Source: Candidatus Gastranaerophilales bacterium (GTDB lineage Bacteria; Cyanobacteriota; Vampirovibrionia; Gastranaerophilales; Gastranaerophilaceae). Taken from it: a stretch of DNA of 64,000 nucleotides. The notes under the pieces were generated by a model. The model saw only the letters and a program-made list of their open reading frames with translations. It was not told the DNA's origin and searched no databases. The DNA lies in assembly GCA_944322885.1 (NCBI GenBank), contig CALUQH010000012.1, forward strand, positions 1 to 64,000. The letters run 5' to 3'. Every line of letters begins with the position of its first letter. The first letter of the stretch is position 1. Shown piece after piece: positions 1 through 64,000 of this stretch. Position numbers and translations under genes: made by a program.

Positions 1-935
1 CGTTACGCGGCAAGGTACGGGCTATTGGTACACATTTACAATCAGGTAAGTCACGCCATTCCTGAGTATCACTACATGTATCACTAAAGCCGGGGATGGC
101 CTCCCATTGTCCGTTTACACACTGCTGGCCGCAGACGGGCGGGGTATCACCGGGATTACATACAGAAACAGGTTCATCCCCTTCTTCGCCGCCGCCCGGA
201 ACTACAGCATTACCAAATTTTTCTTCAACACAAGAGCATTCACCAGTAACATTATTTTTTAGTTTAATTAAACCTTCTTGGCATTGCAAGGTTAGACATT
301 GATCTAATTGAACACCTCCGTTTTGTCCTTTTGGAATACAAGAACATGAGGCAAAATTAAAGGTACCACCTTGTCCCTCACAAGAAGTCATTTTAGCATA
401 CCAAAAAGGATCATTATAAGGATCACAAACAGAAGCTGTACTGTCTTTTTTGCAAGTACAAGAAGCAATATCGGCGTACTGTCCCTTAGGGCACTGTAAA
501 CCAGGGCAATATACGCCTCCTGTACCAGTTACTCCACCACTATTATTTGTAGGCGCATCTATTAAACCATTTTCATACGCCCAAGCGGACTCATCCCATA
601 AACTGTCAAGCAAGGCAAAATAACTGCTATGACCTGAAGCCTGAGCCAAATGCTCAACCAAATTCAGTGCCTTATAGTTCTCATTCTGAGGATTGAAATC
701 CGTCAACAATGCCCGTGAAACATCTTTTAAGGACTCATAAGCCGAATAATAACTGTATGAAATCGTTGAATCAAGTTTCTTCTTTGTTACACCTATAGTT
801 ACTGCTACTACAACTGAAATTATCAGCATAACAATTACTATTTCGGCCAGGGTGTATGCAGGCTGAAACCCTTTAGAGGAGCTTAGAGTGCCCCCCCCCG
901 ACGGGATTAAATTCCGCAAAAATTTTCATACTCAT
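1..935 (-). CDS. Prepilin-like Cys-rich surface protein, 3' end outside window, off-frame at a G9 tract
   Basis: Minus-strand gene running off the left edge. After the homopolymer at 891-899 the frame reads KGFQPAYTLAEIVIVML, a type IV prepilin-like cleavage site and hydrophobic helix. An extracellular part follows with many Cys residues in short CxC or CxxxxC spacings, suggesting disulfide-bonded repeats. The ATG at 935 has AGGAG six bases upstream and starts MSMKIFAEFNPVGGG. The ATG at 939 is too close to the SD and stops after ten codons. With nine G residues the 935 frame stops shortly after the tract. Eight or eleven G would join it to the prepilin frame, so as written the gene is OFF. 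The length of the full protein cannot be judged. Function as a surface-exposed pseudopilin is inferred from the N-terminus only. Confidence 0.75.
891..899. repeat. Homopolymer tract C9 (G9 in the sense strand of the gene)
   Basis: Nine C residues on the top strand, preceded by G and followed by GACG. The tract lies inside the 5' coding region of the minus-strand prepilin-like gene starting at 935. The start at 935 and the prepilin ATG codon at 829 are 106 bases apart, so the frame is off by one. Tract lengths of 8 or 11 would be in frame. Confidence 0.9.
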
Positions 936-965
936 CCATTGCTCCTATATAATATTAACTTTTTT

Positions 966-994
966 ATTATAACATATTATTTATATAAATACAA
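966..994 (-). promoter_or_regulatory. Sigma-70 promoter of the prepilin-like gene
   Basis: On the minus strand, TTGTAT (989-994) is separated by 17 bp from a perfect TATAAT (966-971). The -10 neighbourhood, ATATGTTATAATAAAAA, is shared with the promoter of the prepilin-like gene at 13412, suggesting a common promoter type. Confidence 0.6.
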
Positions 995-999
995 TACTA

Positions 1000-1029
1000 A
1001 AACCTGTCTTATGTTAATAAGACAGGTTT
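1000..1029 (-). terminator. Intrinsic terminator-like hairpin
   Basis: A perfect 13-bp inverted repeat (1000-1012 with 1017-1029) has a four-base loop. It lies just downstream of the minus-strand gene ending at 1090 and upstream of the prepilin promoter. The following minus-strand sequence is T-rich but not a clean T-run. Confidence 0.6.
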
Positions 1030-1089
1030 ACATATATATAAAATCTGGCAAATTTAAATATAATGCTTCTTGCCTGACAAGAATTTGAT

Positions 1090-1461
1090 TTATGAAAGTG
1101 CCATTAAAGCTTTCACAGATCTTGCATTATCTCTTACTTCTTCATCTGAATGCATATTTACAGTATCTTCAAGAATTTTAATAGCCTCGGATTTATCGTT
1201 CAATGACAACAATTCATTAATTGTGCTCATTGCAACAACAGTTGACATATCATTAATACCTTTACCTTTGTTAGTAATAACAATTTTCAAAGCGTCATGA
1301 ACATTTTTCTTAACTAATGCACGGGATGTCATTTCTCTGATTGCATCAACTTTAGAATTTGTTCCTACATCTTCGAGAATTGATATTGATTCGGGATTTT
1401 CATTCATACCCAAACCTTCTATAATATTGGTAACATTTTTTACGATTTTCTTATCTGTCAT
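1090..1461 (-). CDS. Hypothetical small helical protein
   Basis: A 123-residue acidic protein with no signal peptide or membrane segment. The sequence reads as amphipathic helices (IREMTSRALVKKNVHDALKI, then STINELLSLNDKSEAIKILE), resembling short HEAT/armadillo-like repeats. I do not recognise a family. The ATG has GGAGG ten bases upstream. It lies 19 bp downstream of the gene ending at 1481 on the same strand and is followed by a hairpin at 1000-1029, so the two probably form a bicistronic unit. The function is unknown. The upstream F-x-G protein may be a partner, but this is only inferred from position. Confidence 0.7.
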   Translation of the reverse strand: MTDKKIVKNVTNIIEGLGMNENPESISILEDVGTNSKVDAIREMTSRALVKKNVHDALKIVITNKGKGINDMSTVVAMSTINELLSLNDKSEAIKILEDTVNMHSDEEVRDNARSVKALMALS

Positions 1462-1480
1462 CTTATTAAAACCTCCCTAA

Positions 1481-1990
1481 CTATACTGCAGCTTCCCAAG
1501 CAGCTACGTTATCCGACAACAACTGTCTTGCAGCTGTCATATCATCCATTTTTGCAACAGATCTTGCGGTAATACCGTTTGAAATTAAATCTGTTACAGA
1601 AGTTCCTAAAGCATCTTTTACGGAATTATATATAGAAACTGCTTTTTCTTTCGCAGGAGTAAAAGATATTTCTATACCGTTAAGCTTGTTCCAGCCGTTA
1701 ACAACATTTTCTTTCATTCTGTTACCAAAAGAAACAACTGAGTTAATCATGTTCTGGAATTTTTCGCCGATACCTGAAATAGAACCAACTAAAGCACTTG
1801 CTTTTAATTTTCCTGTAAAATTAATCTGATCATTTTTCTTTGTTGAAGATTCAAATACGTCAGCTGTCAAAACATTTCCTTTGAAAGATGAAGCTGCAAA
1901 CGGATTTGAAGAATTTCTTTGTGTCGCATTTTCGTGTTTGCTTGTGTTGAATAAACGTTCACGAATTGCGGGGATTGATAAATTTGCCAT
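1481..1990 (-). CDS. Hypothetical protein with F-x-G motif
   Basis: A 169-residue protein starting MANLSIPAIRERLF, with SD AAGGA seven bases upstream. It has a polar, low-complexity N-terminal third (residues about 15-55, Ser/Asn/Lys rich) that ends with INFTGKL. A helical segment rich in Gly, Ser and Ala follows. The F-x-G motif recurs in other unrelated proteins of this window (39995, 53085, 58224; related NFG in 19979). No known domain, signal peptide or strong membrane helix is evident. First gene of a likely operon with the 123-residue protein downstream. Function unknown. Confidence 0.7.
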   Translation of the reverse strand: MANLSIPAIRERLFNTSKHENATQRNSSNPFAASSFKGNVLTADVFESSTKKNDQINFTGKLKASALVGSISGIGEKFQNMINSVVSFGNRMKENVVNGWNKLNGIEISFTPAKEKAVSIYNSVKDALGTSVTDLISNGITARSVAKMDDMTAARQLLSDNVAAWEAAV

Positions 1991-2127
1991 ATTTGTATCC
2001 TTTCGTATAACTTTATCGACTTTATAAGGATATCATCATAATTTTTATATTGGCTCAACCTTTTGGTGTATTCTTATTTGAATTTCTTATACTTTAGTTG
2101 TAAAATTTATGCATAGAGGATAGAAAA

Positions 2128-2898
2128 ATGGGATATGAAAATTTAGATAAATTGATAGAAACAGTAAGGATTTTGCGCTCACCTCAAGGCTGCGAATGGG
2201 ACAGAGCACAAACTCATAAAACATTACGCCCGAACATGCTTGAAGAAGCTTATGAAGCGGTCGATGCCATGGATTCAGGCGATATGAAACATTTAAAAGA
2301 GGAACTCGGAGATGTGCTTTTACAGGTTCTTCTTCATTCTCAGATAGCCGATGATGAAGGTGAATTTAATCTTGATGACGTGGCTAAAGGGCTTAATGAA
2401 AAGCTTATTCACCGCCATCCGCATGTTTTCGGAAATATAAAAGTAAATTCAACAGATGAAATTATAGATAACTGGGATAAATTAAAAAAAGAAGAAAAAC
2501 CGCACAGAAAATCAGCAATGGACGGGATTTCAAAATCCCAATCAGCATTGATGAGCGCACAAAAAATAAGCAAACGTGCAGTAAAAAAAGGCTTTGAATG
2601 GCCTGATGAAAATACACTTTATGAATGTATTAAATCTGAATTCGACGAATTTAAAGAGGCTGTAAAAGAAAATAATCCCGAACATGCCGAAGAAGAAATG
2701 GGAGATATTTTATTTGCGGTGGTAAACCTTGCAAGATGGAACAAAATTGATGCGGAACAGGCCCTTTTAAAAGCAAATAAAAAGTTTATGGCGCGTTTTC
2801 GCAAAATGGAAGAATTAGCAGAAAAACCGTTAGAAGAATATAATTTCAGGGAATATGATATATTATGGAAGCGGGCTAAGGAAAATCTCTCTGATTAA
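2128..2898 (+). CDS. mazG: Nucleoside triphosphate pyrophosphohydrolase MazG
   Basis: A 256-residue all-alpha NTP pyrophosphohydrolase of the two-domain MazG type, a cytosolic enzyme that hydrolyses (d)NTPs to NMP and PPi and is linked to nucleotide-pool cleaning. The N-terminal domain begins LRSPQGCEWDRAQTH and carries the Mg-binding EE-x2-E (MLEEAYEAVD) and EELGD motifs. The second domain repeats them as KSEFDEFKEAV and EEEMGD. Length matches typical bacterial MazG. The SD GAGGAT is six to seven bases upstream of the ATG. It stands alone on the plus strand, divergent from the gene pair at 1090-1990. Confidence 0.95.
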   Translation: MGYENLDKLIETVRILRSPQGCEWDRAQTHKTLRPNMLEEAYEAVDAMDSGDMKHLKEELGDVLLQVLLHSQIADDEGEFNLDDVAKGLNEKLIHRHPHVFGNIKVNSTDEIIDNWDKLKKEEKPHRKSAMDGISKSQSALMSAQKISKRAVKKGFEWPDENTLYECIKSEFDEFKEAVKENNPEHAEEEMGDILFAVVNLARWNKIDAEQALLKANKKFMARFRKMEELAEKPLEEYNFREYDILWKRAKENLSD

Positions 2899-2993
2899 TT
2901 GTTAACAAATGTTAAATTAAGTTACCCTAAAAAAGCAATTTCTTTATAAAAAAATCCTTTATATAAATATACAGGAAAGAGGATAAAGGTTTT

Positions 2994-3197
2994 ATGAAAG
3001 AACAGGAATTGAATACTTTGATGTCTGTAGTTTCAGACCCCATAAATAATGTTTACAAAATTAATTCAAGAAAAGACTTGGAAGAAATTCAACGTATTAT
3101 AAGAATTTTTAATATTTCTGAAAGCCAGCATAACAAACACACTATGTTGTCTATTAAAAATCTTGCCACTTTCAAACTTGTGCTGAGCAACAATTAA
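2994..3197 (+). CDS. Small hypothetical protein
   Basis: A 67-residue protein (MKEQELNTLMSVVSDP...) without recognisable domain, signal peptide or membrane helix. It is mixed charged and probably helical (RKDLEEIQRIIRIFN). Support for a real gene is an AGGATAAAGG stretch upstream of the ATG, a CTTTATATAAAT element at 2957 that recurs upstream of two other short transcripts, and a clear intrinsic terminator directly downstream at 3238. It is transcribed apart from mazG, or as its distal member after about 95 bp. Function unknown. Confidence 0.65.
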   Translation: MKEQELNTLMSVVSDPINNVYKINSRKDLEEIQRIIRIFNISESQHNKHTMLSIKNLATFKLVLSNN

Positions 3198-3237
3198 AAA
3201 GATTTAACAAGCCCGAAAAAGCAAATCGCATAAATTG

Positions 3238-3272
3238 AAGTTCCGTTAACTTTAATATTAACGGAACTTTTT
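3238..3272 (+). terminator. Intrinsic terminator after the small gene
   Basis: A perfect 12-bp stem (3238-3249 with 3258-3269), an eight-base loop and a short T-run. It ends the transcript of the 67-residue gene. Confidence 0.75.
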
Positions 3273-3321
3273 GTATTACTGTATAATTGATTTTAATCCG
3301 AAACTAAGCTAAAATTCATTT

Positions 3322-4275
3322 ATGGCAGAAAATTTGTTGAAAATTAACAATTTATATGTTGAATACCATGCCAATAAAGGAATTCTCGGCGGAAAGACAA
3401 CTATCCATGCCGTAAACGGCGTTTCTCTGAAAATTCACAAAGGGGAAATCCTTGCGATAGCAGGAGAATCCGGCTGCGGGAAATCAACGCTTGCAAAAGC
3501 CTTAATACAGCTTGAACCGGTAAAATCAGGAGAAATATTTTTTGAAAATAAAAATACACTTACGCTTCAAAAATATGATTTAAAAGAATTCCGTAAAAAA
3601 GCTCAAATGGTTTTCCAAAATCCTTATGCGAGCCTTAATCCAAAAATGAAAATTATAGATATTTTAAAAGAACCGCTTGAAATTAATACAGATTTTACCC
3701 CTGAAAAAATATTTGAAACGATAAAAGAAAAAATTAAACTTGTAGGACTTGATGAGTCATGTCTTGAGCTTTATCCCCATGAGTTTTCTGGCGGTCAAAG
3801 ACAGAGAATAGCTATTGCAAGAGCTTTGATGCTTAATCCCGAATTTATTCTTGCAGATGAGCCCGTAAGCGCTCTTGATGTAAGCATTCAGGCTCAAATC
3901 ATTAACCTTATAAAAGAATTAAATAAATCACTAGGGCTTACTTTTTTATTAATTACACATGATATGAGTGTGATTAAGTATCTTGCAGACAGGGTTGCCG
4001 TGATGTATCTCGGCGAAATTGTCGAAACAGGCAAAACCGAGGATATTTTTACTTCCCCGCTTCACCCTTATACAAAAGCCCTATTAAGCTCAGTTCCGCA
4101 AATTAACAAAAGCGGAAAAAAGATTGTTTTAAAAGGAGATTTACCATCTCCTGCCGACCTTCCTCAGGGATGTAAATTCCACACGAGATGCCCTTATATT
4201 ATGGAAAAATGCAAAACCTGCATCCCGCAGGACAAAGGTGCCAGTCATAAAGTAAAATGTTTCCTGTATGAATAA
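3322..4275 (+). CDS. Oligopeptide/dipeptide ABC transporter ATP-binding protein (OppF/DppF type)
   Basis: A 317-residue ABC ATPase that would power peptide or nickel uptake at the inner membrane. Walker A GESGCGKST lies at 48-56, the Q-loop Gln at 99, the signature SGGQRQ at 156-161 and Walker B ILADEP at 176-181. A switch His follows in LLITHD. The C-terminal oligopeptide-type extension is present: LHPYTKALLSSVP, then the Cys-containing CKFHTRCPYIMEKC. No permease, second ATPase or binding protein is adjacent, so this is an orphan subunit within the window. There is no clear SD and the ATG is preceded by an AT-rich stretch. Which of OppF, DppF or AppF it corresponds to cannot be decided. Confidence 0.9.
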   Translation: MAENLLKINNLYVEYHANKGILGGKTTIHAVNGVSLKIHKGEILAIAGESGCGKSTLAKALIQLEPVKSGEIFFENKNTLTLQKYDLKEFRKKAQMVFQNPYASLNPKMKIIDILKEPLEINTDFTPEKIFETIKEKIKLVGLDESCLELYPHEFSGGQRQRIAIARALMLNPEFILADEPVSALDVSIQAQIINLIKELNKSLGLTFLLITHDMSVIKYLADRVAVMYLGEIVETGKTEDIFTSPLHPYTKALLSSVPQINKSGKKIVLKGDLPSPADLPQGCKFHTRCPYIMEKCKTCIPQDKGASHKVKCFLYE

Positions 4276-4292
4276 ATAACAGCTGTTAAGAT

Positions 4293-5186
4293 TTAAGTAG
4301 TTTTCTCAACAGCCTTGTCTGCGGAAACCATTGACTGCAGAAATACTGACAACAGTATTAAAATCATACCTATATAAAAAGATATATTCAGCTGTTGCCC
4401 CTCACCGAGAAAGATTATTGCAAGCAATATTCCGTATATTGGTTCAAAGTTTCCGTACAAACTTACCGTAAAAGCAGAAAGGGTCCTGAGTACATGTATC
4501 TGTAATATATATAGCACTATAGTACAGAAAAAAGCCAGTATAAAAAGATATACAAAATTCATAAGAGATGGAATTTCTAACACAGTTACCCCTGATATTA
4601 TCCCTGCAGAAACAAGCACTGATAAAAATAATGTTCCGCCTAACAATTCATAAAATAACATAGTTTTTGAACTTTTATCAGAACCGATTACTTTATTTAA
4701 AATAGTGTAAAGTGCGATTAACACAGCAGATATAATTCCCAGAATTATTCCAAAACGGAAATGAGTATCTATATGAAATATTAAACCAATACCCGCAACG
4801 GCGATAATACTGCATAAAAGATTTTCCCTGCAAAAAGGCTTTTTGAATATTAAAGGTTCAAATATAGCAGTAAAAAATCCTTCCAGAGAATAACAGACAA
4901 CTCCGATCGCAACATTTGCAAATTTTATACTCGCAAAAAAGAACAAAAAATGCAGTCCCAACAAAACACCAAGCCCGCCTATTTTTAATATTTCAAGGAA
5001 TTTTTCCGAAGGCAGCTTTTTTAATACAAATAGCATTATAAAAAATAAAATAAAAGCAAAAGATAATCTGTACCATACAAGATAAAAAGCATCAAGAGTA
5101 ATTAACTTGCCCAAAACACCTGTTAATCCTGCAAGTAATACGGAAATATGCAATTTTATATATTCTTTTCTTTGATTATCCGTCAT
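4293..5186 (-). CDS. EamA/DMT-family permease
   Basis: A 297-residue integral membrane protein with about ten hydrophobic segments arranged as two five-helix halves, the usual layout of the drug/metabolite transporter EamA family. Typical exporter segments are GLHFLFFFASIKFANVAIG in the first repeat and a Gly/Glu turn FLGEGQ near the end. Substrate unknown; metabolite or amino acid efflux is typical of the family. It is convergent with the ABC ATPase gene (17 bp between stops) and 40 bp downstream of glgA on the same strand. The first residues before the first helix are short and charged, consistent with the chosen ATG. Confidence 0.85.
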   Translation of the reverse strand: MTDNQRKEYIKLHISVLLAGLTGVLGKLITLDAFYLVWYRLSFAFILFFIMLFVLKKLPSEKFLEILKIGGLGVLLGLHFLFFFASIKFANVAIGVVCYSLEGFFTAIFEPLIFKKPFCRENLLCSIIAVAGIGLIFHIDTHFRFGIILGIISAVLIALYTILNKVIGSDKSSKTMLFYELLGGTLFLSVLVSAGIISGVTVLEIPSLMNFVYLFILAFFCTIVLYILQIHVLRTLSAFTVSLYGNFEPIYGILLAIIFLGEGQQLNISFYIGMILILLSVFLQSMVSADKAVEKTT

Positions 5187-5226
5187 ACTTATATTATGCC
5201 CATAAAGTGCAATTTATGGCAAATAA

Positions 5227-6672
5227 TCAGCAGACCGTCAATTCCTTATACATACTCAAATACAATGCAGAACTTCTTCTCCAGGAAAAATCAGCTTCCA
5301 TCGCAGACTTTCTCATAGCATTAAATGTATATTTATCCTGGTATACACCTAATGAACAATAAATTGCCTGCATCATATCCCAACCGGAATATCCCCAGAA
5401 TTTAAATCCCGTAGAATCATTCAGAGGATAACCTGTTACAGTATCTTCAAGCCCGCCTGTAGCTCTAACAACAGGCAAACTTCCGTAACGCATTGCAATA
5501 AGCTGGCTTAAACCGCACGGCTCAAATTTTGACGGCATAAGGTAAAAGTCACTTCCGGCATAAATCTGATTGGCCAAATCAGCACGATAACCGATATATG
5601 CACGTATATTTGAAGTGTTGTTCGAAAGCCATATAAGAAGATTCTCATAATCCTTTTCACCGCTACCCAAAAAGACAAAATCTGCATTTAAACTTTTTAA
5701 TTCGCCTTCACTCTGCCTTATCAAGTCAATCCCTTTCTGTCCAACGAGACGGGAAACCATTGCATACATAGGTCTTTCAGGATTATATTTAAGTCCGAAT
5801 TTTTCACATACCTTTTTCTTATTCTCTTCTTTATGTTTTAAGGATTTAACATCATATTTTTTTACAATATTTTTATCCGTCTTCGGATTGAAAGCCTCAT
5901 AATCAATTCCGTTCAATATCCCGACGAGCTTACTCTGGTTCATCCGAAGGGTATAATCCATACCTTCACCATATTCGCCTGTTAATATTTCTTTTGCATA
6001 AGTAGGAGATACGGCAATAATTTTATCAGAATAATTAATTGCACCTTTCATCCAGTTAACTTTTCCGTAATGCTCTACTCCACATTCATTATAAACAATA
6101 TCCTTGCGCATATTTGCAAAATCCAGAACATCTTCAAACCATACACCTTGATATGCAAGGTTATGAATTTCAAAAACAGTTTTCGTATTTTTCCAAAAAT
6201 CATCATATCTGTAGTTGCTGTGCAAATAGACAGGAATCATAGCTGTATGCCAGTCATTTGCATGAATAATATCTGCCTTGAAGTTCAATAACTTTGCATA
6301 CTCAAGAGTCGCCAGAGAAAATGCAATATACCTTTCATGTTCATATTTCGGGTCAAGCCATTTAGGATAAACTTCCTTAAAACAAGTAAAATACCAATCA
6401 TTATGGACAAAAAATACATTAATATTTGTTCCGGGAAGTTTACACATAAACAAACGGAACTTATGCCCCATTCTGTCAAACGTAAGCCACATTTCAGAAT
6501 TTTCAAGTTCTTTAATACCCCATTTATTTACATCTATAAGACCGTGTAAAGGCGTAAAAATAGCAATTTCAGCGTCTTTTTCCAGATATTTAGGCAGACT
6601 TCCCACAACATCCGCAAGCCCTCCTGCTTTTGAAAAAGGTGCAACCTCTGCAGCAGCAAATAAAATTTTCAT
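5227..6672 (-). CDS. glgA: Glycogen synthase (ADP-glucose type)
   Basis: A 481-residue GT5 glycosyltransferase that transfers glucose from ADP-glucose to glycogen. The N-terminus carries the ADP-glucose-binding KAGGLADV (residues 15-22). The C-terminal GT-B domain has SRLVGQKG and PSKFEPCGLSQLIAMRYG, with the catalytic Glu region and the phosphate-binding Lys. Length matches bacterial GlgA. The SD AAGGAG lies in the last codons of the upstream giant gene, only 2 bp separate stop and start, and the pair is therefore likely translationally coupled. Carbon storage as glycogen fits with pgi and the GH13-like protein elsewhere in the window. Confidence 0.95.
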   Translation of the reverse strand: MKILFAAAEVAPFSKAGGLADVVGSLPKYLEKDAEIAIFTPLHGLIDVNKWGIKELENSEMWLTFDRMGHKFRLFMCKLPGTNINVFFVHNDWYFTCFKEVYPKWLDPKYEHERYIAFSLATLEYAKLLNFKADIIHANDWHTAMIPVYLHSNYRYDDFWKNTKTVFEIHNLAYQGVWFEDVLDFANMRKDIVYNECGVEHYGKVNWMKGAINYSDKIIAVSPTYAKEILTGEYGEGMDYTLRMNQSKLVGILNGIDYEAFNPKTDKNIVKKYDVKSLKHKEENKKKVCEKFGLKYNPERPMYAMVSRLVGQKGIDLIRQSEGELKSLNADFVFLGSGEKDYENLLIWLSNNTSNIRAYIGYRADLANQIYAGSDFYLMPSKFEPCGLSQLIAMRYGSLPVVRATGGLEDTVTGYPLNDSTGFKFWGYSGWDMMQAIYCSLGVYQDKYTFNAMRKSAMEADFSWRRSSALYLSMYKELTVC

Positions 6673-6674
6673 TT

Positions 6675-9600
6675 TTACTCTCCTTGTTCTAATACATTAT
6701 CTGAAACGAATTGCACGTTTGACTGATTTTCTTGAACAATATCCTGCTCCTGAACGGAATCTTCCGCAGCAATATAATGATTAGGATCCGTATCAAAATT
6801 AAAGTTAATACCGTATTTTGCAGCAATATAACGTGCATGAGCGATTAAAATTTCAGCTTTCTCTGGCTGTTTGTCAAACATCATAACCTTAAACATATTG
6901 TATTTAAACAACATTAACAGATACTCACTTGTAATATTATTTTTTTCCAATTGAATGAGAGAATTATTTATAATTCCATAAGCAATTTCATATTTATCCT
7001 GTTTTAAGTGTAATTCACTCATTACATACCAGGCCACATATAAAAGTGTCGTCATGCCATTATTATTTGTAGTTTTTATTATTTTATAAATAATAGAATC
7101 TGCTTTTTTGAATGACCTGAGCTTCATATAAGCATATCCAATTAGTAAATCACAGAATAGTTCTAACTGATGGAGCTTACTAATTTTAGCTGCAATTTTC
7201 GCCTTATAAATATGCTCTGCAAACATTGAATAATCACCATCGTTCATGAGAAACGCATTTATTATATTTAATATAACATGTCCGAATCTATCGTTTTCAT
7301 CAACGTTTTCACATTTCACCGAAATAGGGCGCCCATGGATTAAATCTTCAAGAGCTACAAACAAGCTGTAAGATTTTGGAATGAAGTCTAAATCAGCATA
7401 AACAATATCTAAAAACTGTCCGACATTTCCTGACAATATTAAAACATTACCAAGAGCTACATAACCTACAGAATCTGCAATCAATGCCTTAAACTCATCT
7501 TCACTGAAATAATCGGGTTTTAATACTTTAAGTGACTGCATATTAACCATATTAAGTACTTTATATCCGACATCAAGAGAATCCCTCAACGCGCCGACAT
7601 TAAATAAAATCTGAATATGAATTAATGACATTAAGAAAAAGTATGTATTAAAGTTGGGGTCTTCCGGATTTAAAGATGACACCGGCAGAAGTGAAAGAAC
7701 TTTATGCGTAAGTTCTAACGCATGGTTATAATCTCCCGTATTCAAAGCCCCATTTATCATTTTATTACACAGAAGAATTATTTTCTCAACATCTTTTGTT
7801 TTTTCAAGATTTTTCAAAGTTTCCACCGCGATTTCAGACGTTTTCTCCGGAACGTACTCATAAAGATTATTTGATATTTCCTCATACAAGTTTAATTTGT
7901 ACTCTGTCAGAGCTTCTTTTTGTTCGGGCTCCACATTTAAATCAAGAAGTTGTAAAATTTTGTTTGTACAATTTAAATAAGAACTGAAATCACCTAAAGA
8001 AAGATTTATTTGGGCAAGTTCCTCCCATTGTTTTCTCTCATTTTCAGTGTCTTCAAGCAAACCGTATAAATAAGCTTTCACAGAGCTTGGCATATCCTCA
8101 ATAAATACTTTACCAAAAAGGTCATGCGCAACATCCTCAAGATAAATTTTACTTATTGTAGTTAAAAGATTATCCCTCAAAAGGTTATAATTCGGGAAAT
8201 ATAAACAGTTATTATATTCAAAAACATAACCCATATCAGAAAGTTTTTCAATAATCTGTGTCTGATTTTCATACCCCAGACTTGCAACGGTATTCATATC
8301 AATACGGGTACCCAGAAGAACAATTGACGTTAAAAACTTCATAACATCCGCTTCATCTTGAAGCAGATTTAATCTTCTTGCAACAAGTCTGTCCAGATTA
8401 GACGGAATGATAATTGTTTTCGGGTTAATCATTGTAATACAGTCCTCATCAACCGCAAAAACACCTGATTCTATTAAATACTGTATAGCAAAATCAATAA
8501 ACAGCATACTCCCGCAGGAATATTTTGCAACTCTCTGGAAATAAAAATTATCCAGAACATTGCGATAATATACTTTATTATCTTCAATTAATTTTTCAAA
8601 TGAAGTCGGCTTAAGTGTAATTTCCGTATAATATGGTTTTGTTAGCAGAAAATGACAATCTCTGTGCAGAGAGAAAGATTTGCTGTACGTAACCAGAAAA
8701 CTTATGTCCAGCTGTTCGAAAGATTCAAAGATAAATTTCAGTACATCATAAGAACTTGAATCAATCTTATCAAAATCTTCTATATAAATTACTGTTTTGG
8801 GAATAATTTGAAGCAAAGTAAGAAATATATCAAAGTATATAAATCTGGTATCTTCAGTATTTTCTGTTTCACGCTTGTTTAAACAAATTAAATCTTTTAT
8901 TAAACCATCAGGATCAACGGAATTAAACATCGAAAAATCATTCTGCGAAAACAATTTTTGAGAAACCGTATATTCAAAGATTGCAGAGACCAAATCTCTG
9001 AAAAAGGAATATGGAGAATATTTCATCTCATCATAACATGTTATTGTAATAATATTACTAAACTGTGAAGTATCCGAAAGAGTATTCAAGACCCTCAGTG
9101 TATATGGTTTGTAGAGCTGATCAGTCTTTATAGCTACTATCCCTTTAGGAACTGATTGAAATTTATTCAAAATATGAAATAAAACATCAACATTTTCCGT
9201 ACGCATAAATTCGGCATTAATTTCTTCAAAATTTATGGTTTCAATATCGTAAATAGCATCAGGATCTCCGTTTGAATCGAGATTATTTAAGGCCTCGCCA
9301 TCAAGTTTGTCTTGTTCTACAAGCATATTTTGAACAAAATTAGGAATCTTTATTTCATCATCTTCATCTTCTGGATACTCAACTTTCACAAACTCTTTTA
9401 TATCAAGCTCATAAAACATTTCCATCTCATCGCCGACCATAACTGAATTAAGCGGAGAAAATCTATATTCACCGTCAAGAGCACTGCAAACATCATCGTC
9501 AGTTAAAACCTGGAACGTATTCAAAATTTTATCTTCTTTATTTTTTATTGACTGATTTAAAAGGCTGATATTAAATCCTGATTCAAGGTTATTGGGATTA

Positions 9601-10181
9601 TCATCAACAGTTCTTTTCATTAAAAACATATTGCATCTTACTGTTGCATTTTTCTTTTGGGTAAGCCTGCAGTTCATGGCAGTTATCTGATTTAGGATAT
9701 CAATCGCAGCTTTCACAGCAGTCTGAGCAGAAGAATTGAAAGTATAATCCCTATCGAATCGGATAACATGTGTTTTGCCGATAATCTGGCGTCTTAAACC
9801 AACAGATTTAGCATAATTTTGAATAATTTTATCAATATTAATTTTGAATTTATTCAAAAGTTTCACCGACCCCAAAAGATTTTTCATTTCATCAATATTC
9901 GGGAAATCAATTGTCATAATAACAAATTCATCTGAATTTGCCTCATTCAAAATTACGCTTTTTTCAGTATCAAAACCGCATTTTTTACATTTTTTACTCT
10001 CTGTCGGGTTTATTTTTCCGCAGTTGTGACATTTAGTGATAATAACATATCCGCATTTTTTACAGGTATTTGTATCATTAATCGTTCTGCAGACAGGACA
10101 AGCAAGTTTGAGCACCTTTTTACAATTAGGGCAAACCATTGCATTATCATCAATTTGTAAACCGCATTTTGGACATTCCAT
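6675..10181 (-). CDS. Giant multidomain protein: three zinc ribbons, cyclase-like and AAA-like domains, helical repeats
   Basis: A 1168-residue cytosolic protein. Three consecutive zinc ribbons occupy residues 1-70 (Cys pairs 3/6-17/20, 28/31-40/43, 51/54-65/68). A domain beginning FVIMTIDFPNIDEM resembles a class III nucleotide cyclase core, but I cannot find the second metal-binding Asp, since GKTHVIRF stands where a GD turn is expected. Around residues 345-520 an AAA/STAND-like ATPase is suggested by a Walker B-like KTVIYIEDFDKID, but the P-loop position reads GIVAIKTDQLYKPYTL with no GKS/T. The remaining half is helical and TPR-like. The architecture recalls soluble adenylyl cyclase/STAND proteins with both catalytic sites degraded, so a regulatory scaffold is more likely than an enzyme. 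It lies directly upstream of glgA (2 bp). Confidence 0.75.
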   Translation of the reverse strand: MECPKCGLQIDDNAMVCPNCKKVLKLACPVCRTINDTNTCKKCGYVIITKCHNCGKINPTESKKCKKCGFDTEKSVILNEANSDEFVIMTIDFPNIDEMKNLLGSVKLLNKFKINIDKIIQNYAKSVGLRRQIIGKTHVIRFDRDYTFNSSAQTAVKAAIDILNQITAMNCRLTQKKNATVRCNMFLMKRTVDDNPNNLESGFNISLLNQSIKNKEDKILNTFQVLTDDDVCSALDGEYRFSPLNSVMVGDEMEMFYELDIKEFVKVEYPEDEDDEIKIPNFVQNMLVEQDKLDGEALNNLDSNGDPDAIYDIETINFEEINAEFMRTENVDVLFHILNKFQSVPKGIVAIKTDQLYKPYTLRVLNTLSDTSQFSNIITITCYDEMKYSPYSFFRDLVSAIFEYTVSQKLFSQNDFSMFNSVDPDGLIKDLICLNKRETENTEDTRFIYFDIFLTLLQIIPKTVIYIEDFDKIDSSSYDVLKFIFESFEQLDISFLVTYSKSFSLHRDCHFLLTKPYYTEITLKPTSFEKLIEDNKVYYRNVLDNFYFQRVAKYSCGSMLFIDFAIQYLIESGVFAVDEDCITMINPKTIIIPSNLDRLVARRLNLLQDEADVMKFLTSIVLLGTRIDMNTVASLGYENQTQIIEKLSDMGYVFEYNNCLYFPNYNLLRDNLLTTISKIYLEDVAHDLFGKVFIEDMPSSVKAYLYGLLEDTENERKQWEELAQINLSLGDFSSYLNCTNKILQLLDLNVEPEQKEALTEYKLNLYEEISNNLYEYVPEKTSEIAVETLKNLEKTKDVEKIILLCNKMINGALNTGDYNHALELTHKVLSLLPVSSLNPEDPNFNTYFFLMSLIHIQILFNVGALRDSLDVGYKVLNMVNMQSLKVLKPDYFSEDEFKALIADSVGYVALGNVLILSGNVGQFLDIVYADLDFIPKSYSLFVALEDLIHGRPISVKCENVDENDRFGHVILNIINAFLMNDGDYSMFAEHIYKAKIAAKISKLHQLELFCDLLIGYAYMKLRSFKKADSIIYKIIKTTNNNGMTTLLYVAWYVMSELHLKQDKYEIAYGIINNSLIQLEKNNITSEYLLMLFKYNMFKVMMFDKQPEKAEILIAHARYIAAKYGINFNFDTDPNHYIAAEDSVQEQDIVQENQSNVQFVSDNVLEQGE

Positions 10182-10222
10182 AAGAAAATTATACCACTAT
10201 ACCGGATTTAGTACAAGGAATA

Positions 10223-11392
10223 TTAATTATATCTTATTCCGGCTTCCTTCATTCTCCTGATACATTCTTTAATAGTCTCTACATCTTTTGTTAAGGCAAC
10301 ACGGAAATATCCCTCACCATATTTACCGTAACCGTTTCCGGGCGGAACAACAATATTTGCTTTTTCAAGCATTAATGTAGCAAATTCCTCTGATGTCATT
10401 CCTTTCGGAACGGGAAGCCACAGGTAAAACGTTGCTTTAGAAGGTTTAATATCCCAGCCTAATTCTCTAAAGCCTTCTTCGGCCGCATCTCTACGCTCCT
10501 GATACATCTTATTTAAATCATTAATATATTTAGAATCGACATCAAAAGCAACAGATGCGGCATCCTGAATAGCTTTAAACGTACCGGAATCAATATTGTT
10601 TTTAATTGTTCCTAATGCTTTAACTGCCTTAGCATTACCGCATACAAAACCGACTCTCCAACCTGTCATATTATAAGATTTGGAATGTGAATAGAATTCC
10701 AGAGCAACATCTTTAGCACCTTCAACCTGTAGAACAGAAGGAGCCTTGTAACCGTCATAAGTCATCTCAGAGTATGCCATATCAGAACAAAGCAGGATAT
10801 CATATTTTTTACAAAAATCAACGGCTTTTTTGAAGAAATCCAAATCTGCAACAGCGCCTGTCGGGTTGTTCGGATAATTCAAAAACATGAGTTTAGATTT
10901 CTTAGCAATATCCTCAGGAATTTTATCAAAATCAGGCAAATATCCGTTTTCTTCTAACAAAGGCATCTCATAAGGGGTTCCTCCGGCAAATATTGTTGCG
11001 TTATGATATACGGGATATCCGGGATCCGGCACAAGGGTATAATCGCCTTTATCAACAAATGCGAAGAAAACATGGGCTATGGCTTCTTTAGAACCAATAT
11101 TTGCAAGCATTTCGGTATCAGAATCAAGTTCAACGCCAAAACGTTTTTTCATCCAGTCACAAGCGGCTTTTCTGAATTTTTCAGTACCGTTATAAGGCGG
11201 GTAATCATGATTTTTCGGATTGTCAATTGCTTTGTGCATTTCATCAACAATCGGCTGTAATGTCGGTTTATCAGGATCACCTATACCAAGACTAATTATA
11301 TCTTTGCCCTGCGCTTTTGCTTCTGCAATTTTTCTGTCAATTTCAGCAAAAAGATACGGGGGGATTTTTTCCAAACGTTCTGATACTTTCAT
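10223..11392 (-). CDS. dapL: LL-diaminopimelate aminotransferase
   Basis: A 389-residue fold-type I PLP aminotransferase converting tetrahydrodipicolinate directly to LL-diaminopimelate for lysine and peptidoglycan synthesis, the pathway found in cyanobacteria, plants and Chlamydia. The start is MKVSERLEKIPPYLFAEID. Conserved blocks are ISLGIGDPD, DYPPYNGT, DPGYPVYHN, LNYPNNPTGA and the PLP-Lys motif SHSKSYNMTGWRVGF. Length fits DapL; a related class I aminotransferase acting on aspartate or other amino acids is the alternative. AAGGAG is five bases before the ATG. It lies 41 bp upstream of the giant gene on the same strand, so it may share a transcript with it and glgA. Confidence 0.9.
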   Translation of the reverse strand: MKVSERLEKIPPYLFAEIDRKIAEAKAQGKDIISLGIGDPDKPTLQPIVDEMHKAIDNPKNHDYPPYNGTEKFRKAACDWMKKRFGVELDSDTEMLANIGSKEAIAHVFFAFVDKGDYTLVPDPGYPVYHNATIFAGGTPYEMPLLEENGYLPDFDKIPEDIAKKSKLMFLNYPNNPTGAVADLDFFKKAVDFCKKYDILLCSDMAYSEMTYDGYKAPSVLQVEGAKDVALEFYSHSKSYNMTGWRVGFVCGNAKAVKALGTIKNNIDSGTFKAIQDAASVAFDVDSKYINDLNKMYQERRDAAEEGFRELGWDIKPSKATFYLWLPVPKGMTSEEFATLMLEKANIVVPPGNGYGKYGEGYFRVALTKDVETIKECIRRMKEAGIRYN

Positions 11393-11460
11393 GAATTCTC
11401 CTTCTTAATATTCTTTCCTAACCTTTAATTTTATGCTATCATAAATATAAAGGAAAAACA

Positions 11461-12537
11461 ATGAGTATAATTGCAGATGACAATGATTTTAAAAGTTCAG
11501 ACATTTCCGAAAAGAAAAAACATTCGGTTATAAAACCTGAATGCCTTGATAATGATAAAAATTTTGAAAACTGCATCAGACCCAAAACTTTTGATACATA
11601 CATCGGTCAATCCGCACTGAAAGAAACATTAAAAATTTCAATAGAAGCTGCAAAAAAACGCAGACTACCGCTTGATCATCTTTTATTTTACGGTCCGCCG
11701 GGACTTGGCAAAACTACCCTTGCGGGAGTAATTGCAGAACAAATGGGAGTCGAGATAAAAATAACATCTGCCCCTGCATTAGAACGTCCGCGGGATATTA
11801 TAGGGATTTTAATGTCATTAAAAGGCGGTGAAATTTTATTTATTGATGAAATTCACAGACTCAATAAAGTTGCCGAAGAAATTTTGTACCCTGCAATGGA
11901 AGATTTTTTCCTTGATATGACAACGGGAAAATCTCAAACAGTAAAGACTTTGCGTATTCCGCTTCCGAAATTTACATTGATAGGGGCAACAACAAAGGCA
12001 GGAGAATTGTCCGGGCCGCTGCGCGACCGCTTCGGGATTATTCACAGACTTGAATTTTATACGGAAGATGAACTGTCACAGGTAATAAAACGTACCGCCG
12101 GAATTTTAAATATAGATATAACAGACGAAGGCGCACACGCAATAGCAAAACGTTCCAGAGGCACGCCTCGTATTGCAAACAGGCTTGTAAAAAGAGTTTC
12201 TGATTATGCTATTGTAAAACACGACGGAAAAATAACGGAAGATGTCGCAAACAAATCACTTGATATCTTAAAAATCGACAATTTCGGACTTGATAATACA
12301 GACAGAAGCCTTTTAAGACTAATAATAGAAAAATACGACGGCGGTCCTGTCGGTATTGAAACAATTGCAGCGGCTATCGGGGAAGATGTAAGAACAATTG
12401 AAGATGTATGCGAACCGTTTCTTCTTCAAGCAGGCCTGCTACAACGTACCCCGCGCGGGAGAAAAGTTTCCCCCGCAACCTACAGACATCTCGGTTACAA
12501 AAATTTTAACAATAACGAACAACAGAGCTTATTTTGA
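11461..12537 (+). CDS. ruvB: Holliday junction branch migration helicase RuvB
   Basis: A 358-residue AAA+ motor that drives branch migration with RuvA. Walker A GPPGLGKT lies at 78-85, Walker B LFIDEIH at 126-132, sensor I GATT follows and the Arg finger is in GPLRDRFG. The C-terminal winged helix ends GYKNFN. Compared with typical RuvB (about 335 residues) it has about 30 extra polar residues at the N-terminus before [11 protein letters not shown]. The SD AAGGA is six bases before the ATG. It is divergent from dapL and convergent with the prepilin-like gene (3 bp between stops). ruvA and ruvC are not in the window. Confidence 0.97.
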
Positions 12538-12540
12538 TTA

Positions 12541-13412
12541 TCAGTATTTAACCCTGAACGGATAGTCTTTCGGTATTTTCCAGCCGCTAACCTGAATCCA
12601 TTTTGTACAGTATCCTGCCCAGACAGATGTCGAATTGCAGCCATAAGTAGAATCGTTTTTTAATGTATCAATCTTTCCATCCCAGCTTGATGTGCCATAA
12701 GTACTGAATTCCCAGGCATAATATCCGTTACTATCAGTTTTTTTTATTGGATTATAATAAAATGCAAAAGAACATTTTCCACAACCATTAAGAATTCCAG
12801 AAGAATCTCCAAAGCACTTTTCTGGATTCCCAGGGAAAAAGAACCAGTCTCTGCTATTTGAAATACCTAGCAAAACAGAACTTCCATCGGCAAAAGTCAT
12901 GTAAAAATATCTGCTTAATTTTCCGTAGTCTATAATATTCATATAAGGTATTAAATATTTTTCGCACCACGCCTTTTGGGACTCATAATCAGAATTATCT
13001 TCGAACCACATGTCACGGGCTCCGTAATCAACTTCAGCACGGGCTATAGCCTGGTTCATACTCGAATAAAATTTTTGAATACGGGCTACAACCACCTGTT
13101 TATTATGATTATCAATTAATGCAGGGATTGTTAGTGCGGCAACAATACCGATTATGCCAAGAGTTATCAATACTTCCGCCAATGTGAAGGCAGATTTTCC
13201 CTCCCTGATTAGGGAGGGATCAAGGGTGGGTAACAATCTTCTATTGTTTGATTGATTGAAACCCATCCTAACCTTCCCTTTATAGGGAAGGAAATAGAAA
13301 TTAGTTTTTCGTGAGCTTTGCTCTTTGATAACGGACTGACATCCAGTCTTACAGCCATCTGTTAGCTCTGAATGCCCCCCCCCCGAAATTCTGAATTTAA
13401 ATATCTTTTCAT
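12541..13412 (-). CDS. Prepilin-like surface protein, off-frame at a G10 tract
   Basis: A start at 13412 (MKRYLNSEFR) has GAGGAG seven bases upstream and a promoter at 13445-13472. After ten G (13375-13384) this frame stops. With eleven or eight G it runs without stops through a long polar leader into GKSAFTLAEVLITLGIIGIV, the prepilin cleavage site and helix, then a globular domain ending in WKIPKDYPF. The ON product would be about 290 residues. An internal ATG at 13266 has GGAAGG five bases upstream, supplied by a palindromic repeat, so a shorter product (241 residues) might be made regardless of phase. Two REP-like palindromes are translated as part of the leader. It is convergent with ruvB. 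Role as pseudopilin or minor pilin inferred. Confidence 0.8.
13198..13291. repeat. Pair of REP-like palindromes in inverted arrangement
   Basis: Palindrome 1 is TCCCTCCCT-GATT-AGGGAGGGA (198-219 of this kilobase) followed by GGGTGGGT. Palindrome 2 is CCTTCCCT-TTAT-AGGGAAGG (272-291) preceded by ACCCATCC. The two units are similar and point in opposite directions, like a bacterial interspersed mosaic element. Here they lie inside the open leader of the prepilin-like gene between the G tract and the prepilin motif. Confidence 0.7.
13375..13384. repeat. Homopolymer tract C10 (G10 sense)
   Basis: Ten C on the top strand within TG-C10-GAAATT, eight codons after the SD-supported ATG at 13412. The distance from that ATG to the in-frame prepilin codon at 13266 is 146 bases, one short of a multiple of three. 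Lengths of 11 or 8 restore the frame. Confidence 0.92.
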
Positions 13413-13444
13413 ATTACTGCTCCTCTTTTCTGTCCAACATTTTT

Positions 13445-13472
13445 ATTATAACATATTTTTTAATGTTATCAA
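13445..13472 (-). promoter_or_regulatory. Promoter of the G10 prepilin-like gene
   Basis: Minus strand: TTGATA (467-472 of this kilobase), 16 bp, TATAAT (445-450). The -10 context ATATGTTATAATAAAAA matches the promoter at 966-994. Confidence 0.6.
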
Positions 13473-13514
13473 TATTTTTTTATGGTAAATTTATCAGTGG
13501 TTAGGAGATATTTT

Positions 13515-14660
13515 ATGAAAAAATTTATAATAGGCTTGTTTATTATAATAGGATTCTTTACACAAACCGGTATGGCAGATGAGAATAAAATAGTGTTACC
13601 GTCACAAACAGGCATAGTAGAAAATATTAAATATGAAGATTCAGACGGTTTAAATCAGGGCGAGGAAACAACTAAACAACTTGTTACAATAAGAGTTCTT
13701 ACGGGAGATTTCAAAGGGACTGAAAGAATTGTTGAAAACATGCTGACAGGAAATCCTGCTTACGATATTAATCTCAATAAAGGCGACAAGGTTGTTCTCC
13801 ACGTTGAACCGGTTTCGGATACCGTTTCAACTCCTGATGATGTGGATTTTTTTATTGCGGACATAAAAAGAGATAATCAAATATTAATTTTTGGAGCACT
13901 ATTTTTTGCATTGCTTCTATTAATCGGTCATAAAAAAGGATTCACAAGTATCATTTCTATAATATCAACAATTGCGCTGATATTTTTTATGCTTATGCCT
14001 ATGATTTTAAACGGATTTTGCCCGATTGCATCATCTGTTCTTGTCGGAATTTTATCAGCAGGCATAACAATATATCTTGTCGGCGGTTTCAACTCAAAAA
14101 GTTCGGCTGCAATAATCGGAACAAGCTCAAGTCTGATATTTGCTGGAGCATTATCTATGCTTGCAATATATGTTGCACACCTGACCGGATTTGCCGGAGA
14201 AGAACCGATGTTTTTATACACAGCAAGACCTGATTTAAGCTTTACGGGAATTCTTTCGGCTTCAATGGTAATAGCCGCACTGGGCGCACTTATGGATACG
14301 GCTGTTTCAATCGCAAGTACAATTAACGAAATTTATGAAACAGATAATTCTTTAACAGTAAAACAGCTTTTTAAATCAGGAATGAACGTAGGACGTGATA
14401 TCATAGGAACAATGTCCAACACTCTTATACTTGTTTATCTCGGTAGTGCACTTCCTCTTGTACTTCTGTCAAACAATATTGACATGAACAAATTTTTTAA
14501 TCTCAATCAGGTTGCAACAGAAATTTTATCTGCGCTCACAGGAAGCATAGCAATTCTTGTTTGTGTACCGGTAACAGCAATCATTGCGGCAATACTAATC
14601 AAAAGAAATAAAGAAAAACATCAAACCGATTTTGATTTAAAAAGAATTGATATAAATTAA
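13515..14660 (+). CDS. YibE/F-family membrane protein
   Basis: A 381-residue membrane protein of the YibE/F family, whose function is unsettled. A signal-like first helix (MKKFIIGLFIIIGFFTQTG) is followed by a soluble extracytoplasmic beta-rich domain (VTIRVLTGDFKGTERIVEN, GDKVVLHVEP), then about seven to eight membrane helices containing the family-typical GALMDTAVSIAST and MSNTLILVYLGSALP. The ATG at 13515 was chosen because AGGAGA lies six bases upstream; an upstream in-frame ATG at 13482 has no SD. It is divergent from the prepilin-like gene at 13412 and overlaps the convergent carbonic anhydrase gene by 4 bp. Confidence 0.88.
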   Translation: MKKFIIGLFIIIGFFTQTGMADENKIVLPSQTGIVENIKYEDSDGLNQGEETTKQLVTIRVLTGDFKGTERIVENMLTGNPAYDINLNKGDKVVLHVEPVSDTVSTPDDVDFFIADIKRDNQILIFGALFFALLLLIGHKKGFTSIISIISTIALIFFMLMPMILNGFCPIASSVLVGILSAGITIYLVGGFNSKSSAAIIGTSSSLIFAGALSMLAIYVAHLTGFAGEEPMFLYTARPDLSFTGILSASMVIAALGALMDTAVSIASTINEIYETDNSLTVKQLFKSGMNVGRDIIGTMSNTLILVYLGSALPLVLLSNNIDMNKFFNLNQVATEILSALTGSIAILVCVPVTAIIAAILIKRNKEKHQTDFDLKRIDIN

Positions 14661-15292
14661 ACAAAACTTGCCATATAGTAATTCGCAGGATACGAATATG
14701 CAAGTTCTTTATTAACTTCAACAACTTCATGATTCATATCTTTATTAGCATAATCAGGGGTAATCTCAGGTAATTTATCAGCCTGTTCCTGAGTTTTTAT
14801 AATTTCTCCAGCAGGAACATATCTGTTATCCGCAACTTTTACGCCAATAACTTTTGCCGCAGGCTCAATAACAACATTATTGCCTATTTCTGATTTGTAA
14901 ACAAATGACTGCATACCGACAAATACGTTATCCCCGATTTTAGCGGGCCCGTGAACCTGCGATTGATGAGCCAGACTGACATCTTTACCGACATAAACCG
15001 AATATTCCTGTCCGTCATGTTTTACACGCCCGTTTTTAAGCCCGTGGATAACAACACCATCCTGAACATTTGAACCCGAACCTATATAAATCGGAGTTCC
15101 TTCATCTCCTCTGACGGAAGCAAAAGGAGCAATGTTTACATCCTGCCCGATTATAACATCACCTATTACACTTGCCTGCGGATGAATTGCATCATTCGGC
15201 ATTAGTAAAGGCATAAATCTGTTCGGGGTAAAACTCGTTACAGGATTTGGCATAATGTTTTTAGGGGTAATCTGCGGTAAAACAGGTAACAT
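14657..15292 (-). CDS. Gamma-class carbonic anhydrase (Cam type)
   Basis: A 211-residue left-handed beta-helix (hexapeptide repeat) protein catalysing reversible CO2 hydration. Three likely metal-binding His are visible: H83 (GVVIHGL), H109 and H114 (LAHQSQVHGP). The conserved Arg/Asp of the trimer interface lie in SVRGDEGTP (R61, D63). The sequence resembles archaeal Cam (GKEYAVYIGNNVSLAHQSQVHGP region) more than carboxysomal CcmM, and it lacks the RuBisCO-like repeats of CcmM. The N-terminus has about 30 Pro-rich residues (MLPVLPQITPKN) and no convincing signal peptide. SD AAGGAG eight bases upstream. In a non-photosynthetic host it would supply bicarbonate or balance CO2 from pyruvate oxidation. 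Confidence 0.88.
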   Translation of the reverse strand: MLPVLPQITPKNIMPNPVTSFTPNRFMPLLMPNDAIHPQASVIGDVIIGQDVNIAPFASVRGDEGTPIYIGSGSNVQDGVVIHGLKNGRVKHDGQEYSVYVGKDVSLAHQSQVHGPAKIGDNVFVGMQSFVYKSEIGNNVVIEPAAKVIGVKVADNRYVPAGEIIKTQEQADKLPEITPDYANKDMNHEVVEVNKELAYSYPANYYMASFV

Positions 15293-15358
15293 AAATTTTT
15301 CTCCTTATAAATCTGGTACAATATTATAAAAATTAAACAAAATATTTTTTGCGGATAA

Positions 15359-15394
15359 AAAATACCGGCAAACTCTAAAGTCAGCCGGTATTTT
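15359..15394 (-). terminator. Terminator after metK
   Basis: Inverted repeat ATACCGGC (15362-15369) with GCCGGTAT (15384-15391), extended by A/T pairs. On the minus strand it is followed by a T-run, just downstream of the metK stop. Confidence 0.75.
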
Positions 15395-15406
15395 ACAATC
15401 AATTAC

Positions 15407-16681
15407 TTATTTAGAGCAAGAACAGCAGCCGCAAGCCTGAGATTTCAAAGCATCAGCCTTGTCTGTTCTTTCCCACGGAACATCAATATCAGTTCTGCCC
15501 ATATGTCCGTAAGCAGCCAGCAGCTGGTAGAATTTACCTCCGTTTTTAGCAGGCAAGCCGCGGAGATCAAACTGATTAATAATTGATGCAGGTCTTAAAT
15601 CAAAGTTTTTAGATACTAAAGCAGAAATTTCATCATCAGAAATTTTTCCTGTGCCAAAAGTATCAACCATGATTGAAACAGGTTCTGCAACACCGATTGC
15701 ATAAGCCAGTTCGATTTCGCATTTTTCAGCCAGACCTGCCGCAACAATATTTTTAGCAACCCATCTTGCTGCGTAAGCTGCAGATCTGTCAACTTTTGTT
15801 GGATCCTTACCGGAGAAAGCTCCGCCGCCGTGTCTTGAATAACCGCCGTATGTATCAACAATAATCTTACGGCCTGTCAAACCTGCATCACCCTGAGGCC
15901 CGCCTACAACAAATCTTCCTGACGGGTTTACAAGAATTTTTGTATCGCTGTCAGGTTTAATTGCCTCATGAGCAAAAACTTCATCAATTACGTATGCAGT
16001 AATATCTCTTTTTATAATTTCCTGAACTTTGCTGTTGTCACATTCGCCGTTAATTTCAGGGTCATGTTGTGTTGAAATTAATACTGTATGAATTCTTGAA
16101 GGTTTGCCGTCAACATATTCAACAGTAACCTGAGATTTACCGTCAGGTCTGAGATAATTTAAAATTCCCTGTTTTCTTACCTGAGCAAGTCTATATGATA
16201 ATTTATGAGCCAAACTGATAGGTAAAGGCATTAATTCAGGAGTTTCGTTACAAGCGTAACCAAACATAATACCCTGATCGCCTGCGCCAATATTTTCAGT
16301 TTCCGAAGTTGAAGTATCAGCATTATCAGATCTTGTTTCAAAAGCTTTGTTTACGCCGCCCGCGATGTCGCAAGATTGTTCATCAATACTTGTCAAAACA
16401 GCACAGGTATCGGCATCAAATCCGCCGCCTGAAGCCCCTGAATAACCGATATTTTTAATAGTGCTTCTTACAACTGACGGGATATCAACATAACAGTCAG
16501 ATGTAATTTCTCCGCAAACAAGCGCCATACCTGTAGTAACAGTAGTTTCTGCAGCCACTCTTGATTGAGGGTATTTTGTCAAAAACTCATCCAAAATAGC
16601 ATCAGAAATCTGATCGCATACTTTGTCGGGGTGTCCTTCCGTAACTGATTCGGAAGTAAATAAAAAGTTTCTTGGTGTCAT
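15407..16681 (-). CDS. metK: S-adenosylmethionine synthetase
   Basis: A 424-residue ATP:L-methionine adenosyltransferase. Diagnostic blocks: [21 protein letters not shown] at the N-terminus (ATP/metal-binding His and Asp), [12 protein letters not shown], the P-loop-like [18 protein letters not shown] and the final [16 protein letters not shown]. The C-terminus ends in an unusual Cys-rich tail, [11 protein letters not shown], which is not a family hallmark and could bind metal or act as a redox or localisation tag. The ATG has AAGGAG eight bases upstream. A near-consensus promoter (16784-16812) and a roughly 95-nt structured leader precede it, suggesting feedback control of SAM synthesis. A terminator follows at 15359. 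Confidence 0.97.
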
Positions 16682-16689
16682 TTCAAATT

Positions 16690-16777
16690 CTCCTTAATTT
16701 GTATTTCGGATCCGGCGAACCATATCACCGTCAATCCTGCCGGTAAGGTTTTTAATTCCGACCCGGCAACATCATTG
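16690..16777 (-). promoter_or_regulatory. Structured metK 5' leader, candidate riboswitch
   Basis: Minus-strand 5' UTR of metK. Helix 1: TGCCGG (763-768 of this kilobase) pairs with CCGGCA (738-743). Its loop contains TCGGA (757-761), which can pair with TCCGA (706-710) further downstream to give an H-type pseudoknot. Between them sits the hairpin CGGTGA/TCGCCG (725-730 with 713-718). The SD AAGGAG (690-695) begins about ten bases after the last pseudoknot strand. It does not match SAM-I, SAM-II or SAM-IV consensus as I know them. Confidence 0.5.
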
Positions 16778-16783
16778 AGCACC

Positions 16784-16812
16784 ATTATAGAACCAAAAAT
16801 TTATAAAAGCAA
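16784..16812 (-). promoter_or_regulatory. metK promoter
   Basis: Minus strand: TTGCTT (16807-16812), exactly 17 bp, TATAAT (16784-16789). Predicted transcription start near 16777, giving a leader of about 95 nt before the metK ATG. Confidence 0.75.
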
Positions 16813-16830
16813 ATTATGTATTAATATATA

Positions 16831-16989
16831 TTACGCTATGTAAGAAACACTTATAGAAATATAGGCATCATCTACATCTATCACAGCCCAACGTACAATA
16901 TCTCTATATAATTTTCTTAATTCAGATTCAATATAGGAGTTATCAAAATTATTTATTTTATTTATTTTTATAACGGAAGATTTTATCAT
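16831..16989 (-). CDS. Possible 52-residue small protein
   Basis: An open frame from ATG at 16989 to TAA at 16831, just downstream of tRNA-Thr and upstream of the metK promoter, all on the minus strand. It encodes MIKSSVIKINKINNFDN and ends DDAYISISVSYIA. The composition is protein-like, with a charged helix (YIESELRKLYRDI). No SD is visible, and it would have to be translated from a processed tRNA-containing transcript. It is the only candidate in the roughly 190-bp gap. Function unknown. Confidence 0.35.
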   Translation of the reverse strand: MIKSSVIKINKINNFDNSYIESELRKLYRDIVRWAVIDVDDAYISISVSYIA

Positions 16990-17002
16990 AAGTTTTAAAT
17001 AA

Positions 17003-17075
17003 AGCCGATAGCGAGACTCGAACTCGCGACCTACTCATTACGAATGAGTTGCTCTACCAACTGAGCTATATCGGC
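17003..17075 (-). tRNA. tRNA-Thr (anticodon CGT)
   Basis: Cloverleaf on the minus strand: acceptor GCCGATA (17069-17075) with TATCGGC, D arm with AGCTCAGTTGGTAGAGC, anticodon stem ACTCA/TGAGT around loop TTCGTAA (anticodon CGT), and T arm with GTTCGAG. No CCA is encoded. It lies 27 bp downstream of glmS on the same strand and may be cotranscribed. Confidence 0.95.
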
Positions 17076-17102
17076 TTTTATATTTATTATTATATCAAAA
17101 AA

Positions 17103-18947
17103 TTATTCCACTGTAACTGATTTTGCAAGATTTCTCGGCTGATCAACATCTTTGCCCAAAAATTCCGCAATATAATAAGCCAAAAGCTGTAAAGGAATTA
17201 TTGCTATAATCGGAGAGAACAATTCCTGAACATCAGGAACCCTGATTATATGTTCAAATAAATCAATCAACTTTTCGTCCTTTGAATTTGTCAGTGCTAT
17301 CATTCTTGCATTTCTTGCTTTTGCTTCTTCGCTGTTTGAAAGGAGTTTTTCATAGACAGAACCATTCATTAAAATTGACAGGACAGGCATTGTTTCATCA
17401 AGCATAGCAATAGGACCGTGTTTCAATTCACCCGCAGGATATCCGGTTGCATTGATATAGCTGATTTCCTTAAGTTTAAGTGCCCCCTCTAATGCTGTAG
17501 GATAATTGATACCTCTTGCAATATAAATAAAATCTTTTGTATTAGCAAAAGCCACTGCAACCTTTTGAATATCCTCTTTATGTGCAAGTATTTGTTCAAT
17601 TTTTTGAGGAAGAACCATTAATTCCGCTTTTAAAGATGTCAAAGTTGAAGCGGCAATACTGTCTTTAATTTCAGACATATACAAAGATAAAAGATAAAAG
17701 GCCATCAATTGTGCTATATATGATTTTGTTGCAGCTACAGAAACTTCAATACCTGCATTAACGGGAATTAAACTGTCTGCCTCACGAGCCATAGCGCTAT
17801 CCGGTCTGTTTGTAATGATTAAAATATGTGAACCTTTAGCTTTAGCCTGCTTTATTGCTGTTAAAGTATCCGCAGTTTCTCCGGATTGAGAAACTCCGAT
17901 TACCAGTGTATTTTCATCAGTGACAGTTTTTCTGTAAATATACTCACTTGAGGCTTCCACATCAACAGCAATACCGCAAAAACTTTCTATCAAATACTTA
18001 CCTATCATTGCAGCATGTAAAGATGTGCCGCAGGCAATGATTTGAATTCTGTTTAATTTTTTCAAAGTTTCTTTATTGAGTTTAACCTCATTCAAAATAA
18101 TATGTTCATCAGGAGCATGAAGCCTTCCGACCAGAATATTTCTTATAACATCCGGCTGTTCATGAATTTCTTTAAGCATAAAATGCTTGTAACCCATTTT
18201 ACTTAAGGCAACAGGTTCCCATGGTAAAAGTTCAATTTTCGGTTCAACTTTATTACCGTTTCCATCAATAATAGCCATTGAAGAAGGAGTCAGAGTCGCA
18301 ATCTGATTATCCGTTAAGTATACTGCTTTTTTTGTATGTTTAATAATAGCAGGGACATCTGATGCCGCAAAATATTCTCCTTCTCCAATACCAACAAGTA
18401 ACGGAGCATTTCTTTTTGTTATAACAAGTTTATTTTTGCAGTCATTATGCATTACACAAAGGGCATAAGCTCCCTCAATTTCTTCCGAAGCAAGTCTGAC
18501 AGCCTCAGTCAAATCTTTGCATTCCGCATATTTACGTGCTACAAGGTGTGCAATGGCTTCAGTATCAGTCTGGGATTTAAAAACACAACCATCCTTAGCT
18601 AATTCTTCTCTTAACTCTTTATAGTTTTCTATAATTCCGTTATGTACTACAACAAGGTTGCCACAATTGCAGGTATGGGGGTGAGCATTCAAAAGAGTAG
18701 GAGCACCATGAGTCGCCCACCTTATATGCCCGATACCCATTGTAGACACATTGTATTCATGTTCATGCCCGCGCAGTTCATCGCGCAAATTCTGGAGTTT
18801 GCCGATAGCTTTGTAAACTTTGATTTCATCTTCGCACATAACTGCAATTCCTGATGAATCATATCCTCTATATTCTAATTGTTCAAGGCCGTCAAGTAAA
18901 ATATCAACAACTGACTTATTTCCTACATATCCTACAATTCCGCACAT
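17103..18947 (-). CDS. glmS: Glutamine--fructose-6-phosphate aminotransferase
   Basis: A 614-residue enzyme making glucosamine-6-phosphate from fructose-6-phosphate and glutamine, the entry to peptidoglycan and LPS amino sugars. The glutaminase domain starts MCGIVGYVG, with Cys2 becoming the N-terminal nucleophile, and has the RWATHG and HNGIIENY blocks. The two SIS isomerase domains carry ACGTSLHA, SQSGETADT and the terminal DQPRNLAKSVTVE with the catalytic Lys. Length is standard. SD GAGAGG six bases upstream. I see no glmS ribozyme-like core in the roughly 235-bp upstream region. Confidence 0.97.
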   Translation of the reverse strand: MCGIVGYVGNKSVVDILLDGLEQLEYRGYDSSGIAVMCEDEIKVYKAIGKLQNLRDELRGHEHEYNVSTMGIGHIRWATHGAPTLLNAHPHTCNCGNLVVVHNGIIENYKELREELAKDGCVFKSQTDTEAIAHLVARKYAECKDLTEAVRLASEEIEGAYALCVMHNDCKNKLVITKRNAPLLVGIGEGEYFAASDVPAIIKHTKKAVYLTDNQIATLTPSSMAIIDGNGNKVEPKIELLPWEPVALSKMGYKHFMLKEIHEQPDVIRNILVGRLHAPDEHIILNEVKLNKETLKKLNRIQIIACGTSLHAAMIGKYLIESFCGIAVDVEASSEYIYRKTVTDENTLVIGVSQSGETADTLTAIKQAKAKGSHILIITNRPDSAMAREADSLIPVNAGIEVSVAATKSYIAQLMAFYLLSLYMSEIKDSIAASTLTSLKAELMVLPQKIEQILAHKEDIQKVAVAFANTKDFIYIARGINYPTALEGALKLKEISYINATGYPAGELKHGPIAMLDETMPVLSILMNGSVYEKLLSNSEEAKARNARMIALTNSKDEKLIDLFEHIIRVPDVQELFSPIIAIIPLQLLAYYIAEFLGKDVDQPRNLAKSVTVE

Positions 18948-19118
18948 ATATTTCCTCTCAATAATTATTTATTCGAATAGCTACATTATAACATTGAAAC
19001 ATTTAAATTTAAATATCCTTATAAAAGTTTTACATTATACCTGCAAATTTGAAAATATTAAAGCAATACATTTTATTTTCACGTATATAAAGCAAATAGA
19101 ATATTGGACCTGACAGGA

Positions 19119-19147
19119 TTGACAAAACTTTGAAAATAAGAAATAAT
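19119..19147 (+). promoter_or_regulatory. Promoter of cassette 1 prepilin-like gene
   Basis: TTGACA (19119-19124), 17 bp, AATAAT (19142-19147). The same TTGACA-N17-AATAAT arrangement precedes the prepilin-like genes at 23539 and 45406. Confidence 0.7.
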
Positions 19148-19183
19148 AAAAACAGAGTTTTAAAATTTTAGGAGGCAAAAATT

Positions 19184-19977
19184 ATGGATAGAGAAGAGCT
19201 GAGAATCGCCCCCCCCCCGAAAAAGTAGCGTTTTGTGAAAGTTCTAAGGCATTTACTCTCGCAGAAGTTCTTATTACCTTAGGGATTATCGGTGTTGTTG
19301 CGGCTATGACCATACCAACAGTAATCTCAAATTACAAATATATGGTATTACAAAATCAGCTTAAAACAGCTTATTCAGACTTAAATCAGGCCGCGAAACT
19401 TTTTCAGGTATACCATGACATGTCTGTAAGTGAATATGCTTCAAGCAACGGTTCAACAGACACACAAAAAGAATTCTCTAAGGTATTTAACGGAGTTATA
19501 AAAAAATCAGATACCGTTTACGGCTCTGTCGATGATGACGGAAATATCCTATCAGGTCAAGCCTATGAATGGCGCGACATTAAAGGTGAAAAAGGATACG
19601 GGCCAAGTTGCGATTTTAGCGGGTATTTTTGGGATATACAAGGAAGAGTTATAGGATTTGACAACACACCGCAAGCCGGAGAAAACGGCCCCAAAGTGTG
19701 TATAGATATTAACGGGGAAAAAGCTCCAAACAGATACGGCGTTGATTACTTTGTTTTTATGTTTACTACTGACGGTTATGTTATTCCCTGGGGACAAAAA
19801 CATACAGACAATCCTTCATGTATGGATTATTATAATAACTGCACAGTTTCAAAAAATAATTGTAAATATGTATCAGGTCAAGTAGACCAGGTCACATGTG
19901 CAAATTATGCTCTCATAAACCAGCACCCGACGGATTCCACAAAAGATTACTGGCATGATTTTGTCAGAGGGAGATAA
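19184..19977 (+). CDS. Prepilin-like surface protein, off-frame at a C10 tract (cassette 1)
   Basis: The ATG at 19184 follows a strong SD (AGGAGG, about eight bases) and starts MDREELRIAPPP. With ten C (19209-19218) the frame ends in TAG at 19226. With eleven or eight C it continues as EKVAFCESSKAFTLAEVLIT, the prepilin cleavage site and helix, to a 264-residue product. The visible ATG at 19306 lies inside the hydrophobic helix, lacks an SD and would not give an exported pilin. The globular part has paired Cys and the family signature VCIDINGEKAPNRYGVD. The C-terminus, CANYALINQHPTDSTKDYWH, differs from the paralogs at 23539 and 45406. It is transcribed alone; the convergent gene begins 1 bp after its stop. 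Confidence 0.82.
19209..19218. repeat. Homopolymer tract C10 (sense)
   Basis: Ten C within ATCG-C10-GAAAAA, nine codons after the ATG at 19184. The distance from this ATG to the in-frame prepilin codon at 19306 is 122 bases. One extra C, or two fewer, restores a single frame. Confidence 0.93.
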
Positions 19978-19978
19978 A

Positions 19979-20653
19979 TTATAACAAAAAATCAGACAGT
20001 TTTTTGAAAAATACTCTTGACGAGTCCATCACTGAATTGATTGAACCCTGTGCTATAACAGGCCATCTGCTGATATTTTCCTTTGTCGGAATTTCGCTAT
20101 CTTTTGTGTTATTTACCACACTCATAAAAATATCGTCAAAACTTTGATTTTTAAATTGTATAGAAGATTTTGAACTCTTTGCAATGAATTCATCTTCATG
20201 TCTTTGTATAAAGTCCTCAAAAGCTTTATGCAATGGCATTTCTTTCCATTTGTCAATAAAATTACCGCGTTTTACATGCAGCTCGACACTCATATCATCA
20301 AGAAAATGTTTGGCTCTTGCTGCCTGCTCAGCCATATCTTCAAAACGGCCAAGCTCATGCTCTTTAAACATTAAATCAATATGCTTATTATATCTGGCAC
20401 GTGCATTATGTCCCCAGTCAAAGTCCAAAAAGCTTGAACGGGGTTTAAGGTAACTTGTGAACGGATAATAAAAATGAGTATTCGATTTTAAGCCAAGTTC
20501 GTCAAAATCAGGACGCTGTACAAATTCCCGAATAGCAGGCATATATTTTTCCAGTTTTGGAAATTCATTTTGTATAACTGTTTCAGCGATTTTTCTGTGA
20601 GTATTATACCTAAACCCGAAATTTATATTGCTTTGCGTTTTCTCTACTTTCAT
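19979..20653 (-). CDS. Putative zinc-dependent phospholipase C-like protein
   Basis: A 224-residue protein with the His/Asp spacing of the zinc-dependent phospholipase C/S1-P1 nuclease fold: NTHRKIAETVI near the N-terminus, SNTHFYYP, FDWGHNARARY, then AKHFLDDMSVELHVKRGN, which resembles the HFLxD...H metal-binding block. No signal peptide is present. The first residues, MKVEKTQSNINFGFRYN, instead carry an NFG motif like other lineage proteins here, so export by an unknown route or an intracellular role is possible. No SD is visible before the ATG. It is convergent with the cassette-1 prepilin-like gene. Assignment rests on motif spacing only; the substrate is unknown. Confidence 0.55.
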   Translation of the reverse strand: MKVEKTQSNINFGFRYNTHRKIAETVIQNEFPKLEKYMPAIREFVQRPDFDELGLKSNTHFYYPFTSYLKPRSSFLDFDWGHNARARYNKHIDLMFKEHELGRFEDMAEQAARAKHFLDDMSVELHVKRGNFIDKWKEMPLHKAFEDFIQRHEDEFIAKSSKSSIQFKNQSFDDIFMSVVNNTKDSEIPTKENISRWPVIAQGSINSVMDSSRVFFKKLSDFLL

Positions 20654-20745
20654 ATTTTAAATTTTATATCAAAACCATATGAATATAGCAATATTTTAAG
20701 AGATATTAAGCCTGTCATGGTTATAAACGGAGAATTATATTGCAT

Positions 20746-20771
20746 AAAAAATCCCTCTTGAGGGATTTTTT
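20746..20771 (-). terminator. Terminator after clpB
   Basis: AAAAAATCCCT with AGGGATTTTTT around a four-base loop, 12 bp downstream of the clpB stop. On the minus strand it ends in T6. It is symmetric, so it could also act on the plus strand. Confidence 0.85.
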
Positions 20772-20782
20772 ATTATGCTTTA

Positions 20783-23380
20783 TTATGCTTTTTTGAAAAC
20801 TATCTCATCGTTGTCAACATCTATAATGACCATATCTCCGCGCAGGAATTTCTGGGCAAGAATTTGTTTTGACAACGGGTTTTCGATTAACTGTCTTATG
20901 ACTCGTTTGAGAGGTCTTGCACCGTATACAGGGTTAAACCCGCGGGTTGCAAGAAATTCTTTTGCATCATCTGTTATTTCAAAATCAATTTCCTGATCCT
21001 TTAATAACTTTCTTAAATAATCCATTTGAATATCAACAATCTTAGTTAAATCCTGCATATTCAAGGCTCTGAAGAAAATTGTTTCATCTATTCTGTTTAA
21101 GAATTCTGGTTTAAATCTGCTTCTTAAAACCTCAAGGACCTTTTCTTTAGTATCCTCAAAATTCTGCTTTGAACCAAGAGAATTTAATGTATTTTCAAGA
21201 ATAATGTCACTTCCGATATTTGAAGTCATTATAATTAATGTATTTTTGAAATCTACAGTTCGACCTTTTGAATCTGTTAAACGTCCGTCATCAAAAATTT
21301 GAAGCATAATGTTAAAGACATCAGGGTGAGCCTTTTCAATTTCATCAAAAAGCACAACCGAATAAGGTTTACGTCTTACAGCTTCTGTCAGCTGCCCGCC
21401 TTCATCATAACCGACATATCCCGGAGGAGCTCCGACTAATCTTGAAACATTATGTTTTTCCATATACTCTGACATATCAATACGGATAAGCGCATCCTCA
21501 TCATTAAACATAAATTCTGCAAGAGATTTCGCAAGCTCTGTTTTACCAACACCTGTAGGTCCAAGGAATAAGAATGTACCTATCGGACGTTTCGGATCTT
21601 TTAAACCCGAACGCGCACGGCGTATTGCATCAGAAACCGTATCAACAGCTTCTTCCTGACCGACAAGACGTTTATGAAGAATTTCCTCCATATTAAGAAG
21701 TTTTTGTTTTTCGCTTTCAACAAGCTTATTAACAGGAATACCTGTCCATTTACTTACAACATTTGCAATATCTTCATCATCTATTTCTTCTTTAAGAAGT
21801 TTATTATCTGTTTTTTCTTTATTTTGAACAGCTTTTAACTGCTTTTCAAGTTCAAGAAGTTTACCGTATTTTAATTCAGCAGCAGTTTGTAAATCGGTAT
21901 TTCGCTCTGCCTCTTCAATTTTATTTTTAACTTTTTCAATTTCTTCTTTAATACCTGCTTCGCCCGTAATTGAAGCCTTTTCCTGCTCCCATTGGGCTTT
22001 TAATTTTGAAATTTTACCTTCAAGCTGGTCAATTTGTTTGGTTAAATCTTCAACTTTTGCCTTTGCATCATCGTCATCTTCTTTTTTTAGTGCTTCCCTT
22101 TCAATTTCAAGCTGAATTTTCTGACGCATCATTTTATCAATTTCTTCCGGCATAGAATCAATTTCTATACGAAGTGAAGAAGCAGCTTCATCAATCAAAT
22201 CTATCGCTTTATCAGGAAGAAATCTGTCTGTAATATACCTGTCAGAAAGTTTTGCAGCAGCAATCAGGGCGCTGTCAAGAATTCTTATACCATGGTGAAC
22301 TTCATATTTTTCCTTTAAACCTCTCAGAATAGAAATTGTATCTTCAACAGACGGTTCGCCAACCAGAACAGGCTGAAAACGCCTTTCTAAGGCAGGGTCT
22401 TTTTCAATATATTTACGATATTCATTAATCGTTGTAGCACCGATTGTTCTCAAAACGCCGCGTGCCAACATAGGTTTCAAGAGGTTTCCTGCATCCATTG
22501 AACCCTCTGTAGCACCGGCACCTACAACCGTATGCAATTCATCAATAAACATTACAATTTCGCCGTTTGAATTTTCAACTTCTTTCAAAACAGCTTTCAA
22601 ACGTTCCTCAAACTCGCCTCTGAATTTAGCACCCGCGACCAGTGCACCCATATCAAGGGAAACGAGTTTAACATCTTTTAAGCTTTCCGGAACATCACCT
22701 CTCACAATACGCTGTGCAAGGCCTTCAACAATAGCAGTTTTACCAACGCCGGGTTCCCCAATCAGAACAGGGTTATTTTTGGTTCTTCTGTTTAATACCT
22801 GAATAATCCTTCTGACTTCTTCATCACGTCCTATAACAGGATCCAATTTACCTTTTCTTGCCAACGCAGTTAAATCAGTCGAAAACTTTTCCAGCGCTTT
22901 CATATTTTCTTCAGCATTTTTATTATCCACTTTTTTATTACCTCTTATTTTTTTCATTGCATTTAAAACTTTTGAAGCATCAACATTGTAGTTTTTCAAC
23001 AATAGCTGAATAGGGCTGTTATCAAGTCTTGTCATTGCAAGTAAAATAGATTCAGCACTTATAAATTCATCTTTAAATTCTTCTGCCTGCTGTCCGGCCA
23101 AATCTAACAGGCGGTAAGTAACCGTCGATAAAAATACCTGTCCTGACGGAGGACCGGATATTGTTGGAAATGAATTTACAACAGAAACAACTTTGTCTAT
23201 AAAGCCCTGATTTAAAAGCTTTAGTTCTGTCAAATAATCCTTTATAGCACCGCTGTCCTTTATCATAGCGAGCATAATATGCTCCGGCTGCATCTCAGAA
23301 TTTCTATGCTCCTGCATAATTGCACCGGCAGAGTTCAGAAGTTCCTGAGAATAATTAGTAAACTTTTCAAAATTTGGCAT
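20783..23380 (-). CDS. clpB: Disaggregase chaperone ClpB
   Basis: An AAA+ unfoldase of about 865 residues that rescues aggregated proteins with DnaK. The N-domain begins [18 protein letters not shown]. The first ATPase domain has GEPGVGKT and FIDELHT. A long coiled-coil middle domain rich in Glu and Lys follows, then a second ATPase with [20 protein letters not shown] and the Arg finger in [11 protein letters not shown]. The middle domain distinguishes ClpB from ClpA and ClpC. Start: two in-frame ATGs exist. The one at 23380 has AAGGAG nine bases upstream, while the one at 23386 is only three bases from it, so 23380 is preferred. No CIRCE-like operator was noticed upstream. Confidence 0.97.
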
Positions 23381-23473
23381 ACACATTAACTCCTTTAAAA
23401 AATATCTTATACTATCATTTTAACGTTATTTTTCAAAAAGTCATTGAAATTAATGTTTAATTAATTATTCATA

Positions 23474-23502
23474 TTGACAAAACAAGAAAAATTGTAAATA
23501 AT
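23474..23502 (+). promoter_or_regulatory. Promoter of cassette 2 prepilin-like gene
   Basis: TTGACA (23474-23479), 17 bp, AATAAT (23497-23502), then AAAAACAGAGTTT as in cassette 1. Confidence 0.7.
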
Positions 23503-23538
23503 AAAAACAGAGTTTAAATATTTCAGGAGGCAAAAATT

Positions 23539-24380
23539 ATGGATAGAGAAGAGCTGAGAATCGCCCCCCCCCCGAAAAAACAGATATAGTAAGGCATTCG
23601 AATAAGTATATTTACTTTTTTAAAAAAGTATGCAAAAATAGTGACAAGATGCATCACTTTAAAAGATTTGGTTTTACTCTTGCGGAAGTTCTTATTACCT
23701 TAGGAATTATCGGTGTTGTAGCGGCTATGACTATGCCGTCATTAATTGCGAACTACCAGAAAAAAAGAGCCGTTACTCAGCTAAAAGCTACATACTCAAT
23801 CCTGTCACAAGCGTTTGAAAGAGCTAAAGCCGATTATGGGGATATGTCATACTGGGGATTAGACAGTATATATGGACAAACTTCAGGTGAAGAAGGTATT
23901 GTTAAAAATGTAATTGAGACATATTTCCTGCCATATATTAAACCATTAAAAAACTATGGAGTGACAACTTTTACAAATTTAGGTTATTGGCCAATTTACA
24001 ACCTTGATAAAAGTATAGATACTATAGTTCTTGGTCAAGATAGATATTTTATAACCTTAACCAACGGGACAATTGTAGGTTTTTCACTTGATGGGCACTG
24101 TGATGAAGAAGGTACTGATGAAAACGGTAATTGGGTATGCAATTCCCAGTGGTATTTTACTATAGTTTACATAATAGTTGATATAAACGGAAAACAAGGC
24201 CCAAATACATTCGGAAAAGATATATTTGTAATGAAATTATCAAAAAACAAATTTGGTTTTTACAGCTATGATGTTAATAAAAAACAACTTGAAAAATATT
24301 GTACTAAAGGCTCCAGTGAAAACAGGCAATGCGGAGCTCTTATACAAGCAGACGGCTGGGAAATTAAATACGACTGGTAG
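23539..24380 (+). CDS. Prepilin-like surface protein, off-frame at a C10 tract (cassette 2)
   Basis: The ATG at 23539 follows AGGAGG and starts MDREELRIAPPP, as in cassettes 1 and 3. At C10 the frame ends in TAG at 23587. At C11 or C8 it stays open through a 28-residue polar linker into KRFGFTLAEVLITLGIIGVV, for about 280 residues. The internal ATG at 23649 (MHHFKRF) has no SD but would still give a normal short prepilin leader, so weak expression in any phase is conceivable. The globular domain has the DINGKQGPNTFGKDIFVMKL block and ends CGALIQADGWEIKYDW. First about 75 and last about 60 residues closely match the gene at 45406; the middle differs. The stop overlaps the convergent gene at 24364 by 17 bp. 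Confidence 0.83.
23564..23573. repeat. Homopolymer tract C10 (sense)
   Basis: Ten C within ATCG-C10-GAAAAA, identical in context to the tract at 19209. ATG 23539 and prepilin ATG 23649 are 110 bases apart, so +1 C or -2 C fuses the frames. Confidence 0.93.
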
Positions 24381-24744
24381 AATTATTACTGTCAAATGCC
24401 GTTAAATACGCAACAGGAATCATACCGACAAGTGCACCAAAAAAGAACAATAATACAACAGCAATTATTGTAAGCAGTACCGCCTTGAAAGAATTAAAAT
24501 TTTTTTTAGAAGCAATTATTGCAAGCGACAGTCCGACCCCATAGAGAATTGCGGCTACTGCACCGTATAATGAAGCAAGCCTTTGAATATCATTTGTTAT
24601 TAATGCCTGAGGATGAAGTATAAATATTAAAATTCCACAGATAAAACCCGCGGCAATTGAACCGGCTACAGAATAAAACAAATAAAATCCCAGTATTTCT
24701 ATTCCTGTACGTTTTACTGATAAGTCAAATAAGTTTTTAAACAT
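24364..24744 (-). CDS. Hypothetical membrane protein
   Basis: A 126-residue protein with three to four hydrophobic segments (LGFYLFYSVAGSIAAGFICG, LYGAVAAILYGVGLSLAIIA, AVLLTIIAVVLLFFFGALVG) and a short cytoplasmic start. No recognised family. SD is weak (GGG about seven bases upstream). It lies 8 bp downstream of recO on the same strand, so it is the distal member of that unit. Its last codons overlap the 3' end of the convergent prepilin-like gene by 17 bp. The two may influence each other through antisense transcription, which is inferred only from the geometry. Confidence 0.7.
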   Translation of the reverse strand: MFKNLFDLSVKRTGIEILGFYLFYSVAGSIAAGFICGILIFILHPQALITNDIQRLASLYGAVAAILYGVGLSLAIIASKKNFNSFKAVLLTIIAVVLLFFFGALVGMIPVAYLTAFDSNNSTSRI

Positions 24745-24752
24745 ACAAAACC

Positions 24753-25514
24753 CTACTTTATCTCCTGCAAAATATCCGTTGATTTAAACTTTTTAGATGA
24801 ATGAATATTTATATATTCTTTTAAAAGTTCAAAACATACATTGCAAACCTTGTCATTAGCCTTTTCATCGTATTCAGATTTGTAGTCAAAATCAAACTGC
24901 AAACAGGCATTCAAAAAATCCCGCAATTTATAGTGCATTACAGTATGGAGCTTAAAGGTTTCATTACAATCACCGCAAACAATTCCGCCCATATTTGATG
25001 AAAAATACATATTTTTATCTTTAACAGGTTCTCCGCAGCAAAGACAGCAATCCAGCTCCACGCCAAGACCTGAAATCTGCATCATTTTTAATTGAAACTT
25101 AATCACAGCAATCAGAATTTCAACATTATTCTCCGCATTTGATATTTTATCAAGAGCCTTATAAAGCAGGTCATACACCTCTTTGGAACACGGATCGTCT
25201 TCTACCCCGAAATTATTAACAACCTCTGTTATATACATTGAATAAAAAATTTTATCCATATTCTGTCTGGTTTTTTGAAAAGTATTAAGTGCTTCAGCCT
25301 GACAAATTCTGTCAAGATTTTTTCCTTTATAAAGCATAAGCTTATTGGCAACAAGTAAATCCATTCTTGCCCCAAGCTTACTTTTGGGCTTTTTTACTCC
25401 TTTTGCAACGCCTCTTATAAGCCCCTTGTCTTTTGAATACATTACAATAATCTTATCGGCCTCACTTAAATTGTAAGATTTAAGATTAATTGCATCTGTC
25501 ACAAAATTGTTCAT
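24753..25514 (-). CDS. recO: DNA repair protein RecO
   Basis: A 253-residue recombination mediator that loads RecA through RecFOR. The N-terminal OB fold reads LKSYNLSEADKIIVMYSKDKGLIRGVAKGVKKPKSKLGARM, the classical RecO pattern. The C-terminal helical domain contains a Cys4 zinc knuckle (LDCCLCCGEP ... GGIVCGDC). Length is standard. It lies 21 bp downstream of the PilT-like gene and 8 bp upstream of a small membrane protein, likely one operon. SD is a weak GGGA. Confidence 0.93.
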   Translation of the reverse strand: MNNFVTDAINLKSYNLSEADKIIVMYSKDKGLIRGVAKGVKKPKSKLGARMDLLVANKLMLYKGKNLDRICQAEALNTFQKTRQNMDKIFYSMYITEVVNNFGVEDDPCSKEVYDLLYKALDKISNAENNVEILIAVIKFQLKMMQISGLGVELDCCLCCGEPVKDKNMYFSSNMGGIVCGDCNETFKLHTVMHYKLRDFLNACLQFDFDYKSEYDEKANDKVCNVCFELLKEYINIHSSKKFKSTDILQEIK

Positions 25515-25535
25515 ACAACTATCCCTGAAATTTTT

Positions 25536-26648
25536 TTATTTTCCCGAAGGACCGAATGTTCCGTGGAATACACCCCTAAACATCTGCTGCAATTCATTTT
25601 TATTATCGGAATAAGACATCGCAACATCTTCAGTTATTAATTCCTGTTCATAAAGTCTGTATAACGAAGCATTCATTGTAATCATGTTGTTGAAGGAACC
25701 TTTTTTAACAAGTTCATATATTTCTTCCAGCTTATCCTTTTCAATAAAATCTTTAACAGTCGGAGTCACAACAAGCACCTCACATGCTGGTCTGCGGCCC
25801 GCTGCATTTGATATCGGAATAAGTTTTTGAGATACGGTTCCCCTTAAGATAGAAGCCAGCTGTCCTCTAACGAAATCACGATCTGACGGTTCAAACATGT
25901 TAACGATTCTGTTTACGGTTTGAATTGCATCATTTGTGTGAATTGTTGCAAATACAAGGTGACCGGTTTCTGCCGCTTTCAAAGCAGCTGTAACAGTTTC
26001 TTTATCTCTGATTTCACCAATAAATATAACATCAGGATCCTGTCTTAATGCATATTTTATACCATCTGGGAAAGACGGAGTATCTATCAAAACCTGTCTC
26101 TGAGATACAAGTGATTTTTTATTTGTAAAAATAAATTCTACAGGATCCTCAATAGTAATAATATGTTTCGGATAATTAATATTTATATAATCTATCAAAG
26201 AAGCAATAGTAGTAGATTTACCTGAACCGGTAGGTCCGGTAATTAAAACAAGACCGTTATTCAGGGTTGCAAACTGCTCTATTGATTCCGGAAGCATTAA
26301 ATCAGCAATACGTTTTATATTATAAGGAATTGTTCTTATAACAAGAGCACTTTTGCCGAGCTGACGGCTTAGATTAACCCTGAAACGCGAAACACCTCTG
26401 ATTTCATAAGCAAAATCCAAATCAAAAACTGCATTAACTTTTCCTTTAAAATGAGTAGGAAGAAGTATATCATAAGCAATCGAAATATCATTTTCAGTCA
26501 ATGCAGGCATGTCAACTTTAGTAATTTTTCCGTCTATACGTATAGCAGGATGCTCATCAACCTGCAGATGAATATCTGATGCACCTATGGCTACAGCCTT
26601 TTTTAAAAATGCTATTATATTGAATTTACTGTTTGAATAATTTTCCAC
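25536..26648 (-). CDS. pilT: PilT-type twitching ATPase
   Basis: A 370-residue hexameric secretion ATPase that powers type IV pilus retraction from the cytoplasmic side of the inner membrane. Landmarks: ASDIHLQVDEHPAIRIDG at the N-terminus, Walker A GPTGSGKST at 138-146, the Asp box IIIEDP-like IITIEDPVEF, Walker B DPDVIFIGEIRD and the His box GHLVFATIHTNDA. The C-terminal AIRNLIRE motif of retraction ATPases is replaced by TVKDFIEK, so retraction activity is uncertain and a PilU-like role is possible. Start is GTG with AGAGG nine bases upstream. Its presence links the many prepilin-like genes of the window to a type IV pilus apparatus; no pilB, pilC or pilD is seen here. Confidence 0.88.
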   Translation of the reverse strand: MENYSNSKFNIIAFLKKAVAIGASDIHLQVDEHPAIRIDGKITKVDMPALTENDISIAYDILLPTHFKGKVNAVFDLDFAYEIRGVSRFRVNLSRQLGKSALVIRTIPYNIKRIADLMLPESIEQFATLNNGLVLITGPTGSGKSTTIASLIDYININYPKHIITIEDPVEFIFTNKKSLVSQRQVLIDTPSFPDGIKYALRQDPDVIFIGEIRDKETVTAALKAAETGHLVFATIHTNDAIQTVNRIVNMFEPSDRDFVRGQLASILRGTVSQKLIPISNAAGRRPACEVLVVTPTVKDFIEKDKLEEIYELVKKGSFNNMITMNASLYRLYEQELITEDVAMSYSDNKNELQQMFRGVFHGTFGPSGK

Positions 26649-26883
26649 TATAAATATCCTCTTAATTAAAAAAAATTATAACATTTTTTATGCTCTATGA
26701 CAATAATATATTTAATGTAACAAATTTTTAACAAAAAAGGCAACAAAGTAAATTTTCAAATAATAAAATACTTTATATAAATGTAAGGGAAATTTAAAAC
26801 TATTGAAAAAATAATTGGATATTAAATAAGTAGTCAAGTTCTTCAAACGGTTAGAATAAGATGAAAAAGAAAAGGTTTATTTT

Positions 26884-26951
26884 TATACTCTCTCTCTCTT
26901 AATATCCTCGTGTTTATTTAATGTTGCCTCATCTCAGGCAACTTTTTTTTT
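26884..26951 (+). ncRNA. Candidate small RNA with CU-rich 5' end
   Basis: The 344-bp gap 26649-26992 holds no convincing ORF. It contains CTTTATATAAAT at 26771, a TATACT -10-like box at 26884-26889, a CTCTCTCTCT run and a terminator (GTTGCCT 923-929 with AGGCAAC 936-942 of this kilobase, then T9). The terminator ends a plus-strand transcript before the next gene starts at 26993. A CU-rich seed could pair with SD sequences, but this is speculative. It could equally be the leader of the downstream gene, with attenuation. Confidence 0.3.
26923..26951 (+). terminator. Intrinsic terminator upstream of the pyruvyl-transferase fusion gene
   Basis: A seven-bp perfect stem, six-base loop and a run of nine T. 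No gene lies upstream on the plus strand, so it ends a short noncoding or leader transcript. Confidence 0.8.
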
Positions 26952-26992
26952 GTTATAATAAACAAAAAAATGTATACTTATAGGTGTGAATT

Positions 26993-29275
26993 ATGAATAG
27001 TAATATAAATTTTGTTAGTAAAAACGATTGCAGCGGATGTTCGGCCTGCTCTAACATTTGTCCGCAGCATGCCATAACTATGCTGCCGGATTCCGAAGGT
27101 TTTAAATATCCCTGTATAGACGAAGGGAAATGCAGCGGATGCGGTCTGTGTTTGTCTGTATGTCAGAGAGTTGCCCCCCCCCCGAAACTCAAGCCACACG
27201 GGCTTATCGCGGTTGCAAAAGACAATATTATTCGTCAAAAATCTTCTTCCGGCGGAGTATTTTCAATATTTGCAAATCATATTTTAGAAAATGGAGGTTA
27301 TGTCTGTGCTGCCGCATTTGATGAAAATTGGTCAGTAAATCATATTATAATAAATGATAAAAAAGATTTAGATAAATTAAGGCGCACAAAATATGTTCAA
27401 AGTAACATAAATAATTGTTACTCCGTAATAAAAAAACTATTAAATGATGAAAAACTTGTTTTTTTCGTAGGTACTCCATGTCAGGTAGACGGGTTAAATA
27501 AATTTTTACAATATAAAAATTATGATAATCTGCTAACTATGGATTTATACTGTCATAGTGCTCCATCGCCATTTGTGTTTGAAAAGCTTATTGAAGAACA
27601 CGGCGGAAAAGAAAATATATCCTATGTAAATTTTAGAGATAAATCAAGGGGCGGCTGGAAAAAATACGACTTTATAATAGAAACAAAAGACGGAACAAAG
27701 CATTACAACAATGAGTATGTAAAAGCATTTGTTAACGGCTACTTTTCAAGACAATCCTGCTATAGCTGCAAATATGCAAAATTTCCCAGAGTCAGCGATA
27801 TTACCGGAGCTGATTTTTGGGGAGCGCCGGAAGAATATGACGATAACACAGGAACTTCAATTCTTCTAATAAACAGCAAAAAAGGAAAAAACTTTCTTGA
27901 AAAAGTTAAACATGAGTTTAAAGTTCTAAAAAATATGCCGTTAAAAAAATTCGGGCATAACGGGCTTAAAAAGACTGAAAAGCCGTACTATCGGGAAAAT
28001 TTCTGGAAAGATATTCAAAATATGCCGGTTTCCAAATGCTTAGAGAAATATACCGGAGGCAAAGCAGTCGCAATTAATAATTTATATTACAGTGGAAACT
28101 ACGGAGCAATGTTTGTAGGTTATTCCATGCAAAAAATAGTAGAAGATTTAGGATATTTGCCATATCATGTAAAATCTCGCTATACTCCAGACCCTGTCAG
28201 TAAAAAATTTATTAACAGATATATTAATACGACCTCACAGCCGGAGAGCAATCCTGAATATTTAAATAATACATTTGAAACATTTATTGCAGGTTCTGAT
28301 CAGGTGTGGAATTTAGGCATAATCAAACACAAAAATCTCAGCCACCTCTTCCCCAATATTAGTAATAATAAAAAGAAAATAGGTTATGCAGTCAGTTTCG
28401 GTCATTCCAATTTGTCAGAATGGGAAAATGATTATCATATAAATGCACTCAAATATTACACAACGCTGTTTGATTATGTTTCGGTAAGAGAATATGACGG
28501 AGTAGATATATGCAAAAATGAGTTAGGAATTAACAGTACAAAAGTACTTGATCCGACGCTTGTCCTTGATAAAAATGAATGGGATAAACTTGCCAAAAAT
28601 TCCGAATTTTATAATAAAACAGATAAATATATTGCAGTATATATTTTGGATGAAAATGATGAAAAAAATAAAATTTTGAATACACTGCAAGAATTTTACA
28701 ATTACAAAGTTATTAAAATAAATCTCAAAGAAAATCAACAAACTCCGGAAGATTTTATTGCGTTAATTAAAAATGCACAGTATGTTGTTACGGATTCATT
28801 CCACGGAGTGTGTTTTTCTATCATTTTCAACAAGCAGTTTCTGGCAGTATACAATGAAAGAAGAGGTTTGAGCCGATTTAAAACTCTTGAAAAACAATTT
28901 GGAATCGGAAATCAGTTTATTAAAGAATTCATTGGGAAAGAAAAAATTATTGAAATAATTAACAGCAAAATAGATTATGAAAATATAGAAAAAATAAAAC
29001 AAAAAGAAAGCGAAGCCTCTATAAGATGGCTTAAAAACAGTATTGAAAAAGAAAAAACAAAACATCCGGCACCGCAGGATTATATGTTTGAATATCAAAA
29101 AGAAGAATTTAAACATGTAATAACATTTCTTTTAAATAAAAATACTATTAACAGAAAATTCCAAATATATAAAATACTCAGGTTCATAACCTTCGGACAT
29201 TTTAAAAATAAATATAAAAAATATAAAAAACTGCGTAAAGAATTAAAAGAAATACAAAAAACTCATGCATTATAA
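26993..29275 (+). CDS. Ferredoxin-FrhB-polysaccharide pyruvyl transferase fusion with an in-frame C10 tract
   Basis: A 760-residue two-part protein. Residues 1-60 bind two [4Fe-4S] clusters (C13, C16, C19, C23 and C47, C50, C53, C57). A coenzyme F420 hydrogenase/dehydrogenase beta-like domain follows to about residue 350 (SSSGGVFSIF, VFFVGTPCQVDGL). The C-terminal half, from VAINNLYYSGNYGAM, is a polysaccharide pyruvyl transferase domain (IAGSDQVWNLG, TDSFHGVCFSIIF). Such proteins sit in surface glycan clusters of gut bacteria, where they are thought to modify exopolysaccharide. Ten C (27174-27183) encode A61-P64 directly after the second cluster and are in frame, so this gene is ON. A change of one base would truncate it after the ferredoxin domain. 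SD AGGTG. The C-terminus is Lys-rich. Confidence 0.88.
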   Translation: MNSNINFVSKNDCSGCSACSNICPQHAITMLPDSEGFKYPCIDEGKCSGCGLCLSVCQRVAPPPKLKPHGLIAVAKDNIIRQKSSSGGVFSIFANHILENGGYVCAAAFDENWSVNHIIINDKKDLDKLRRTKYVQSNINNCYSVIKKLLNDEKLVFFVGTPCQVDGLNKFLQYKNYDNLLTMDLYCHSAPSPFVFEKLIEEHGGKENISYVNFRDKSRGGWKKYDFIIETKDGTKHYNNEYVKAFVNGYFSRQSCYSCKYAKFPRVSDITGADFWGAPEEYDDNTGTSILLINSKKGKNFLEKVKHEFKVLKNMPLKKFGHNGLKKTEKPYYRENFWKDIQNMPVSKCLEKYTGGKAVAINNLYYSGNYGAMFVGYSMQKIVEDLGYLPYHVKSRYTPDPVSKKFINRYINTTSQPESNPEYLNNTFETFIAGSDQVWNLGIIKHKNLSHLFPNISNNKKKIGYAVSFGHSNLSEWENDYHINALKYYTTLFDYVSVREYDGVDICKNELGINSTKVLDPTLVLDKNEWDKLAKNSEFYNKTDKYIAVYILDENDEKNKILNTLQEFYNYKVIKINLKENQQTPEDFIALIKNAQYVVTDSFHGVCFSIIFNKQFLAVYNERRGLSRFKTLEKQFGIGNQFIKEFIGKEKIIEIINSKIDYENIEKIKQKESEASIRWLKNSIEKEKTKHPAPQDYMFEYQKEEFKHVITFLLNKNTINRKFQIYKILRFITFGHFKNKYKKYKKLRKELKEIQKTHAL
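27174..27183. repeat. Homopolymer tract C10 inside a glycan-modification gene
   Basis: Ten C within TTG-C10-GAAAC, read as GCC CCC CCC CCG. The core G-C10-GAAA equals that of the prepilin cassettes, but here the ten-C length keeps the frame open. Confidence 0.93.
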
Positions 29276-29278
29276 AAA

Positions 29279-29315
29279 ATCTGAGCCTTGATACTTATAT
29301 TATCAAGGCTCAGAT
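29279..29315. terminator. Bidirectional terminator between convergent genes
   Basis: A perfect 15-bp stem (29279-29293 with 29301-29315) and seven-base loop, flanked by A-runs on the left and A/T on the right. It serves the pyruvyl-transferase fusion (+) and trxB (-). Confidence 0.85.
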
Positions 29316-29333
29316 TATAAATAAAAAAACTTT

Positions 29334-30269
29334 TTATATAGTTGTAACTTCTTTATGAGTTTCAAGATACTTAACTGCATAAACTGCCCCAACAGCTCCG
29401 TCCGCAGCTGCTGTTACAACCTGCCTTAAAGGAGTTGTTCTGACATCACCTACGGCAAACACGCCTTCTGCCGATGTTGCCATTGTTTCATCTGTTATAA
29501 TAAAACCTCTTGCGTCCTGCTGCAGCTGTCCGGAGAAAAGTTCAACATTCGGTGTCATGCCTATATAAGGAAAAACACCGTTTACAGCAAGGTCAGAAAC
29601 TTTTTTAGTCTTAACGTTTTCCAAAATTGCTGTTGTTACAAGATTATCCCCTTTTATTTCTTTAACAACCGAATCCCAGATAAATTCAATTTTTTCGTTT
29701 TTAAAAGCCCGTTCCTGAACTATTTTGTCAGCCCTCAGCTCGTCGCGTCTATGAATTACATAAACTTTATCAGCAAATTTTGTTAAATACATAGCTTCTT
29801 CAACAGCAGCGTTACCTCCGCCGACAACTGCAACAATTTTATTTCTATAAAAAGCCCCGTCACAAACAGCACAGTAGCTGACGCCTCTGCCTACAAATTC
29901 TTTTTCCCCCGGAACTCCAAGCTTCATCGGCTGCGCCCCTGTTGCTATTATAATTGTTTTTGCTTTAAATTCATGTTCCTTAGTTTTAATAATTTTGTTT
30001 TTTAAATCTACACTTTCAATTTCCTGCATAGGAAATTTTTGAACACCGAATTTGTCGGCATGCTCTTCAAATTTTTCCATTAAATCATATCCGCCAATGA
30101 CTTGAAAACCGGGATAATTTTCAAGTTCAAGGTAGTTTGACGGCTGGCCGCCAAGCATATTTATATCAACAATTGCAGTCGAAACCGCACCTCGTGAGGC
30201 ATATATTGCAGCAGACAAACCTGCAGGTCCTCCTCCTAATATAATCGTATCAAAATTCAATTGCTCCAT
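29334..30269 (-). CDS. trxB: Thioredoxin reductase
   Basis: A 311-residue FAD/NADPH oxidoreductase that reduces thioredoxin in the cytosol. FAD site IILGGGPAGLSAAIYASRG, redox-active CAVCDGAFYRN, NADPH-binding VVGGGNAAVEEAMYL and the terminal FAVGDVRTTPLRQVVTAAADGA are all intact. Two in-frame ATGs exist. The one at 30269 has GAGG six bases upstream, while the one at 30281 overlaps the stop of the preceding gene (TAATG) and has no SD, so 30269 is preferred. It follows the small exported protein gene and pgi on the same strand, a probable three-gene unit. Confidence 0.95.
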   Translation of the reverse strand: MEQLNFDTIILGGGPAGLSAAIYASRGAVSTAIVDINMLGGQPSNYLELENYPGFQVIGGYDLMEKFEEHADKFGVQKFPMQEIESVDLKNKIIKTKEHEFKAKTIIIATGAQPMKLGVPGEKEFVGRGVSYCAVCDGAFYRNKIVAVVGGGNAAVEEAMYLTKFADKVYVIHRRDELRADKIVQERAFKNEKIEFIWDSVVKEIKGDNLVTTAILENVKTKKVSDLAVNGVFPYIGMTPNVELFSGQLQQDARGFIITDETMATSAEGVFAVGDVRTTPLRQVVTAAADGAVGAVYAVKYLETHKEVTTI

Positions 30270-30280
30270 ATCTATCCTCA

Positions 30281-30772
30281 TTATTTTGTTATACTTGATC
30301 CGGAAATTTTTTCCCCTTTTAGTATATATAAAGCAGTATCTTTTTGAATTAATGAATTGTCATGCGTTGAAAAAGTTTCCAGAACTAACGTATTTATCCC
30401 TGTGAAAGTATCACCATTCAGTTTTAAATCAACTGTATCGGTTAACGTTTTGTTATCATATTTTCCTGTTTTGGTAAACCTTATGATATTTCCGTCAACA
30501 TAATCAACTGTAACAGAAGCGTTTGCTCCTGTAAACGGGTTGTTTAAATTTATGACGTCGCCTTGCCTTGATAAGTTCCATACATCTACGGTATTTGGTT
30601 TAAAATTAACACTTTTTCCTGTTTGTTTATCAATTTTGGCAACTACACGCCAGGTACCGTAAAAAGCCTTGGGAACACTATCAATTGACACACCTGCCTT
30701 CAATGTTTGGCCAATAACACAAGTTCCGAAAAACAACAAAAATATAACAAGTATTTGTTTTATAAAATTCAT
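30281..30772 (-). CDS. Hypothetical exported protein
   Basis: A 163-residue protein starting MNFIKQILVIFLLFFGTCVIG, a typical signal peptide with probable cleavage after GQTLKAG or nearby. The mature part is beta-rich (AFYGTWRVVAKIDKQTGK, VTVDYVDGNIIRFTKTGKY, DTVDLKLNGDTFTGINTL), lipocalin- or META-like in feel but unassigned. The start at 30772 has AAGGGA just upstream and avoids overlapping pgi; an upstream in-frame start at 30826 would lie inside pgi. It lies between pgi and trxB in one strand-consistent unit. Function unknown, periplasmic or surface location inferred. Confidence 0.7.
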   Translation of the reverse strand: MNFIKQILVIFLLFFGTCVIGQTLKAGVSIDSVPKAFYGTWRVVAKIDKQTGKSVNFKPNTVDVWNLSRQGDVINLNNPFTGANASVTVDYVDGNIIRFTKTGKYDNKTLTDTVDLKLNGDTFTGINTLVLETFSTHDNSLIQKDTALYILKGEKISGSSITK

Positions 30773-30779
30773 ATATCCC

Positions 30780-32168
30780 TTAGGCCAAAGCCATTTTTTC
30801 TTTAATAACCTGAGCAGATTCTTCATAACCCGCTCTGCCCATTAAAGCATAAGTATAATTCTTTGCCTGTTCAACCCCCGGCTGGTTAAATGCGTCAATA
30901 TTATAAAGTTCTCCTGCGATTGCAGTTTGGACTTCTAACATATAAAGAAGCTGCGCAATATTATAACCGTCAACTTTTTCAAGAGTGATGGTAACATTCG
31001 GTCTTTGAAAATCCGAAAGCACAACCTTTGTAGAATCTGCCTCAGCATTAATAAGCTGATTTATAGTTTTTCCGCCGAGATATCCGATACCTGTATATTC
31101 AAAAATCGGCGGGATTTCAAGATTGTTATCAAACTCTTTGACTCTTATAAAATTTATTATCTTGTTGTTAGGTCCTTCGTTGTAAAGTTGAATTTGAGAA
31201 TGCTGATCCGTTGCACCGAGAGCCTTTATGGGAGTAGGCCCGACACATACGTCATTTCCATCTTTATTCTTATTTTTCCCTAAAGATTCGGCCCACAACT
31301 GCGCAAACCAGTCGGATACATATTTTAATCTGCTTGAATAAGGCATCATAACAGACATATTTTTACCCTTTTGAGTGTCCATAAGATAATGAATTAAAGC
31401 ATTTTGTGCTGCAATATTTTCATTTATATCGGTATTTTTTAATGCTAAATCCATATCTTTAATACCATTTGTAATTTCATCAATATCAATACCTACAAGA
31501 GCAAAAGGCAAAAGTCCCACAGCAGAAAATACAGAAAATCTTCCGCCGACATCATCAGGAACAACAAAAGTTTTATATCCTTCTTGTTCTGCAATCTGTC
31601 TTAAAATTCCTGTCTTCTTATCAGTAGTAGCAACTATATTATATCTGTAATTATCACCAAGTTCTTTTTCCAAACGGTCTTTCACAATCATAAACTGCGA
31701 CATGGTTTCTGCAGTCGAACCTGATTTGGTGATAACATTTACAAGAGTTTTTGACAAATCAAGCATATCCAATAAACCTGTCATTGTATCAGGGTCAATA
31801 TTGTCCAAAAAGAAAATTCTCGGCAGTCCGTTTCTCTGTTCCGGAGAAAGTAAATTCCAGTATGGCTTCAGCAAAGCTTCCGTAACAGCCAATCCGCCGA
31901 GTGCAGAACCTCCTATTCCCAGAACCAAAATATTATCAAACCTTCCCTCAACCATTGATGCATATTCTTTAACATACCAGAGAGTCTCTTCGCTATAGCC
32001 TAAATTCATCCATTGAAGCCACTGCCCAGGTTTGTCCTTACGTTTATTTAAATCTGCAATAATAGAGGTAATTCTGTCTTTGTAATTTGCAAACTCTTCT
32101 TGAATATTTAACCCGTTCTCACACCCAATAACACTTTGATCAATATTTCGGTAGTCTAAAGTTATCAT
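30780..32168 (-). CDS. pgi: Glucose-6-phosphate isomerase
   Basis: A 462-residue SIS-fold isomerase interconverting glucose-6-P and fructose-6-P. Motifs: VLGIGGSALGGLAVTEALL, VITKSGSTAETM (phosphate binding), DDVGGRFSVFSAVGL, and GATDQHSQIQLYNEGPNNK carrying the catalytic residues. This shorter form is typical of Firmicute/cyanobacteria-like PGI. SD AAGGAG five bases upstream. It links glycolysis with glgA (storage) and glmS (amino sugars) in this window. Probably the first gene of the pgi-exported protein-trxB unit. Confidence 0.95.
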   Translation of the reverse strand: MITLDYRNIDQSVIGCENGLNIQEEFANYKDRITSIIADLNKRKDKPGQWLQWMNLGYSEETLWYVKEYASMVEGRFDNILVLGIGGSALGGLAVTEALLKPYWNLLSPEQRNGLPRIFFLDNIDPDTMTGLLDMLDLSKTLVNVITKSGSTAETMSQFMIVKDRLEKELGDNYRYNIVATTDKKTGILRQIAEQEGYKTFVVPDDVGGRFSVFSAVGLLPFALVGIDIDEITNGIKDMDLALKNTDINENIAAQNALIHYLMDTQKGKNMSVMMPYSSRLKYVSDWFAQLWAESLGKNKNKDGNDVCVGPTPIKALGATDQHSQIQLYNEGPNNKIINFIRVKEFDNNLEIPPIFEYTGIGYLGGKTINQLINAEADSTKVVLSDFQRPNVTITLEKVDGYNIAQLLYMLEVQTAIAGELYNIDAFNQPGVEQAKNYTYALMGRAGYEESAQVIKEKMALA

Positions 32169-32289
32169 CTGTACTCCTTCTCAAAACAACCTAATTAAAT
32201 AAGTACACAATCTACACTTATTATACGGACTGAAGGAATTAAAACAAGAGCCCAAATGATATTTTAATAATTATTTACTATTTACCAAC

Positions 32290-33024
32290 TTACTTAAGAC
32301 TTGTATCACCATTTTTCACAAGAAGCAGATTAACAGCATTTCTCCATTCTTGCAAATCAAGATTTCTATGCAAATAACCCATATTCCCCGTAGAGATTAT
32401 CCATAAAGAGCATCCGCCGCCTTTCCACCAACTTCCCTCTCTTACCGGGGAACAATACACACTAGAGTACATCCACCATTTTGCAAATCCTGATATTGCA
32501 GGATAATTACTTTTACTATTTAAAGTCAAATAAAAAATATCTTTTCCTAATCGGTTAGGGCCTTTTAACCCATTAATATCAACTTCTAATAGTGACATAT
32601 TTAAATCCCCGTCATACTGAATAGACATTATCGTCCCATCGCTCAACACAAATTTATAATTGTTTCTTGTAAAAATATTATTTGAATTAATTGTACTCCC
32701 ATCAAGATCCGTATAAGTTATTTTATTAATAATTTCAGGCCGTTCATATCCCCAAACCTGAGAAACTTTCAAATAAGGCGACAAAATATCAAAATATGTT
32801 TTACCACATTCAGTATTTTTTTCAGGACACCATGTACTTGCGATACCGTTTTCCTGATACGCCTCAAGATATGCTTGATATAAAACTGAATATGTTTTCT
32901 TAAAAGCTGTTACCCAAGCTCTTTCATTATACTTTGATATTAAAACTGGCAATGTCATTGCTGCAACAACACCTATTATACCGAGAGTTATTAAAACTTC
33001 TGCAAGAGTAAATGCCCTTTTCAT
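32290..33024 (-). CDS. Prepilin-like surface protein with its own start downstream of a G10 leader ORF
   Basis: A 244-residue protein starting MKRAFTLAEVLITLGIIGVV, so the prepilin leader is short and normal. SD AAGAGG seven bases upstream of the ATG at 33024. The globular part contains two or more Cys pairs and LLEVDINGLKGPNRLGKDIF, the family signature. Unlike the loci at 935, 13412, 19184, 23539 and 45406, the upstream G10 tract is not needed for the reading frame. Instead an upstream 41-residue leader ORF (33164-33039) contains it and ends 14 bp before this ATG, so the tract could only act by translational coupling. Confidence 0.88.
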   Translation of the reverse strand: MKRAFTLAEVLITLGIIGVVAAMTLPVLISKYNERAWVTAFKKTYSVLYQAYLEAYQENGIASTWCPEKNTECGKTYFDILSPYLKVSQVWGYERPEIINKITYTDLDGSTINSNNIFTRNNYKFVLSDGTIMSIQYDGDLNMSLLEVDINGLKGPNRLGKDIFYLTLNSKSNYPAISGFAKWWMYSSVYCSPVREGSWWKGGGCSLWIISTGNMGYLHRNLDLQEWRNAVNLLLVKNGDTSLK

Positions 33025-33038
33025 GAATAAACCTCTTA

Positions 33039-33164
33039 TTATATAATGTAGAACGTCACTACAATAACAGTTTTTTTATCTTTTTCAACCAACGAAATTG
33101 TTGAAACTAGCCGCAAATGCCCCCCCCCCTCTTCCAGAAACTCTGTTCTTGAAAAATTTTTCAT
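33039..33164 (-). CDS. Leader ORF containing the G10 tract
   Basis: The ATG at 33164 has AAGGAG about seven bases upstream. It encodes MKNFSRTEFLEEGGGHLRLV, continues 41 residues to TAA at 33039 and ends in tandem stops (TAATAA) merged with the SD of the prepilin-like gene. With ten G the ribosome would terminate right at that SD. With eleven or nine it would stop well upstream (TGA or TAG). It looks like a decayed version of the phase-switch cassette, or a coupling leader peptide. Confidence 0.5.
   Translation of the reverse strand: MKNFSRTEFLEEGGGHLRLVSTISLVEKDKKTVIVVTFYII
33120..33129. repeat. Homopolymer tract C10 (G10 sense) in a leader ORF
   Basis: Ten C on the top strand within ATG-C10-TCTTCC, in the leader ORF 33039-33164. 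Only the ten-base phase allows the leader to be translated up to the prepilin-like gene. Confidence 0.93.
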
Positions 33165-33216
33165 TTATTAACTCCTTTTATATAAATCAATATTGCTATA
33201 TAATTTTTATAATGCA

Positions 33217-33999
33217 TCAATTTTTCATTTCATGTTGATAAGCCCAGGCCGAATGATTATGAATACTCTCAAAAGCCTCACACTCAACTTCAAATTCCTT
33301 AATTATCGAATGATTTCGCAATTGAATAACTACATCGCGCAAAACATCTTCCACAAACTTTGGATTATTCCAGGCTTTTTCTGTTACGTATTTTTCATCC
33401 TCACGTTTTAAAAGCGGGTAAACAGGACATGAAGCACAGGATTCTATAATATCAATTAAATCCTCAAGCCAAACCTGCTCACTCTCGTCATAAGAAACTT
33501 TTACTTTTATAAATGCACGCTGATTATGAGCACCATTATCGGAAATTTCTTTTGAACAGGGGCAAAGAGTTGTAACCGGAACTACAACACCAAGAATAAA
33601 CTTGTAATCACCATTCAAAATTCTTCCTTCAAAAGAACAATCATAACTCATTGGAGCCGACAATCCCGTAACAGGAGATTTTTTGTCCAGAAAATAAGTA
33701 AAATTAAATTCAAGCTCTCCGCTTTGGGCATCAAGATTTTTGATAATTTTTTCCAAACACCCTTTTATATCGACACCCAAAAGATTTTTGTTTTTCCATT
33801 CAGCTAATATCTCAACAAACCTCGACATGTGGGTACCCTTATAATCTTTCGGAAGAGAAACATTAACTCTTGCCTTTGCGCAAACGACCTGATTAGAGTT
33901 ATTTTTACGCTGAATTATAAGAGGTAATTCGAGATGCTTAATCCCAACCTTCTGAATATCAACATTTCTGGTATCTCTTAAATTTTGAATATCTTTCAT
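33217..33999 (-). CDS. folE2: GTP cyclohydrolase, FolE2 type
   Basis: A 260-residue type IB GTP cyclohydrolase that makes dihydroneopterin triphosphate for folate or queuosine synthesis and replaces FolE. Blocks: MKDIQNLRDTRNVDIQKVGI at the N-terminus, KGTHMSRFVEIL, VVPVTTLCPCSKEISDNGAHNQRA with the metal-binding Cys/His, and SIHNHSAWA at the C-terminus. The length is typical. No strong SD. It stands alone between the 33164 leader and the putative small RNA at 34070. Confidence 0.93.
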   Translation of the reverse strand: MKDIQNLRDTRNVDIQKVGIKHLELPLIIQRKNNSNQVVCAKARVNVSLPKDYKGTHMSRFVEILAEWKNKNLLGVDIKGCLEKIIKNLDAQSGELEFNFTYFLDKKSPVTGLSAPMSYDCSFEGRILNGDYKFILGVVVPVTTLCPCSKEISDNGAHNQRAFIKVKVSYDESEQVWLEDLIDIIESCASCPVYPLLKREDEKYVTEKAWNNPKFVEDVLRDVVIQLRNHSIIKEFEVECEAFESIHNHSAWAYQHEMKN

Positions 34000-34069
34000 T
34001 TTAATATTTCTTAATATTTTAGCTTAAAATAGCAACTTTTTTATTCCATTATACTTTATATAAATATAA

Positions 34070-34123
34070 AGCTCTCTCTTCTTATTTAAACGGATAGGCC
34101 TTGAATATCAAGGTCTTTTTTTT
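34070..34123 (+). ncRNA. Candidate small RNA between two minus-strand genes
   Basis: A plus-strand terminator (CCTTGA-ATA-TCAAGG, then T-rich tail to 34123) sits between two minus-strand genes and so must end a short plus-strand transcript. A promoter-like TATACT at 34050-34055 merges into CTTTATATAAAT, and the predicted RNA begins with a CUCUCUCUUC-like pyrimidine stretch. The layout repeats that at 26771-26951. No ORF is visible. Confidence 0.3.
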
Positions 34124-34125
34124 GT

Positions 34126-34593
34126 CTATTTTTCAGAAGCTTTATCCAAAAGTCCTCTTATTCTGAGATATCTGTCAAGCTCAACTCTGAACTTAGCGAG
34201 ATCTTGATAAATTAAATTAGGCATTAAAACTCTATTATCATATTTCGGATCTAAAATATACACTGTAGGATAACCGGCTATGCCTACATCTTCAATAAGT
34301 TTTCTATTTTCAGGATCTTCGACATTAACCATAACAAAATTATATTTGTTTTTATAAAGTTTGCTTAAAATATTATATTTCGGCATAAATCTTAAACAAT
34401 AACCGCACCAATCAGCATAGAAAAGAGCAAGCATCGGCCTTTCGGAAGCCGCAACAGCTTCTTCGTACGTAATACCTATATGATAATCAGACGGATGTTT
34501 TGGCGCATTCATAAATGACACTGCTATTGCAACCGCCGATGTTAAAATAAGAACCAATAAAATTCCAAAAGTTATAAATAATTTCTTCTTCAT
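34126..34593 (-). CDS. Membrane-anchored thioredoxin-like protein
   Basis: A 155-residue protein with an N-terminal uncleaved or cleaved signal helix (KLFITFGILLVLILTSAVAIAVS) and a thioredoxin domain with active site WCGYC (residues 62-66) and cis-Pro loop GYPTVYI. It would act on thiols outside the cytoplasmic membrane, for example disulfide reduction or isomerisation of the Cys-rich pilin-like proteins. That partnership is only inferred. The start at 34593 (MKKKLF) has GGAGG five bases upstream and is preferred over an in-frame start six codons earlier. Single-gene unit on the minus strand, divergent from the sigma factor gene. Confidence 0.85.
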   Translation of the reverse strand: MKKKLFITFGILLVLILTSAVAIAVSFMNAPKHPSDYHIGITYEEAVAASERPMLALFYADWCGYCLRFMPKYNILSKLYKNKYNFVMVNVEDPENRKLIEDVGIAGYPTVYILDPKYDNRVLMPNLIYQDLAKFRVELDRYLRIRGLLDKASEK

Positions 34594-34671
34594 AATATCC
34601 TCCACTACCACTATTATACTAAAAAAATTAATTCACACAAGTTTAAATATTTAACAATTCTTAATACAAGA

Positions 34672-34712
34672 CTTGAAATTTTATATACTATAGTATATAC
34701 TAAGTATATACT
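34672..34712 (+). promoter_or_regulatory. Sigma-factor gene promoter with tandem palindromic operator
   Basis: TTGAAA (34672-34677), 18 bp, TATACT (34696-34701). The 10-bp palindrome AGTATATACT occurs twice, at 34692-34701 over the -10 box and at 34703-34712 over the expected start point, with 11-bp spacing (one helical turn). A further palindrome, TATACTA-TAGTATA, spans 34684-34697. This placement suggests repression by a dimeric regulator. Confidence 0.55.
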
Positions 34713-34761
34713 AAGTGAAGTTTATTCTCGCTACCTTGTGTTCAAAAAAAGAAGGAGTTTA

Positions 34762-34833
34762 ATGAGGTATGAAAAACAATTTGCCCGTAAAATTGAAACA
34801 GACATCCAAGCTTTCAAATCCGGCAAAAAATGA
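34762..34833 (+). other. Overlapping upstream reading frame at the sigma-factor start
   Basis: ATG at 34762, four bases after AAGGAG, opens a 23-codon frame (MRYEKQFARKIE...) that ends at 34833 inside the sigma-factor gene, in another frame. The sigma ATG at 34769 is eleven bases from the same SD with GAGG one base before it. The two starts compete for one SD. Confidence 0.35.
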
Positions 34834-35677
34834 AATTTTAGAAGGTGACAGTATTCTGAATGCTTACATCAGAGAAATTTCAGACTACAAATCTCTTACA
34901 CCTGCCGAAGAAAAAGAAATTGCCGAAAAAGCAAAAGAAGGAGATGCCAAAGCTAAACAAAAGCTTATTAAAGCAAATTTAAAACTTGTTGTCACAATTG
35001 CAAAAAAAGCAATCCACATGTCGAATCTTCCTATGATTGATTTAATTCAGGAAGGTAACTTAGGACTTATGGCAGCAGCTGAAAAATTCAACTACAAACT
35101 TGGCTATAAATTTGCAACCTATGCAAGCTGGTGGATTAAACAAGCAATGTTCAAAGCAATTTCCGAACAATCGCACTGCATGAAGATACCTGTATATATT
35201 CAGGAAACATTATCACGTTTTTCTAAAATTAAACGAGAGATGGAGCATGAAAACAATTGCCAGGTAAAAAATGAAGATGTTGCCAAAAGAATGAAAATTG
35301 ATCCTGATAAAATTGATACATTTCTCTCGGCATATTCAAAATCAATTTCAATTGAAAGCAGTATGGAAAACAGTGACGGCAAAGATATGAATATAGCCGA
35401 AATTCTTCAGGATGAAAAAGCATCTGCAACAAAAGATGTTGAATATGAAGACTTAAAAACAGATATTTTAAATGTTATTTCAACCCTGAAAGAAAGAGAG
35501 CAGGAAGTCGTAAAAATGCGTTATGGACTGGAGGACAATACAAGAAAAACACTTGAAGAAATAGGTAATATTTACGGTGTTACCAAAGAATGTATCCGCC
35601 AGACAGAATTGAGAGCTTTAAAAAAAATGAGATTCTCTGTGTTGGGTCAAGAAGTTCTATCAGCTTACGTTGACTAA
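34769..35677 (+). CDS. RNA polymerase sigma-70 family factor (group 2-like)
   Basis: A 302-residue sigma factor lacking region 1.1. Region 1.2/2 starts DSILNAYIREISDYKSLTPAEE. Core-binding and -10 recognition lie in NLKLVVTIAKKA, DLIQEGNLGLMAAAEKFNYKLGYKFATYASWWIKQAM. Region 3 follows, and region 4 ends with the helix-turn-helix KTLEEIGNIYGVTKECIRQTELRALKKM. The WWIKQ core is intact, so it should recognise -10 elements like the primary factor. It differs from the sigma at 48823, and the pair suggests several group 2 sigmas as in Cyanobacteria. A palindromic tandem operator overlaps its promoter, and an overlapping upstream frame shares its SD. Confidence 0.92.
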   Translation: MKNNLPVKLKQTSKLSNPAKNEILEGDSILNAYIREISDYKSLTPAEEKEIAEKAKEGDAKAKQKLIKANLKLVVTIAKKAIHMSNLPMIDLIQEGNLGLMAAAEKFNYKLGYKFATYASWWIKQAMFKAISEQSHCMKIPVYIQETLSRFSKIKREMEHENNCQVKNEDVAKRMKIDPDKIDTFLSAYSKSISIESSMENSDGKDMNIAEILQDEKASATKDVEYEDLKTDILNVISTLKEREQEVVKMRYGLEDNTRKTLEEIGNIYGVTKECIRQTELRALKKMRFSVLGQEVLSAYVD

Positions 35678-35727
35678 AGAAGGTAAATTTTTTTATTGTG
35701 TTTATTTATTAAAAAAAAGAATTAAAA

Positions 35728-35757
35728 AACCGCCGTTTAATTAAATGGCGGTTTTTA
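35728..35757. terminator. Bidirectional terminator
   Basis: ACCGCCGTTTAA pairs with TTAAATGGCGGT (one G-T pair), flanked by A-run and T-run, between the sigma gene (+) and the APC permease (-). Confidence 0.85.
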
Positions 35758-35772
35758 TTTTACTTCTATATT

Positions 35773-37335
35773 TTATAATACCTGAGCATCAACCTTTGGT
35801 TTAACGCGTCTTTGGACTTTGAATTTTTCTTCAAGGCGTTTCTGCTTATAACCGTATCCTGCATAAATTGCAAGCCCGATTAAAAGCCAGAGCGGGAAAT
35901 ACAATGATGACGTTGTCAAAAATTTCATTGAATAAATCATCAATCCTCCGCATGTCAAAATTCCTAGAATCGGGAATACAGGGGAAAACGGGACCTTAAA
36001 AGGTCTTGGTCTGTCAGGATCTGTTTTTCTTAAAATTAATACTGCAATACAAATTATTATAAATGATGTAAATGTTCCGAAATTACACAATTCAGCCGAT
36101 ATACTTAAATCCATAAAGAATGTACATAAAATTACAATGATACCGGAAATCCATGTCAGAACATGCGGAGTTCTGTATTTTTTATGGATTAAACGCAATG
36201 ATTTTGGTAAAAATCTGTCCCTGCTCATTGCATATAATATTCTTGTAGTACCTAACTGGTAAATCAAGATTACTGATGTCAAAGCGCATAATGCCCCTAT
36301 TGAAATTAACCCTGCAAACCAGTCTTTTCCAATTGCGCGCATTGCATGAGCAATAGGCGCCTGTATGTCAATCTGACCGAGCGGGACATTCCCCGTTAAT
36401 ACGAGTGCTACACAAATATACAAAACAGTACATATAACAAGGGTTCCTAAAATCGCAATAGGTAAATCTCTCTGCGGGTTTTCAGTTTCCTCAGCCGTTG
36501 TTGAAATCGCATCAAAACCGATATAAGCAAAAAATATTAAAAATGCGCCCATAAAAATACCTTCAAACCCGTTGGGGGCAAAAGGAGTCCAGTTTTCAGG
36601 CTTAACATAAAAAGCTCCGACAACAATAAATGAAATTATCATAAACATATTCACGCCAACCATAACACTTGCAAATCTTGTTGACTCTTTTACACCTTTT
36701 ACAAGCAAAATAGTCAAAAGTAAAACTATAACCATTGCCGGAAGGTTTATTGCGAACGGAATTTTATCAAAAATAAAAGGCATTTGTGTATGCGGATCAA
36801 GTCCGTATTTGTCGCAGTATGCAAACATAAACCTGTAATCATTCCTAAGCCACATAGGAAAATTCACGACAAAATCAGGCAAAATATGCTTAAAACCCTT
36901 TAACAACTGAACAAAATAACCTGTCCAGGCACAGGCTACCGTAATATTTCCGATAGCATATTCAAGCATCAAAATCCAGCCCACCATCCATGCCATAAAC
37001 TCACCCATAGTAGCATAAGTGTAAGTATAAGCACTTCCCGCAACCGGTATCATCGCCGCAATTTCGCTATAACATAAAGCAGAAAATACACAGGCAATCA
37101 CAGCCAAAATCATTGAAATAATGATTGCAGGGCCTGCTCCGACACTTTCCGGACCGCCCTGTATTGCAGAGCCGATAATAGTAAAAATACCCGTTCCGAC
37201 AACTGCCCCAATACCTAAAACAATCAAATCAAAAACATTCAAAGTTTTTTTCAACTCTGATTTTTTACTCACAGCTATAAGTTCGTCGGGGCTTTTTTTC
37301 TTAAATGCATTACTTATTATTGATTTTAATTCCAT
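35773..37335 (-). CDS. APC-family amino acid permease (second of a tandem pair)
   Basis: A 520-residue membrane protein with 12 or more helices, cationic amino acid transporter-like. The APC signature is in the first helix (LIVLGIGAVVGTGIFTIIG), followed by the conserved PVAGSAYTYTYATMGEFMAW, FFAYIGFDAISTTAEETENP and LRKTDPDRPRPFKVPFSP. Substrate cannot be told from sequence. Its ATG overlaps the stop of the upstream paralog (TAATG), so translation is likely coupled. The two paralogs differ most in the extracellular loop between helices 4 and 5. The C-terminus is charged (KQKRLEEKFKVQRRVK). Confidence 0.93.
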   Translation of the reverse strand: MELKSIISNAFKKKSPDELIAVSKKSELKKTLNVFDLIVLGIGAVVGTGIFTIIGSAIQGGPESVGAGPAIIISMILAVIACVFSALCYSEIAAMIPVAGSAYTYTYATMGEFMAWMVGWILMLEYAIGNITVACAWTGYFVQLLKGFKHILPDFVVNFPMWLRNDYRFMFAYCDKYGLDPHTQMPFIFDKIPFAINLPAMVIVLLLTILLVKGVKESTRFASVMVGVNMFMIISFIVVGAFYVKPENWTPFAPNGFEGIFMGAFLIFFAYIGFDAISTTAEETENPQRDLPIAILGTLVICTVLYICVALVLTGNVPLGQIDIQAPIAHAMRAIGKDWFAGLISIGALCALTSVILIYQLGTTRILYAMSRDRFLPKSLRLIHKKYRTPHVLTWISGIIVILCTFFMDLSISAELCNFGTFTSFIIICIAVLILRKTDPDRPRPFKVPFSPVFPILGILTCGGLMIYSMKFLTTSSLYFPLWLLIGLAIYAGYGYKQKRLEEKFKVQRRVKPKVDAQVL

Positions 37336-38927
37336 TATTTCATCATTTCTTGTTTTTTAAGTTCCACTTTTTCATTATGAATTTTATTTTCATTCTGTCT
37401 GTTTCTGACAAATCCGTATAACAGGTATATTATCGCTCCTACGCCTAACCATACAGGGAATAACAGTGCAGAACCTGAAGGCTGCATTGATTTATATACC
37501 ATTAATCCGCCGCATATAATTATGCCTAATGCAGGAGTAACAGGTGAAAACGGGACTTTAAACGGACGCGGTCTGTCAGGGTCTGTCTTTCTTAAAATCA
37601 ATACTGCAACACAAACTATGATGAAAGATGTGAATGTTCCGTAATTACATAATTCAGCAGCAACATCAAGATTTAAAGTCAAAATCCCGACAACTGCCAA
37701 AAGTCCGACAGTCCATGTTAAAAGCGCAGGAGTTTTAAATTTCGGATGTAATTTTTGAAATCTTTGAGAAATAAAATGATCCCTGCTCATAGCATATAAT
37801 ATTCTTGTTGCAGCCATTTCCAAAACCAGAAGTACTGATGTCAAACCAGCTAAAGAACCCAGCGAAATTAATCCTGCAGCCCAGTTCATATTTAAAACAG
37901 ACATACAATAAGCCATAGGGGCCTTTAAAAATGCCATAGGTACAGTAGAACTGGTATCCTGTAATCCGGTCATAACAAGAGCAACCGAAACATAAACAAT
38001 TGTAGTTACTATTAGCGAACCTATTATGCCGACAGGAAGATCTTTTTGAGGATTTTTACATTCTTCGGCCGCAGTTGCAAGTGCATCAAAACCAATGTAA
38101 GCAAAGAATATCAAAAATGCACCCGCAAAAATTCCTGCTGCACCGTTTGGTGCAAAAGGAGTCCAATTTTCAGGCTTTACGAAAAATATCCCTGCAAAAA
38201 CGAACAATGCTATAACCGCAAGTTTTATAAATACCATCAGTCCTGCCATTTTTGTAGAGTCTTTTGTACCTCTGACAAGTATCATGGTTATTAAAAGGAC
38301 TATAACAATTGCAGGAAGATTTATGCTAATTGGCATTCCAAATAACATAGGCACATGTATATCAGGATTATCACTTGCTAGCTTTGTAACCGAAAATACA
38401 TCATTTACAAGCCATACAGGAGGATTAGCAATCCATGCCGGCAGAACTTTTTCAAATCCGCTCAAAAACTGGATAAAATGGTTTGACCATGCACATGCAA
38501 CCGCAATAAAACCGATTGCATATTCAAGCATCAAAACCCAACCCACCATCCATGCGGCAAACTCGCCCAGAGTTGCGAATGTATAAGTATAAGCACCGCC
38601 AGCAACAGGTATCATTGTCGCAAACTCAGAATAACAAAGTGCGGAGAATATACATGCTACTGCCGCAATAACCATTGAGACAATGAGCCCCGGGCCTGCG
38701 CCGATAATTGAGCCGTCGGCACTTCCCGCAGCGGCGATACCGACAACCGCAAAAATTCCGGAGCCGATGATTGCACCTACACCTAAAATAATTAAGTCCC
38801 AAACGCCTAAAGTTTTTTCCAAACCTTCAGCTTTAGCTTCAGCCAGCATTTCATCAGGATTTTTAATCCTTGTGATAGTTTTCAAAAAATTGCGAGTAAA
38901 TGTCGCGCGGTGAAATTTTTCTGCCAT
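37335..38927 (-). CDS. APC-family amino acid permease (first of a tandem pair)
   Basis: A 530-residue paralog of the downstream permease with the same blocks: LIILGVGAIIGSGIFAVVG, PVAGGAYTYTFATLGEFAAW, FFAYIGFDALATAAEECKNP and LRKTDPDRPRPFKVPFSP. The N-terminal 40 residues are cytoplasmic and polar. SD AAGGA six bases upstream. Together the pair could import two related amino acids or form a regulated duplicate; which is unknown. It lies 15 bp downstream of glyQ on the same strand, so transcription from glyQ may continue into both permease genes. This hints at, but does not show, a glycine or small amino acid substrate. Confidence 0.93.
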   Translation of the reverse strand: MAEKFHRATFTRNFLKTITRIKNPDEMLAEAKAEGLEKTLGVWDLIILGVGAIIGSGIFAVVGIAAAGSADGSIIGAGPGLIVSMVIAAVACIFSALCYSEFATMIPVAGGAYTYTFATLGEFAAWMVGWVLMLEYAIGFIAVACAWSNHFIQFLSGFEKVLPAWIANPPVWLVNDVFSVTKLASDNPDIHVPMLFGMPISINLPAIVIVLLITMILVRGTKDSTKMAGLMVFIKLAVIALFVFAGIFFVKPENWTPFAPNGAAGIFAGAFLIFFAYIGFDALATAAEECKNPQKDLPVGIIGSLIVTTIVYVSVALVMTGLQDTSSTVPMAFLKAPMAYCMSVLNMNWAAGLISLGSLAGLTSVLLVLEMAATRILYAMSRDHFISQRFQKLHPKFKTPALLTWTVGLLAVVGILTLNLDVAAELCNYGTFTSFIIVCVAVLILRKTDPDRPRPFKVPFSPVTPALGIIICGGLMVYKSMQPSGSALLFPVWLGVGAIIYLLYGFVRNRQNENKIHNEKVELKKQEMMK

Positions 38928-38942
38928 TTATTTTCCTTATAA

Positions 38943-39815
38943 TTATTTACAAAGAGGAAATCCCATTTCTTCTCTTTGTGCTACGTATAGTCTTGCGACA
39001 GCAGAAGCCATTGTTCTGACTCTGTTAATAAAATTAATTCTTTCATCTTTACTGATTACGCCTCTTGCATCCAGTAAATTGAATGTATGAGAACATTTCA
39101 AAACGTAATCATAAGCGGGCAAAACAAGTTTTGCGCTAACACAATTATCAACTTCTTTTTGATATAAATCAAACATTGTAAACAAAGATTTTGCATCGCT
39201 TACTTCAAAATTATATTTAGATTGCTCAATTTCATTTTGAAGGTAAATATCACCGTATTTTAACGTATCATTCCACATAATATCGTATACAGATTCTTTG
39301 TTTTGGAGATACATGGCAATTCTTTCAAGGCCGTAAGTCAATTCAAGAGCTACAGGCTTAACCTCAACTCCACCGACCTGTTGGAAATATGTAAACTGAG
39401 TAATTTCCATACCGTCAAGCCAAACTTCCCAACCCACACCTGCCGCGCCGAGAGTCGGTGATTCCCAGTTATCTTCAACAAAACGTACATCATGTTCTTT
39501 TAAATCAATTCCCATAGCCTCTAAACTTTTCAAATAAAGTTCCTGAGCATTATCAGGGGACGGTTTTAAAATAACCTGAAACTGGAAATAATGTCCCAAA
39601 CGATTAGGGTTTTCGCCGTATCTTGCATCAGTCGGGCGTCTGCATGGTTCAATCATAGCAGTATTCCACGGCTCAGGGCCTAACGCACGTAAAAAAGTCG
39701 CAGGGTTCATGGTAGAAGCACCTTTTTCAATATCATAAGGCTGTTGAATTATACATCCGTAATCCGACCAAAATTTTTGTAAATTAAAAACCAATTCCTG
39801 AAAGTTTAAAGCCAT
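38943..39815 (-). CDS. glyQ: Glycyl-tRNA synthetase alpha subunit
   Basis: A 290-residue class II alpha subunit of the bacterial alpha2-beta2 GlyRS, which charges tRNA-Gly in the cytosol. Motif 2 lies in [20 protein letters not shown], and [12 protein letters not shown] carries motif 3. The N-terminus is [22 protein letters not shown]. Length is typical. The ATG at 39815 has GGAAA upstream; the longer frame would need TTG at 39827. The beta subunit glyS is not in the window. Upstream is an F-x-G gene in divergent orientation. Confidence 0.96.
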
Positions 39816-39994
39816 ATCTATTTCCAATATATTGTACTATTTACACTAATCTGCACAGGCACACCAATATCGGCTCACACGTGCTTTTTTCATACTACGA
39901 CCAACATAGCAAAATTGCAAATGTTATGTTAAAAATATTAAGTTTAAAATTTAAATATTATGCAAAAAAATTTTTGTCGTGCTTTAATAATTTT

Positions 39995-41533
39995 ATGAAA
40001 GTTTCTGCAATAACAAATAATTATTTATTAAACAATAACAAAGCAAATACTGATCGGCCTAATTTTACCGGTCTGACAAAGTTGATGAAAAGACAAATTT
40101 ATATTGACGGCAAAAAAGATATTCTAAATTTGATAGAAAAACGAAGACCGGAACAAAGCACCATTGTAGGACAGCTTCCCGGAGGAATCTTTGAAAACTT
40201 GCCTAAAGATAAACCAAAACGCATAAATGCCATAAAAGAAATTATGAATGTTTTTGGAGATATCGCTGAAGAAATAAGGGGCTTCAAATGCGGAGTTAAC
40301 AGCACAAATACAGAATATAAGAACAGAAGAAGTGATTCTACCGTTCAAAAATTACGTGAAGTTTTCAATAAGTATAATCTTAATAATACAAAAGATGATA
40401 TTGATCTGGAATTTTTAGGCAAAGGCGACTACGGCAGTGCATTCAGAATCCGCGGCATACATGACAATAAAACAAATGATGACTATATTTTAAAAATTCA
40501 TACAGTTGCAGACAGAGGACCGAACTGGCACAGATACAAAAGCCACGGCAATTTTGCGGAACCAAATACGGCTGAATACTGGCTTAATTTATGGGGCGAA
40601 CAAACACAGCGCGGGAAATTTTATTTTGCAGATATCAATAAAGGGTACATGGTTGACAATTATATAGATTCAAATACTCCGCCATATAAGAAAAAAGTAA
40701 ATGAATACACAGCAGGATTGAAACTAACGGATGAAGAACTTGCACATAACGGACACAACAAAATTAACGGTTACAGTATTGACTGGGGCGGTGTTAGAGT
40801 TGTAAACAGAGTAAAAAACGGGAGCAAAACAGCAAGAACCATTCTTCACAAAATTAAACGTACGCCGAAAAATTATCGGGAAATAGAATGGTGGAAAATA
40901 TTTGAGGATAAAAAACACTTTGACGATATTCAAAAGAAGGCAGGTCTTGCTCTTTCAATAAAACATATTGCGGATGACAGGAAAAATTTATATATAAACA
41001 AATGCTTAAACCTGCGTATTCCGATGGTAGATCAGGCGCTGGGCTATGTTCTTAAATATCTTCCGCATGATGTTGCTCTAAAATATTTTGAAAAACTCAT
41101 GAGCAGAAATGATGAAATTACCCAAACAATTCTTATGAACGAAATACCTCTGCTTGCTAGAAAACCAGTTCCTGAAGCATACGATGATATGAATGTTCCC
41201 AAAGATCAAATTATACCTGAAAAGGTTGAGGAATTTTATAAAATAGCAAAGCACTATGCAATACCGCAAACACGCGAACATCTTGCAAGTTACGTTCATT
41301 TACTTACCAGAGAAAATATCGAAAATGAATTTAAGTATCTGGTAGAACTTGATGATTATAACGTCTATGACAGATTGCTACACAAAATCAGAATAGTTCC
41401 GGAAGAAGAATTCCCATTTGACCTAAAATTTAAGATGCTCGATACTCTCGAAAAAGTTGTAAAACATCCGTATTTACAGCGCCATACGCAAGAGATTAAA
41501 ATTCTCACCTTAAGAAAAACACTTGAAGATTAA
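39995..41533 (+). CDS. F-x-G protein with a possible kinase-like fold
   Basis: A 512-residue protein. From the ATG at 39995 it starts MKVSAITNNYLLNN and reaches PNFTGLTKL at about residue 25. Around residue 140 a glycine-rich loop, FLGKGDYGSAFRIRG, is followed 15 residues later by YILKIHT, resembling the kinase P-loop and its ATP-binding Lys. Further on NGYSIDWGGVRVVN could be the DFG-like metal site. A canonical HRD loop is not evident. The C-terminal 200 residues are helical, repeat-like. No signal peptide or SD. A longer in-frame start exists at 39881 but adds a Phe/Lys-rich stretch unlike relatives. Hypothesis: divergent kinase-like effector; function unproven. Confidence 0.6.
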   Translation: MKVSAITNNYLLNNNKANTDRPNFTGLTKLMKRQIYIDGKKDILNLIEKRRPEQSTIVGQLPGGIFENLPKDKPKRINAIKEIMNVFGDIAEEIRGFKCGVNSTNTEYKNRRSDSTVQKLREVFNKYNLNNTKDDIDLEFLGKGDYGSAFRIRGIHDNKTNDDYILKIHTVADRGPNWHRYKSHGNFAEPNTAEYWLNLWGEQTQRGKFYFADINKGYMVDNYIDSNTPPYKKKVNEYTAGLKLTDEELAHNGHNKINGYSIDWGGVRVVNRVKNGSKTARTILHKIKRTPKNYREIEWWKIFEDKKHFDDIQKKAGLALSIKHIADDRKNLYINKCLNLRIPMVDQALGYVLKYLPHDVALKYFEKLMSRNDEITQTILMNEIPLLARKPVPEAYDDMNVPKDQIIPEKVEEFYKIAKHYAIPQTREHLASYVHLLTRENIENEFKYLVELDDYNVYDRLLHKIRIVPEEEFPFDLKFKMLDTLEKVVKHPYLQRHTQEIKILTLRKTLED

Positions 41534-41612
41534 ATGTTTAATTTATAATAACCGCATAAAATTTTTCAGAGTTTTTTGTGTTAATATTAATTCATTAAGG
41601 AGAAGAATTTTT

Positions 41613-42131
41613 ATGGCTGATAAAATAATAATTTTTTCAGGGAAGCAATACTCAGGCAAAGATACTGCAGCCAAAATTATGCTTGCGGAAATGCCGGATT
41701 ATAAAAGATGCGCAATGGGAGATATAATTAAACTTACCTACGGAAAAGAAAAGGGATTAACTTACGAAGAAATAGAAAAAAACAAACATCTTTACAGACA
41801 GGATTTAATCAATCTGGGCAATTGGGGAAGGGCACAGGATCCCGATTACTGGCTAAACAAAATTATCGAACAGGACGGGAATATTATCGTAACAGATGTA
41901 CGAGTTCCGCATGAATATGAAGTTTTTAAATCTGCAGGTGCAATTGCAATCCGTGTTGAAGCTGACAGAGAAACAAGAGCTTCAAGAGGCGAACTTATCG
42001 GAGAAAATGATATAACCGAAACAGGACTTGATAACATAAAAGACTGGGATTATGTTATTGAAAACAATTTTGATTACGAAACTTTAAAAAACAAAGTTGA
42101 AGAAATTATCAAAAAAATAAAAGAGGATTAA
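41613..42131 (+). CDS. P-loop deoxynucleotide monophosphate kinase-like protein
   Basis: A 172-residue P-loop kinase. Walker A is FSGKQYSGKDTAA at residues 8-20, with Asp following the Lys as in dNMP kinases and phosphomevalonate kinase-like proteins. IIVTDVRVPHEYEVFKSAGA is the Walker B/substrate region and RVEADRETRASRG the lid Arg. It would phosphorylate a nucleoside monophosphate or a similar small substrate in the cytosol. The ATG at 41613 has AAGGAG ten bases upstream; an upstream in-frame start at 41523 adds an unlikely basic extension. Single gene ended by a terminator overlapping its stop. Confidence 0.8.
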   Translation: MADKIIIFSGKQYSGKDTAAKIMLAEMPDYKRCAMGDIIKLTYGKEKGLTYEEIEKNKHLYRQDLINLGNWGRAQDPDYWLNKIIEQDGNIIVTDVRVPHEYEVFKSAGAIAIRVEADRETRASRGELIGENDITETGLDNIKDWDYVIENNFDYETLKNKVEEIIKKIKED

Positions 42132-42146
42132 ATATTAATCCTCTTT
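42120..42146. terminator. Bidirectional terminator over the stop codon
   Basis: A 12-bp stem, AAAGAGGATTAA with TTAATCCTCTTT and a three-base loop, followed by T and flanked by A. It includes the TAA of the kinase-like gene and also serves the convergent response regulator. Confidence 0.8.
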
Positions 42147-42172
42147 TAAAGTAAATATATGGAAGTTATAAA

Positions 42173-42862
42173 TTAGACCATTCCTTCTTTTACAGCCTTA
42201 ACCGCCGCTTGAACACGGTCATTTACACACATTTTCTGCAATATAGAGCAGACATGCGCTTTTGCCGTGTGAACACTAACGATTAGTTCTTTCGCAATTT
42301 CAGTATTGCTTTTGCCGGACACAAGATGCTTCAAGACCTCAAATTCTCTTTCTGTCAGAGGGACCCGTCCTTCCGTATTTGATTTATTTGGTAAAAATCC
42401 TATATTATCAATTTTTGGCAATGCGTTAAGTGTCATCTGAGCGACCATGGGATCTATCCAGCAGACGCCGGTCGAGACATCTCTAACAACATCTGCCAGT
42501 TTATTCGGATCAATATCTTTTAAACAATAAGCGCTTGCACCCGAACTTAACGCCGCAATAACTTCTTCTGATCTGTCATGGGATGTTAAAGCTATTATTT
42601 TAGAATCAAACATCATTTCTTTACATTTAACCATAGCCTCAATGCCGTTCATGCCTGGAAGCCCCAGATCCATTAATATTACATCCGGCTTGTGTTTTTC
42701 AATAAGTTTTAAACCTTCGACCGCATCCTCGGCTTCGGCTACAACATTAATATCTTCATTGGCATTTAATGCGCACCTTAGGCCCACCCTGGTAAGTTTA
42801 AAATCCTCGACAATAATCACACTAATAGTTTTTGTTTTTGTCTCACTTGTCTTTTGTATCAT
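42173..42862 (-). CDS. NarL/LuxR-type response regulator
   Basis: A 229-residue two-domain regulator. The receiver has the acidic pair ED (19-20), phospho-acceptor D65 in VILMDLGLPG, a conserved Thr in ALTSHD and the Lys of YCLKD. The C-terminal LuxR helix-turn-helix reads LTEREFEVLKHLVSGKSNTEIAKELIVSVHTAKAHVCSIL. No sensor kinase is adjacent, so it is an orphan here. SD is weak (GGGG). It may control the divergent GH13-like gene 200 bp upstream, judging by position alone. Confidence 0.93.
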   Translation of the reverse strand: MIQKTSETKTKTISVIIVEDFKLTRVGLRCALNANEDINVVAEAEDAVEGLKLIEKHKPDVILMDLGLPGMNGIEAMVKCKEMMFDSKIIALTSHDRSEEVIAALSSGASAYCLKDIDPNKLADVVRDVSTGVCWIDPMVAQMTLNALPKIDNIGFLPNKSNTEGRVPLTEREFEVLKHLVSGKSNTEIAKELIVSVHTAKAHVCSILQKMCVNDRVQAAVKAVKEGMV

Positions 42863-43063
42863 ATACTATAACCCCACTTTCAGTAAATGCACTATGCATT
42901 TTATCTAAGTAACCAAGAATTATTTAATTATATCTATAGGTATTAATCCATTACCCGATTGTCTAATTTATTGTAAAAAATACAATTATTTTTTAAATGA
43001 TATTAATTATTTTTATTATGCTATAATATCAATACGGAATTATTTTATAAGGGGAGTGTGAAG

Positions 43064-45358
43064 ATGCTAAACTTTCTTTTCAAGAAAAAGAATAACTTAA
43101 CAACCACAAAATCGGAAAAACTTAATGAGATTTATACATGCCTGAAAAAGAAATATCCAACTGAAAATATTTCTCAAGAAAGAAAAGATGAACTGACAAA
43201 ACTCATAAAAAAATACGGCTATCTTCCTTACCCTTATGTAAAAGCACTGGAAGAACTTTCGAACGAAGAAATTCTTTTCGGGCTGGAAATTAAATGGAAA
43301 GAAAATAATATATTTGATGACGGCAAATTTTGTTTTACGGATGACAAAGTCAGCGTACTTGCAAGAAACAATGTAAAAAACTCATCATGGATACAAAAAG
43401 AAGGTCATGATATCAAGTTAATTAACCTTGCAGGGCTCGGCGACGGGAATAAAACAAAAGAACCTGGCAAATTTATGGATTGGCTCAGACAACTTTTAAT
43501 ATTACCGACAGGAAACCTTGAAAACGGGATATTTAATACAACAATTTATTTAATTCCTTTCCACCCGAGAGAATTTGGATGCGCATATTTGCCGCGCAGT
43601 TCAGAAGTCAGCGAAAACCTGCTTGATAAAGAAATTGAACAAGAAACAGGCATGAATGCAAAAGAACAGGTCAAAACATTTATTATGCTATCACAGCTGG
43701 CAGGACATCCTGTTATTTATGACATACTCCCCCAAACAGGCAGATTTTCAAAAGCAGTTCTTGCAAATCCGGAAATCGCCAGATGGTTTGATATAAATAC
43801 ACTAAATAAAGAACTTGAAGCAAATATTGACAGAATTGCCAAAAACATGCCTCAGTCATTTGATGATGAAGATGTAGAACTTGTCAAAAACATTTATAAA
43901 GATTCTCAAAGCGGTTCATGCGGAGATTTAACATCTCACTACAAAAACATTTATGATACTTTTGACAGCCTGATGACAGAAGCTAAAAAAACTCTTTCCA
44001 ATAACATGGTGAAAAAGGCTTCTCAAGAAATTATACAAAAAAGGGCAAGAGAGATTATTGCCAGAATTCATAACTTTAAAAACAATCAAAAGTTAACAGA
44101 AGACGATATAACCAAACAGCTTGACGCAATTCAAGAGTTGATAAAAGAAGGTTTATGGCCTGCTCCCGGCGGAGCATGGTGTTCCGCAGGCGTTCCTGTA
44201 TACGACAAAATGAGCGAATGCGGCGGATTTCCTACTTTCAAGCATTATGATTATAAAGAGGAAGACGTAACAAGTTTTGCAAATCTTGATTGCCAGACTC
44301 CTTATTACTTCTGCTATCTTGAAAACGGAACTTTAAATAAACCTGTTGTAGATTACTTCATAAATTATATGCAAAACCTTCAGCAAGAATATAACTTTGA
44401 CGGCTTTCGAGTTGATCATATCGACCATATTGTAGATAAAGTATCTGAACACAACGGGAAACCGATAAGCTACAGAGCGCCGAGAACAGTTTTAGGGAAA
44501 TTAAACAAAACTATGAAATCAAAAATCCCATACTTCGGGACACTTGCCGAATATATGCTGTGGGATGATTATCTGAAAGAATACCATAAAGATATGAATT
44601 TTGATTTATTATGGGGCAATGACATAGTATCCCAAAATGAAAAAACTCCGGAAAAAATTACGGAAGACAATCAGCACCTTGCCAATTACAACGTAAATTT
44701 CAAAAAAGGAGAAAAACTCTCCATTCTGAAAACATATAACAATCAGGATGGAGAATTCAGAAGCATTAATCAGTATCCGGGGCAATTAAGCGAAAATGGA
44801 GCATTATATAAATGGTTCAAGTACAAATTTTTACCGGGCGGAAAATTTGCAGGGCGTCCAATGCTGTACATTGACGGGGACGAAAGTTTTACAAAACGCG
44901 GGATAGAAGGTGCAATAGGCGAAGAAGCATCTATGCCCAGAGAAAAACATTACGACTTTTATAAAAAGTTCAATGCTATAGACGTATTTGTTAAAAATAA
45001 CCAGATTATAACAGAAGGAGAAGCACAAATCATTATTCAGGATGAAGACGGCTTTACTGCCTGGATAATATCAAAAGCCCCGCTAAAAACGGCTTATCTT
45101 GTTGTTTCCAACCACAAATACACAACAGAACTCGTTACAATGTTTGATGAAAATAACCGGAGCTATTCCGAAGTCATGCATGGAAACGCTGTTTTTGATA
45201 AAACAATAAACCTGCCCTCTGATTATTCTATCCAAAAAGAATACTATATTGACGGAGATGAATTTGTGTCAACCGCCTTTGATACTGAAACATCAAGCCT
45301 GCATTTTGATAAGCTTGAACCAAGTGAATTCAGGCTTTACGAACTAAAAAGAGCTTGA
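43064..45358 (+). CDS. GH13-like alpha-glucan-active enzyme, divergent
   Basis: A 764-residue protein with an alpha-amylase-like barrel. The nucleophile strand FDGFRVDHIDHIVD (Asp in FRVDH) and the candidate acid Glu in GTLAEYML are clear. The usual HD of the third catalytic Asp seems replaced by NNQDGEFRS. Before the barrel is a long N-terminal region, with a PFHPREFGCAYLPRSSEV segment. A helical insertion lies between strands, and a C-terminal beta-domain follows. No signal peptide, so it probably acts on cytoplasmic glycogen or maltodextrin, in line with glgA. The start is ATG at 43064, seven bases after GGGGAG; a GTG at 43058 is in frame. The stop overlaps the -35 box of cassette 3. Confidence 0.75.
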   Translation: MLNFLFKKKNNLTTTKSEKLNEIYTCLKKKYPTENISQERKDELTKLIKKYGYLPYPYVKALEELSNEEILFGLEIKWKENNIFDDGKFCFTDDKVSVLARNNVKNSSWIQKEGHDIKLINLAGLGDGNKTKEPGKFMDWLRQLLILPTGNLENGIFNTTIYLIPFHPREFGCAYLPRSSEVSENLLDKEIEQETGMNAKEQVKTFIMLSQLAGHPVIYDILPQTGRFSKAVLANPEIARWFDINTLNKELEANIDRIAKNMPQSFDDEDVELVKNIYKDSQSGSCGDLTSHYKNIYDTFDSLMTEAKKTLSNNMVKKASQEIIQKRAREIIARIHNFKNNQKLTEDDITKQLDAIQELIKEGLWPAPGGAWCSAGVPVYDKMSECGGFPTFKHYDYKEEDVTSFANLDCQTPYYFCYLENGTLNKPVVDYFINYMQNLQQEYNFDGFRVDHIDHIVDKVSEHNGKPISYRAPRTVLGKLNKTMKSKIPYFGTLAEYMLWDDYLKEYHKDMNFDLLWGNDIVSQNEKTPEKITEDNQHLANYNVNFKKGEKLSILKTYNNQDGEFRSINQYPGQLSENGALYKWFKYKFLPGGKFAGRPMLYIDGDESFTKRGIEGAIGEEASMPREKHYDFYKKFNAIDVFVKNNQIITEGEAQIIIQDEDGFTAWIISKAPLKTAYLVVSNHKYTTELVTMFDENNRSYSEVMHGNAVFDKTINLPSDYSIQKEYYIDGDEFVSTAFDTETSSLHFDKLEPSEFRLYELKRA

Positions 45359-45383
45359 CAATTATATAAAAATCGGAAATAAT
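45355..45383 (+). promoter_or_regulatory. Promoter of cassette 3 prepilin-like gene
   Basis: TTGACA (45355-45360), 17 bp, AATAAT (45378-45383). The TTGACA contains the TGA stop of the GH13-like gene. The predicted 5' UTR is shorter than in cassettes 1 and 2. Confidence 0.7.
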
Positions 45384-45405
45384 AAGGAAAAAGGAGGCAA
45401 AAATT

Positions 45406-46196
45406 ATGGATAGAGAAGAGCTGAGAATTGCCCCCCCCCCGAAAAATTAGCATTTGGCGGTGGTTTTAAGGCATTTACTCTCGCAGAAGTCCTTATTACC
45501 CTGGGAATTATTGGTGTTGTAGCGGCTATGACTATGCCGTCATTAGTTGAGAACTACCGAAAAAAAAGAACCGTTACTCAACTAAAAGCTACATATTCAA
45601 TCCTGTCACAAGCGTTTGAAAGAGCTAAAGCCGATTACGGGGATATGTCATACTGGGGATTAAACAGTATATATGGACAGACTTCAGGAGCAGAGAGTAT
45701 AATTAAAAATGTTGTTGAAACATACTACTTACCATATATTAACCCTGTAAAAAGTTACGGAATAACAAAATTAAAAAATATAGGTTATGAAAACGATATA
45801 TCCCTGCTTGACGGAACCAGTGCTTCTAAATCTGTTAATATTGACGCATTATCTTATATTATTATTTTACCTAATGGTGCAATAACAAGCTTTAAACTTG
45901 ATGATCACTGTGATGAAGTAGAAACAGATAGCGAAGGTAATAGAGTTTGTATTTCGGGCAGATATTATACTGTTGTATATATAATTGTAGATATAAACGG
46001 TTTAAAAAAGCCCAATACTGTAGGAAAAGATATATTTGTAATGAAATTATCAAATAACAAATTTGGTTTTTACAGCTACAGCGGTAATTTTAACAAACAA
46101 AAACTTGAAGAATATTGTACTAAAGGCTCCACAGAAAACAGGCAATGCGGAGCGCTTATACAAGCAGACGGCTGGGAAATTAAGTATGACTGGTAA
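45406..46196 (+). CDS. Prepilin-like surface protein, off-frame at a C10 tract (cassette 3)
   Basis: ATG at 45406, strong SD AAGGAGG, start MDREELRIAPPP. At C10 the frame ends in TAG at 45448. At C11 or C8 it fuses to EKLAFGGGFKAFTLAEVLIT and gives about 263 residues. The internal ATG at 45528 lies within the hydrophobic helix, has no SD and would yield a defective protein. The rest matches the gene at 23539 in the first about 75 mature residues (KRTVTQLKATYSILSQAFER, KADYGDMSYWGL) and the last about 60 (KDIFVMKLSNNKFGFYSY, CGALIQADGWEIKYDW), but the segment of roughly 50-60 residues in the middle is different. The cassette is directly fused to the end of the GH13-like gene. Confidence 0.83.
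45431..45440. repeat. Homopolymer tract C10 (sense)
   Basis: Ten C within ATTG-C10-GAAAAA, nine codons after the ATG at 45406. ATG 45406 and in-frame ATG 45528 are 122 bases apart; +1 or -2 C restores the frame. Confidence 0.93.
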
Positions 46197-46261
46197 AAAC
46201 TTAAAATTATTACCGTTTTTAAACTATTGCCCAAATAATAATCTTGTTTTATGCTATAGAT

Positions 46262-47914
46262 ATGATAAAACAGCTCAGAATAAAAGATTATATACTGATT
46301 GATGAACTGACTGCCAATTTTGACAAAGGCTTAAATGTCATAACAGGCGAAACCGGCGCAGGGAAAAGTATTCTTATAAACGCAATAGATATAGCTTTTG
46401 CACCCAGAGTGTCAAAAGAAGTAATAAAGCATGACAAAGAAAAAGCCGTAATAGAACTTGTTATTGAAAATACAAAGCATGATTTGACGCAGTTGTTTGA
46501 AGAAAACGGAGTTGATAATTTCGGGTCCGAAATTGTGTTGTCCAAAGAAATAACACAAAACGGTGTCCGCTCAAGGGTAAACGGAACTCTGGTCAATCAG
46601 GAGTTTATAAAACAACTAAAAAGCTATTTTCTTGATATACATTCACAACATCAGACTTATGCTTTTATGCAGCCCAAATATCACATTAATTTGCTTGACA
46701 ACTATGCAAAAGAATCTTACGGACAAAAATTGGAAGCGTACCGAGAAAAATTTAAAGAATATCAACATCTTCAATCAAAACTTGAAACACTCAAAAATAC
46801 CTCTGATATTACAGAAAACCAGATAGAGTTTCTTAAGTTTCAAATAGATGAAATAGACAGCGCAAATATTAAAAGTCCGTCAGAAGATGAAGAATTAAAT
46901 TCTGAACTGGAAGTCTTAGAAAATGCAGAAAAGTTAAAAGAACTTACAGGTTCCGCATACTGGGCAATTAACGGTGACGACGGTTCTATTATGGAAGCAC
47001 TGGGCAAAATTAAACAAAATGTTTCAAAAGCTGCGGTAATGGACAAAAATCTTGAAGAGCTTGAAAGTAATCTGCTTGATGCAATTGAAAGATTAAAAGA
47101 TGCCGGAAGCGGATTAAGAGAATACAGCCAGAATCTCGATAATGATACGGAAAGACTTAACGAAATACAGGAAAGACTTTATCTTCTTGATAAACTTAAA
47201 CACAAATACGGAGGAACACTCGAAGCTGTCCTTGAAACATTTGATAAATTATCACAAGAATTAAATTCAATAGAATTTTCAACACAAAATATGGAAGAGC
47301 TGGAAGCAGAAATTGAAAAAACAAGGAAAGAATTAGAACACACAGCTTCAGAAATCAGCGAAAACAGAAAAAATTACGCACAGGTCCTATCTGTACTAAT
47401 TCAGGAAAAATTGGAAAAATTGGAGCTTCCCAAAGCAAGATTTGAAATTTCTGTTCAGTCGAAAGAATTAAGTTCTGATGGAATTGATAACGTTGAATTT
47501 TTAATTTCTACAAATGTATCAGAAGGTTTAAAACCGCTTGCAAAAGTTGCCTCAGGCGGTGAAATCTCGCGTGTAATGCTCGCAATAAAATCAATTTTTG
47601 CGCAGAGTGATGATATAAATACCGTAATTTTTGATGAAATTGATACAGGTATTTCCGGAAAAGCATCCCAAAGCGTTGCGGATGAAATTACAGAGCTTTC
47701 AAAATATCACCAGATTATTTTAATTACCCACCAACCGATTATTGCATCGCGTGCGGACAAACATTTTTACGTAAGAAAATCTCAAAGCGATGAGACAAAA
47801 GTAGAAGTCTATGTTCTGACCGGTGAGAACAGGATTAAGGCACTGGCAGAACTTGCAGGCGGGGAGATTAACGAACAGTCCATAGAATTTGCGAAATCAT
47901 TAATCAGCGTATAA
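46262..47914 (+). CDS. recN: DNA repair ATPase RecN
   Basis: A 550-residue SMC-like protein for double-strand break repair. Walker A ITGETGAGKSILINAID near the N-terminus, then the RecN-typical HSQHQTYAFMQPKYHINLLD. A coiled-coil middle follows, and the signature VASGGEISRVMLAIK, Walker B VIFDEIDTGISGKAS and ITHQPIIASRADKHFYV complete the head. Length is normal. The ATG at 46262 is chosen because the earlier in-frame start is a TTG at 46244; neither has a clear SD. It lies 65 bp after the cassette-3 gene and overlaps the convergent gene at its 3' end by 11 bp. Confidence 0.95.
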   Translation: MIKQLRIKDYILIDELTANFDKGLNVITGETGAGKSILINAIDIAFAPRVSKEVIKHDKEKAVIELVIENTKHDLTQLFEENGVDNFGSEIVLSKEITQNGVRSRVNGTLVNQEFIKQLKSYFLDIHSQHQTYAFMQPKYHINLLDNYAKESYGQKLEAYREKFKEYQHLQSKLETLKNTSDITENQIEFLKFQIDEIDSANIKSPSEDEELNSELEVLENAEKLKELTGSAYWAINGDDGSIMEALGKIKQNVSKAAVMDKNLEELESNLLDAIERLKDAGSGLREYSQNLDNDTERLNEIQERLYLLDKLKHKYGGTLEAVLETFDKLSQELNSIEFSTQNMEELEAEIEKTRKELEHTASEISENRKNYAQVLSVLIQEKLEKLELPKARFEISVQSKELSSDGIDNVEFLISTNVSEGLKPLAKVASGGEISRVMLAIKSIFAQSDDINTVIFDEIDTGISGKASQSVADEITELSKYHQIILITHQPIIASRADKHFYVRKSQSDETKVEVYVLTGENRIKALAELAGGEINEQSIEFAKSLISV

Positions 47915-48743
47915 AAACATTATAGTCGAATGTAAATTCAATCTGCACAAATCCGTTTTTACTCAGCTCTTTTGGGAGTTTTGGCAATGGTGAAGATTTT
48001 TTCAACGCAATTATTGCAGAGTTATCCAATTCAGGATTTCCGGATGATTGTTTTATTTTAATATCTTTAACTGTACCATCAGCCTGAACAATAAATGATG
48101 TGATAATTTTAGAATTTTTGTTATAAGCAGGCGCATTCCAGTTACTTTTAATTTCTGTTTGAATATCTTTTAAATAATTCTTTGATTCTATTTGATATGA
48201 AGAAACCGGAATTTTATCTAAATAATAGCCGCAAACCTGAGCAATAATTACTCCTAACAGTACAGAAAGCCAAACCCAACGTTTATAGGATGGATTTATA
48301 TTGACGGTATGAACACTCTTCAATTGGGATAAAAACTCGTCACAATTGCTAATATCGGTTGCACGAAAAATCTTATTATCATAAGTTTTGATAACTATTC
48401 CGTTACTTACCGCTCTCAATTCCTTTATATCATCAAAATTAATATATTTAACACTATTTAAATCAGTAAATATTATCTTCTTATTAGTAATGTAAAAATT
48501 ATTCAGGGATAAATATAACCACCATACTATTATCCCAAGAAAAAATAAAACAAAAGGCCACATTAAATAATTATAAACTATTAAATCTCCAAAAGTTTTA
48601 ATATCCGGTCTATGTATAGTCAATAATACAACACTTAACAATACGAGAAGAGCCAGAACAATAATAAGTCCGATTAAAAACTTATTCTTTTTTGCTGTAT
48701 ACAATATTTGCTCATCTGCATCTATTAAAAATTTTTGCTTCAT
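47904..48743 (-). CDS. Bacterial PH-like domain fused to a TonB C-terminal domain
   Basis: A 279-residue membrane protein. After MKQKFLIDADEQILYTAKKN come two hydrophobic helices (FLIGLIIVLALLVLLSVVLL, then MWPFVLFFLGIIVWWLYLSL). A bPH-like cytoplasmic domain (FYITNKKIIFTDL, FDDIKELRAVSNGIVIKTYD) follows, then a third helix and a periplasmic TonB-like C-terminus (IITSFIVQADGTVKDIKIKQ, SSPLPKLPKELSKNGFVQIE). The start at 48743 has GGAG six bases upstream and is preferred over an upstream start 22 codons earlier. Partner ExbB/ExbD genes are absent from the window. It could transmit energy to the outer membrane or be a structural anchor. Confidence 0.8.
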   Translation of the reverse strand: MKQKFLIDADEQILYTAKKNKFLIGLIIVLALLVLLSVVLLTIHRPDIKTFGDLIVYNYLMWPFVLFFLGIIVWWLYLSLNNFYITNKKIIFTDLNSVKYINFDDIKELRAVSNGIVIKTYDNKIFRATDISNCDEFLSQLKSVHTVNINPSYKRWVWLSVLLGVIIAQVCGYYLDKIPVSSYQIESKNYLKDIQTEIKSNWNAPAYNKNSKIITSFIVQADGTVKDIKIKQSSGNPELDNSAIIALKKSSPLPKLPKELSKNGFVQIEFTFDYNVFIR

Positions 48744-48822
48744 ATAAAACTCCGTACTTATTATATATATATTTAATTCAGTAGTCAAATAAAAAGGATG
48801 CTTGCGCATCCTTCACATATAA

Positions 48823-49791
48823 TCAATCCTCTATAAAATCTCGAAAATGCTGTAATTCCTTCCTCTCTCTGATTTTTGATAATGCTGAATCCTCAAGCTG
48901 TCTTATTCTCTCTTTTGAATACCCCATTATTTCGCCTAACTGTTCGAGAGTTTTCGGTTGTTCACCATTAATTCCAAAACGGCAGCTTATAATTTTCTTT
49001 TCCCGCTCGGGCAGAGTTGATAGAAGATTTTCAATACTGCCTTTCAGCGCATTATTTTTTGTCTGAACCTCAGGTGAGCGGTAAGACTTATCCTCAATAT
49101 AATCCCCGATATTTAAATCATCGGTAACCGGAGTTTCAAGACTTATAGGCTCTTTTATGATTGATTTTTTTATTGTCAAAAGCTTTTTAGGTGTAATTTC
49201 AAGCTTTTGCGCAATCTCAAAATCCGTAGGTTCTCTGCCGAGTTCAAAAGACAGAGTTGTGTAAGCTCTTTTAAATTTTCGGATTTTATCAGTCATGTGG
49301 ACTGGAATACGGATTGTTCTTGAATTATTGGAAATAGCCCTTATTATTGTCTGTTTTATCCACCATGTTGCATAAGTTGAAAATTTGAAATTCCTTGAAT
49401 AGTCAAATTTTTCCGCAGCTTTTATCAAACCCAGCGAACCTTCCTGAACAAGATCCATAAAAAGAACCCCCTGACCAATATATTTTTTTGCAATACTAAC
49501 TACCAGACGCAAATTTGCCTGAACAAGTTTTCGCTTTGCAATTTCAGCCTGAGATTTTTTCCCCTCTTTAATTTGTTTTCCCAGAGCTTTTTCTTCTTTA
49601 GAATTTAATAATTTAACTTTTCCGATATCTTTTAAATACATCTGCAGAATATCATCATCATTTGAGATTGAATTAAAAGTTCTCGGTTCTTCAATATCAC
49701 TATCATCAAGTTCGATAAATTCAGCATCTTCCTGATATTCAGATTTTAAATCTTTGTATAAATCTTCCTCCAAATATTTTGTAACAGCCAT
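48823..49791 (-). CDS. RNA polymerase sigma-70 family factor (primary-like)
   Basis: A 322-residue sigma factor with an acidic N-terminus ([20 protein letters not shown]) and no full region 1.1. Region 1.2 [22 protein letters not shown], region 2 [20 protein letters not shown] and [20 protein letters not shown], region 3 [20 protein letters not shown], and region 4 [37 protein letters not shown]. It is closer to primary sigma consensus than the factor at 34769 and could be the main or a group 2 sigma. SD GAGGG seven bases upstream. It lies 80 bp upstream of the PH-TonB gene on the same strand. Confidence 0.93.
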
Positions 49792-49889
49792 TTAAATCCC
49801 TCATCTTCTACAAATTGTCACACTTTTAATACTTTTGACGCAAATATATCAATTTTGTTTCCGTTAAATTTTTTGTGTAAAATAAAAAT

Positions 49890-51047
49890 ATGGGTATTAT
49901 ATGTGAAAATGAATTTATTGAACGTGTAAAAAGTCTGGATGAAATTTCTTTTAAACCGGGAGAAAGAAAAAATCCAGAAGTTTTAGATTCTCATGATTTC
50001 AGATATCTCGACTCTGGAGAGTTCAGAGCTAACTTACATATTCACACAGAATATTCTGACGGGACTATGTCTGTTAAAGAACTTTTGGACAATGCAAAAA
50101 AGATAACCGACACGAATAGAGATTTTTTATTCGCAATTACGGATCATGACACAATTGACGGAACCAAAGAGGCCTTTGAACTTTCCCAAAAAGAAAAATA
50201 TAAAAATTTAAATATTTGTTTTGGCGTTGAAATTTCTACTGTCGGAATAAATTTTCCGCAGCAGACAAAGCCTGTACAAATTCACCTGATTGTTTACGGA
50301 ATTAATCCTTTTGACACAAAACTTGATGAGTATTTAAAATCTAAAAGTAAACTTAAACTTGAACTTGCAAACGAAACCATAAAAAAACTGAATGGTGCCC
50401 TACCGGATTATAACTTTAATCTTGAAGAAGCCTCAAAATGCCACATAATGGTTAAAAAAGGACAGGATGAAGTTGCACACCCGCTGAAGAAATATACATC
50501 CGGGAAAATTTTATTAAACTACTATTTTCCTGATGCCGATTTTTCCTATGAGGAACCGATAAAAAAATTCAAATACCTGTTCAAAGGCAAAGAACCATAT
50601 TACATAATCTACAAAAAAGCCCTTGAAATGTATATCGGACATGCTTTGCCGGAAATACCTGATTACATAGAAAAACAAATCATGACCGCAAGAGAAATAT
50701 ACCTCCAAGCTCATCCATCAATCGGGAAAATGCTTGAACCTTTTTCATCCTTTGAAGATGCTGTTGAATTTGTGTCAACACTTAACAGCGGAGTTATGTC
50801 TATTGCACATCCTGCAAGAACAAAGGCATACTGCCCTGAATTTTATACATATCTTTTTGAACATTTCAAAAAATACGGGAAAGATAAAGCTTTATTTTAC
50901 GAAGGCTGTTATCAGTCCTATGAAGGTGACTATTATCAAAAATGGCAGACAAAAATTGAAGAAGCTGCTTCAAAATTTAACTTAATAAAAACAGGCGGAC
51001 TGGATTCGCACGGAACAAATATTGTAACAAGATGCCCTTATTCTTAA
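49890..51047 (+). CDS. PHP-domain phosphoesterase
   Basis: A 385-residue protein of the PHP metal-dependent phosphoesterase superfamily. The metal ligands appear in order: NLHIHTEYSDGT (HxH and Asp), AITDHDTIDGT (HD), GVEIST (Glu), MSIAHPARTKA (His) and GLDSHGTN at the end (Asp, His). A 35-residue N-terminal extension and a helical insertion of about 150 residues are unlike the minimal YciV-type enzymes. Substrate unknown: nucleoside bisphosphate, polynucleotide or histidinol phosphate are all possible. There is no SD. Its last codons overlap the region of the next ORF; the downstream gene starts 18 bp after the stop. Confidence 0.85.
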   Translation: MGIICENEFIERVKSLDEISFKPGERKNPEVLDSHDFRYLDSGEFRANLHIHTEYSDGTMSVKELLDNAKKITDTNRDFLFAITDHDTIDGTKEAFELSQKEKYKNLNICFGVEISTVGINFPQQTKPVQIHLIVYGINPFDTKLDEYLKSKSKLKLELANETIKKLNGALPDYNFNLEEASKCHIMVKKGQDEVAHPLKKYTSGKILLNYYFPDADFSYEEPIKKFKYLFKGKEPYYIIYKKALEMYIGHALPEIPDYIEKQIMTAREIYLQAHPSIGKMLEPFSSFEDAVEFVSTLNSGVMSIAHPARTKAYCPEFYTYLFEHFKKYGKDKALFYEGCYQSYEGDYYQKWQTKIEEAASKFNLIKTGGLDSHGTNIVTRCPYS

Positions 51048-51064
51048 AAAATAAAGAGGAAATG

Positions 51065-51475
51065 ATGATTAAAAAATTTTTAATATTTATACTACTTTTA
51101 ACTGCTCCTGCAGTATTCGCAGAAGAAGGCTACATAAGTCCTGAAAGCTATGCGGTAAATGAAGCGGATTTAAACGACTACAGAGATATTGCGCCTTCCC
51201 CGAAATTAAAACTTGATGATTTAGATAAACCGCTTAAAACGAAATTAAAAAGCAAACCGAAAAAAGTTAAAACAGAAAATTATGACTCCCCTGAGCCGAA
51301 ACCTGTAAAAAAAGGAATTGTATACCACATGGCCAAATGGTGGGTGGACCAAAGATATAAAAGAGAAGAAGCTCACCACGGCGAGAAGCATGAAATCAAA
51401 GTTAAAGCCCGTATGGAATACGAAAAACAGCAGGCAGAAAAAACAGAAGGAAATCAAAATGATGAAAACATATAA
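51065..51475 (+). CDS. Small exported basic protein
   Basis: A 136-residue protein with a clear signal peptide, MIKKFLIFILLLTAPAVFAE, cleaved after AFA or nearby. The mature part is Lys/Pro/Asp-rich (PLKTKLKSKPKKVKTENYDS) with the segment YHMAKWWVDQRYKREEA near the middle and a charged C-terminus. No family recognised. The start at 51065 has GAGG five bases upstream; an ATG directly before it is in frame and is a close alternative. It is 18 bp after the PHP gene, probably one transcription unit, and is followed by a tRNA-Val gene with its own promoter. Confidence 0.75.
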   Translation: MIKKFLIFILLLTAPAVFAEEGYISPESYAVNEADLNDYRDIAPSPKLKLDDLDKPLKTKLKSKPKKVKTENYDSPEPKPVKKGIVYHMAKWWVDQRYKREEAHHGEKHEIKVKARMEYEKQQAEKTEGNQNDENI

Positions 51476-51483
51476 AAAAGTAG

Positions 51484-51512
51484 TTGACATTATAATATGT
51501 TTTAGTTAATAT
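51484..51512 (+). promoter_or_regulatory. Promoter of tRNA-Val
   Basis: TTGACA (51484-51489), 17 bp, TAATAT (51507-51512), ending 12 bp before the tRNA. Confidence 0.7.
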
Positions 51513-51524
51513 AAATTCTGCTGA

Positions 51525-51600
51525 GGGCGTTTAGCTCAGTTGGTAGAGCGCCTCCCTTACAAGGAGGATGTCAGAAGTTCGAGTCTTCTAACGCCCACCA
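51525..51600 (+). tRNA. tRNA-Val (anticodon TAC)
   Basis: Acceptor GGGCGTT pairs with AACGCCC. D arm AGCTCAGTTGGTAGAGC, anticodon stem CCTCC/GGAGG around CTTACAA (anticodon TAC), T arm with AGTTCGAGTCT. CCA is encoded at the 3' end, unlike in the tRNA-Thr of this window. Confidence 0.96.
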
Positions 51601-51714
51601 TATTTTTTTCTTTTAAGTAAAGAAAAAAGTAGGCAAAAAAGAAAAGACCAAAAATGTATTTCTAAAAAGTACAAATTATTTTGTAAGTAAAAGATAGCAA
51701 TTTTTAACACAGTA

Positions 51715-51736
51715 GAGCCAAAAGGGCTCTTTTTTA
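51715..51736 (+). terminator. Terminator downstream of tRNA-Val
   Basis: AGAGCC (51715-51720) pairs with GGCTCT (51726-51731), then T-run, directly upstream of the next ATG at 51742. The 140 bp between tRNA and hairpin hold nothing else I recognise. Confidence 0.75.
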
Positions 51737-51741
51737 GTATT

Positions 51742-53088
51742 ATGAACCTTAATGAAGAATTTGTTGTAAATATTGAAAAATTATCAAATCTCGGAACCGG
51801 AATTGCAAGAGTAGACGGACATGTTGTTTTTGTTGAAAATGTCTGTCCGGAAGATAAGGTTAAAATTAAAATAACAAAGTCTAATAAAAATTTTGCAAAC
51901 GCAAAAGTAATTGAAATACTAACACCGTCACCGCACAGAATAACACCATTCTGCCCTATGCACAAAATATGCGGTTCATGCCAGCTGCAGTTTATTGATT
52001 ACGAATTTCAACTGTTATTAAAAAAACAAATGGTTGAAGATGCGATGAAAGCAATAGGTCATATAGATACACCTGTTAACAATCCGATACCAAGCCCAGA
52101 AATAAAAGCGTTCAGACATAAAATTCAATGTCCCGTATCGCAGACCAAAGTTTCAAAAAAAATCCTTGCAGGTTACTACAAACCTCAGTCACACGAAATT
52201 ATTAATATAAAATATTGTCCAATACAGCCTGAAATTTGTGACAAAATTATTGATTTTATACGTCAAAAAGCTCCGGAATATAACATATCAGGATATAACG
52301 AAAAAAAACACACAGGTGATTTACGCCACATTGTAATTAGATGTTCCGCAAAGGACGAGAAATGTCTTGTTACACTTATAGTGAATTCATCAAAAGTATT
52401 TGATAAATATAAAGAACTTGCACATTCAATATTCAATGAATTTGAAAATGTTTCGGGCGTCTGTATAAATCTCAACAACAAAAAAACTAATGTTATTTTA
52501 GGAACAAAAACCGAATGCGCCTGCGGAGATGATTTTATTGAAGAAAAAATTCTTGATAAAGTATTTAAAATTGGAGCCGATACATTTTTTCAGGTTAACC
52601 CCAAAAGTGCAGAAAATATTTTCAAATATGTGAAAGAAGAAATTTCTAAATCTGACAATCCCTCAGTACTTGATGCTTACGCAGGTATTGCAGCATTTGG
52701 AATAGTTGTTTCTGATGTCTGTAAACATATTGTGAGTGTTGAAGAAAATGAAAATTCAATACAAAAAGCTTATGAAGCTCTGAAAATTAACAACATTAGC
52801 AACATTGAGCTACATGCAAAAGACACAACGAAATATTTAAAATCAATAAAAAAGAAATTTGATATCACAATACTCGACCCGCCAAGAAAGGGCTGCACTA
52901 TAGAAAGTCTTGACGAAACTCTTAAACACACAAAAGAAAAAATTATTTATGTAAGCTGTAACCCTGCGACGCTTGCAAGAGATTTGAAATATTTAACGAA
53001 AAAAGGCTGTACAGTTCAAAGTATACAGCCATTTGATATGTTTTGTCACACATTTCATATTGAAAATGTAGCTATTATAAATGTTTAA
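51742..53088 (+). CDS. 23S rRNA (uracil-5-)-methyltransferase, RumA/RlmD family
   Basis: A 448-residue SAM-dependent m5U methyltransferase of the TrmA/RlmD family. The N-terminal TRAM domain reads LSNLGTGIARVDGHVVFVEN. An iron-sulfur cluster is bound by CPMHKICGSCQLQ plus the Cys in KYCPIQ. The Rossmann domain holds SAM in LDAYAGIAAFGI, ILDPPRKGC and the catalytic Cys in IIYVSCNPATLARDLKYL. The target (U1939, U747 or tRNA U54) cannot be decided. There is no SD; a terminator hairpin abuts the start, so the mRNA may be nearly leaderless. It overlaps the convergent gene by 4 bp. Confidence 0.92.
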   Translation: MNLNEEFVVNIEKLSNLGTGIARVDGHVVFVENVCPEDKVKIKITKSNKNFANAKVIEILTPSPHRITPFCPMHKICGSCQLQFIDYEFQLLLKKQMVEDAMKAIGHIDTPVNNPIPSPEIKAFRHKIQCPVSQTKVSKKILAGYYKPQSHEIINIKYCPIQPEICDKIIDFIRQKAPEYNISGYNEKKHTGDLRHIVIRCSAKDEKCLVTLIVNSSKVFDKYKELAHSIFNEFENVSGVCINLNNKKTNVILGTKTECACGDDFIEEKILDKVFKIGADTFFQVNPKSAENIFKYVKEEISKSDNPSVLDAYAGIAAFGIVVSDVCKHIVSVEENENSIQKAYEALKINNISNIELHAKDTTKYLKSIKKKFDITILDPPRKGCTIESLDETLKHTKEKIIYVSCNPATLARDLKYLTKKGCTVQSIQPFDMFCHTFHIENVAIINV

Positions 53089-54344
53089 TTTTTTGCGCCA
53101 TATTTTTCTATAGTCTGATTTAAGCGATCCATAACTCTTTTTAGCAATTTCAAATCTTCCTGTTTATTGACCTTGATACCCTTTAATAATTCATTACGCT
53201 TTTCTATAATATCATCAACAAAGATGGTTTTATCTTTCCTTTCTTTAAATTCCTGAGAAGCTCTTATCATTTTTTGAATAGTCTTTTTGTATTCATCGGA
53301 CTGCACTTCGCGCATTTTTGAATTGTAATATAATTTAGTTTTCTGTCTCATACCTTCAACAAGTCCAACCAAAGCGCGGCAAGTATCTTTGCTTAGTTCA
53401 ACAGGAAGGTGCAGATCTTCATGATATATATCCAAACTTTTAGCATTTGCATAAAGAGGTTTTGAAATATGGTCATTAAGCTGCTCTTGAATAATTTGAA
53501 TATTGTTTTGTACACGCTGTTCCGGTGTATTTACTGCAGGATTCTCGATTTGCGCAATATGAAGTTCTTTCTTTAAAGCTCTTACAATATCATAGACATA
53601 ATATGATTCATCACGTTTTGCATAAGCAGTATTTTTACCCGGCACAATAATTACTTCAAGCGGAGTTTTTTCCTTGACAGCAGAAAGAGTATCTATTAAT
53701 CTAAACTGAATATCTGCATATCCCGAAGCCTGTTCCTTAAATGATGCAGCGTCTCTTAATTCCTGAGGAAGTGCTTTTTTACTTTTTTCGGTAACATTAC
53801 TAAGCCTTACATCAAAATCAGGTTTATAAGAAACTGTTCTTTTACCGTTTGTTACATCAGGCACCATAGCAATTTTATATCCGCGTTTTTCCAGAGTCGG
53901 TAAAATATGTTCACTAAATAAAGATAAATCATGAAGATTTTCAAGATACCAGGTGCCTCGTACCCTGTCAGCAGGGCTTTCTCCGCTGCGTTTCAATTTT
54001 GAAATAAAGGATTTTACACCTTTAACCATATGTTCTTCAGAACAATATTCTCTATCAAAGATTAAACCTATATCTTTCAATTCTATAGCCGTAGCTTCAA
54101 GAGTATCCATAAGTCTTGCGGCAAGCACCTTATATTCAGGAATTCTTGATTCATACCCTGATTTAAATGCATCGAACACTTTTGTTGTACGCAAAACTTC
54201 AGTTTTTTTCGGCAATCTTCCAGAAAAAGATACCGTATCAACATTCAGACCTGAAAGATTTGAACGCATAGCATAATTACTATGCAGATTTTCATTATTT
54301 TTTTTATAAGATAAAAAATTCGGGGTCAATAACTGTATTTGCAT
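53085..54344 (-). CDS. F-x-G protein with possible RelA/SpoT-like nucleotidyltransferase domain
   Basis: A 419-residue protein. An Asn-rich N-terminus contains NLSGLN and VSFSGRLPKK at about residues 28-45, then a helical region. RVRGTWYLENLHDLSLFSEH and SGYADIQFRLID, followed by PLEVIIVPGKNT, resemble in order and spacing the synthetase fold of RelA/SpoT proteins (D-x-x-G-x-R, GYRD-x-H, EVQIRT). Several catalytic residues are missing or changed, so activity is doubtful. The C-terminal 150 residues are helical coiled-coil-like. SD AAGGTG. A fold comparison is needed before naming it; the safe call is hypothetical protein. Confidence 0.5.
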   Translation of the reverse strand: MQIQLLTPNFLSYKKNNENLHSNYAMRSNLSGLNVDTVSFSGRLPKKTEVLRTTKVFDAFKSGYESRIPEYKVLAARLMDTLEATAIELKDIGLIFDREYCSEEHMVKGVKSFISKLKRSGESPADRVRGTWYLENLHDLSLFSEHILPTLEKRGYKIAMVPDVTNGKRTVSYKPDFDVRLSNVTEKSKKALPQELRDAASFKEQASGYADIQFRLIDTLSAVKEKTPLEVIIVPGKNTAYAKRDESYYVYDIVRALKKELHIAQIENPAVNTPEQRVQNNIQIIQEQLNDHISKPLYANAKSLDIYHEDLHLPVELSKDTCRALVGLVEGMRQKTKLYYNSKMREVQSDEYKKTIQKMIRASQEFKERKDKTIFVDDIIEKRNELLKGIKVNKQEDLKLLKRVMDRLNQTIEKYGAKN

Positions 54345-54449
54345 AATTCACCTTCCTACACAATTTGAATAAATCATGTGAACCTTAAAAGTTTACCTTA
54401 TTAAGAAAAAAATAATTAAAATTTTACATAAATTTACACTTTCATTTTT

Positions 54450-54478
54450 TTGTCAAACAATTTTGTTTGTATTAAAAT
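54450..54478 (+). promoter_or_regulatory. nifJ promoter
   Basis: TTGTCA (54450-54455), 17 bp, TAAAAT (54473-54478), about 50 bp upstream of the start. Confidence 0.6.
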
Positions 54479-54529
54479 ATAGGGGTAAAGTATAGTTTAA
54501 TAGCAATTAAATAAGGAGGTTTGCTAATT

Positions 54530-57500
54530 ATGCCAGGAAAAACTATAACAGTTGACGGTAACTACGCCGCAGCGCATATTGCTTATGCTCTGAGTGAAGT
54601 TTCCGCAATTTATCCTATCACTCCTTCATCAACAATGGGTGAATGGATTGACGAATGGGCTTCCCAGCACAAAAAAAATATCTGGGGAGAAGAAGTAAGA
54701 GTAGCTGAAATGCAATCTGAAGCAGGTGCCGCAGGTGCCGTTCACGGTTCATTGGCAGCAGGTTCTTTAACTTCAACTTATACAGCATCACAAGGTTTAT
54801 TATTGATGATCCCTGTTATGCATAAAATGGCAGGTGAAATGTTGCCGCACGTTATCCACGTTGCAGCACGTGCCATTGCAGCTCAATCATTAGCAATTTT
54901 CGGCGACCATTCAGACGTTATGGGATGCCGTAACACAGGTTATGCAATGTTAGCTGCTAACTCTGTTCAGGAAGAAATGGATTTAGCTCTGGTTGCACAT
55001 TTGTCAACTTACAAAGCTAAAGTTCCGTTCTTGCAATTCTTTGACGGTTTCAGAACATCTCATGAAGTTCACAAAATTGAAGAAATCTCTTACGAAGATA
55101 TCGCAAAATTAGTTGAACCTAAATATATTGAAGAATTCAGAAACAGAGCACTCAGACCGGAAGCTCCTGTTTGTAAAGTAGGTGCACAAAACACTGATGT
55201 TTACTTCCAGGGCCGTGAAACTGTTAATAAATACTATGACGCGGTTCCTGATATCGTTCAGGAATACATGGATAAAGTTGCTGCTGTAACAGGCAGACAG
55301 TATCACCCGTTTGATTATGTCGGCGCACCTGATGCTACTGACGTAATCGTTGCAATGGGTTCAGGTTGTGAAACTATCGAAGAAACAATCGAATACTTAA
55401 ATGCTAAACGCGGTACTAAATACGGTTTGGTAAAAGTAAGATTATACAGACCGTTTGACGTAAAACGTTTCTTAGAAGCTGTTCCTTCGACTGCTAAACG
55501 CGTTACAGTTCTTGACAGAACTAAAGAACCCGGTTCAATCGGTGAACCTTTATACTTAGACGTTGTTGCAGCTATGGAAGGAAAAGACGTTAGAATTATC
55601 GGCGGACGCTATGGTTTAGCTTCTAAAGAATTTACACCTTCTATGGTTCTTGCTGTTTATAAACATGCTGAAAACAACGGTTTCCACGGATTTACGGTTG
55701 GTATCGAAGATGATGTTACTCACAAATCATTAAAAGTTGAAGAGCACATCGTTACAGAACCTGAAGGTACTACAAACTGTATGTTCTGGGGCCTTGGTTC
55801 TGACGGTACAGTTGGTGCTAACAAAAACTCAATTAAGATTATCGGTCAATATACAAACAAAGATGCTCAGGCATACTTTGCTTATGACTCTAAAAAATCT
55901 TTCGGTGTAACTGTTTCTCACTTGAGATTCGGCGACAAACCGATTAAATCAACATACCTTATCACAGCTCCAGACTTTGTATCATGCTCAGCTCATGCAT
56001 ACGTAGGCAGATATGATTTGTTGAAAGGTATTAAAGAAGGCGGTACATTCTTACTTAACAGCCCTTATACAAAAGACGAAGCATTCGCACATCTTACTCG
56101 CGATATGCAAAAAACTATTATCGATAAGAAAATCAAATTCTACAATGTAGATGCAGAAAAACTTATCGAACAACAGCCGGGCTTAAGAGGTAAAGGTGCA
56201 AACACTGTTATGATGGTTGCATACTTCAAAGTTTCAGGAATTATTCCGTTTGAACAAGCTCTTGAAGGTATGAGAGAAATGACTAAGAAAACCTTCAAGA
56301 AAAAAGGTGATGATGTTGTTAACATGAACTTGGCATTAATTGATGCTGCAGTTGACGCAACAGAAGAAGTACCAATTCCGGCATCACTTGACGGAGTAGG
56401 ATGTGTTGACGATGTTAAATTAATCCCTGATAACGCATCTGATTTCGCGAAGAAAATCATTGAACCTTCAATGAGACAAAAAGGCGATGATATTCCTGTT
56501 TCAGCAATGTCAATCGACGGCGTTATCCCGACAGGAACAGCTTGTCTTGAAAAACGCGGAATTGCACCGCGCGTTCCTCACTGGAATTCAGAATTCTGTA
56601 TTCAGTGCGGAATTTGTGCTTCAGCTTGTCCGCATGCTGCAATCAGAACTAAACTTATCGAAGCAGATGATTTGAAAAATGCTCCTGCATCTTTCAATAC
56701 AGTTGATGCTAAACCTAACGATCACGGCGAAAAATTCAAAGTTCAGGTTTACTGCAAAGATTGTACAGGATGCGGCGTTTGTATAGATCAGTGCCCAATG
56801 GCTAAAAATCCTGAAAAAGCAGCTTTAACTTGGTCTTCTATTGAAAAAGAAGAAGCCGCTTGCGAAATGGAAAACGAAAAATTCTTTGATGAATTACCTG
56901 ATAATGTAATGGGTAAAAATAATACCAATACAATTAAAGGTGCAATGCTCAGAAAACCGTTATTCGAATTCTCAGGCGCCTGCGCAGGATGCGGTGAAAC
57001 ACCTTATGTAAAACTTGTTTCACAATTGTTCGGAGAAAACGTTATCGTTGCTAACGCAACAGGTTGTTCTTCAATCTACTCAGGTACATTCCCGACAATT
57101 CCTTACACAAAAACAAAAGAAGGAAGAGGACCGGCTTGGGCTAACTCATTATTTGAAGACAACGCTGAATTCGGTTTTGGTATGAGATTGGCTGTAGACC
57201 AGAACAGAGCAACTTTAAAATCTTATGTTGAAAAAGTTCTTTCTAACGAAAAAACTCCTGCAGATTTGAAAGAAGCTCTTGAAGGTGCTATGGCTCACTT
57301 TGAAAACTCTAAAACAGAAGAAGCTGTTAAAGCTCAGGATAAAGCTAAAGAAGTTATCGCAAAATATGCAGATTGCGGATGTCCTGATTTAGCTAAAGTT
57401 AGAGAGCTTCAAGACTACTTTACAGATAAATCTGTATGGATTATCGGTGGTGACGGCTGGGCAAACGATATCGGATACGGCGGTATTGACCACGTATTAG

Positions 57501-58066
57501 CTCAAGATAAAGATGTTAACATTCTTGTTCTTGATACCGAAGTTTACTCAAATACAGGCGGTCAGGCTTCTAAGTCAACTCCAACCGGTGCTGTTGCTAA
57601 ATTCGCTACAGGCGGTAAGAGAACTTACAAGAAAAACATGGGCTTGATGAGTATGTCTTATGGTTATGTATATGTAGCATCAGTTGCATTGGGTGCAGAC
57701 AGAGCTCAAACTCTTAAAGCATTCAAAGAAGCTGAAGCTTACAAAGGACCTTCAATCATCTTTGCTTATGCTCCTTGTATCGCTCACGGTATCGATATGA
57801 GCAAAACCCAAACGGAACAAAAACGTGCAGTTGAAGCAGGATACTTCCCATTATACAGATACAATCCTGCTAACCCTGACGCACCGTTCACATGGGATGC
57901 TAAAGATCCGAAAGGAAGCTACCAAGACTTCATTAGATCTGAAGGACGTTATAAGTCATTACTTAAAACAAATCCTGAAGCTGCGGAAGCTCTATACGCA
58001 CAGGCTGAAGAAGATGCAGCAAAACGTATGGCTGTATACAAAGCTGTCGGAGAATTAATGAAATAA
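54530..58066 (+). CDS. nifJ: Pyruvate:ferredoxin (flavodoxin) oxidoreductase
   Basis: A 1178-residue homodimeric PFOR that oxidises pyruvate to acetyl-CoA and CO2 and reduces ferredoxin, central to anaerobic energy metabolism. Order of domains: domain I (YAIYPITPSSTMGE-like AIYPITPSSTMGEWIDEWA), beta/alpha domain III, the ferredoxin domain with CIQCGICASACP and CTGCGVCIDQCP, and the TPP domain with ACAGCGETPY, GDGWANDIGYGGIDHVLA and the C-terminal TNTGGQAS-like NTGGQASKSTPTG. Length is standard. Codon use looks more biased than in neighbours (many GCT, GGT, AAA), consistent with high expression. The ATG at 54530 follows GGAGG; a terminator follows at 58089. Confidence 0.97.
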   Translation: MPGKTITVDGNYAAAHIAYALSEVSAIYPITPSSTMGEWIDEWASQHKKNIWGEEVRVAEMQSEAGAAGAVHGSLAAGSLTSTYTASQGLLLMIPVMHKMAGEMLPHVIHVAARAIAAQSLAIFGDHSDVMGCRNTGYAMLAANSVQEEMDLALVAHLSTYKAKVPFLQFFDGFRTSHEVHKIEEISYEDIAKLVEPKYIEEFRNRALRPEAPVCKVGAQNTDVYFQGRETVNKYYDAVPDIVQEYMDKVAAVTGRQYHPFDYVGAPDATDVIVAMGSGCETIEETIEYLNAKRGTKYGLVKVRLYRPFDVKRFLEAVPSTAKRVTVLDRTKEPGSIGEPLYLDVVAAMEGKDVRIIGGRYGLASKEFTPSMVLAVYKHAENNGFHGFTVGIEDDVTHKSLKVEEHIVTEPEGTTNCMFWGLGSDGTVGANKNSIKIIGQYTNKDAQAYFAYDSKKSFGVTVSHLRFGDKPIKSTYLITAPDFVSCSAHAYVGRYDLLKGIKEGGTFLLNSPYTKDEAFAHLTRDMQKTIIDKKIKFYNVDAEKLIEQQPGLRGKGANTVMMVAYFKVSGIIPFEQALEGMREMTKKTFKKKGDDVVNMNLALIDAAVDATEEVPIPASLDGVGCVDDVKLIPDNASDFAKKIIEPSMRQKGDDIPVSAMSIDGVIPTGTACLEKRGIAPRVPHWNSEFCIQCGICASACPHAAIRTKLIEADDLKNAPASFNTVDAKPNDHGEKFKVQVYCKDCTGCGVCIDQCPMAKNPEKAALTWSSIEKEEAACEMENEKFFDELPDNVMGKNNTNTIKGAMLRKPLFEFSGACAGCGETPYVKLVSQLFGENVIVANATGCSSIYSGTFPTIPYTKTKEGRGPAWANSLFEDNAEFGFGMRLAVDQNRATLKSYVEKVLSNEKTPADLKEALEGAMAHFENSKTEEAVKAQDKAKEVIAKYADCGCPDLAKVRELQDYFTDKSVWIIGGDGWANDIGYGGIDHVLAQDKDVNILVLDTEVYSNTGGQASKSTPTGAVAKFATGGKRTYKKNMGLMSMSYGYVYVASVALGADRAQTLKAFKEAEAYKGPSIIFAYAPCIAHGIDMSKTQTEQKRAVEAGYFPLYRYNPANPDAPFTWDAKDPKGSYQDFIRSEGRYKSLLKTNPEAAEALYAQAEEDAAKRMAVYKAVGELMK

Positions 58067-58088
58067 TTATTCAGTTAATTATTGAAAA

Positions 58089-58119
58089 AGAGATATCCAA
58101 GTTAGGATATCTCTTTTTT
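58089..58119 (+). terminator. nifJ terminator
   Basis: A perfect 10-bp stem, AGAGATATCC with GGATATCTCT, and T-run, 22 bp after the stop. Confidence 0.88.
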
Positions 58120-58177
58120 CTATCAGAGAAATATATAAAGCAGTTGAAAATGGCATAAAACGTTTGGCAATAAAAAA

Positions 58178-58207
58178 AGACCGATAAATAAAATCGGTCT
58201 TTTTTTT
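58178..58207 (-). terminator. Terminator of the membrane F-x-G gene
   Basis: AGACCGAT pairs with ATCGGTCT (8 bp, extended by A/T pairs), seven-base loop. The minus-strand side runs into T7. Confidence 0.82.
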
Positions 58208-58223
58208 ATTGAACTTATTTATT

Positions 58224-59120
58224 TTAATCGTCATCTTCAGTGTTAAGATCTTCTATTTTTTCAACAACTTCATCAGGTAAATCATTTAAAGGATCTTTTA
58301 TCAAAGTTATATCTTCCTTGTTTTGTTCATTCTGTTTAAAGAAATCATTTTCAAGTTCCAGTTCTTTTTTACGAGCTTTTGCCAGATTTAACTGTTTTTC
58401 TTTTAGTTCTGTATAATTCTTTGTGTAGTCTCTTGACACAGAAAAATTATGCTTCAATGAATGGAGCAAACCTCCAAGCAATAAAACTTGAGGAGACAAA
58501 TCCAAAGCAACTTCACCAACTTCTTTCAATGCAGAAGGAGTCTTTACTGTAATATTATTTATTCCGCGTTTTAATGAGCCTAATGTTTTATTTGTATTTA
58601 AGAATTTTGCGACATTTGCAGTTGCTTTTTTGAGAAATTTCGGAGCTTCAACAGCACCCAATCTTCCTGCAACTTTCCCGGTCAATGCAATAGCTCCGAC
58701 ACCTGCAGCAAGCAATGTGATAATTGATATTATAGGATGTTCTCTATCAAATTTTCTTACTTCAGGAGATGCTTTTAATAATTCACTACTAGCAGCATTG
58801 ACAAGTCCTAACGCACCTAAAGCTGCTCCCCATAAAGCTCCGCGTTTTAACCCATTTGCAGCTCTTGCGGCTAATCCTGAAACTTCTTTAGAAAAAATCT
58901 TTGTCGGTTTTCCATTTGAAAATACTGCCGCACCAAGACCAGCAGCAACAGGTGCTGCTGCTATTAGAGTATTAGTTATATTTCTATGCTTTTTATCATT
59001 AGCTTTTTGAGCCGTTTTTAAATAAGCAATACGGCGGATTGACTCATCATCTAGATTAATCAATTCATCAACTCTGTCACGGCTACCCTGAAAACTAGGG
59101 TTTACAGCTGAAATCTGCAT
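58224..59120 (-). CDS. F-x-G membrane protein
   Basis: A 298-residue protein starting MQISAVNPSFQGSRDRVDEL, one of the clearest F-x-G starts. The middle carries four or more Gly/Ala-rich hydrophobic helices (ITNTLIAAAPVAAGLGAAVF, ALWGAALGALGLVNAA, IISIITLLAAGVGAIAL, and ALDLSPQVLLLGGLLHSL). A charged coiled coil (LKEKQLNLAKARKKELELEN) and an acidic tail (EDLNTEDDD) follow. No catalytic motif. Start at 59120; a GTG two codons earlier is in frame. Function unknown; membrane scaffold or lineage-specific pore-like protein are guesses. Confidence 0.7.
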   Translation of the reverse strand: MQISAVNPSFQGSRDRVDELINLDDESIRRIAYLKTAQKANDKKHRNITNTLIAAAPVAAGLGAAVFSNGKPTKIFSKEVSGLAARAANGLKRGALWGAALGALGLVNAASSELLKASPEVRKFDREHPIISIITLLAAGVGAIALTGKVAGRLGAVEAPKFLKKATANVAKFLNTNKTLGSLKRGINNITVKTPSALKEVGEVALDLSPQVLLLGGLLHSLKHNFSVSRDYTKNYTELKEKQLNLAKARKKELELENDFFKQNEQNKEDITLIKDPLNDLPDEVVEKIEDLNTEDDD

Positions 59121-59247
59121 ACACACACCTACACTTTCACAAAATTATTATACTGTATTAAAACCAAAAAGTAAATTTTTTTGCTAAGATTTAGAAATAT
59201 TGTTAAGATTATTTACAAGTAGTTTTATTTTTAATATTATAAATTAT

Positions 59248-60537
59248 ATGAAAAAGTTTTACATTCACACTATGGGCTGTAAAGCTAACCAGTTTGAAAG
59301 CTCAGTTATTGCCGAAGATTTAGAAAAAAACGGATTAGCGCAAACAAAAAATATTGAAGAAGCTGATTATTATATATTGAATTCTTGTACGGTTACGCAC
59401 AAAAGCAACAATGAAGCGATGTATCTTCTGCGCTCAGCCAAAAATAAAAATCCCGGGATTATTAATATCTTAACAGGATGTATTGCGCAAACAGAAAAAG
59501 AAAAATTAATTAATAACAGTTTTATAGACTATATCATAGGCAACAATGAAAAATTAACACTTTATGAAGCTTTAACAAACAATAATAATGGTAAATGCGT
59601 TGTATCCGATATTATGCAACAAACAGATTTCAATAAAGTAGTTCTTCATGATATGACAAAAACAAGAGCAACCGTTAAAATTCAGGACGGATGCAATAAC
59701 AGATGTTCATACTGCATTATTCCTTTTGCTAGAGGAAAAAGCCGTAGTGCAGACACTGACTTTATAATAGAACAGATTAATAATCTTTCCCAGCATGGTT
59801 TTAAAGAAGTTGTTTTAACGGGAATTCATATAGGCTTATGGGGTAAAGAATTCGGGCTTGAACTTTTAGACCTTTTGAAAGAAATTGAAGCAAAAACGAT
59901 TATACAAAGATACAGGCTGGGTTCTTTAAATCCTCATGAAATTACTGATGAATTATTGGATTTTCTTTCAAAATCAGAAAAATTCTGTCCTCATTTTCAC
60001 CTTTCGCTTCAATCCGCCTGTAATAAAACATTACGTTCAATGAACAGATTTTATACGGTAGAAGAATATCTTGAGCAAATTGACAAAATAAATACAATGT
60101 TTGACCTGCCGTTTCTTGGGAGTGATATTATAACGGGATATGCCGGAGAAACCGAAGAAGATTTTAATACAACAACAGAAAATCTCAGAAAATCCGGACT
60201 TTCCCAAATACACACTTTCCCGTATTCAATCAGAGAAGGTACAATCGGGGCACAAGCACCAAATCAGGTTGATGAAAAAACAAAACAGTGGCGTTCCGAT
60301 ATAATAAAGGCCCTTTCAGTGTTTAAACATATAGAATTCATAAACAAAAATATAGGGAAAGAAAGAGAAATACTAATTGAGAAACATCCCGATAAAAAAA
60401 CAGGAATGCTTAAAGGAGTTACCAGAAATTACTTAACGGTTACATTAAATTCGGCAGATGAAAAACTTTTAAATACACTGCAAAATATTAAAATAACGAA
60501 ATTTGAAAACGGAAAAGTATATGGAGAACTAATATAA
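59248..60537 (+). CDS. mtaB: tRNA methylthiotransferase MtaB
   Basis: A 429-residue radical-SAM methylthiotransferase that converts t6A37 to ms2t6A in tRNAs reading ANN codons. The N-terminal UPF0004 domain has KFYIHTMGCKANQFES, NSCTVT and LTGCIAQ (three Cys for the auxiliary cluster). The radical SAM cluster is IQDGCNNRCSYCIIPFARGK. A TRAM-like C-terminus ends with VTLN and KVYGELI. The GCKxNQ-ES and CNNRC pattern fits MtaB better than MiaB or RimO. The ATG at 59248 is chosen; an upstream start at 59200 lies in AT-rich sequence. It is convergent with the next prepilin-like gene (4 bp). Confidence 0.92.
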   Translation: MKKFYIHTMGCKANQFESSVIAEDLEKNGLAQTKNIEEADYYILNSCTVTHKSNNEAMYLLRSAKNKNPGIINILTGCIAQTEKEKLINNSFIDYIIGNNEKLTLYEALTNNNNGKCVVSDIMQQTDFNKVVLHDMTKTRATVKIQDGCNNRCSYCIIPFARGKSRSADTDFIIEQINNLSQHGFKEVVLTGIHIGLWGKEFGLELLDLLKEIEAKTIIQRYRLGSLNPHEITDELLDFLSKSEKFCPHFHLSLQSACNKTLRSMNRFYTVEEYLEQIDKINTMFDLPFLGSDIITGYAGETEEDFNTTTENLRKSGLSQIHTFPYSIREGTIGAQAPNQVDEKTKQWRSDIIKALSVFKHIEFINKNIGKEREILIEKHPDKKTGMLKGVTRNYLTVTLNSADEKLLNTLQNIKITKFENGKVYGELI

Positions 60538-60541
60538 AATT

Positions 60542-61174
60542 TTACCAGGGATAATCTTCTCTAATTTCCCACCCATCTTGCATTATAACTGCCGCACAAG
60601 CTCTTGTTCTTTCTTCATTGGTATCGGTTTCTACTAACTTTTTTATACAATTCATATCATGATGCAAATTTTTTAAAATTTCATCTCTTTTGATAGTGTA
60701 GCCATATGGATACAATTTATTACTGTCTTTAAGCATAATAAACAAAAATATATCTCTATTTACATACTTTCGTTTACCAGAAACAGGATAAAACGTAACC
60801 CAGCTTCCTGCAAGATTAAATGCTGAACCGTCCGACAAAGTTATTTCCACACCAAAGGTAGGCCAGACTGTTTTATTTCTCTCACATTTAAAATCAATAT
60901 ATTGCATATATTTTTTAAGATAAGTATTAAAAAAAGTACATGAACCTTCCCAGTCATAATAGTTAACGGGAAATGTCCATGAACTCATATCTCCATTTTC
61001 GACTACAGACATAAATAAAGCCTGATTAAACATTGAATAAAACTTTTCAAGTCTGACAGCCACAACTTTCTTTTGATGATTCTGAATTAAGGATGGCATG
61101 GTTAAAGCTGCCACAATTCCGATTACACCAATAGTTATTAAAACTTCAGCTAAAGTAAATGCTCTTTTACACAT
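60542..61174 (-). CDS. Prepilin-like surface protein without homopolymer tract
   Basis: A 210-residue protein starting MCKRAFTLAEVLITIGVIGIV, with GGAGG ten bases before the ATG. The N-terminal helix is followed by QNHQKKVVAVRLEKFYSMFN, similar to the protein at 12541, and Cys pairs. The C-terminus, CAAVIMQDGWEIREDYPW, is the same type as the phase-linked members. Its leader is short and the gene has no C/G tract, so it is a constitutive reference member of the family and supports the idea that the tracts are an added control. It is convergent with mtaB. Confidence 0.9.
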   Translation of the reverse strand: MCKRAFTLAEVLITIGVIGIVAALTMPSLIQNHQKKVVAVRLEKFYSMFNQALFMSVVENGDMSSWTFPVNYYDWEGSCTFFNTYLKKYMQYIDFKCERNKTVWPTFGVEITLSDGSAFNLAGSWVTFYPVSGKRKYVNRDIFLFIMLKDSNKLYPYGYTIKRDEILKNLHHDMNCIKKLVETDTNEERTRACAAVIMQDGWEIREDYPW

Positions 61175-61278
61175 ATATTATTACCTCCGTATAATATTAT
61201 AAACTATATTTTACACATTATCAATATGTTAAATATTCAATTTATTTTATTAATAATGTAAGAAAAGGTATTAATACT

Positions 61279-61602
61279 ATGAGCAATACTATCAAAAAAA
61301 ATTTCGGTAAAAATGTAAAATATTATCGAGAATTAAGAGGCTTCACCCAAGAAGAACTTGCTGAAAAAATAGGAGTAAATATAAATTCTATGTCTTATAT
61401 TGAAAGAGGCATAAATTTTGTAAAATCAGATACTCTTGATAATTTATGCAAAATTCTTGATGTATCTCCAAAAGTGCTATTCGACTTTGATTATATGCCC
61501 TCAAATCCCGAAAATATACAAAAAGAAATAGACAAACTGCTAAAACGAAATAAATATAAACTAACTTCAATATATAATATATTAAAAGAAATTTTAGATT
61601 AA
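61279..61602 (+). CDS. XRE-family transcriptional regulator
   Basis: A 107-residue protein with a helix-turn-helix of the Cro/C1 type in residues 10-65 (NVKYYRELRGFTQEELAEKIGVNINSMSYIERGINFVKSDTLDNL...). The C-terminal 35 residues are Lys-rich and helical (IQKEIDKLLKRNKYKLTSI). No toxin, phage or element gene is next to it. It is divergent from the prepilin-like gene at 61174 with about 105 bp between starts, so regulation of that gene or itself is possible, by position only. An intrinsic terminator follows. Confidence 0.88.
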   Translation: MSNTIKKNFGKNVKYYRELRGFTQEELAEKIGVNINSMSYIERGINFVKSDTLDNLCKILDVSPKVLFDFDYMPSNPENIQKEIDKLLKRNKYKLTSIYNILKEILD

Positions 61603-61603
61603 A

Positions 61604-61634
61604 AAATCCCCAAGAGCATTTGCCAAGGGGATTT
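61604..61634 (+). terminator. Terminator after the XRE gene
   Basis: AAATCCCC (61604-61611) pairs with GGGGATTT (61627-61634), with a smaller stem GCA/TGC inside the loop. The T-tail is short. Confidence 0.6.
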
Positions 61635-61656
61635 AAATTAAGAGTTTAGCAGTTCG

Positions 61657-62388
61657 TTAATTTCTGCTGTTTAATTTCGCAAACAGTCTTAAAATTTCCA
61701 TATAGAGCCATACCAGAGTAATCATCAATCCCATAGCCCCATACCATTCATAATCTTTGCTTAACATATTCTGAGAAGCACTTTCAATAAAGAAAAAGTC
61801 TTGAATAAGGCAAAAAGCCGCAATACCAACAACAATAAGACTGAAAGCAATACCTACAGGCCCTGCTTCCCAAATTAAAGGAATACCTCTTCCGAAAAAT
61901 GATGCAACAAATTGAATCAGGTATATAGCAAAAACAGAAAGCATTGCTGTTGTTAAAACTGCTTGAAACTTTGCTGTATATCTAATTATACGGGCTTTAT
62001 AAAGCGCCAGCATAACAAACATAGTCACAAAAGTTGCAACAACTGCCTGCAGAACAATTCCCTGCCACTGCGCTTCAAAAGCCATAGATACAGCTCCTAA
62101 AAGAAGGCCTTCAAATAAGGCATAAGGTGCTGCAGTATACTTTGCAATTCTAATGTTAAAACAAGTTGCAAAAACAAGTATAAAAGATACAACGCCACTT
62201 ACCATAAGCATAATAGGAACCATTGCAGGAGTTGTAAATAGGGAATAAACACTAATTGCAGCACCGGCAATAAGACATACAAATAACATAAATATTTTAT
62301 TTACCGTACCCGAAATTGTCATAGGTTCTCCATCAAGAATTCTTTCCCTTGGAGAAAATCTATCTTCATTTAATATAGGATTTGACAT
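61657..62388 (-). CDS. Bax inhibitor-1/YccA-family membrane protein
   Basis: A 243-residue protein with seven membrane helices of the BI-1/TMBIM family (YccA-like subgroup). An N-terminal cytoplasmic part of about 25 residues (RFSPRERILDGEPMTISGTV) precedes FMLFVCLIAGAAISVYSLF. Family-typical AAPYALFEGLLLGAVSMAFE follows, and the C-terminal MLSKDYEWYGAMGLMITLVW has the conserved acidic residue. Family members have been linked to calcium leak and membrane protease control; the role here is unknown. SD AAGGAG six bases upstream. Confidence 0.9.
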   Translation of the reverse strand: MSNPILNEDRFSPRERILDGEPMTISGTVNKIFMLFVCLIAGAAISVYSLFTTPAMVPIMLMVSGVVSFILVFATCFNIRIAKYTAAPYALFEGLLLGAVSMAFEAQWQGIVLQAVVATFVTMFVMLALYKARIIRYTAKFQAVLTTAMLSVFAIYLIQFVASFFGRGIPLIWEAGPVGIAFSLIVVGIAAFCLIQDFFFIESASQNMLSKDYEWYGAMGLMITLVWLYMEILRLFAKLNSRN

Positions 62389-62468
62389 AACACACTCCTT
62401 CCTTTACCATGATTATATAACATATCATAAAAAAATTACCATATCTTAATAATTAAATAAGGTTTACA

Positions 62469-64000
62469 ATGCGACTTGAGAACTTTAACAACTTTTTAAA
62501 ATATTACGGCAAAGGTAGATATTTAAGCCTATGCGGCTTTATAGGACTTTCGTTTATCGCTGGCTGCCTGGAATTTTTAGGTGTTGCCCTTATTTACCCT
62601 TTTATAATGCTTATTATCCGCCCTGACAGCATGCTTAATACGTTTGGTTTCATAAAGTTCAACAATTCCATACAAAGCGGATTATTGATAGGACTTACAG
62701 TATTACTTATTTTCATAATAAAAAACGCATTTATAATATTTACACAATATGTTCAAATCAAATTTACTTCTAATTGGAAACGGGATATTGTAAACAAGCT
62801 AATGGTTTATTATATTTTTGCACCATACAAAGATACAATGGAAATATCCCAAGCAGATAAACTTTATGTTATTGAAACAGTTACCGTTCAGGTCATAGAC
62901 CTTTTTATCATGAGGGTGCTTAACCTTTTAACAAATACCATAATAATTATTATGGTGCTTCTCTTACTTTTAATTAAGTTTTTGATACCGGCAATTATTA
63001 CAATAATATTTGTGTGTGTCTCTTTAACCATTCAAAACAAATTCTTCAAAGCTAAAACAACAACAATTGGCACAATATTAACAAAAAGATTTCTGCAATA
63101 CAAAACGTCAATGCTTGAAAATATCAACAATATAAAAGAATTAAAAATTTTATCGGCAGAAAATTTGTTTTATAATAACTTTGCCAAATACGCAGAAAAC
63201 TTAAAACAAACTCAGGTTCAGCAAGGATTTTACGGAGCAATCCCTCCTTATATAATAGAAATTCTTGTGGTGTGCGCACTTTTAATAATGGCATGTATTT
63301 TATCATTCCAAAATACAAATAACAATCCGGAACTTATTGCCTCTTTTGCGATAATAGTGGCTTCTCTTTTCAGAATTGCTCCCGCTTTAAACAGAATTCA
63401 ATCTGCAGTAATCAATATCAATACATCAAGAAATTTCGTAAAAAAATTAAATGAAGTTTATGAAAAATATGGCTTTGAACATTTTGAAAAAACAGATTGC
63501 AGCATAAATGAAAAGCTTGACTTTAAAAATAAAATTCAGCTAAAAAACATAAACTTTTCATATAACGGCTCCAAACAGGTAATAAAAAATGCTTCATTTG
63601 AAATAAATAAAGGAGATTTTATAGGAATAATAGGGCTTTCAGGGGCAGGGAAAAGTACACTTGCAGATATAATCACAGGGCTCCTGCCTGCCGATTCCGG
63701 CGAAATAACAGTTGATAATACACTTTTAACTCCTCAAAACTTCCCGAAATTCAGACACATAATAGGATATGTTCCGCAGCAAATAAATATACTTGATAAA
63801 ACTTTTAAAGAAAATGTGGCATGGGGATGTGACACAATTAATGAAGAAGGTGTTATAAAAGCATTAAAAGCTGCCCGACTTTATGATATAGTATCAGATA
63901 CCCCCGAAGGGATTGACACAAAAGCGATTTCAGGCGTAAACGGGCTTTCACAGGGGCAGAAACAACGTCTGGCAATAGCACGTGCTCTATACAGGGATCC
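62469..64000 (+). CDS. ABC transporter permease/ATPase (exporter type), truncated by the window
   Basis: The open frame starts at ATG 62469 and runs to the window end, 510 codons so far. About six membrane helices fill the first 310 residues. The nucleotide-binding domain begins near IQLKNINFSYNGSKQV and holds Walker A IGLSGAGKSTLADIITG, the Q-loop in IGYVPQQINILD and the signature GLSQGQKQRLAIARAL. The Walker B and switch regions lie beyond the window. The layout is that of a lipid or oligosaccharide exporter (MsbA/PglK type). A weak SD, AAGG, is about eight bases upstream. Substrate unknown; a role in surface glycan or lipid export would fit the pyruvyl-transferase gene. Confidence 0.9.
   Translation, partial: MRLENFNNFLKYYGKGRYLSLCGFIGLSFIAGCLEFLGVALIYPFIMLIIRPDSMLNTFGFIKFNNSIQSGLLIGLTVLLIFIIKNAFIIFTQYVQIKFTSNWKRDIVNKLMVYYIFAPYKDTMEISQADKLYVIETVTVQVIDLFIMRVLNLLTNTIIIIMVLLLLLIKFLIPAIITIIFVCVSLTIQNKFFKAKTTTIGTILTKRFLQYKTSMLENINNIKELKILSAENLFYNNFAKYAENLKQTQVQQGFYGAIPPYIIEILVVCALLIMACILSFQNTNNNPELIASFAIIVASLFRIAPALNRIQSAVININTSRNFVKKLNEVYEKYGFEHFEKTDCSINEKLDFKNKIQLKNINFSYNGSKQVIKNASFEINKGDFIGIIGLSGAGKSTLADIITGLLPADSGEITVDNTLLTPQNFPKFRHIIGYVPQQINILDKTFKENVAWGCDTINEEGVIKALKAARLYDIVSDTPEGIDTKAISGVNGLSQGQKQRLAIARALYRD

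Follow-up and report, generated by a model that had tools for sequence, protein, structure and literature searches.

To our knowledge, homopolymer phase variation has been described chiefly in a handful of proteobacterial pathogens. In Neisseria, pilC1 and pilC2, the two copies of a pilus accessory protein gene, undergo poly-G/C phase variation through tracts of 9 to 20 G, and repeat tracts are present in only 23 of 607 pilS alleles (PMC5953494). C. jejuni carries 27 to 29 C/G tracts of 8 to 12 bases, variable in length and located in genes of mixed types (PMC5135748). At GnT hotspots, the mutability of leading-strand G tracts depends on the strand and on neighbouring bases (PMC12344412). The collection of literature searched contained no paper that links Gastranaerophilales or Melainabacteria to phase variation.

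Here, a C10 tract at the head of a type IV pilin-like gene is described from a Candidatus Gastranaerophilales bacterium; the window is the whole stretch of DNA analysed, 64,000 nucleotides of contig CALUQH010000012.1. As in Neisseria pilC, expression of a type IV pilus gene would be switched by a C/G tract located inside its coding frame; unlike in pilC, the tract belongs to about 60 pilin-like subunit genes, has a modal length of exactly 10 and one ON register, is oriented along the chromosome and has conserved flanks. Like C. jejuni, this bacterium has a small, AT-rich genome of gut origin with dozens of C/G tracts in genes related to the surface, whereas no shared flank motif is mentioned in the portion of the C. 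jejuni account available (PMC5135748). Surface diversity drawn from a large family of pilin genes recalls Neisseria pilE/pilS, in which gene conversion feeds one expression locus; here nearly every tract pilin comes with a Shine-Dalgarno start and a tract of its own (53 of the 59 in this genome have a Shine-Dalgarno ATG ahead of the tract), and the silent donors lacking expression signals and the single expression locus of pilE/pilS-type antigenic variation are not seen. The promoter was checked at 19119-19147 only and not at the sister loci. G-tract mutability tied to leading-strand orientation and flanking bases is also seen at GnT hotspots, which are, however, substitutions at short G tracts followed by T and not a conserved gene switch (PMC12344412). 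The principle is known; the difference here is that the tract sits in the genes of the pilin-like subunits, dozens of times over, and comes with a strand rule and a directional flank.

Anatomy of the locus

The promoter, Shine-Dalgarno sequence, start codon, C10 tract and stop codon that a preliminary description had assigned to this locus were each confirmed to the base by direct reading (Table 1). The next frame after the tract, EKVAFCESSKAFTLAEVLITLGIIGVVAAMTIP..., runs to a stop at 19977 and is an intact ORF in one tract phase. It had been proposed that one more C leads into this frame, and the pilin-like frame is indeed entered at 11 C, or at 8. A frame scan between the tract and the helix found no ATG, GTG or TTG in the pilin frame; its first ATG, at 19306, lies within the hydrophobic helix, as had been claimed, and only ATT and ATC are present upstream. 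The tract satisfies one criterion of a slipped-strand phase-variable gene, a homopolymer of at least 8 inside an ORF, changes in which shift the frame. A length-dependent ON/OFF reading of the tract is supported by the predicted frames, with the effect on expression inferred. The strict switch suggested earlier stands as frame logic at the 19209 locus and fits the comparative data, translation being inferred, but cannot be generalised to all sister loci, since at 18 of 59 pilin loci in this genome an ATG lies in frame after the tract and ahead of the helix (7 of the 18 with a Shine-Dalgarno-like sequence).

The window holds seven tracts. Chance predicts about 0.03 C or G runs of at least 9 where 7 were observed, and a chance run was rejected as the origin of the tract on these numbers; C runs in the window have lengths of 1 to 5, followed by a gap up to 9-10.

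Table 1. Coordinates of the C10 locus, the sister tracts and the pilus ATPase gene within the window
Feature	Positions	Strand	Evidence or remark
Promoter, TTGACA (19119-19124), 17-nt spacer, AATAAT (19142-19147)	19119-19147	+	Consensus scan, 11/12 positions
Shine-Dalgarno AGGAGG	19170-19175	+	Direct reading
Leader ORF in C10 (OFF) phase, product MDREELRIAPPPKK	19184-19228	+	Start ATG 19184-19186, stop TAG 19226-19228
5′ flank AGCTGAGAATCG of directional element (consensus AGCYTAGARTG)	19197-19208	+	
C10 tract, G on either side	19209-19218	+	Pilin in frame at 8 or 11
Type IV pilin-like ORF (EKVAFCESSKA/FTLAEV...), 252 residues past tract	19219-19977	+	Closed from ATG 19184 at C10
G9 tract (coding sense) ahead of pilin (TLSSSKGFQPAYTLAEIVIVML)	891-899	-	+2 needed, ON at 11
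G10 tract (coding sense), start ATG 13412, pilin body 13266-12541	13375-13384	-	+1 needed
C10 tract, ATG 23539, pilin to 24380	23564-23573	+	+1 needed; in-frame ATG 23649 could bypass tract
C10 tract inside 4Fe-4S/FrhB/PS_pyruv_trans fusion gene (26993-29275)	27174-27183	+	Open at C10
G10 tract (coding sense) ahead of pilin with own ATG	33120-33129	-	Pilin frame closed between tract and own ATG; putative switch looks like a decayed or uncoupled copy
C10 tract, same MDREELRI leader as ORF at 19184	45431-45440	+	+1 needed
PilT/PilU-family type IVa pilus ATPase	25536-26648	-	TIGR01420, 422 bits

Identity of the encoded protein

The product of 19219-19977 scored 19.8 bits against TIGR02532, above the cut-off of 16.3, and 21.1 against Pfam N_methyl, slightly under the cut-off of 21.2; an N-terminal cleavage/methylation motif with F+1 and E+5 is present. 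An AlphaFold model (pLDDT 84.7) has an N-terminal helix at residues 14-66 followed by strands that make up a beta-rich head. In a structure search, gonococcal pilin 1ay2 ranked top, but with an E of 1.1, which has no significance. By these sequence matches, the product is a type IV pilin-like, prepilin-type protein. Pilus machinery is present in the window, as the PilT/PilU-family type IVa ATPase is encoded there.

Distribution of the tract in the genome and genus

In the 1.86-Mb genome, 70 C/G tracts of at least 8 were found (58 of length 10, five of 11, three of 9 and four of 8), at least 59 of them just inside the start of pilin-like ORFs; matches to the N-methylation motif numbered 92 (E up to 1). 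The DNA examined consisted of the stretches around tracts, 394 kb, not the whole genome, and in it runs of 6 were rare, runs of 7 absent and runs of 6-8 nearly absent. C10 tracts were present in 29 of 33 congeneric species, with up to 169 in one species; summed over the 33, there were 1621 C10 versus 150 C11, and in most of them no other length came close to C10 in frequency. Other genera of the order Gastranaerophilales had 0-6 tracts of at least 9. A single stereotyped tract appears to serve most pilins of this uncultured non-photosynthetic cyanobacterial gut lineage.

The number of tracts followed the number of pilins with a Spearman coefficient of 0.92 when three species (G022, G039 and G002) were left out and 0.65 with all 33, and these three are exceptions within the genus. 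Pilin-motif matches number 128 in G022 and 96 in G039, yet both have almost no tracts; the pilin loci examined there (L298-L312) have mostly short canonical leaders without a tract, e.g., MNKKG/FTLAEV, and the tract module therefore looks like an addition to the pilins. The tracts of G002 (L150-L169) are longer, 8-15, often T-prefixed and of mixed orientation, and differ from those of the rest of the genus. Tracts of G004 occur in pairs with a spacing of about 25 bases (L172, L177, L181, L183), some with runs of N between them.

Reading-frame register

Counts of register were made on pilin loci with a Shine-Dalgarno ATG. Those with C10 or G10 were one base short in 123 of 134 cases, and those of other lengths kept the ON register of 8/11/14 in 23 of 32 and were offset by +1 in 4 of 32. 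In three species the ON length was 2 mod 3 at 48/53, 38/41 and 23/27 loci (binomial p = 5e-18, 2e-15 and 4e-8, respectively). The start-to-tract distance and the downstream frame each take all three values while their sum is fixed, so the register is selected and not merely inherited with one copied leader. Some 20 of 166 pilins (about 12% of tract loci) are in frame in the assembly consensus. As predicted from these frames, OFF at 10 is the family-wide default and not a chance state of the 19209 locus, and each cell can probably switch on a different few of the approximately 60 pilin genes.

Among reciprocal-best pilin pairs between species, 4 of 13 differ in tract length, 3 of 13 by exactly one base, with one member ON and the other OFF. 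These orthologues are putative, being reciprocal best hits from different species without a synteny check. Evidence of length variation comes from between species only, with no read-level or same-species comparison, and length change within populations is inferred.

Orientation and flanking sequence

The coding strand is the poly-G strand in 35 of 59 tract pilins in this genome and 37 of 43 in a second (G043). Between adjacent pilins of two genomes, the C strand changed in 2 of 35 and 2 of 39 pairs versus 15 and 11 changes of gene direction, and in a genome of eight contigs (G007) 78 tracts lie in a few long single-orientation blocks. The C strand had negative GC skew in 52/70, 42/50 and 40/51 regions, and the G strand is therefore probably the leading strand. 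dnaA does not lie at an orientation switch, so that the link to replication is an inference resting on GC skew. The orientation statistics cover only the genomes examined and the places listed.

A directional flank, AGCYTAGARTG-C10-GA, is common to C-coding and G-coding genes when both are aligned in DNA orientation. With a matrix made from flanks of C-coding genes, those of G-coding genes scored +4.7, shuffled flanks -7.1 ± 0.9 and reverse-complemented flanks -5.5. Because the two gene classes read opposite strands, the flank is a DNA-level element and not a peptide. The tract belongs to this directional element, whose orientation follows the chromosome irrespective of the gene; the reason why orientation and flank are conserved is inferred.

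Classic phase-variable genera are poor in mismatch repair. MutS was present in 13 of 13 congeners, and loss of mismatch repair was set aside as the cause.

Alternative explanations

The uniform deficit of one base could mean that C10 or G10 is a fixed slippery site, at which a one-base slip of RNA polymerase or the ribosome yields some full-length pilin from every C10 gene, the length being conserved on that account. Homopolymers of about 10 are slippery in principle, and this reading would account for C10 loci being exactly one base short and for the dominance of length 10 in most species of the genus. It is disfavoured by the loci of other lengths, only 4 of 32 of which are offset by one while most hold to 8/11/14, and this register, together with the one-base toggles between orthologues, favours length switching over programmed slippage; moreover, non-pilin C10 genes are in frame, and chromosome orientation and directional flanks are left unexplained. 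We regard such decoding as improbable. The same deficit would be produced if a true length of 11 were reported as 10 through base-calling error or PCR stutter, with most pilins really ON, and the draft, metagenome-type character of the assemblies (40 contigs here; the relatives are MAGs) is compatible with this. Systematic undercalling is nevertheless disfavoured, because a tract of exactly 10 keeps the frame open in glycosyltransferase, acyltransferase and pyruvyl-transferase genes, among them GT2 orthologues from two species; length 10 is very probably true for this reason. In addition, C11 is called in the same genomes, mostly in frame, and lengths of 8-15 are called in G002, leaving very little weight for an artefact.

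Least credence of all is given to the tracts being a by-product of leading-strand GnT-type mutation, which would create and lengthen G tracts in pilins that are mostly decaying paralogues. GnT hotspots do extend leading-strand G tracts (PMC12344412), the orientation matches, and the copy at 33120 is apparently decayed or uncoupled. Against this, the pilin ORFs are open across about 230-300 codons with invariant D/N/G/P/F/C positions, the tracts lie about 25-35 nt past the ATG and are not scattered, runs of 6-8 are nearly absent, and the ON register is conserved.

Proposed mechanism

Slipped-strand phase variation, OFF by default and tuned by replication context, is the best explanation and is considered likely. 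The C10 tract, which follows the start codon and precedes the prepilin leader, would be the slipped-strand tract: at 10 C, translation would stop after MDREELRIAPPPKK, and at 11 or 8 the product would be a type IV pilin-like protein extended at its N-terminus. That the OFF phase abolishes the pilin is inferred. The 19209 tract would be one copy of a genus-wide AGCYTAGARTG-C10-GA element acting as a default-OFF switch on most of a large pilin family, with just a small subset of pilins in frame at any time. Replication-strand-dependent mutability is inferred to favour leading-strand G tracts in this flank context, holding the tract near 10 and setting the switching rate, and selection would set the ON length at the usual length plus one such that each pilin is OFF in most cells. 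The payoff may be surface diversity and bet hedging, which is likewise an inference.

Several observations count against slipped-strand switching of this kind. Length 10 is more uniform than the tracts of C. jejuni (8-12 among 27; PMC5135748), MutS is present in all 13 congeners, G022 and G039 are nearly free of tracts, those of G002 are longer and of mixed orientation, and dnaA does not lie at an orientation switch.

A bolder extension, which we hold to be rather unlikely, is that the approximately 23-bp AGCYTAGARTG-C10-GA element is recognised at the DNA level by a polar, replication-linked activity (e.g., a site of lagging-strand priming or polymerase hand-off, or else a dedicated factor), which causes the tract to switch and keeps its length at 10. 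If true, this activity would provide the genus with a default-OFF module that is portable, matched to the strand and used on dozens of pilins.

The tract system points to extreme pilus heterogeneity from cell to cell in a group of gut commensals, and the effect of replication direction and flanking bases on the rates of contingency loci becomes testable.

Tracts outside the pilin family of the genus

The C10 element also occurs within non-pilin genes, at 27174-27183 in the window and at L044, L188, L057, L137 and L048. The GT2 glycosyltransferase, acyltransferase and pyruvyl-transferase fusion genes and one further long gene bearing it, open at exactly C10, are possibly default-ON switches for surface sugars.

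Planctomycetaceae MAGs (JAITIZ, JAITBS, JAISQK) have G/C tracts of 11-13 directly before prepilin-type ORFs (GFTLVELLVVIAIIGVLIALLLPAVQ), at L198, L216, L230, L236, L241, L251, L255, L260, L262, L263 and L268. The AGARTG flank of these matches was preselected by the search pattern, and the tracts are possibly a convergent pilin switch.
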